Virus record (IMG/VR): IMGVR_UViG_3300035665_001932
Location: 1-21,297 of that record
Strand: one strand, 5' to 3'
Source: a virus
DNA length: 21,297 nt
Shown here piece after piece: positions 1 through 21,297 of the stretch (within the stretch, counting starts at the first letter, position 1; every line of letters begins with the position of its first letter). The position numbers were made by a program, and so were the translations under genes. The notes beneath the pieces were generated by a model. The model did no database searches, had not been told where the DNA came from, and saw nothing but the letters and a program-made list of their open reading frames with translations.

Positions 1-318
1 GCCCTTGAAGCAGGCTGGGAACTAGACCAGTTACCTCAACTGGATTACATCCTTCATCGAGAATCAAGGTGCCTAACCCAAGCCCACAACACCACCCTGA
101 ACGCTGACGGGTCAACCGACATAGGTTTAGCCCAAATCAACGACCGATCATGGTGCCTACCTACACGCTGGTATCCGAACGGATACTTGCAAACATTGGG
201 GATAATCAACTATTGTAAAGACTTATTCGATCCGTTAACAAACCTTAAAGCCGCCAAAACAATCTATGACTACGCCCAAAAAACCAGCGGAAACGGCTTC
301 CGACCCTGGGGAAAGTGA
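1..318 (+). CDS. Lysozyme-like / lytic transglycosylase-like protein (C-terminal part)
   Basis: The window opens inside this gene; 105 residues are visible before the TGA stop. The visible part has the pattern of the lysozyme/SLT superfamily: a Glu-Ser (E21-S22 counted from the window start), then ADGSTDIGLAQIN (about 35-47), then a Trp, then LFDPLTNLKAAKTIYDY and a terminal GFRPWGK. In this family the Glu before Ser is the catalytic acid that cleaves the glycan strand of peptidoglycan, and the GLxQIN segment shapes the substrate cleft. Three cysteines (C24, C52, C72 approximately) could form disulfides if the protein works outside the cytoplasm. It may be an endolysin or a virion-associated muralytic domain; the missing N-terminus prevents a choice. 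Confidence 0.7.
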   Translation, partial: ALEAGWELDQLPQLDYILHRESRCLTQAHNTTLNADGSTDIGLAQINDRSWCLPTRWYPNGYLQTLGIINYCKDLFDPLTNLKAAKTIYDYAQKTSGNGFRPWGK

Positions 319-322
319 AGCA

Positions 323-607
323 ATGGGGGAAATACTCGCATCATTCCAGTTAGTTGACAAAGAAACAGATTGGATGGACAACGCCAAATGCCACACCAGC
401 GACGGCATATCATGGTTCCCTGAGATCGGTGAAAGCCGCCTTGTTAGCACAGCAAAAAAGTTTTGTGCAGACTGCCCTGTACGGGAACGATGTCTAAGGT
501 TTGCGCTCGATAACGAAATCATGTACGGTGTTTGGGGTGGCAAATCGGCCGCTGAACGCCGGAGACTACTACACAGCCGCAAATATAAGACTAGGATGGG
601 GTTATGA
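323..607 (+). CDS. whiB: WhiB-family Fe-S transcription regulator
   Basis: A 94-aa WhiB-like protein. Four cysteines C23, C48, C51 and C57 give the family spacing C-x24-C-x2-C-x5-C that binds a [4Fe-4S] cluster, followed by the G[VI]WGG turn (GVWGG, residues 69-73) and a basic C-terminus with ERRR, the usual DNA-contacting end. WhiB proteins are almost confined to Actinobacteria and their phages, where they bind the domain-4 region of the primary sigma factor; phage copies can interfere with host WhiB function. I chose ATG 323 because GGGGAAAG precedes it and it avoids overlapping the lysozyme-like gene. An in-frame ATG at 266 would add 19 residues but would overlap that gene by 53 bp. The stop overlaps the next start (ATGA). 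Confidence 0.9.
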   Translation: MGEILASFQLVDKETDWMDNAKCHTSDGISWFPEIGESRLVSTAKKFCADCPVRERCLRFALDNEIMYGVWGGKSAAERRRLLHSRKYKTRMGL

Positions 608-840
608 CCGATGCACAGGCGTCAGAACTAGCGATGTGGGATGCACGTTGTAACGACCTGCAAAACAGTTTGGATCGTGTACGTGAAGAACGTGATGAAC
701 TAAAACAAGAAAACGAAAAACTAATATGGAACTTGGATATAGCAGTTCAAGCATCCATTGATATCAACCGAGAACTTTCAACCTACAAACAGATGGTTGA
801 ACGAATGAGAATAGCAATGGCTCAGGGTACGGAACTCTGA
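604..840 (+). CDS. Small coiled-coil protein
   Basis: A 78-aa protein of unknown function whose ATG overlaps the WhiB stop as ATGA, so it is probably translationally coupled to it. Residues about 15-50 are charged with heptad-like hydrophobic spacing (LQNSLDRVREERDELKQE), which predicts a parallel coiled coil. It has one cysteine and no membrane segment or enzyme motif. It may be an oligomeric adaptor or partner of WhiB; the sequence gives no direct proof. Proteins of this kind are common fillers in actinophage early regions. Confidence 0.7.
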   Translation: MTDAQASELAMWDARCNDLQNSLDRVREERDELKQENEKLIWNLDIAVQASIDINRELSTYKQMVERMRIAMAQGTEL

Positions 841-887
841 TCCGAATATCTAATCCACTACAAAACTACCTCAAAGGGGGAACATTC

Positions 888-1136
888 ATGTCAGCATCAT
901 TTTATAAACTTAAAGACGACTCGTGGGGCGTACGTATCAAAGAGTTCGCAGGCGAACCAGATATGGAAGTCGAAGTCACCACTAAAGCAGGCGAAACAAA
1001 AACTGTGATCCTCGGCAAACGGGTCGCCAAATTTGATGACGCAGAACTATGGTCAATCGCACCGGCAGGCACCACGAACGTCAGCAAAACAAAACCAGCA
1101 CCAACAAAACCTTTGCCACCAGAAGAACCGTTCTAA
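888..1136 (+). CDS. 82-aa protein with SSB-like acidic C-terminal tip
   Basis: Strong ribosome site (AAAGGGGG, 7 nt before ATG). The N-terminal two thirds look like a small beta-rich fold (SASFYKLKDDSWGVRI, then MEVEVTTKAGETKTVILGK), followed by a Pro/Thr/Lys-rich linker and the terminal residues PPEEPF. A short acidic stretch ending in Pro-Phe at the very C-terminus is the hallmark of bacterial SSB tails (for example DDDIPF in E. coli), which dock repair and replication proteins. The body is too short for, and does not clearly resemble, an OB fold. I therefore call it a conserved phage protein of unknown function with an SSB-like tip. It precedes the methyltransferase by 20 bp. Confidence 0.75.
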   Translation: MSASFYKLKDDSWGVRIKEFAGEPDMEVEVTTKAGETKTVILGKRVAKFDDAELWSIAPAGTTNVSKTKPAPTKPLPPEEPF

Positions 1137-1156
1137 CCAAACCACGAAGGGGAAAC

Positions 1157-2662
1157 ATGAAAGTTTTAAGTTTATTTAGCGGTGTCGGCGGTTTTGACAT
1201 GGGTTTGGAACGAGCAGGTATGGAAACCGTGTTCCAATGCGAATGGGATAAGCACGCCAACACAATCCTAAACAAGCATTGGCCTCATGTACCGAAATGG
1301 GAAGATGTATCAACCCTCACAGGCAAACACATCCTCACCCACGCACCAGTCATCGATGTCGTTGCGTGGGGATCACCATGCCAAGACCTATCGGTTGCAG
1401 GCAAACGCAGCGGATTAGAAGGCGAACGATCAGGACTGTTTCACGAAGGTATACGCATCATAAAAGAACTACGAAAGGAAAGCAATGGACAATATCCAAG
1501 AATCTCTATTTGGGAAAACGTCGTCGGCGCACTCAACTCCAACCGAGGCGCTGACTTCGGGATCATCCTTGACGAAATGGTTGAAGCAGGGGCGATGGTC
1601 ATTGAGTGGGCAGTCTTGGATGCACAACACTTCGGAGTACCCCAACGACGAAGGCGCGTGTTCGTCATCGCTATCTTCGATCCTGCAATCGCCGAACGAT
1701 GTCCAGAAACGTTATTACCTGTCGCCGAAAGCTTGCCAGGGCATCTTGCGAAGGGCAAACCGGCGAGGAAAAGTGCTACCAGCAAGACTCCAACGAGCGT
1801 TGGAACAGATGGTGGCATCCTCGGATCAGACATAGTTGGTTCACTAAATACTTCGGATGCCAAGATGATTAGCAGCCAGTATGTTCGTGAGAACAAATGT
1901 GTGGTAGAACCGTTCGTGAAGTCTAGTCGCGCACAAACAGCAGACGACTCAGAAACCTGGGTAGAAGGCGCAGTCAACCCGACACTCAACTCGTTTGACC
2001 AAGGCGATGTTCGAGCCACAACAGCCATCGTTGAAATAGATCCGATAGGAACTTTACAAGCTAGACAGCATAAAGGTGCAAATCACGAAGGTGCTAGAGA
2101 TGGACATTTAATTGTAGAAGAACCTGTGCTGTTTGAAAACTCGTATCGTGATGGCGCACGAATAGCGAACGACGGTGTAACACAAACTTTGTCAGCGAAG
2201 ATGGGTACTGGTGGTGGCAACACACCGATGATTGCAGTTGCATACGGTATTCAAGGCAGCATGATCGGCAGACAAGATCACAACGGGCCAGCAGGCAAAG
2301 GACACACCGAAGAAGGCGACCCGATGTTCACACTCACCGGTACCGATGTTCACGCAGTCGTTCATGATAAAACAATTCAATATGACGGATACAACCAAAC
2401 CGTGAACACAACAGATGTTTCACAATCATTACGCATTGGGCGTGACTCATCAGACTTCATTGCGCAACCAACTGAACCAACAATGGCAGTCCGTCGACTA
2501 ACACCGCTCGAATGTGAACGGCTAATGGGTTGGCCTGATGACCATACCCATTGGAAAGCAGACGGCACAGAACAAGCCGACACACACCGATACAAACAAT
2601 GCGGCAACGGCGTAGCGTCACCCGTAGCCCAATGGATCGCCAAACATCTATTAAAAATATGA
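1157..2662 (+). CDS. dcm: DNA (cytosine-5) methyltransferase
   Basis: A 501-aa C5-cytosine methyltransferase that transfers a methyl group from S-adenosylmethionine to cytosine in DNA. All key motifs are visible: motif I FSGVGGFDMG (7-16, SAM binding), motif IV GSPCQDLS with catalytic C75, motif VI ENV (120-122), motif VIII QRRRRVF (163-169), motif IX RRLTPLECERLMGWPD (446-461) and motif X GNGVASPVAQWI (483-494). The interval 200-440 is the target-recognition region and is unusually long. It holds about six variations of a Thr/Ser-Leu module (VGSLN, NPTLN, IGTLQ, TQTLSAKMGTGGG, MFTLTG, SQSLRIG). ATG 1157 is preceded by AAGGGGAAAC. No partner endonuclease is nearby, so it is an orphan, probably protecting phage DNA from host restriction. 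Confidence 0.93.
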   Translation: MKVLSLFSGVGGFDMGLERAGMETVFQCEWDKHANTILNKHWPHVPKWEDVSTLTGKHILTHAPVIDVVAWGSPCQDLSVAGKRSGLEGERSGLFHEGIRIIKELRKESNGQYPRISIWENVVGALNSNRGADFGIILDEMVEAGAMVIEWAVLDAQHFGVPQRRRRVFVIAIFDPAIAERCPETLLPVAESLPGHLAKGKPARKSATSKTPTSVGTDGGILGSDIVGSLNTSDAKMISSQYVRENKCVVEPFVKSSRAQTADDSETWVEGAVNPTLNSFDQGDVRATTAIVEIDPIGTLQARQHKGANHEGARDGHLIVEEPVLFENSYRDGARIANDGVTQTLSAKMGTGGGNTPMIAVAYGIQGSMIGRQDHNGPAGKGHTEEGDPMFTLTGTDVHAVVHDKTIQYDGYNQTVNTTDVSQSLRIGRDSSDFIAQPTEPTMAVRRLTPLECERLMGWPDDHTHWKADGTEQADTHRYKQCGNGVASPVAQWIAKHLLKI

Positions 2663-2787
2663 AACAAACCTGGCAATGCCCAACCTGCAGCAACACCGTC
2701 ACCACTTACATCAAACTATCCGAACCACCGACATGCGCAAACAACCACCAAACACAACCAATGACCACAAAGGACAAACCAAAATGA
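2659..2787 (+). CDS. 42-aa zinc-ribbon-like protein
   Basis: This start overlaps the methyltransferase stop (ATGA) and the stop overlaps the next ATG, so the gene sits in a coupled chain. The 42-residue product has C7-x2-C10 and C26-x3-H30 (CPTC and PPTCANNH), a compact four-ligand zinc site. The tail is hydrophilic. Tiny proteins of this form, WxCPxC...PPxC..H, recur in phages of freshwater bacteria, without known function. It could bind nucleic acid or another protein. Confidence 0.7.
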   Translation: MKQTWQCPTCSNTVTTYIKLSEPPTCANNHQTQPMTTKDKPK

Positions 2788-3092
2788 ACACCGGTATCCA
2801 GTTACGCGATCAAGCTTTGGTAGATGTCGCCGTAAACGCCGACCCCGATTGGTGGCAACACGCCGTAAACATTGTTCGAGACGTAGCCGCAACCAGCTTT
2901 GACTTCACGACCGACGATATTTGGTGCGAACTTGAACGCCGAAATATCGCCACCCCGCACGAGCCACGCGCCATCGGCGCGGTAGTTGTCGCCGTTAAAC
3001 GCTTAGGGTTAATCGCACCAACAAACCGATACCGACCGTCAAGTAGACCCGAGTGTCATGCTCGACCGATCAGGGTATGGCAAGCCGTATGA
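2784..3092 (+). CDS. Winged-helix-like DNA-binding protein
   Basis: A 102-aa protein beginning at an ATGA overlap with the zinc-ribbon gene. The layout is a predicted helix (RDQALVDVAVNADPDWWQHAVNIV), then FTTDDIWCELERR followed by HEPRAIGAVVVAVKRLGLI, which reads as helix 2 plus recognition helix of a winged helix, and a basic C-terminus ending RPIRVWQAV that could be the wing. This pattern occurs in small actinophage proteins placed near replication genes. It is likely to bind DNA, but no specific target can be read from the sequence. Confidence 0.65.
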   Translation: MNTGIQLRDQALVDVAVNADPDWWQHAVNIVRDVAATSFDFTTDDIWCELERRNIATPHEPRAIGAVVVAVKRLGLIAPTNRYRPSSRPECHARPIRVWQAV

Positions 3093-3220
3093 GTTGGCAG
3101 CCATCGTTGTTCGATGACATCACCGAGCCGTTAACCGACGACGATATGCCGCTCGCCGGCTATACCGACATCGAGTTAGCCGAACTTGTTGCGTCGTGGC
3201 GCGGGCTTATCGGCGGTTAG
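3089..3220 (+). CDS. 43-aa protein with clamp-binding motif QPSLF
   Basis: The ATG overlaps the previous stop (ATGA), the fourth such junction in this block. The 43-residue acidic product begins MSWQPSLFDD. Q-x-[SD]-L-F is the consensus by which bacterial polymerases and repair proteins bind the DnaN sliding clamp, and QPSLF fits it. The rest (TDDDMPLAGYTDIELAELVASW) is acidic with one amphipathic helix. A phage sliding clamp is encoded about 1.1 kb away on the other strand, so an interaction with that clamp, or with the host clamp, is a reasonable inference. The last 45 bp overlap the 3' end of the convergent gene at 3176-3421. Confidence 0.6.
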   Translation: MSWQPSLFDDITEPLTDDDMPLAGYTDIELAELVASWRGLIGG

Positions 3221-3421
3221 ATCGCTGTAGTTGACGCGCACCGGTAGCACCGTATCTACCGTAAAGTTCGCTGTATTCCATTCCGTTGATCGGATAGCAC
3301 ACTCGCAAGCTGATTGACTACCCCAACAATATGCGGCGTGTAGGTCGCGCACAAACGTCGTGCCATGCCACTTGTATTCTCCCGCCCAATAGCGGCCGTC
3401 GTAGCGTTGCGCTACCCACAC
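3176..3421 (-). CDS. 81-aa hypothetical protein, uncertain start
   Basis: The last gene of the leftward cassette. The product is rich in Trp and Tyr (WVAQRYDGRYWAGEYKWHG) with two cysteines in SACECAI; I do not recognise it. The usable start is GTG 3421, which has no ribosome site. The frame stays open for 18 more codons up to the in-frame stop of the preceding gene (3476-3478), and that stretch also reads like protein (IKRYLISRYRLPRHVW). It contains no ATG, GTG or TTG, but an ATT at 3463 sits 6 nt after an AGG and may be a non-canonical start or a mutated ATG. Its 3' end overlaps the convergent gene by 45 bp. Confidence 0.55.
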   Translation of the reverse strand: MWVAQRYDGRYWAGEYKWHGTTFVRDLHAAYCWGSQSACECAIRSTEWNTANFTVDTVLPVRVNYSDLTADKPAPRRNKFG

Positions 3422-3475
3422 GTGTCGGGGTAAGCGGTAACGCGATATGAGATACCGTTTAATGACGTGCCTGGC

Positions 3476-3643
3476 TTAACGGGTGCGGCGGTATGCCCGC
3501 CACGCTAAGTGCGTGAACGGGTAGACGCATACGGCGCGGATCAACCAATCGAGACCGGTGCTATCGGTGCCGGTAAATAACGCGATCACAAATAGGATCA
3601 CGCACGTCGTCGTAAACGCGTCGCTAGTGTTCGTGCGGATCAT
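3476..3643 (-). CDS. 55-aa small membrane protein
   Basis: A short gene whose ATG overlaps the preceding stop (ATGA). The product has a hydrophobic stretch (CVILFVIALFTG, about 14-25), a second moderately hydrophobic stretch (LDWLIRAVCVYPFTHLAW, about 31-48) and a basic end (RAYRRTR). This suggests one or two membrane segments with a cytoplasmic basic tail. Early-region placement makes a holin unlikely. Function unknown. Confidence 0.55.
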   Translation of the reverse strand: MIRTNTSDAFTTTCVILFVIALFTGTDSTGLDWLIRAVCVYPFTHLAWRAYRRTR

Positions 3644-3789
3644 TGGTTAATCCATTCTATTTGCACGTCGTCGCCATAACCTTGTTCTATCCAATGTTCG
3701 GCAATAATCGCAGCCGTGTAGCGATCCACGTAATAGTCAACTACTTCGACGCCGCCTACCCATACCGTGTATTTAGTGTCGCTTGTCAT
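3640..3789 (-). CDS. 49-aa conserved phage protein
   Basis: ATG 3789 follows a strong ribosome site (AAGGGAGA) and overlaps the preceding stop as TAATG. The product reads KYTVWVGGVEVVDYYVD..AAIIAEHWIEQGYGDDVQIEWI: two beta strands, a helix and a final strand. This is the form of small phage proteins that begin YTVWVGG, seen in many actinophages with no function assigned. Gene spacing and the ribosome site make the coding call firm despite the length. Confidence 0.65.
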   Translation of the reverse strand: MTSDTKYTVWVGGVEVVDYYVDRYTAAIIAEHWIEQGYGDDVQIEWINQ

Positions 3790-3941
3790 TAGTTGTCTCC
3801 CTTGTTTAGTTGTTTAAGCTCTTGCCTAAATAGTTGTTGCGCGTAGCGTTTAGTGTGGCCGACATATCGGCGGGCTACACGGTAGCCGTCGATGACATCG
3901 GAGATCAGGTAGCTGCCGTCATGGTTGCGAACGATAATCAT
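3789..3941 (-). CDS. 50-aa hypothetical protein
   Basis: Starts at ATG 3941, sharing its A with the stop of the upstream gene (TAATG), and ends with TAATG into the next. The product begins MIIVRNHDGSYLISDVIDGYRVARRYVGHTKRYA and ends in a basic helix (QQLFRQELKQLNK). It looks like a small alpha/beta protein; the pattern 'x-I-V-R-...-G-x-Y-L-I...DGY..ARRY.G..KR.A...F..E' recurs in small phage proteins. An ATG 33 bp upstream is in frame but lies inside the neighbour and is unneeded. Function unknown. Confidence 0.6.
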   Translation of the reverse strand: MIIVRNHDGSYLISDVIDGYRVARRYVGHTKRYAQQLFRQELKQLNKGDN

Positions 3942-4201
3942 TACGCCCCCTGATATGAGGGATAGTTGCGGCACGGGGCTTTAGTTTCATAAAGTTTAGT
4001 CTCACCTAATTCTTTGCCGTCTAGTTCATAGTGTGCGAAGAATAACGCCGCATCGCAATCACCCTCAAGGTATGCAATAGTGCCTGTCGGCGAGATATAT
4101 GAGAACGACGATATGCCGTTAACTTGTCTCGCCATAAAGCTTGGCACCGCTAACCATTCATGGCCGCAATCGGCCACCCAATATAATCGTTTAGTATTCA
4201 T
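3941..4201 (-). CDS. 86-aa protein with GHxWLxVP and LExDCDA motifs
   Basis: First gene after the promoter at 4247-4275. I chose ATG 4201 because GGGAG lies 9 nt upstream; an in-frame ATG at 4216 would use up that site. The product has a recognisable conserved pattern: WVADCGHEWLAVP (about 8-20), ISSFSYI (31-37), then YLEGDCDAALFF (about 44-55). The same 'D-x-GHxWLxVP ... ISxxSY ... YLExDCDA' arrangement is found in small phage and plasmid proteins of unknown function (DUF7007-like, my best match from memory). It may be an antirestriction or DNA-metabolism accessory protein, but that is not shown here. Confidence 0.7.
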   Translation of the reverse strand: MNTKRLYWVADCGHEWLAVPSFMARQVNGISSFSYISPTGTIAYLEGDCDAALFFAHYELDGKELGETKLYETKAPCRNYPSYQGA

Positions 4202-4220
4202 AGTCTGAACTCCCATTCAG

Positions 4221-4241
4221 TAGCCCTATCTGGTAGGGATA
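4221..4241 (-). promoter_or_regulatory. Hairpin at the 5' end of the leader
   Basis: On the minus strand the predicted transcript starts at about 4240 and immediately folds into UAUCCCUA-ccaga-UAGGGCUA, an 8-bp stem with one mismatch. It may protect the 5' end of the mRNA from decay, or be an operator palindrome overlapping the start site. Confidence 0.4.
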
Positions 4242-4246
4242 AGTTA

Positions 4247-4275
4247 ATAGTATCGTGTTTGTCGTGTAATGTCAA
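4247..4275 (-). promoter_or_regulatory. Leftward sigma70-type promoter
   Basis: On the minus strand a perfect -35 box TTGACA (4275-4270) is separated by exactly 17 bp from TACTAT (4252-4247), an excellent -10. The predicted start lies near 4240, about 39 bp before ATG 4201. It drives the five genes from 4201 down to 3176. The -35 box abuts the terminator-like hairpin of the upstream clamp gene. Confidence 0.75.
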
Positions 4276-4311
4276 TAGCCCGCCGCCGCCGGTATCGACG
4301 ACGACGGGCTA
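4276..4311 (-). terminator. 16-bp terminator-like hairpin after the clamp gene
   Basis: In the leftward transcript this folds into a 16-bp stem with a 4-nt loop (AUAC), 11 nt after the clamp stop codon. Three of the pairs are U-G, so the stem is continuous only in RNA of the minus strand; the plus-strand RNA would have three C-A mismatches. No U-tract follows, as is common for actinobacterial terminators, so it could instead be an RNA-stability or processing element. Confidence 0.55.
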
Positions 4312-4322
4312 CCGATAGGGGG

Positions 4323-4943
4323 TTATTTTAGGCGTACCGGCATCAGTAATTGTCGAAGTGTGCCTAGTTCGCTAATTGTCTCAAATTGGATCGGCTTAAC
4401 GTTGCCTTGCCAATTCTTTATAACTAGCGGCGTGTCGGCCTTGCCGGTTAGCTTGCCGTGCGCCGTCGTGATCCTGGCGAGATAGTCGCCGTTCACGCCC
4501 GTAGGTAGCCACCCGTCGAACTTGTCGCCCGACAAGTCAAATACGGCTTGAACGTTCGGATAGTGCGCGTCGATAAGATCGCCGCCCGCCGTCGTCGTCG
4601 CCGTAGCACCCGTCGCCGTCATAACCCAACGCTTACCGTCGCTAACTATCTCAACGGTCGGCACCCCGTCGCGCTTTAACGCCTTATGCGCGTTAGTTAT
4701 CGCCGTAAGTAGCTCCCGCCCGTCGATCATTACGGTATCGCCCGCCGTAATCGCCGTGTCAGGGGTAAAGATCGCCGCCGTGTAACTATCCGTCGCCGTT
4801 ATCTGCCCCGCCCCGATCACAATGGCGCACAATGCTTGCCGCGCCGCGTCGGTGCTTACGTGTTGAGACATCGCCCCAACGATGCGCACTAGATCGCCTA
4901 GTGTCGCCGTCGTCGTCGCCGTCGCCGTGTCTTTATCTATCAT
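4323..4943 (-). CDS. dnaN: Sliding clamp (DnaN-like, shortened)
   Basis: A 206-aa relative of the DNA polymerase III beta subunit, which encircles DNA and holds polymerases to the template. Residues 14-135 match one DnaN domain: helix LGDLVRIVGAMSQHVSTDAARQ, ITATDSYTAAIF (TDSY at 51-54, as in ATDSYRLA of bacterial clamps) and LIDAHYPNVQAVF, the counterpart of LIEGEYPDY. Residues 140-206 resemble the final domain, ending LLMPVRLK like the LMPMR ending of bacterial clamps. Bacterial DnaN is about 370 aa with three domains, so roughly the N-terminal third is absent. The N-terminus is a Thr/Ala-rich run. GGGAGAC precedes ATG 4943 by about 10 nt. Confidence 0.75.
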   Translation of the reverse strand: MIDKDTATATTTATLGDLVRIVGAMSQHVSTDAARQALCAIVIGAGQITATDSYTAAIFTPDTAITAGDTVMIDGRELLTAITNAHKALKRDGVPTVEIVSDGKRWVMTATGATATTTAGGDLIDAHYPNVQAVFDLSGDKFDGWLPTGVNGDYLARITTAHGKLTGKADTPLVIKNWQGNVKPIQFETISELGTLRQLLMPVRLK

Positions 4944-4996
4944 TATGTCTAGTCTCCCGTCTAGTAGTTGGTTTATAATCGGCCGCTAAGCCTTGC

Positions 4997-5039
4997 CCCT
5001 AGTCACCCTATGACGGGCTACCCCAATATCAGGCTAGGG
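4997..5039 (-). repeat. Folded intergenic element, copy A
   Basis: Between the 75-aa gene and the clamp gene. An outer stem CCCTAG/CTAGGG (4997-5002 with 5034-5039) encloses an inner hairpin CCC-TATGAC-GGG. The 21 bases at 4998-5018 match copy B (5850-5870) at 19 positions; the two differences are transitions. It lies 7 bp after the upstream stop and 53 bp before the clamp ATG, the same geometry as copy B. Confidence 0.6.
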
Positions 5040-5046
5040 CGACGCG

Positions 5047-5274
5047 CTAAGCGTCTAATTCATTAACTAAATTAGTAAGCCGTTCAATCTCGCCGTTTAG
5101 CGTGTTAATTAGTTCAACAATATTAGTTGCGCCGCTAACCGATAGCCGGATAATCCCGTGATCTAGTGGGCGATACCCTAAATAGTTGTCGATCCCCCAC
5201 GCCGTCAGTTCATTCTCAATGACGGCTAGGGCGTTATCTAGTAGAGCTGCCTGGCTTAATTGTTGGTCGATCAT
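5047..5274 (-). CDS. 75-aa hypothetical protein
   Basis: Starts at ATG 5274, which shares a base with the preceding stop (TAATG). The product begins with an amphipathic helix (QLSQAALLDNALAVIENEL), has a short central part (AWGIDNYLGYRPLDHGIIRLSV) and ends in a helix with heptad spacing (ATNIVELINTLNGEIERLTNLVNEL) that could form a coiled coil. Near the N-terminus QQLSQAALL has no full clamp-binding consensus. No family is recognised. It is the last gene before copy A of the intergenic element. Confidence 0.6.
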   Translation of the reverse strand: MIDQQLSQAALLDNALAVIENELTAWGIDNYLGYRPLDHGIIRLSVSGATNIVELINTLNGEIERLTNLVNELDA

Positions 5275-5486
5275 TACGCCCGCCCGTCTAATTGTCGGCG
5301 ACGGTGGGCGATGATCTCCGCCCGACGCGCCAAACTTGCAGGGTGCCGGCGATGAGAAGCTGCCCGCCCGTATCGTTCCCCAACATATGCGCCGCCAACG
5401 ATGACGGCAACGGCGACGGCAACAAGCCCGCCGATGATCCCCAAATAGTTTAGGGCGTCGCCTAGCGTCGTGATCTCATCAGACAT
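5274..5486 (-). CDS. 70-aa single-pass membrane protein
   Basis: I chose ATG 5486, which overlaps the upstream stop by 8 bp (ATGTCTGA) and follows GGGGG by 4 nt; further in-frame ATGs at 5507, 5522 and 5543 lie deeper inside the neighbour. After a short acidic N-terminus (MSDEITTLGDALN) there is one clear membrane segment (YLGIIGGLVAVAVAVIVGG), then a strongly basic tail (HRRHPASLARRAEIIAHRRR). Topology is probably N-out, C-in by the positive-inside rule. Placement with replication genes argues against a lysis role. Function unknown. Confidence 0.6.
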   Translation of the reverse strand: MSDEITTLGDALNYLGIIGGLVAVAVAVIVGGAYVGERYGRAASHRRHPASLARRAEIIAHRRRQLDGRA

Positions 5487-5793
5487 GGCGCCCCCATTGA
5501 GGATCATCACAAACGGCGACATAGCCGCTAGTTGTCGAGCCAATAACCCACGACCCGCCCCAATTCTGACGGGCTAAATACTGACTGAACGCCTGCGCGT
5601 AATTGTTGGCAACGTCTAGAGAATAATCCCAACTAACGACAAGTCGCATAGGATCGCGCCCACCGTCGGCACGACATACAGCTATCCGGCTGCCCCGATG
5701 ATCCGTTGCCGACAAATATTTAGCCGACAAGCTCACTCTATAAGTTTGCCTAACCTGGCAAACTTGAACTGGCTCTAATTGTTTAACACTCAT
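5479..5793 (-). CDS. 104-aa hypothetical protein
   Basis: First gene downstream of copy B of the intergenic element. ATG 5793 follows GGGAGACTATAAATT, nearly the same leader as that of the clamp gene (GGGAGACTAGACATA), so the two leaders are related. The product has a beta-rich first half (VQVCQVRQTYRVSLSAKYL), a helix (YSLDVANNYAQAFSQYLARQ) and a Trp/Gly-rich end (NWGGSWVIGSTTSGYVAVCDD). I do not recognise a family. Its stop overlaps the membrane-protein start. Confidence 0.6.
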   Translation of the reverse strand: MSVKQLEPVQVCQVRQTYRVSLSAKYLSATDHRGSRIAVCRADGGRDPMRLVVSWDYSLDVANNYAQAFSQYLARQNWGGSWVIGSTTSGYVAVCDDPQWGRHV

Positions 5794-5825
5794 AATTTAT
5801 AGTCTCCCAACTATCTATTTTTTCA

Positions 5826-5843
5826 CGGGGCAGAATTGCCCCG
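5826..5843. repeat. 7-bp perfect hairpin or operator palindrome
   Basis: CGGGGCA-GAAT-TGCCCCG, a perfect 7-bp inverted repeat. It lies in the leader of the 104-aa gene, between copy B and the ribosome site. In the leftward RNA it is followed by an A-run rather than a U-run, so it does not look like a classical terminator. A repressor site or leader hairpin fits better. Confidence 0.45.
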
Positions 5844-5848
5844 CTAGT

Positions 5849-5890
5849 GCCTAGTCGCCCTACGACGGGCGCACCCCTAACGGGCTAGGC
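5849..5890 (-). repeat. Folded intergenic element, copy B
   Basis: Outer stem GCCTAG/CTAGGC (5849-5854 with 5885-5890), inner hairpin CGCCC-TACGAC-GGGCG (5856-5871), and a possible second small hairpin CCC-CTAAC-GGG (5874-5884). Together these would form a three-way junction. It is 7 bp after the upstream stop and 55 bp before ATG 5793. The core matches copy A at 19 of 21 positions, and the inner-stem difference (CGCCC/GGGCG against ACCC/GGGC) keeps the CCC/GGG pairing. Confidence 0.6.
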
Positions 5891-5897
5891 TGCCAAC

Positions 5898-6047
5898 TTA
5901 ATAAAACTCGCCCCCACATTCGCAACGCTCATCGGTCAAATCGACTAGCGTCAATTCTTCACACTCTTGGCACCGTCGGCACTCGCAAACATTAAGCAGC
6001 TCGCCACATACATAACAATAGGTGATCTCGCCCCTAGTTCGGATCAC
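5898..6047 (-). CDS. 49-aa cysteine-rich zinc-finger-like protein
   Basis: A small gene starting at GTG 6047, which overlaps the preceding stop (GTGA). Eight of 49 residues are cysteine, grouped as C11-x2-C14, C21-x-C23-x2-C26-x2-C29 and C42-x-C44-G-G. Eight cysteines can hold two zinc ions, in the manner of a double zinc ribbon or a rubredoxin-like knuckle pair. The second group (CECRRCQEC) is acidic and basic mixed. There is no nuclease or enzyme motif. It ends 8 bp before copy B. It could bind RNA, DNA or a host protein. Confidence 0.6.
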   Translation of the reverse strand: MIRTRGEITYCYVCGELLNVCECRRCQECEELTLVDLTDERCECGGEFY

Positions 6048-6388
6048 AACGCCCCCACATTTGCGAACCCGTTAAACCCGTCGCCGATAATGAACTCTAC
6101 TAACTCATCAAGCGTAGAGAACTTACTAAACGACTCCAACAACTCGCCACGATTAGCAGCCCAACACTCCCCCACAAGATCATCGTTGTCTAACGAATAA
6201 ACCCCGACATAGTGGGTGGCATCAGGGCTAGGCACACTCGCATCATCAGTAATATAGACACGGTGCTTAATAGTCTCACCATAAATAGCATCACACCCAC
6301 CACCCGTAAAAGTATAAACGAACGGCAACCCCGACAACTCAGCGAACTCGCTAGCTGCTCTCTCTTGCTCATCATAATAACTAGACAT
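6044..6388 (-). CDS. 114-aa hypothetical protein, first gene of the leftward cassette
   Basis: I start it at ATG 6388, 11 nt after GGGAG; a GTG at 6400 in frame would consume that site. The product is acidic (SSYYDEQERAASEFAELSGLPFVYTFTGGGCDAIYG), followed by a strand HRVYITDD, then HYVGVYSLDNDDLVGECW and a C-terminal helix STLDELVEFIIG. The order alpha-beta-beta-alpha suggests a small single domain. No family is recognised. It is transcribed from the promoter at 6442-6470 and its stop overlaps the GTG of the cysteine-rich gene. Confidence 0.65.
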   Translation of the reverse strand: MSSYYDEQERAASEFAELSGLPFVYTFTGGGCDAIYGETIKHRVYITDDASVPSPDATHYVGVYSLDNDDLVGECWAANRGELLESFSKFSTLDELVEFIIGDGFNGFANVGAL

Positions 6389-6441
6389 AAATAGCACCAC
6401 TCCCGAAGTGCGCAGACCACTTGTTTAATGATCCACTACTA

Positions 6442-6470
6442 ACAATATACCAAACATAAACACTTGTCAA
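6442..6470 (-). promoter_or_regulatory. Leftward sigma70-type promoter for the clamp cassette
   Basis: On the minus strand TTGACA (6470-6465) and TATTGT (6447-6442) are exactly 17 bp apart. The predicted start is near 6435, giving a leader of about 47 nt that contains CACT-TCGGG-AGTG, a small hairpin holding the ribosome site in its loop. It is the first promoter of the leftward block. Confidence 0.7.
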
Positions 6471-6803
6471 ACACCCCCAAACATAACTAGGCGCAGATCG
6501 GGCGAACTTACCAACTATCGCCCGTGAACACTCTCAAGCTGCCAACGATGCCCCGACAACTTGCCGAACTTGCTACCGGCAGGGGGGGTAGGTGCGCGCT
6601 ACTTTACATAAGTGGAGTTATCGGCGCACTATTTAGGCAGATCGCAACACTCGACGACACACGAACGGGGGGCGGCTGATCGGGGGTCTGCCGACGCACG
6701 GGGCCCCTTAGATATGTATAAGGGTGTGTCTGTGTGTGTGGTTTTGTGGTTAGAAAAAACGGCAAAAAAAGAGGCGTGTTGGCTGGGGGTGCTGGTTGTT
6801 GCT

Positions 6804-6826
6804 GCGAGCAAGCGAGCGTATGCGAG
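6804..6826 (+). repeat. Three GCGAG repeats
   Basis: GCGAG occurs at 6804, 6812 and 6822, spaced 8 and 10 bp, inside the noncoding region before the terminase operon. Short spaced repeats of this type can be protein-binding sites of a terminase or an initiator. Confidence 0.35.
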
Positions 6827-6951
6827 TGCGCTAGGTCAAACGTATGTGCGACAGGTACTTCCCCCCACGTTTTACTCTTTCGAGTTGGTGGCCGTTAGCC
6901 ATTGTTTTAGCCGACACCATGTTTAACTAGTTGACGTTAGTTACGCTGCTT

Positions 6952-6968
6952 GATCCTGTGACAGGGTC
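6952..6968 (+). terminator. 7-bp hairpin, terminator-like
   Basis: GATCCTG-TGA-CAGGGTC forms seven pairs including one G-U in the rightward RNA. No U-run follows, so this may be a weak or factor-dependent terminator, or a binding site. No gene ends just upstream on the plus strand, which weakens the terminator reading. Confidence 0.25.
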
Positions 6969-7085
6969 ATCTACCCCAGTTCCCTGGTGTTGAATGCCCC
7001 GCACCTTGCAAGGGGTGTACGGCCGTGGTTTAGTGGTGTGATGGTAGCAGATGGTTTTGTTTGTTGCAACTGTTTGAGAAATTAT

Positions 7086-7155
7086 GTTGGCGGGTAGGGA
7101 GTCCGGAAGCTTTCCCCAACCAATAAGGGATGTTCAACGGTACCCGCCAACGGGT
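7086..7155 (+). promoter_or_regulatory. Candidate structured RNA with two competing stems
   Basis: GTTGGCGGGTA (7086-7096) and TACCCGCCAAC (7141-7151) form an 11-bp perfect stem closing a 44-nt loop, which itself has a small GGAA-GCT-TTCC hairpin (7105-7115). The 3' strand of the long stem can instead pair downstream as ACCCG-CCAA-CGGGT (7142-7155). The two folds exclude each other, as in riboswitches and attenuators. It ends 20 bp before the first gene of the packaging operon. It matches no RNA family I can name. If it acts as DNA it could be part of the packaging site. Confidence 0.5.
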
Positions 7156-7162
7156 GTTAGTG

Positions 7163-7168
7163 TATCAT
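7163..7168 (+). promoter_or_regulatory. Candidate -10 box for a leaderless transcript
   Basis: TATCAT (a TAnnnT box) ends 6 nt before ATG 7175, and that ATG has no ribosome site. Both facts fit the leaderless mRNAs common in Actinobacteria, with transcription starting on the A of ATG. No convincing -35 is present, so a phage factor or WhiB-assisted promoter is possible. Confidence 0.35.
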
Positions 7169-7174
7169 ACGTAT

Positions 7175-7681
7175 ATGGCTGTACGCAAACCTAAATCTAA
7201 AGATAATCAGGTTGATACTGGTGGCGGGAATCCGTTGCCGGGGTTTGTGGCGAGCGGTAAAAAAATTGTTACTCGACCTATTAGGGCTACTGCCACGAAA
7301 ATTGGTGAATCTGTTGCACCGATACCAAAAGGGCCGTCGATGCCTCGTACTGGTGATTCTTTGAAGTCTTTCAAAGGTAGCGAAGTGTTCACTCCTGGTG
7401 GTAGTTATCCAGGGTCACAAGTGTTTATTCGTAAACCTGCTTTAACAGAAAATCAGATTCAAGGTATTCTTCAAGCGCAAACAACTAAAGCAGTAAATCA
7501 ATATATGCGTGATGTGAAAATTGGTGCTAAAGGTGCTGTTTATGGTGGTGTTGCTGGTGTTGCTACAACTATTGGTGTTCAACAAGGTGGCCGTGAAATT
7601 ATTAAAGGGGTAACAAACGTAGTTAACCAGATTCGAAAATCTGATAAGTCACCTAAATCAAAAACACCTAAAAAGAAATAA
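7175..7681 (+). CDS. 168-aa basic protein preceding terminase
   Basis: I start the gene at ATG 7175 (MAVRKPKSKDNQ); an in-frame start at 7130 would run through the candidate RNA element. The N-terminal half is Gly/Pro/Lys-rich and likely disordered. A central helix (LTENQIQGILQAQTTKAVNQYMRDV) is followed by a Gly/Ala-rich hydrophobic stretch (AKGAVYGGVAGVATTIGV) and a Lys-rich tail (KSKTPKKK). There are no cysteines. It occupies the usual place of a small terminase subunit, but no helix-turn-helix is visible; the next gene carries one instead. A DNA-binding or minor virion protein is possible. The stop overlaps the terminase start (TAATG). Confidence 0.65.
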   Translation: MAVRKPKSKDNQVDTGGGNPLPGFVASGKKIVTRPIRATATKIGESVAPIPKGPSMPRTGDSLKSFKGSEVFTPGGSYPGSQVFIRKPALTENQIQGILQAQTTKAVNQYMRDVKIGAKGAVYGGVAGVATTIGVQQGGREIIKGVTNVVNQIRKSDKSPKSKTPKKK

Positions 7682-9657
7682 TGCCAGCAGGCCGTTCGGG
7701 GAGGCGCCAAGTACCGCCGCAAGATGTGGCACGATACTGGCAGGCGCGGGCGTCTGGTATGTCCATCAAAGAAGCGGCGAAGATCGCTGCGGTGCATTAC
7801 AACACGGCACAAAAATGGGATGCTAAACGGCGTGTAGCCCAGGCTGACTTGGAGTTGGCGCGTATCGATTCGGGGAAGGTACGCAAAAAAGAGGGTGGTG
7901 TGCAGGCCGATCAATGGAAGCAGGTTATGGATGTCGCTGATTTGCCGCCTGTTATTCCGTTTGACAGGTTGTGTCCTGAGGCGCAGCGGGCTTTGGATGA
8001 TTTCGATTATTTTCGTAGACGCTATTTGGGGCGTGTGCCTTCGCCGTGGCAGGTTGATGCGGCGTACAAGATTGTGGCATGGTTGGAGTCACCGGAGAAA
8101 GAGTTTGTTTGTTTGAACGTGCCGCCTGGCGCAGGTAAGTCGACGTTGTTTCATGATGTTGCGGTGTGGATGATTGTCCGTAACCGTAAGATTCGTGTGT
8201 TGATCGGGTCGGTTACGCAGACTTTGGCGAAACAGTATTCGCGTCGTATCCGTGAAACTCTTGAGCGGCCTTTCCCGTTGGAACCTGATGCGATTCTTGT
8301 GGAGAAAGGGTTGGCTTTGAACGCTGAAGCCTGCCTATCTATCGACTACGGGCGGTTTAAGCCTTCGTCGTCTGGTGCTTTGTGGCGGGCAGAAGAATTT
8401 GTTGTTGAACAAGAATCGTTGGGTGGGTTGGATAATAAAGAGCCGACAGTTTCGGCGTACGGTATCGATTCGGAGTTCATCGGTCATCGCGCTGACCTGT
8501 GTTTGTTTGACGACGTTGCATCCTCAGAGAACTCTAAAGAGTCAGTTGCGCGAGACAAATTGTTGGAACGGTGGGATACGATGGCTGAAGCACGATGCGA
8601 CCCAGGTGGCTTGTTGGCCGTGATAGGGCAACGTTTGGGTTCCGGTGATCTGTACGCACATTGTCTCGGTAAAATCACTTACGAAGATTTCGAGGACAAC
8701 TACGACGGTTCCGATGTCACCGACAAGTCGGCTGGTGTCGAACCAGAAAAAAAATCCAAATACCATCATCTCATCTATAAGGCATACTACGAGGAGTTGG
8801 ATACCGGTAAGGACAGCAAAAAAACTACGTCACCGCCGTGGCCTAACGGACCTTTGTTGGACCCGTACCGTTTGTCGTGGAAAGATTTATCGTACATCCG
8901 CTATAGCACCCCACAAAAATTTGAGGTCGTGTATCAGCAACAAGATTTGGCTACAGGCACATATCTGATTGAACGAGTGTGGGCTACGGGTGGCATGGGT
9001 CCCGATGGGGTGCTGTATCCAGGGTGTATCGATAACGATAGACGCCCAGGATATATTCCGTTGCATCTTGAACCGCCAATAATTTCTATAGCGACAGTTG
9101 ACCCGTCACCAACAAACTTTTGGGCGATCCAATGGTGGCTGTATCAACCTGAAACCAATCTCAGATATTTGATTGATGTTGAACGAACCCGTTTAACAGC
9201 CGAAGAACTTTTAGGGTTTGATACCGGCAGCCGCGAGTACGGCGGCGTAATGGAGACATGGCAAAACAGGTCGTTCGAGATGGGGTACCCGATCTCCCAT
9301 TGGGTTGTTGAGGTTAACGCTGCGCAACGGTTCTTGTTGGCTCACGATTTCGTCAGGAAGTGGCAGGCTCTCCATAGTGTGATGGTAGTAGCCCACACTA
9401 CATCGCGGAACAAACTGGATGAAAACCTGGGTGTGGAAGCCTTGTTGCCACCGTTGTGGCGTAACGGTCAGGTTAGGTTGCCGACTATGCGCGAAAACTG
9501 GAAAACGTTGGCGTTCATCGAGGAGATGACATCTTGGACTCGGAACAAAAAGAACGGCACCGACCTTGTGATGGCGCATTGGTTTGCTGAGTTACACATG
9601 CCTTCTTTAGGTCCTGTTAAGGCGCCGCCACGCCTGTGGCGACCATCTTGGATTTAA
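7681..9657 (+). CDS. terL: Terminase large subunit with N-terminal helix-turn-helix
   Basis: A 658-aa motor protein that pumps DNA into the prohead and cuts it. ATPase motifs: SPWQ adenine-binding motif near 121, Walker A PPGAGKST (148-155), Walker B LCLFDD (273-278), and coupling motif AVIGQR (313-318). RNase H-like nuclease: ATVDPS with D474, VVEVNA with E544, and D628 before VMAHWF as candidate metal ligands. Before these, residues 24-50 read as a helix-turn-helix (ASGMSIKEAAKIAAVHYNTA), which is unusual for a large subunit and more typical of small terminase or transposase-type DNA binding. The N-terminal region therefore may supply sequence recognition. The ATG overlaps the previous stop (TAATG). 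Confidence 0.93.
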   Translation: MPAGRSGRRQVPPQDVARYWQARASGMSIKEAAKIAAVHYNTAQKWDAKRRVAQADLELARIDSGKVRKKEGGVQADQWKQVMDVADLPPVIPFDRLCPEAQRALDDFDYFRRRYLGRVPSPWQVDAAYKIVAWLESPEKEFVCLNVPPGAGKSTLFHDVAVWMIVRNRKIRVLIGSVTQTLAKQYSRRIRETLERPFPLEPDAILVEKGLALNAEACLSIDYGRFKPSSSGALWRAEEFVVEQESLGGLDNKEPTVSAYGIDSEFIGHRADLCLFDDVASSENSKESVARDKLLERWDTMAEARCDPGGLLAVIGQRLGSGDLYAHCLGKITYEDFEDNYDGSDVTDKSAGVEPEKKSKYHHLIYKAYYEELDTGKDSKKTTSPPWPNGPLLDPYRLSWKDLSYIRYSTPQKFEVVYQQQDLATGTYLIERVWATGGMGPDGVLYPGCIDNDRRPGYIPLHLEPPIISIATVDPSPTNFWAIQWWLYQPETNLRYLIDVERTRLTAEELLGFDTGSREYGGVMETWQNRSFEMGYPISHWVVEVNAAQRFLLAHDFVRKWQALHSVMVVAHTTSRNKLDENLGVEALLPPLWRNGQVRLPTMRENWKTLAFIEEMTSWTRNKKNGTDLVMAHWFAELHMPSLGPVKAPPRLWRPSWI

Positions 9658-9682
9658 TATGATATTGTGACACGCATATAAC

Positions 9683-11437
9683 ATGCGCTCTTTAGACGAA
9701 ATCGTAGAACTCTATCATCAGCGCCGACTCGCACTCGGCCCTGTCCATGAACAGATGCGGCGTGTCCGCGATCTAGCGAACGGTGACGTCGTTGTGCCGT
9801 TAAACGAACTAGACCGCAACGCCAAAACAAACGTAGCAAACCTTTTGGTACAAGGCTTGGATCAAATGTCGATGCGTGTATCAAGCACAATGCCATCACC
9901 GTTCTTCCCACCTGTGCGTGAAGGTAGTGAACTATCCAAAAAGTATGCTCGTATGCGCAAAAAAGCGTTGCTCGGTTTCTGGGATGACAACCGTATGCAA
10001 ATGAAACTACGTCGCCGCGCCCGACACCTGCTCGCCTACTCGTCTAGCCCTGTTTTCCTTAAACCAGATTTCGGTACCCTCACACCAAAATGGGTTGTAC
10101 GCAACCCATTAGACACTTTCGCCGCACCAACAGACGAAGATGACGTAGTACCAGAAAACTGTATTTTCACGTCACGAGTAACAGCAAACTTTCTACTACG
10201 AAACTACGGTGATGCTGTAGGCAACCAGTTGCGTTTCGGCAGAGTTGACTCCGATTCACGCTACACAATGCTCGAATATGTTTCAGACGAATCACTACAA
10301 CTCGTCGTACTAGGTGCCGAAGACAACCCAGCGCTTTCACAATCCGAACGCGCAGGACTAGAAGCAATCATGTTGGAAGGCATCCCGAACCGTACAGGTA
10401 TGCCACTCGCTGTCGTACCGAAACGAATCACGTTAGATAAACAACGAGGACAATTTGATGGCATCCTCGGCATGTACTACACTCGCGCTCGCCTTCAGGC
10501 GTTAACAGAGATCGCTATCGAGCGCGGAATTTTCCCCGAAGAATACCTGATCGCACGACCAGGTGAGAACCCTGAAATACTTCAGATGGCTGACGGCAAA
10601 AACGGTGTACTCGGTGTTGTCAAAGGTGGCGACATTCAACAGTTGCAACTAAACCCAGGCTACAAAACCGACACAGCATTGGACAGACTTGAACGCCAGG
10701 AACGACTTGAGGGTGCTATCCCAGCAGAGTTCGGTGGCGAATCGGCAACAAACATTCGTACCGGTCGTCGAGGCGAAGCAGTCCTATCAGCAACCGTTGA
10801 TTACCGTGTTCAAGAAGCCCAAGAAGTTTTTGCGAACTCTCTACTTCACGAAGATAAAATTGCTATTGCCCTAGAAAAAGCGTATTGGGGTGAAGCAACA
10901 AAAACGTTCTTCATTCCGTCACGGTCATCGGTCGGACAAGAATCGTACACACCGAACAAAGTTTGGCAAACAGACTTCCACTATGTTTCATATTCGGCGG
11001 CAGGATCAGACGTAAACAATTTGATTATCGGTTTGGGGCAACGCCTCGGCACAGGTCTAATGTCAAAAGAATCAGCACGAGAAGCCGACCCGCTAATCTC
11101 TGACCCAGAATTTGAACACGACCGCATCATCGCAGAAGGCGTAGAATCTGCGTTGCTGTCATCTATTCAACAGCAGGCAGTAAACCCGCAAGGCCCATAC
11201 CAACCAGACGATCTTGCTTATCTCACCAAACTTGTGTTGGAACAAGACGTCACACTTTACGAAGCGGTTCGACGCACACAGCAACGCGCACAAGACCGAC
11301 AAGCACAAGCAATGCCGGCAGGCGCACCAGAAACAATGCCAGGTTTAGCGTTACCAGGAATGGGTGCAGAAGCACCAGTAGCAGGCCCAGCAGGGCCACC
11401 ACCTATCGAGGCACTATTAGCACAACTAGGGGCATAA
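9683..11437 (+). CDS. Portal protein
   Basis: A 584-aa protein directly after the large terminase, as expected for the portal, the ring through which DNA enters and leaves the capsid. The N-terminus (MRSLDEIVELYHQRRLALGP, then NVANLLVQGLDQMSMRVSS) matches the start of phage portals. Near 355-380 NIRTGRRGEAVLSATVDYR followed by VQEAQEVFA is a typical stem/wing-region signature of this type. The last 45 residues are Pro/Gly/Ala-rich. An in-frame stop 13 bp upstream makes ATG 9683 the first possible start, but no ribosome site precedes it. Codons end mostly in C or A, unlike the large gene downstream. One cysteine (near residue 158) is the last before the capsid gene. Confidence 0.78.
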   Translation: MRSLDEIVELYHQRRLALGPVHEQMRRVRDLANGDVVVPLNELDRNAKTNVANLLVQGLDQMSMRVSSTMPSPFFPPVREGSELSKKYARMRKKALLGFWDDNRMQMKLRRRARHLLAYSSSPVFLKPDFGTLTPKWVVRNPLDTFAAPTDEDDVVPENCIFTSRVTANFLLRNYGDAVGNQLRFGRVDSDSRYTMLEYVSDESLQLVVLGAEDNPALSQSERAGLEAIMLEGIPNRTGMPLAVVPKRITLDKQRGQFDGILGMYYTRARLQALTEIAIERGIFPEEYLIARPGENPEILQMADGKNGVLGVVKGGDIQQLQLNPGYKTDTALDRLERQERLEGAIPAEFGGESATNIRTGRRGEAVLSATVDYRVQEAQEVFANSLLHEDKIAIALEKAYWGEATKTFFIPSRSSVGQESYTPNKVWQTDFHYVSYSAAGSDVNNLIIGLGQRLGTGLMSKESAREADPLISDPEFEHDRIIAEGVESALLSSIQQQAVNPQGPYQPDDLAYLTKLVLEQDVTLYEAVRRTQQRAQDRQAQAMPAGAPETMPGLALPGMGAEAPVAGPAGPPPIEALLAQLGA

Positions 11438-11803
11438 ATGGCTGAAAAACTTCCAATCTCTACGGCATCAAACCAACAGTACGGTCAACGTCTAGCGCAA
11501 CAACGCGCACAAGAAGCTGTACCAATGGGCCAATCACCGACAACAGTTCCGTCACCGGTGCAAAAACGACCACGAACAGCACCAGGCACATTGACACCGT
11601 TAACAGCACCAACAGCACGACCTAACGAACCAATCACGGCAGGCGCAAACTTTGGGGCAGGCCCTAACGCTATGGGTGCAAACATTATGCCAGTAATTGA
11701 ACCAGCAGACGACGTGTTAAACAAACTTGTTTATTTGAATACGATGTACCCAAACCCAGATTTACAGAATTTGATAAATGCGTTGCGTGACGGCGGGCAG
11801 TAA
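11438..11803 (+). CDS. 121-aa Pro/Ala/Thr-rich disordered virion-module protein
   Basis: The ATG follows the portal stop directly (TAAATG). The first 80 residues are low-complexity Gln, Pro, Thr and Ala (PTTVPSPVQKRPRTAPGTL), so probably disordered; the last 40 form a helix (ADDVLNKLVYLNTMYPNPDLQNLINAL). There is no cysteine. It shares a TAATG overlap with the 1568-aa gene. It may link the portal to internal proteins, or be a short virion component. No family recognised. Confidence 0.7.
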   Translation: MAEKLPISTASNQQYGQRLAQQRAQEAVPMGQSPTTVPSPVQKRPRTAPGTLTPLTAPTARPNEPITAGANFGAGPNAMGANIMPVIEPADDVLNKLVYLNTMYPNPDLQNLINALRDGGQ

Positions 11804-14800
11804 TGCCTGTACCATTATCGTTAAAAGAACAAGAAATTGTTTACAAGCAACTTGTTGAAGAACAAAACCGATTAAACACTTTTGTTACACAAGCCACGCC
11901 GCAACTTGCTGCGCGTGTAGGCGAAATCTACCGCAATAATCCGCAATTACCAGCAGGTGCTGTTTTATCATCAGCGCAAGCAGGTTTGCCTGATGAACAA
12001 CTTAAAGATATTGCTAGTACAACGGCATTAAAACTTAACCAACAACCTGATGCGTTGAAACCTAAAAAAAGTTGGTTTCAAAGAAACATTTACGACAAAC
12101 TTAAAACAACTACTCGATACACGTTTGCGGCTTTGGATTTGCCTATCCAAACTTTGCAAGGTGCAGCCGCACAAGTATTTTCTGACAACCCTGACGGTAT
12201 TGATGGATGGTTTATTTCAACTGATCTTGGCAGTCTTATTAAAAACGATGAGCAAGCCGGTGATGGTTTCTTTTTAGGTGGTGAAGCAAAACAGTTTCAA
12301 ACTAAACGGGTACAGAATTATCGAGGTACAACTACTGGTGGTCATGCTTGGACTGTTGGCCGTGGTTTGGCTGGCACAGTTTTAACCGAGGGTTCTCGCG
12401 CATACAACTTGATGTCAGGTTTTGTTGATGGGGCTTTAACGATTGCCGTACCTGTTGCCCCTGGTTTCAAACAAGCTGCTGGTCTTGTAAAAGTTGCGGC
12501 TGAAGCGGGAGAAGCTGGCGATGTTCTAAAAGGGATTGACAGAGGTTTGGACATCATACGTGGCAAAGGCACCGTCATTAAAACGTCTGAAATGACTAGT
12601 GAAGAATTACGGGCCGCACGTGTAGCGGCGGGTCTTGTAGGTCAAACAGTAGATGCTGCTACAGCAAACAAATTTTTAGGATCAGATAAAGGTTTGCGTC
12701 TTATTAACAGACTTGTAGAAGCCGACACCGCTGATGCTGTGCGCAAACTTATTGGCGACAAAGTTTACCCTGACACGGTTCAACGGTTACGCAACGCTGT
12801 TTCTACAGCTGAAGTAGAAGAAGTTTTAGTTGACATTTTAGGTAAACCTAAATTGGGTGTTACTCGTACTGTGATGCCTGGAACGAAGTTAATTGGTTTA
12901 TCTAATGCTCGACGTGTAAAAGTTATAGATAATTTAGTTGGTTCGTTTGAAAGTACTAAATTTGGAAACAAAGCAGGGCGTTTAACCGCTCGCGCTTTTG
13001 AGTTGCGGCCACAAGGCACAGTCATTGATTTTGGTTCAGAAAACCCTCGTGATGTTGGGCGCACAATAAACGACATTGATCGTTGGATGAAAGTTTCGTT
13101 AACCGATCAAAATGTTCGTGTTCGTTTTTTGGATCGTGCGCTTAATGCGATGGCTGGGCCTAGTGCTACACCTACGGCTCGCAAAGCAATTTACGATGAG
13201 TTTAATGATTTAATTGTTCAATCATGGATAGATAATGGTGTTGACCCTGATGTTGCTAGTGCTGTAAGAAATTCGTTTAGAGGTTATGTTGAAAAATCTC
13301 GAAAATATGGGGCAAGTGTTGATGGTCAACTTGATGATGGAAATATGTTTATGGGTGTCGCTCAACAAAACGGGCAAATAGCCAACGCTGTTTTTGGTGG
13401 CCCAACACTTGTGTCAGAATTAGCAAATCTTTCTATGGAGATGCCTGATGTTCGACAGGTACGGGCTTTGACTGGTCGCTATAACAAGATTTGGCGCAAA
13501 AATCCTAAAGGCGAATATGTTGACGGTAACGTTGCTCGGTTGGCTGAAGCAGGCAAATTGCGTTTGCCTTTTGCGGCAGTAGTTGGTTTTCAAGAAGATT
13601 TTTTTAAGAAAATTATTTTGGCTACAGGTGGCTATACGGTTCGTAACCTTGCTGAAGGACAGATCAGTTTGGCTTTGTCACAAAAACCTGTTACCAGTAT
13701 TTTGCGTCATCCGCTTCAACATTTACAATGGTCAGCGCATCGTTCGCTTGGTAGCAAAATTGGGCGTAAAGGTATCGGGGATATTCGGGGTGAACTTTTT
13801 GATGAAGCCATCAAAGGTATGGAAGATTACCGAAAAGCAACAGGCGTTGCTGTAACAGGTCACTATAGTGATCCGTCTTATCCAACCAAAATGTCTAGAA
13901 GGTCAGGCACTTTTGAAGATGTTAAACGGTATGAAGCCCCTGAATCTAAAGTTGTTGAAGCACACGGCGATCAAATTGGTTTATTAAACGCTGATCCTTT
14001 GGTGCGCAGGCTTGCTTTGGGCGACACCGACGACCAACTAATTAACTATATCCGAACCGATCCTGATGGCCAAAAATGGTTTCGTGACCAACAGGACTAT
14101 CACGTTAATGGTAGAAGTGTTTGGGATCGTGATGCGAATAATGGGCGTGGCGGTTGGTCCGGCAAAGTATCGATTGACTTAAATGACGACCACAATTTGC
14201 GTTTATTGCTAGACAATTATCGCGCACGTTTTAACGTGAACGTCGGCGGCCATGACAGTTTGCGTATCGCTGTTTCAACTGGTTTGTTACCACCACAAAC
14301 AATTAGTGCTAGAACGTTCGGTTGGGATTCTTCTTTCCGTGGAACCGTACAAGAAATACCTGTTAACCCTTCAAGAAAAAACAGTCGTATAATGACGGTT
14401 CGTGTTGACGCAAACGACGAAAACATTGTTAGACCGTTTGCTTTCAAAGATGGCGAATCAACAAAAGAATTACAAAACTTGTTGGCTCGAACAGATATTT
14501 ACAACGATCCAAACATCGCACAAGTTATGGCACACGAAGTTCGTGTATCTGCTGATCTTGGTAAACGTGGTTTCAAAGAAAACTGGGATAACACAATGGA
14601 CAGATTTTTTGGGTTCATGTCTCGCAAACCGACAGCGTACATTGAACGCGCACCAGCGTTTAAGCAACGTTATTACTCTTGGGCTGTTGACGAACTAGCT
14701 ACATCGCTTTCACCGGCTGATCTTGATACTTTGATTGCGAACGTTACCCGCAAAGCCGCTGATGCTGGAATCAGCCCATCGGATTATGTTGGTGATAGTG

Positions 14801-16509
14801 CAGATTTCGGTGACATGGTTTCAAGATTGTTTAGACCATCACGACCAGTTGTGGGTGACAGGTGGCAAAAGTTGCTTGATTTGCAAGCAAACCCGTCACG
14901 ACTTGACGGCACATTGTCTTTAGATGATGTTGACGAATTTGCTAAAGGTGCGGCATTGGATGATTTGTCCAAAATGTTGTACGACTCATCTGAACGAAAC
15001 AACCTCATTGATGTTGCTCGTATTGTCATTCCGTTCGGTCAAGCGCAAGCAGAGTTCTTTCGACGCATCAGCCGTATTTACACGGTAGAAACAGGTGGCA
15101 TACCGTTACCGAACCTTAACGCTTTGCGCAAAACACAACTCATTGTTGATCGAGGACAAGAAGCCGACCCTGATGGCGATGGTCGAGGGTTCTTTTACAC
15201 CGACCCACAAACAGGTGAATGGTCATTTGATTACCCGTTTTCGCAAGGGTTCACCCATCTAGCAACCAGCATTATCGGTGGCGGCCCAGGTGTTAAATCA
15301 ACTTTGCAAGCACCGGTTAAAGGTGTGTTAATGGGTTTGGATGTTAAACCAGGTTTAGGGCCAGTAGCACAAATTAGTGCTTCAGCACTATTGAAAGATA
15401 TTCCTCAAACAGATTTCATTAAATCAATTATTTTGCCTTACGGCGAAATAGATGTAAAAGGCGAAGGCGGCACATTCCAAGCATTGTTAAACACGGCTAT
15501 GCCTGCATGGTTCAAAAAAGTTGAACAAGGTTTCTTTTCTTCGCCTGAATCAGCTGACACATTCGGTAACACTTTCATGGAAACATATCAAGCGTTAGCG
15601 ACAACAACCAAATACGATTTAACAACCGACGATGGGCGCGACCAACTGTACGAGGACACCATCAACAAAGCAAGGTTCTTAACTGTTTTGCGGGGCATTG
15701 GACAGTTTTTAGGGCCTTCTCGACCAACAAACAAATTTACTGTGGAAACCAAACAAGGAGATGTTGCGGTAAACCTTTTGTCAATGGAGTTGCGCAAACT
15801 GCAACTAGAAGATTATGACAGCGCAATCCCACGATTCTTGGACACTTACGGCGAAGACGTGTTCGTATATTTGTCGGGCAAAACTAAAGCCGTTTATGGT
15901 GGTTTGCAAGCAAGCAAACAGTTCGGTGACTTTGAACGCGCCAATCCAGCATTGTTCCGCAAATACTCTGGGGTGGCAGGGTTCTTTGTCGAGGGTGGCA
16001 CCGATCTTGACTGGCAGGTTTACAGTCGCCAGTTAGAAAAAGGCCAACGTGAACGGCTCACCCCACAAGAAACTTTGGAAGCAGCACAAAAATATGCGGC
16101 GTACAGCCAATACCGTCAAGTACAAGATTTGGTTGGCCCGTATCCGAACGCTGAACAGAAACAGTATTTGCGTGATTTCCGTGAGTATTTGGGTGAAATG
16201 TACCCAGGTTTCACTACCGGCACATTTGACCCGAACAAATTAAAAACCCAAATCGATGAACTGACTAGGGCTGTTAACGATCCAAGTCTTGCCGACAATG
16301 ACATCGCTGAAGCGGCTCGACAGTATTTGCAAACCCGTGAAGCCGTATTGGTTGAGGCTACTAACCGTGGTTTGAGTGGCATTGACCGTAGCAAGAACGC
16401 CGCAGATTTGCGTGGATATCTAAGAGAGTATGCTGTTACTTTGAAAGAACAATATCCTAATTTCGCTAGAATGTATGACCGGTTACTTTTACAAGAGGTT
16501 GATGAATAA
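11803..16509 (+). CDS. 1568-aa giant virion protein, probable internal/ejected protein
   Basis: The largest gene in the window. The product has no cysteine in 1568 residues. Visible features: an N-terminal helical part (1-90), Gly/Ala-rich amphipathic stretches near 185-235 (VGRGLAGTVLTEGSRAYNLM, PVAPGFKQAAGLVKVAAEAG), a central region with LPFAAVVGFQEDFFKKII (about 587-604), then RPFAF, FFGFMSRKPTAYIERAPAF, ARIVIPFGQAQAEFFRR (about 1072-1088), and FFYTDPQTGEWSFDYPFSQ; the C-terminus is helical with YLxxFRxYLGEMYPGF and YLREYAVTLKEQYPNFARMY. A very large Cys-free protein beside portal and capsid genes fits internal core/ejection proteins (like T7 gp16) or another large virion protein; I see no enzyme motif. 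TAATG overlaps couple it at both ends. Confidence 0.72.
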   Translation: MPVPLSLKEQEIVYKQLVEEQNRLNTFVTQATPQLAARVGEIYRNNPQLPAGAVLSSAQAGLPDEQLKDIASTTALKLNQQPDALKPKKSWFQRNIYDKLKTTTRYTFAALDLPIQTLQGAAAQVFSDNPDGIDGWFISTDLGSLIKNDEQAGDGFFLGGEAKQFQTKRVQNYRGTTTGGHAWTVGRGLAGTVLTEGSRAYNLMSGFVDGALTIAVPVAPGFKQAAGLVKVAAEAGEAGDVLKGIDRGLDIIRGKGTVIKTSEMTSEELRAARVAAGLVGQTVDAATANKFLGSDKGLRLINRLVEADTADAVRKLIGDKVYPDTVQRLRNAVSTAEVEEVLVDILGKPKLGVTRTVMPGTKLIGLSNARRVKVIDNLVGSFESTKFGNKAGRLTARAFELRPQGTVIDFGSENPRDVGRTINDIDRWMKVSLTDQNVRVRFLDRALNAMAGPSATPTARKAIYDEFNDLIVQSWIDNGVDPDVASAVRNSFRGYVEKSRKYGASVDGQLDDGNMFMGVAQQNGQIANAVFGGPTLVSELANLSMEMPDVRQVRALTGRYNKIWRKNPKGEYVDGNVARLAEAGKLRLPFAAVVGFQEDFFKKIILATGGYTVRNLAEGQISLALSQKPVTSILRHPLQHLQWSAHRSLGSKIGRKGIGDIRGELFDEAIKGMEDYRKATGVAVTGHYSDPSYPTKMSRRSGTFEDVKRYEAPESKVVEAHGDQIGLLNADPLVRRLALGDTDDQLINYIRTDPDGQKWFRDQQDYHVNGRSVWDRDANNGRGGWSGKVSIDLNDDHNLRLLLDNYRARFNVNVGGHDSLRIAVSTGLLPPQTISARTFGWDSSFRGTVQEIPVNPSRKNSRIMTVRVDANDENIVRPFAFKDGESTKELQNLLARTDIYNDPNIAQVMAHEVRVSADLGKRGFKENWDNTMDRFFGFMSRKPTAYIERAPAFKQRYYSWAVDELATSLSPADLDTLIANVTRKAADAGISPSDYVGDSADFGDMVSRLFRPSRPVVGDRWQKLLDLQANPSRLDGTLSLDDVDEFAKGAALDDLSKMLYDSSERNNLIDVARIVIPFGQAQAEFFRRISRIYTVETGGIPLPNLNALRKTQLIVDRGQEADPDGDGRGFFYTDPQTGEWSFDYPFSQGFTHLATSIIGGGPGVKSTLQAPVKGVLMGLDVKPGLGPVAQISASALLKDIPQTDFIKSIILPYGEIDVKGEGGTFQALLNTAMPAWFKKVEQGFFSSPESADTFGNTFMETYQALATTTKYDLTTDDGRDQLYEDTINKARFLTVLRGIGQFLGPSRPTNKFTVETKQGDVAVNLLSMELRKLQLEDYDSAIPRFLDTYGEDVFVYLSGKTKAVYGGLQASKQFGDFERANPALFRKYSGVAGFFVEGGTDLDWQVYSRQLEKGQRERLTPQETLEAAQKYAAYSQYRQVQDLVGPYPNAEQKQYLRDFREYLGEMYPGFTTGTFDPNKLKTQIDELTRAVNDPSLADNDIAEAARQYLQTREAVLVEATNRGLSGIDRSKNAADLRGYLREYAVTLKEQYPNFARMYDRLLLQEVDE

Positions 16510-17225
16510 TGGCTGAAGATACTAAACCAGTTAACCCCGCAGAAGGGGTACTTGGTGCTATTCCTGGCGGTGGTGTATCTGTTTCGTTTACTACAGGGTT
16601 GCCTGCTGACTATGCTTCCCCGACAGGACAACTTCCGTATTTGCAAAAAGACCCTAAAACGGGCAAGATTACTTCACGTTTTTACGACATACGAAACGAC
16701 CCACGGGTACTTCTAAACAACCTTAATGAAACAGAACGCAAAAAAATACTTACAGGTTTAGCAACCAAAATTTCTGGTTATGACCCAGGTACAGGTTTTG
16801 AAGATAAAGACTATGCAGCTTTCGGTGATCTTTTAACTTACGCCAACCTTGCAGGCAAACCATATTTTCAGGCTTACAACGAGTTTATGCAACGTGTACC
16901 GAACAGTAGTTATGCGAAGAAGGCCCCGTCTATTCGTGTCACTTCACCGGATGATGTGAAAACTTTGGTTCGAAGATCATCAAGGGAACTGTTGGGCTAT
17001 GAGATTGATGAGATGACTGCGAACAGGATTGCTGGCGGGTTTAGGCAAATGGAAATTGCTGAGGGCCAACGTCAGGCTGCTGGTGGTGTGTATGAGGCGG
17101 CGACTGATCCTTCGGTGTTTGCCGAGCAGAAGATTCTTCAACAGTTTCAACCTGAGGCACAGAGTTTTGCTGCCGGCAATTTGGCTGCAATAATGGATGC
17201 CCGTATTAAGGCTTTGGGGGCGTAA
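16509..17225 (+). CDS. 238-aa probable virion protein
   Basis: Coupled by TAATG at both ends. The N-terminus is Gly/Pro-rich (GVLGAIPGGGVSVSFTTG), then come QLPYLQKDPKTGKITSRFYD, a helical NDPRVLLNNLNETERKKILTGL segment split around residue 70, and FGDLLTYANLAGKPYFQAYNEF (about 105-126). A second helical unit follows: SPDDVKTLVRRSSRELLGYEI and RIAGGFRQMEIAEGQRQAAGG, and a tail that repeats Gln and Ala. There are no cysteines. This pattern (a short disordered start, then helices) suggests a structural partner of the 1568-aa protein. I do not recognise a family. Confidence 0.7.
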   Translation: MAEDTKPVNPAEGVLGAIPGGGVSVSFTTGLPADYASPTGQLPYLQKDPKTGKITSRFYDIRNDPRVLLNNLNETERKKILTGLATKISGYDPGTGFEDKDYAAFGDLLTYANLAGKPYFQAYNEFMQRVPNSSYAKKAPSIRVTSPDDVKTLVRRSSRELLGYEIDEMTANRIAGGFRQMEIAEGQRQAAGGVYEAATDPSVFAEQKILQQFQPEAQSFAAGNLAAIMDARIKALGA

Positions 17226-18715
17226 TGGCTATTGCAGACGATATTAAAAAACTTCAAGAATTTGTTGATAGTGGCGGTCAAAGGTTTGTTTACGAAGGTG
17301 TGACTTACAATTTAGAAGATGCCAAAACGCTACTTGGTGAACTTAAAGAAAAACAAAAACCAGAAGTTACGGCAGGTAAAGAAAAAACTGCAAAAATTGA
17401 AGAAGCACAACAAGCTGTTAAAAGACTACAAGATGAACTTGAATTAAAATTAAACGTTTTTAGTAAGCCTGAAGAATATGTTACTAAAGTTTCAGTAGAA
17501 GAAATACGCAAAGCACAAAGCAATTTGCAATTTGCAAATGAAAGTCTTACTCGTTTAACAAGCCAAACTGATAAGGCTTTAATTTCCCGCAACTTGGTTC
17601 TTAATACTCGTGCCGAGGATGCCCGTTTGAAAGCGGCAAATGCGGAAGCCAAAAAATCTGGGCAACAAATAGTTGAGCCAACCAAAACGGAAACCTTACC
17701 AACTGCGTCAACGGGGGGCGGCACAGATGGGGCAAAGGTTTTAAAAAGAGCAGTTGATGCGAAACTTGTTGAACTTAATTTGCCTGATACACCGGAGAAC
17801 CGTAAGGTTGCTCGACAGGCAGTAAAGACTGATAAAACTGCTGCGCTTGGTGCCGAGGATAAATCGTGGGAGCCGTTATTTAAAGAGAACTATCCGCAAT
17901 ACAGTTGGATGTTTACCGATCTTGACCGCACTAAATATGCGGATGTGTTTACTTTGTTCTCTAAAGCGATTGACCCAAAAACCGGTAAACAGATAATGAC
18001 TGATGAAGAATTTGATCGAAGATACATTGGTACTTCGTTTTACCGTGGGCTTGAAAGTAGTAAAAAGGGTCGAGAGTTGTCTGCTGCTATCGGTAACTTT
18101 AGTTGGGGTTCAGGTAATTTGGCAAAGTTTTTGACAAAAGCCACACAGTTTGGGTATGAGGGCGACAACCTCAAACAGCAGGCTTACGCTGAACTGTTTA
18201 GCAAAACCAATGGCAAGTATGTGAACGATCTTGCGGTGAACGAGGTTCGTGCTTCGACACCGTATTTGTCTTTGAAGGATATTGGTAAACAATACTTTTT
18301 TGATTTTGCCGATTCGCAAGTTGAGCAGGTTTTGGCTGGTACGCCGAACGCTGATGGTGTGGCTGTTTCTCGTGATGATTTGATTCGTAAAGCTCGTCTT
18401 GCTGCGAAAGCAATGTATGGGCATTTGTCGGAACAGATTGATGCCGGTTTGACGTTAGAGGATTTGTCTGCTTCGTATAAGGAGAAGGCTGCAAAACTTT
18501 TGGAGTTGGACCCGAACACGATCAATTTTGCTACAGATTTTAGTGATGCTTTGAATTATCGTAAGGATGGGCAGCCGCGTGTGTTGTCGATGTCTGAGTG
18601 GGAGACTGAGTTGCGTACTAACGATAAGTATAAGTATTCGTTTACTAAGCAAGCTAATCAGGATGCTACGAGTATTGGGTTGGCTATTGCTCGTGCGTTT
18701 GGGAAGGTTCAATAA
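17225..18715 (+). CDS. 496-aa probable virion protein with N-terminal coiled coil
   Basis: TAATG overlaps flank the gene. Residues about 5-115 are highly charged and helical (KEKQKPEVTAGKEKTAKIEE, QQAVKRLQDELELKLNVF), predicting a coiled coil, followed by a Thr/Gly linker (LPTASTGGGTDG). Residues 175-496 form a globular part with SWEPLFKENYPQYSWMFTD (about 215-233), a helical domain, and a C-terminal segment RVLSMSEWETELRTNDKYKY ending AIARAFGKVQ. The SMSEWExxLR ... FG end recurs in proteins of freshwater phages. There is no cysteine. It probably belongs to the same internal or ejected protein group as its neighbours. Confidence 0.7.
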   Translation: MAIADDIKKLQEFVDSGGQRFVYEGVTYNLEDAKTLLGELKEKQKPEVTAGKEKTAKIEEAQQAVKRLQDELELKLNVFSKPEEYVTKVSVEEIRKAQSNLQFANESLTRLTSQTDKALISRNLVLNTRAEDARLKAANAEAKKSGQQIVEPTKTETLPTASTGGGTDGAKVLKRAVDAKLVELNLPDTPENRKVARQAVKTDKTAALGAEDKSWEPLFKENYPQYSWMFTDLDRTKYADVFTLFSKAIDPKTGKQIMTDEEFDRRYIGTSFYRGLESSKKGRELSAAIGNFSWGSGNLAKFLTKATQFGYEGDNLKQQAYAELFSKTNGKYVNDLAVNEVRASTPYLSLKDIGKQYFFDFADSQVEQVLAGTPNADGVAVSRDDLIRKARLAAKAMYGHLSEQIDAGLTLEDLSASYKEKAAKLLELDPNTINFATDFSDALNYRKDGQPRVLSMSEWETELRTNDKYKYSFTKQANQDATSIGLAIARAFGKVQ

Positions 18716-19842
18716 TGTCTGATATCGGTAGTTTTACTTTCCCTGATCTTGGTATTGAACCGCTTACACCGGAACAGTTGGCGGCTGTTGACCCTGCACA
18801 GTTGGCAGCGGTTGAAACAGCGTTAAACATTCCTGGCGCAGAACGAGTAACCCAACCTGCACTACGGCAACAACAAGAAGAAACGGTGACAGAAAGCGAA
18901 GCTGAACGTATTGCGCGTTTGGATCGTGAGTCTGCTGAACGTATTGCTAGGCTTAATCGTGAATCTGCTGCGCTTGACCGTGACTCAAGACGGTTTACAC
19001 CATCACAAGACGCAAAGAATACCATCAAATCTGTATTGGCGACCTATGGATTAGGCGATCTTTCAGACTATTTGTACGGTGTCTATGCACGACAAGAAGT
19101 AGATATCAATAATCCTGACGCACTAATTTTTGCTATTCGTGAACAAGACGCATATAAGAAACGGTTTGCAGCAAACGCGGCACGAGCCAAAAAAGGTTTA
19201 GCCGAACTAGACCCAGCATCTTATTTGGAACTAGAAAACAGTTACCGTCGACTAATGCAATCTAATGGATTGCCATCAGGTTTCTACGATCAAACAGACG
19301 ATTTCACCCGACTGCTTGAAGGCGACGTGTCGGTATCAGAATTACAGGATCGTATACAAAACGGTTTTCGAGCAGTACAGGATGCTGACCCTGAAGTTAA
19401 ACGGCAGATGCAAGAACTGTACGGTGTGAACGAAGCGGGGTTGGCTGCTTATTTTCTTGATCCTGAACGGGCTGCACCTATTTTGACTCGTCAAGCTGAA
19501 GCTGCAAAAGTTGCTGCACGAGCCAAAGAACAAGCAGGATTCCAGTTGACGGCATTAAGCGCAGAAGATTTGATTGCACGTGGATACACGCCTGATGAAG
19601 CACAACAAGCGTTCACCAAAGCGGGACAGTTGGCTGGTCTTTATACGGAGATGGGTAGCGAAGAAGCCCTTACTGGAGCACAAAAAATTGGGGCTGCTTT
19701 CGGTTACGATGTTGCCGCAATACAGGCTTTGGAAGAACGTAAACGTGCGCGTTTAGGCGAATTCCAGGGTGGTGGCGGGTTCGCTAGAACGACCGGTGCA
19801 ACATCTGGAACCGTTGAAACAGGTGTCGGCGAAGCACAATAA
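18715..19842 (+). CDS. 375-aa probable virion protein with 11-residue repeats
   Basis: Last gene of the coupled chain; its ATG overlaps the previous stop (TAATG). The N-terminus is Pro/Ala-rich; residues about 63-91 are an 11-residue repeat AERIARLDRES / AERIARLNRES / AALDRDS that predicts a right-handed or straight coiled coil. Then KSVLATYGLGDLSDYLYGVY (about 106-125) and RFAANAARAKKGLAELDPAS, followed by YLELENSYRRLMQSNGLPSG and FYDQTDDFTRLLEGDVSVSE, with GLAAYFLDPERAAPIL near 240. The C-terminus is Gly/Thr-rich. No cysteines. This arrangement recurs in freshwater phage genomes upstream of scaffold and capsid. Membrane- or DNA-associated ejection function is inferred only. Confidence 0.7.
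   Translation: MSDIGSFTFPDLGIEPLTPEQLAAVDPAQLAAVETALNIPGAERVTQPALRQQQEETVTESEAERIARLDRESAERIARLNRESAALDRDSRRFTPSQDAKNTIKSVLATYGLGDLSDYLYGVYARQEVDINNPDALIFAIREQDAYKKRFAANAARAKKGLAELDPASYLELENSYRRLMQSNGLPSGFYDQTDDFTRLLEGDVSVSELQDRIQNGFRAVQDADPEVKRQMQELYGVNEAGLAAYFLDPERAAPILTRQAEAAKVAARAKEQAGFQLTALSAEDLIARGYTPDEAQQAFTKAGQLAGLYTEMGSEEALTGAQKIGAAFGYDVAAIQALEERKRARLGEFQGGGGFARTTGATSGTVETGVGEAQ
18901..18987 (+). repeat. Imperfect 33-bp tandem repeat
   Basis: Two 33-bp units (18901-18933, 18934-18966) share most positions and encode AERIARLDRES and AERIARLNRES; a partial third unit follows to 18987. The DNA repeat translates into an 11-residue helical repeat, so variation in copy number between relatives would change the length of the coiled coil without breaking the frame. 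Confidence 0.75.
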
Positions 19843-19850
19843 CCATATTG

Positions 19851-19881
19851 TTGACATCCCTGTATAGGGGTGTGCTACACT
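19851..19881 (+). promoter_or_regulatory. Promoter for scaffold and capsid genes
   Basis: TTGACA (19851-19856) and TACACT (19876-19881) flank a 19-bp spacer; the hexamers are good but the spacer is 2 bp longer than ideal. The spacer holds CCCT-GTAT-AGGG, which may be an operator. Transcription would start near 19888, about 107 nt upstream of the scaffold ATG. Confidence 0.55.
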
Positions 19882-19924
19882 CTGTTTGTTCCCAAAAGAA
19901 CACCGGTAGAGAATCCCCGACTTT

Positions 19925-19988
19925 ATCGTGAAACAAGGGTGAGTTATGCAGCCGTCACGATCCTCCAATGTGACGTGGGCAGAAGGAG
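19925..19988 (+). promoter_or_regulatory. Scaffold leader with competing hairpins and short upstream ORF
   Basis: ATCGTGA (19925-19931) pairs with TCACGAT (19955-19961), seven bases; the same bases overlap CGTCAC (19953-19958), which pairs with GTGACG (19970-19975), so the two folds exclude each other. The second loop contains CTCC, complementary to the GGAG of the scaffold ribosome site at 19985-19988. An ATG at 19946 preceded by AGGG opens a 24-codon frame that ends at 20020, overlapping the scaffold start. These would allow translational control of scaffold synthesis, though stems of 6-7 bp can occur by chance. Confidence 0.35.
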
Positions 19989-19994
19989 TGAGCC

Positions 19995-20444
19995 ATGTCA
20001 AACGTCAACGAGTTCGATGACGAGACTGAAGAAACACCGAAAGACCCTGTGCGGGCGCGGATGCGTCAACTTGAAAAAGAGTTGAAAGCAAAAGAGCAAG
20101 CACTTGTCGAAGCAGACGCTATTAAACGCGAGTATGCGTTTATGAAAGCGGGAGTTCCAATGGATTCCCCGATGTCTAAATACTTCGTCAAAGGTTATGA
20201 CGGCGAGTTCACACCCGAAGCAATTCGGTTGGCTGCAGAAGAAGCGAATCTCATCCACAAAGAAGCGCAAAGTGCCCAAGTTAAATCTGAGGCAGATGCG
20301 TGGAACCGTCTCACAAAGGCGCAACGTGCGGGTGAAACCAGCGAACCTGCTGCTGATTGGAACACGAAACTTAATCAGGCTCGAAATCAAGACGAAGTGA
20401 TGCAGATTTTGGCTCAAGCAAGGCAAGAAGCAGAAAACATCTAG
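19995..20444 (+). CDS. Scaffold-like capsid assembly protein
   Basis: A 149-aa acidic, highly helical, Cys-free protein lying just before the major capsid gene. AGAAGGAG lies 6 nt before ATG. The N-terminus is acidic (EFDDETEETPKDPVRARMRQ), followed by a coiled coil of about 30 residues (LEKELKAKEQALVEADAIKR), a conserved-looking YAFMKAGVPMDSPMSKYFVK then GYDGEFTPEAIRLAAEEANL, and a helical C-terminal end (QARNQDEVMQILAQARQEAE). Scaffolds direct capsid subunits to close correctly and are removed later; the position and the helical, charged composition match this role. Its stop precedes the capsid start by 44 bp, with a leader structure between. Confidence 0.75.
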   Translation: MSNVNEFDDETEETPKDPVRARMRQLEKELKAKEQALVEADAIKREYAFMKAGVPMDSPMSKYFVKGYDGEFTPEAIRLAAEEANLIHKEAQSAQVKSEADAWNRLTKAQRAGETSEPAADWNTKLNQARNQDEVMQILAQARQEAENI

Positions 20445-20448
20445 CCCG

Positions 20449-20488
20449 CAGGACTCCCGTTCCTGTCGGGAGAAAGCAATAACAGGAA
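20449..20488 (+). promoter_or_regulatory. Possible pseudoknot in the capsid leader
   Basis: CTCCCG (20454-20459) and CGGGAG (20467-20472) form a perfect 6-bp hairpin. Its 7-nt loop TTCCTGT (20460-20466) is the exact complement of ACAGGAA (20482-20488), the bases touching the capsid ATG. This is the geometry of an H-type pseudoknot with the A-rich crossing loop AAAGCAATA. The loop can alternatively pair with CAGGA at 20449-20453. The nearest ribosome-like site (AGGA) is only 2 nt from the ATG, so initiation here is unusual and could depend on this fold. Confidence 0.45.
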
Positions 20489-21297
20489 ATGTCAAAAACA
20501 CAAACAAGCAGCCTTCTCACAGATCAGGTTGCATTTGATCGGATTGCGTATTTTGCGCTTCGTAGCGAACTTTTGTTCGATGCGGTCGCAGACGTTATGC
20601 CGGTCGCACAAGCAATGCCAGGTTCATCGGTCAAGTTCACAATTTTCAACGATCTCGCTGAAAAGACTTCGACACTTACTGAGGACACAGACGTAACTCC
20701 AGTAGTTATGGGCGACAGCCAAGTTGAAGTAACGTTGGAAGAATACGGCAACGCCGTAAACACAACAGCGAAACTTCGTGGCACATCGTTCCTTGATGTG
20801 GATTCGGCAGCCGCTAACCTCGTTGGTTACAACGCAGGTATCTCGGTTGACGGTGTTATCCGCGAGGTACTGTCCGCAGGAACAAACGTTGTCTACGGTG
20901 GTGGCGGTTCAACAACCCCAACTGCTCGCACCGAAATTGAAGCAACGGACATCATTGAAGCGAACGACATCCGCAAGGTTGTTGCTGCACTTCGCAAAGC
21001 GAACGCAGTTTCGTTCAATGGCATGTACATGGGTTACATTCACCCAGACGTTTCGTACGATCTTCGCAAGGAGACAGGCGTAGCATCGTGGCGTGACCCG
21101 CACGTGTACAGCGATCCAGCAGGCATCTACAACGGTGAAATCGGCGCTTTTGAAGGTGTCCGTTTCATTGAGACTCCACGAGCCAAAATCTTTGAGAACG
21201 CCTCAAACGGTTCAGGATCGACTGGAACAGTTGATGCTTACTGCACACACATCGCAGGCCGTCAGGCTTTGGCGAAGGCACACTCAATCGTTGACGG
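20489..21297 (+). CDS. Major capsid protein, N4 gp56-like (C-terminus missing)
   Basis: The gene runs off the window; 269 residues are visible. The sequence shows the pattern of N4 gp56-family HK97-fold capsid proteins: FDRIAYFALRSELLFDAVADVM (about 15-36), GSSVKFTIFNDLAEKTSTLTE (47-67), then EVTLEEYGNAVNTTAKLRGT (83-102), DVDSAAANLVGYNAGISVDG, and MGYIHPDVSYDLRKETG, followed by FEGVRFIETPRAKIF. The opening TaxDQVAF-type start, the EEYG strand and the HPDV motif are typical. An in-frame TAA 9 bp upstream of ATG 20489 makes that ATG the first possible start. Codons end mostly in C (GAC, AAC, ATC), unlike the five genes before it, which fits a heavily translated gene. Confidence 0.8.
   Translation, partial: MSKTQTSSLLTDQVAFDRIAYFALRSELLFDAVADVMPVAQAMPGSSVKFTIFNDLAEKTSTLTEDTDVTPVVMGDSQVEVTLEEYGNAVNTTAKLRGTSFLDVDSAAANLVGYNAGISVDGVIREVLSAGTNVVYGGGGSTTPTARTEIEATDIIEANDIRKVVAALRKANAVSFNGMYMGYIHPDVSYDLRKETGVASWRDPHVYSDPAGIYNGEIGAFEGVRFIETPRAKIFENASNGSGSTGTVDAYCTHIAGRQALAKAHSIVD

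Follow-up and report, generated by a model that had tools for sequence, protein, structure and literature searches.

Two repeated elements in a leftward viral operon

The window analyzed here is a 21,297-nucleotide stretch of viral DNA (IMG/VR record IMGVR_UViG_3300035665_001932, positions 1 to 21,297). On its plus strand it encodes a WhiB-family protein (positions 266-607; Pfam PF02467, E = 1.8e-20), which points to an actinobacterial host. Two short repeated elements, E1 and E2, precede the genes for a sliding clamp-like protein and a 104-aa protein, respectively (Table 1); both elements and the surrounding genes lie on the minus strand. The clamp has eight viral relatives among IMG/VR contigs. 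The top PHROG match of its gene is phrog_3007, labelled RusA-like resolvase (E = 7.3e-14).

A 20-nt core, CCCGTCRTAGGGYGACTAGG, matches the window only at E1 and E2 (two matches; 0.01 expected by chance). According to the table of open reading frames (ORFs), the stop of the 75-aa ORF (5047) and the clamp ATG (4943) lie 7 nt and 53 nt from E1; for E2, the distances are 7 nt to the 49-aa ORF stop (5898) and 55 nt to the ATG of the 104-aa gene (5793). The ribosome sites downstream of the two elements resemble each other (GGGAGACTA). A preliminary description of this DNA had reported two copies with a repeated fold (5039-4997 and 5890-5849), these distances, and the similar ribosome sites, all of which were reproduced here.

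Table 1. Positions of the elements, adjoining hairpins, and neighboring genes in the window
Feature	Coordinates	Strand	Basis or remark
E1, mini tRNA-like element before clamp gene	4993..5039	-	Covariance model R1, 57 bits
E1 acceptor, CCCTAG / CTAGGG	5039-5034 / 5002-4997	-	
E1 P2, CCT-GATATTG-GGG; T-arm analogue, GCCC-GTCATA-GGGT; tail, G-C-A-A	tail 4996-4993	-	
E2, mini tRNA-like element before 104-aa gene	5845..5890	-	Covariance model R1, 67 bits; covariation; gap scan score 22.1
E2 acceptor, GCCTAG / CTAGGC	5890-5885 / 5854-5849	-	
E2 P2, CCC-GTTAG-GGG; T-arm analogue, CGCCC-GTCGTA-GGGCG; tail, A-C-T-A	tail 5848-5845	-	
H1, weak hairpin directly after E1, GGCT-TAGC-GGCC	4981..4992	-	Folds; z = 0.07
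H2, hairpin directly after E2, GCGGGGCA-ATTC-TGCCCCGT	5825..5844	-	z = -4.07
DNA polymerase sliding clamp-like protein, 206 aa	4323..4943	-	PHROG phrog_947 (DNA polymerase processivity factor), E = 1.8e-9
75-aa ORF upstream of E1	5047..5274	-	ORF table; no match in family searches
104-aa ORF downstream of E2	5479..5793	-	PHROG phrog_3199, unknown function
49-aa cysteine-rich ORF upstream of E2	5898..6047	-	ORF table
Ribosome site of 104-aa gene in hairpin loop, ATAGT-TGGGAG-ACTAT	5799..5814	-	Stem compensated in L018/L019 (ATAGA/TCTAT)
Ribosome site of clamp gene between CTAG arms, CTAG-ACGGGAGA-CTAG	4949..4964	-	L018/L019: ATAGA-TGGGAG-TCTAT

Several other structured sites lie nearby. In the lead genes, the Shine-Dalgarno sequence GGGAG sits in the loop of a ~5-bp hairpin a few nucleotides before the ATG (6399-6412, 5799-5814, 4949-4964, and 4205-4220, minus strand), and the stems differ from gene to gene and from relative to relative, with compensation (ATAGT/ACTAT, CTGAA/TTCAG, ATAGA/TCTAT, ACTAG/CTAGT, and GCGGT/GCCGC). 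This hairpin, seen in clamp-family phages but not in the other phages that carry the elements, is possibly an operator for an RNA-binding protein. After the clamp gene, a long GC hairpin (about 4276-4311, minus strand) is followed 3' by a promoter-like sequence (TTGACA-17 nt-TACTAT; 4247-4275, minus strand), a small hairpin near the predicted transcript start, and then the hairpin ribosome site of a 91-aa gene, which probably starts in reality at the ATG at 4201 and not at 4216. Another promoter-like sequence (TTGACA/TATATT; about 6444-6470, minus strand) precedes the first gene of the leftward operon, and a conserved inverted repeat, GATCATTAAACAAGTGGTC, with variants in relatives, follows it. 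The gap scan described below found no element in either promoter-like gap of the window.

Comparative support for the fold

E1 and E2 fold as a three-way junction in which the outer stem, P1, encloses two hairpins, the short P2 and then P3. Past the outer stem, each copy continues for 4 nt as a tail of the form R-C-W-A (GCAA in E1 and ACTA in E2). The outer stem and the CCC/GGG hairpin had been recognized in the preliminary description, which overlooked P2 between them. The single-sequence folding energies of the two copies were not significant (z = -0.85 and -1.31); thus, the case for the fold rests on comparison. Rfam scans of the window returned no relevant match, and a DNA similarity search of the region against isolated phages returned none.

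All eight IMG/VR contigs encoding a close clamp relative carry E1 before the clamp gene. E2 is present in those clamp-relative contigs where the next gene stands apart from the previous one and is missing from L007 and L021, where these two genes share the overlap GGAGTAATG. At the orthologous clamp site of L016 and L018, the arms of E1 are entirely different yet still paired (GCCCTAG / CCCGC-ATTG-GCGGG / ACACG-TTCGCGA-CGTGT / CTAGGGC), and the loop is of the T-loop type (TTCGCGA/TTCACGA). A pattern scan for the window-type element retrieved nine more viral contigs with unrelated gene contexts and gave 0 matches in genome contigs.

Across 22 distinct sequences, 94.9% of alignment cells were paired and seven pairs had changed on both sides; none of 500 shuffled controls reached any of the measures. 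The outer acceptor pair in alignment A3 occurs as CG, GC, and UA, within a 6-7 bp stem that shows compensatory variation. Because P1 was partly fixed by the search pattern in this set, its CTAG says little alone. Nor is CTAG, listed as a feature in the preliminary description, essential to the stem, as many elements have acceptors of other sequence. A covariance model matched in all 18 records first tested, often several times per record, and then in all 32 viral records tested, a proportion that is no estimate of prevalence since every one of these records had been found by pattern. Neither of the two outcomes that the preliminary description had named as refuting its reading was seen: other phages contain many further copies, and compensatory changes preserve the stems.

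The elements resemble the upper half of a tRNA

Two weaker covariance model matches, L069:1026 (GCCGTAG-CCCTGCGGGGTTGA-TCAGG-TTCGTAA-CCTGA-CTACGGC-ACTA) and L068:3037 (CTAGG-TTCGATA-CCTAG, then CTAGGC-ACTA), consist of a tRNA acceptor stem and a T-arm with T-loop, ending in a discriminator-like 3' end; a short insert replaces the D and anticodon arms. A second pattern scan, using this T-arm form, retrieved 14 more contigs beside the known L029. Every one of them agrees in both sequence and position, and many have a D-loop-like GG in the insert. Canonical-loop and GTCATA forms occur within the same genomes (L069 and L037), and the loop positions T55-C56-R57 are common to all forms, including those of the window.

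The class has a 6-7 bp acceptor, a T-arm with the loop TTCRANN or the 6-nt variant GTCATA, an acceptor/T stack of 11-12 layers, a short insert bearing the D-loop GGT where the D and anticodon arms would be, and a 3' tail of R-C-not-C. Among 44 elements from isolated phages, scored with the tail excluded, R73 was present in 43, C74 in 43, and C75 in 1; GGT occurred in the insert of 39, and the stack had 12 layers (n = 34) or 11 layers (n = 10). In the window, E1 stacks GGGT+GA+CTAGGG before GCAA and E2 stacks GGGCG+A+CTAGGC before ACTA, giving 11-12 layers that end in R-C. The 3' strand from loop to discriminator measures 12 nt in both, as in tRNA. Their 6-nt loops (GTCATA and GTCGTA) keep T55, C56, and R57 and are not the standard T-loop TTCRANN.

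ARAGORN called no tRNA gene in the window or in L068, L069, L114, and L117, and the elements, which have no anticodon arm, do not qualify as functional tRNAs. Of the isolate elements, it called a single one, as tRNA-Val in Gordonia phage VanLee. Rfam at the gathering threshold misses nearly all elements; subthreshold matches include tmRNA and mascRNA, the best score among relatives to mascRNA-menRNA (RF01684) being 25.4 bits versus a gathering threshold of 42.5, with no match for the window copies. The comparison shows that E1 and E2 keep what corresponds to a tRNA's upper half, in which acceptor stem and T-arm form one stack, together with an elbow and R73 plus C74; the anticodon arm is lacking.

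Distribution in isolated phages

A blastn search with one element retrieved unannotated matches in isolated actinophages. We surveyed intercistronic gaps above 40 nt with a direct scanner and dinucleotide shuffle controls. In the leftward operon of VanLee, an element was found in 16/16 such gaps and none in the leading promoter gap; in Mycobacterium phage Cuke, 10/15 gaps contained one. Antisense controls for these two phages gave 0, and shuffles reached the threshold in 0-0.3%. Phage Indlulamithi (11/11) and Gordonia phage Cafasso (7/7), each chosen for a single blast match, had every gap filled in the stretch read. Corynebacterium phage PSonyx carries two elements, and Stiles has one followed by a CCGGCC/GGCCGG hairpin (blastn and inspection by eye). 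The same scan found no element in cluster A phage D29 (38.5-49.1 kb) or in TM4 (20-52.8 kb). The elements fill every gap above 40 nt in some operons and are absent from promoter-bearing gaps.

The blastn matches in Pseudomonas, in Vibrio PG07, and in Trixie, a cluster A phage, have the look of normal tRNAs or of tRNAs close to full size and were not counted as members. tRNA-like sequence was also seen near the right genome end of Mycobacterium phage Trixie (L101) and of Cuco (L115). At the right genome end of D29 and L5, a very abundant stable noncoding RNA has been reported (PMC5712189).

That E1 and E2 belong to a class of intercistronic mini tRNA-like elements widespread among actinobacteriophages is well supported. 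The preliminary description had proposed a leader specific to the clamp and the 104-aa protein; it is instead a generic tRNA-like unit before many unrelated genes in many phages. A search for an earlier report of these elements, subscription papers and preprints aside, found none; they may be known elsewhere. Such elements would be overlooked because tRNA finders and Rfam miss them.

A hairpin follows the element

Directly 3' of the tail and before the ribosome site lies a further hairpin, H (median z = -2.49 over 67 sites, 52 of them below -1.5), compared with a median z of -0.59 in sequence 5' of the element. In the window, the order of tail, hairpin, Shine-Dalgarno sequence, and start codon is found at both elements, strongly for E2 and weakly for E1. 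The counterparts of H1 in relatives fold better (z = -2.18 in L016 and -2.59 in L018). A hairpin in the 3' terminus of the preceding gene was rejected as an invariant component, being present only sometimes.

Proposed function and alternatives

We favor, at a probability of roughly two in three, a reading in which E1 and E2 provide tRNA punctuation as decoy mini tRNAs cut by host RNase P and RNase Z. RNase P would cleave the polycistronic RNA on the 5' side of the acceptor, and RNase Z, an enzyme that does not accept CCA tails, would cleave it after R73. The operon RNA would be split into separate mRNAs, the upstream message ending a few nucleotides past its stop codon and the downstream message starting at hairpin H, which would cap and protect the new 5' end. 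Expression of the downstream gene, here that of the clamp and the 104-aa protein, would thereby be set apart from that of the upstream gene. The preliminary suggestion of one shared mechanism, possibly a processing site, fits this reading well; it had missed the mini tRNA nature of the fold.

On binding the acceptor/T stack, RNase P measures the distance between the elbow and the acceptor end; RNase Z clamps the elbow, with CCA as an antideterminant (PMC4919913). These determinants are what the elements conserve, and C75 is avoided. CCA addition is required in mycobacteria, which also possess RNase Z; 32/45 Mycobacterium tuberculosis tRNA genes are without CCA (PMC10673834). Counting against processing, a tail with W or G at position 75 pairs less well with RNase P RNA than the usual RCC does, the window loop has 6 nt, H1 is not significant by energy, and D29 (in the region scanned) and TM4 are without elements.

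The same acceptor/T half and elbow are also the recognition unit of tRNA-binding host or phage proteins (EF-Tu, the CCA-adding enzyme, a synthetase, or a phage regulator), one of which could bind the mimic without cutting it and control translation of the next gene, in keeping with the placement of the elements before start codons. We regard this as unlikely: the elements precede dozens of unrelated genes, fill every gap in some operons, and nearly always have a separate hairpin next to them, and their tails avoid the CCA that EF-Tu and synthetases need. The protein-binding leader of the preliminary description found no indication here. Slightly less probable still is an uncut block, whose compact fold would halt exonucleases and separate upstream from downstream decay. 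Its position right after the stop codon, the stable folds, and the adjoining hairpin H would suit such a role, but a plain hairpin would suffice for it, and conservation of the T-loop TCR, the D-loop GGT, R73-C74, and the 11-12 layer stack would be left unexplained.

A transcription terminator, attenuator, or put-like antiterminator might be expected of structured intergenic RNA within an operon of nonstructural genes. It is nevertheless very improbable, as there is no U-run 3' of the fold, the tRNA-specific positions would go unexplained, and a copy in each gap would mean repeated termination. We give marginally less credence again to decaying or mobile tRNA genes, or to DNA-level recombination boundaries between gene cassettes. 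The sequence is tRNA-like, and flanking genes vary between relatives while the element stays: one and the same gene end ('...LDA stop'; GACGCTTAG) precedes E1 in L019/L020 and E2 in L016/L018 (around 9200-9270), so gene cassettes are shuffled between elements. Such origins are at odds with the strict one-strand orientation (0 antisense), the compensated stems, and the complete replacement of the arms at one site; moreover, these phages have their real tRNA genes at other places.

Beyond the window, we think it probable, with a little less assurance than for E1 and E2 themselves, that a large, varied range of actinobacterial phages (of Mycobacterium, Gordonia, Corynebacterium, and probably freshwater hosts) use mitochondrion-like tRNA punctuation, with one anticodon-less mini tRNA per gap in series, cut by RNase P and RNase Z, and hairpin-capped mRNAs. 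If true, a general, unrecognized level of gene control would be at work in phage collections that are well studied, and phage mRNA processing would be tied to host tRNA maturation enzymes. The elements would also be natural minimal RNase P and RNase Z substrates and compact insulators for actinobacterial expression systems.

Comparison with known systems

Repeats upstream of nonstructural gene starts are known from cluster K mycobacteriophages as SAS/ESAS, for which the authors did not support the 17-bp inverted repeats as RNA hairpins (PMC3203893). E1 and E2 share with these a repeated element upstream of start codons of actinophage nonstructural genes, and identity with SAS/ESAS was considered and rejected, as TM4 is without the element and the anatomy differs. 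The 13-bp SAS/ESAS sequence (GGGATAGGAGCCC) and the 17-bp inverted repeats are absent from the window leader sequences read. Bacterial RNase P also acts on phage RNAs that are not tRNAs or that lack CCA, among them phi80 M3 RNA, P1/P7 C4 RNA, and T4 tRNA precursors (PMC11143913). Unlike the elements, these are single RNAs with other folds and are not serially intercistronic.

The subthreshold Rfam matches have parallels in anatomy. The tRNA-like domain of tmRNA has an acceptor stem, a T-arm, and a stemless D-loop and has no anticodon arm. One element region (L114:1301-1340) matched tmRNA (RF00023) below threshold (E = 1.3e-6), but the elements have no tag reading frame or CCA-type tail, span only 40-60 nt, and lie in cis in the mRNA. 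The mascRNA and menRNA, tRNA-like RNAs of MALAT1 and MEN-beta, have their 5' end made by RNase P and their 3' end by RNase Z. They are likewise small tRNA-like folds without a full anticodon arm, to which the elements show subthreshold matches of 22-25 bits; they differ in being vertebrate, with one per transcript at the RNA 3' end, whereas the phage elements occur many per operon, between genes, with a hairpin next to them.

In animal mitochondrial tRNA punctuation and with plant mitochondrial t-elements, mRNAs are freed when RNase P and RNase Z cut the tRNA or tRNA-like units that lie between genes. The present case differs in involving double-stranded DNA phage genomes, mini tRNAs, bacterial host enzymes, and a cleavage that we infer; if correct, it suggests that tRNA punctuation also arose outside organelles. 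The closest kind is that of tRNA-like elements processed by RNase P and RNase Z, such as mascRNA and t-elements.
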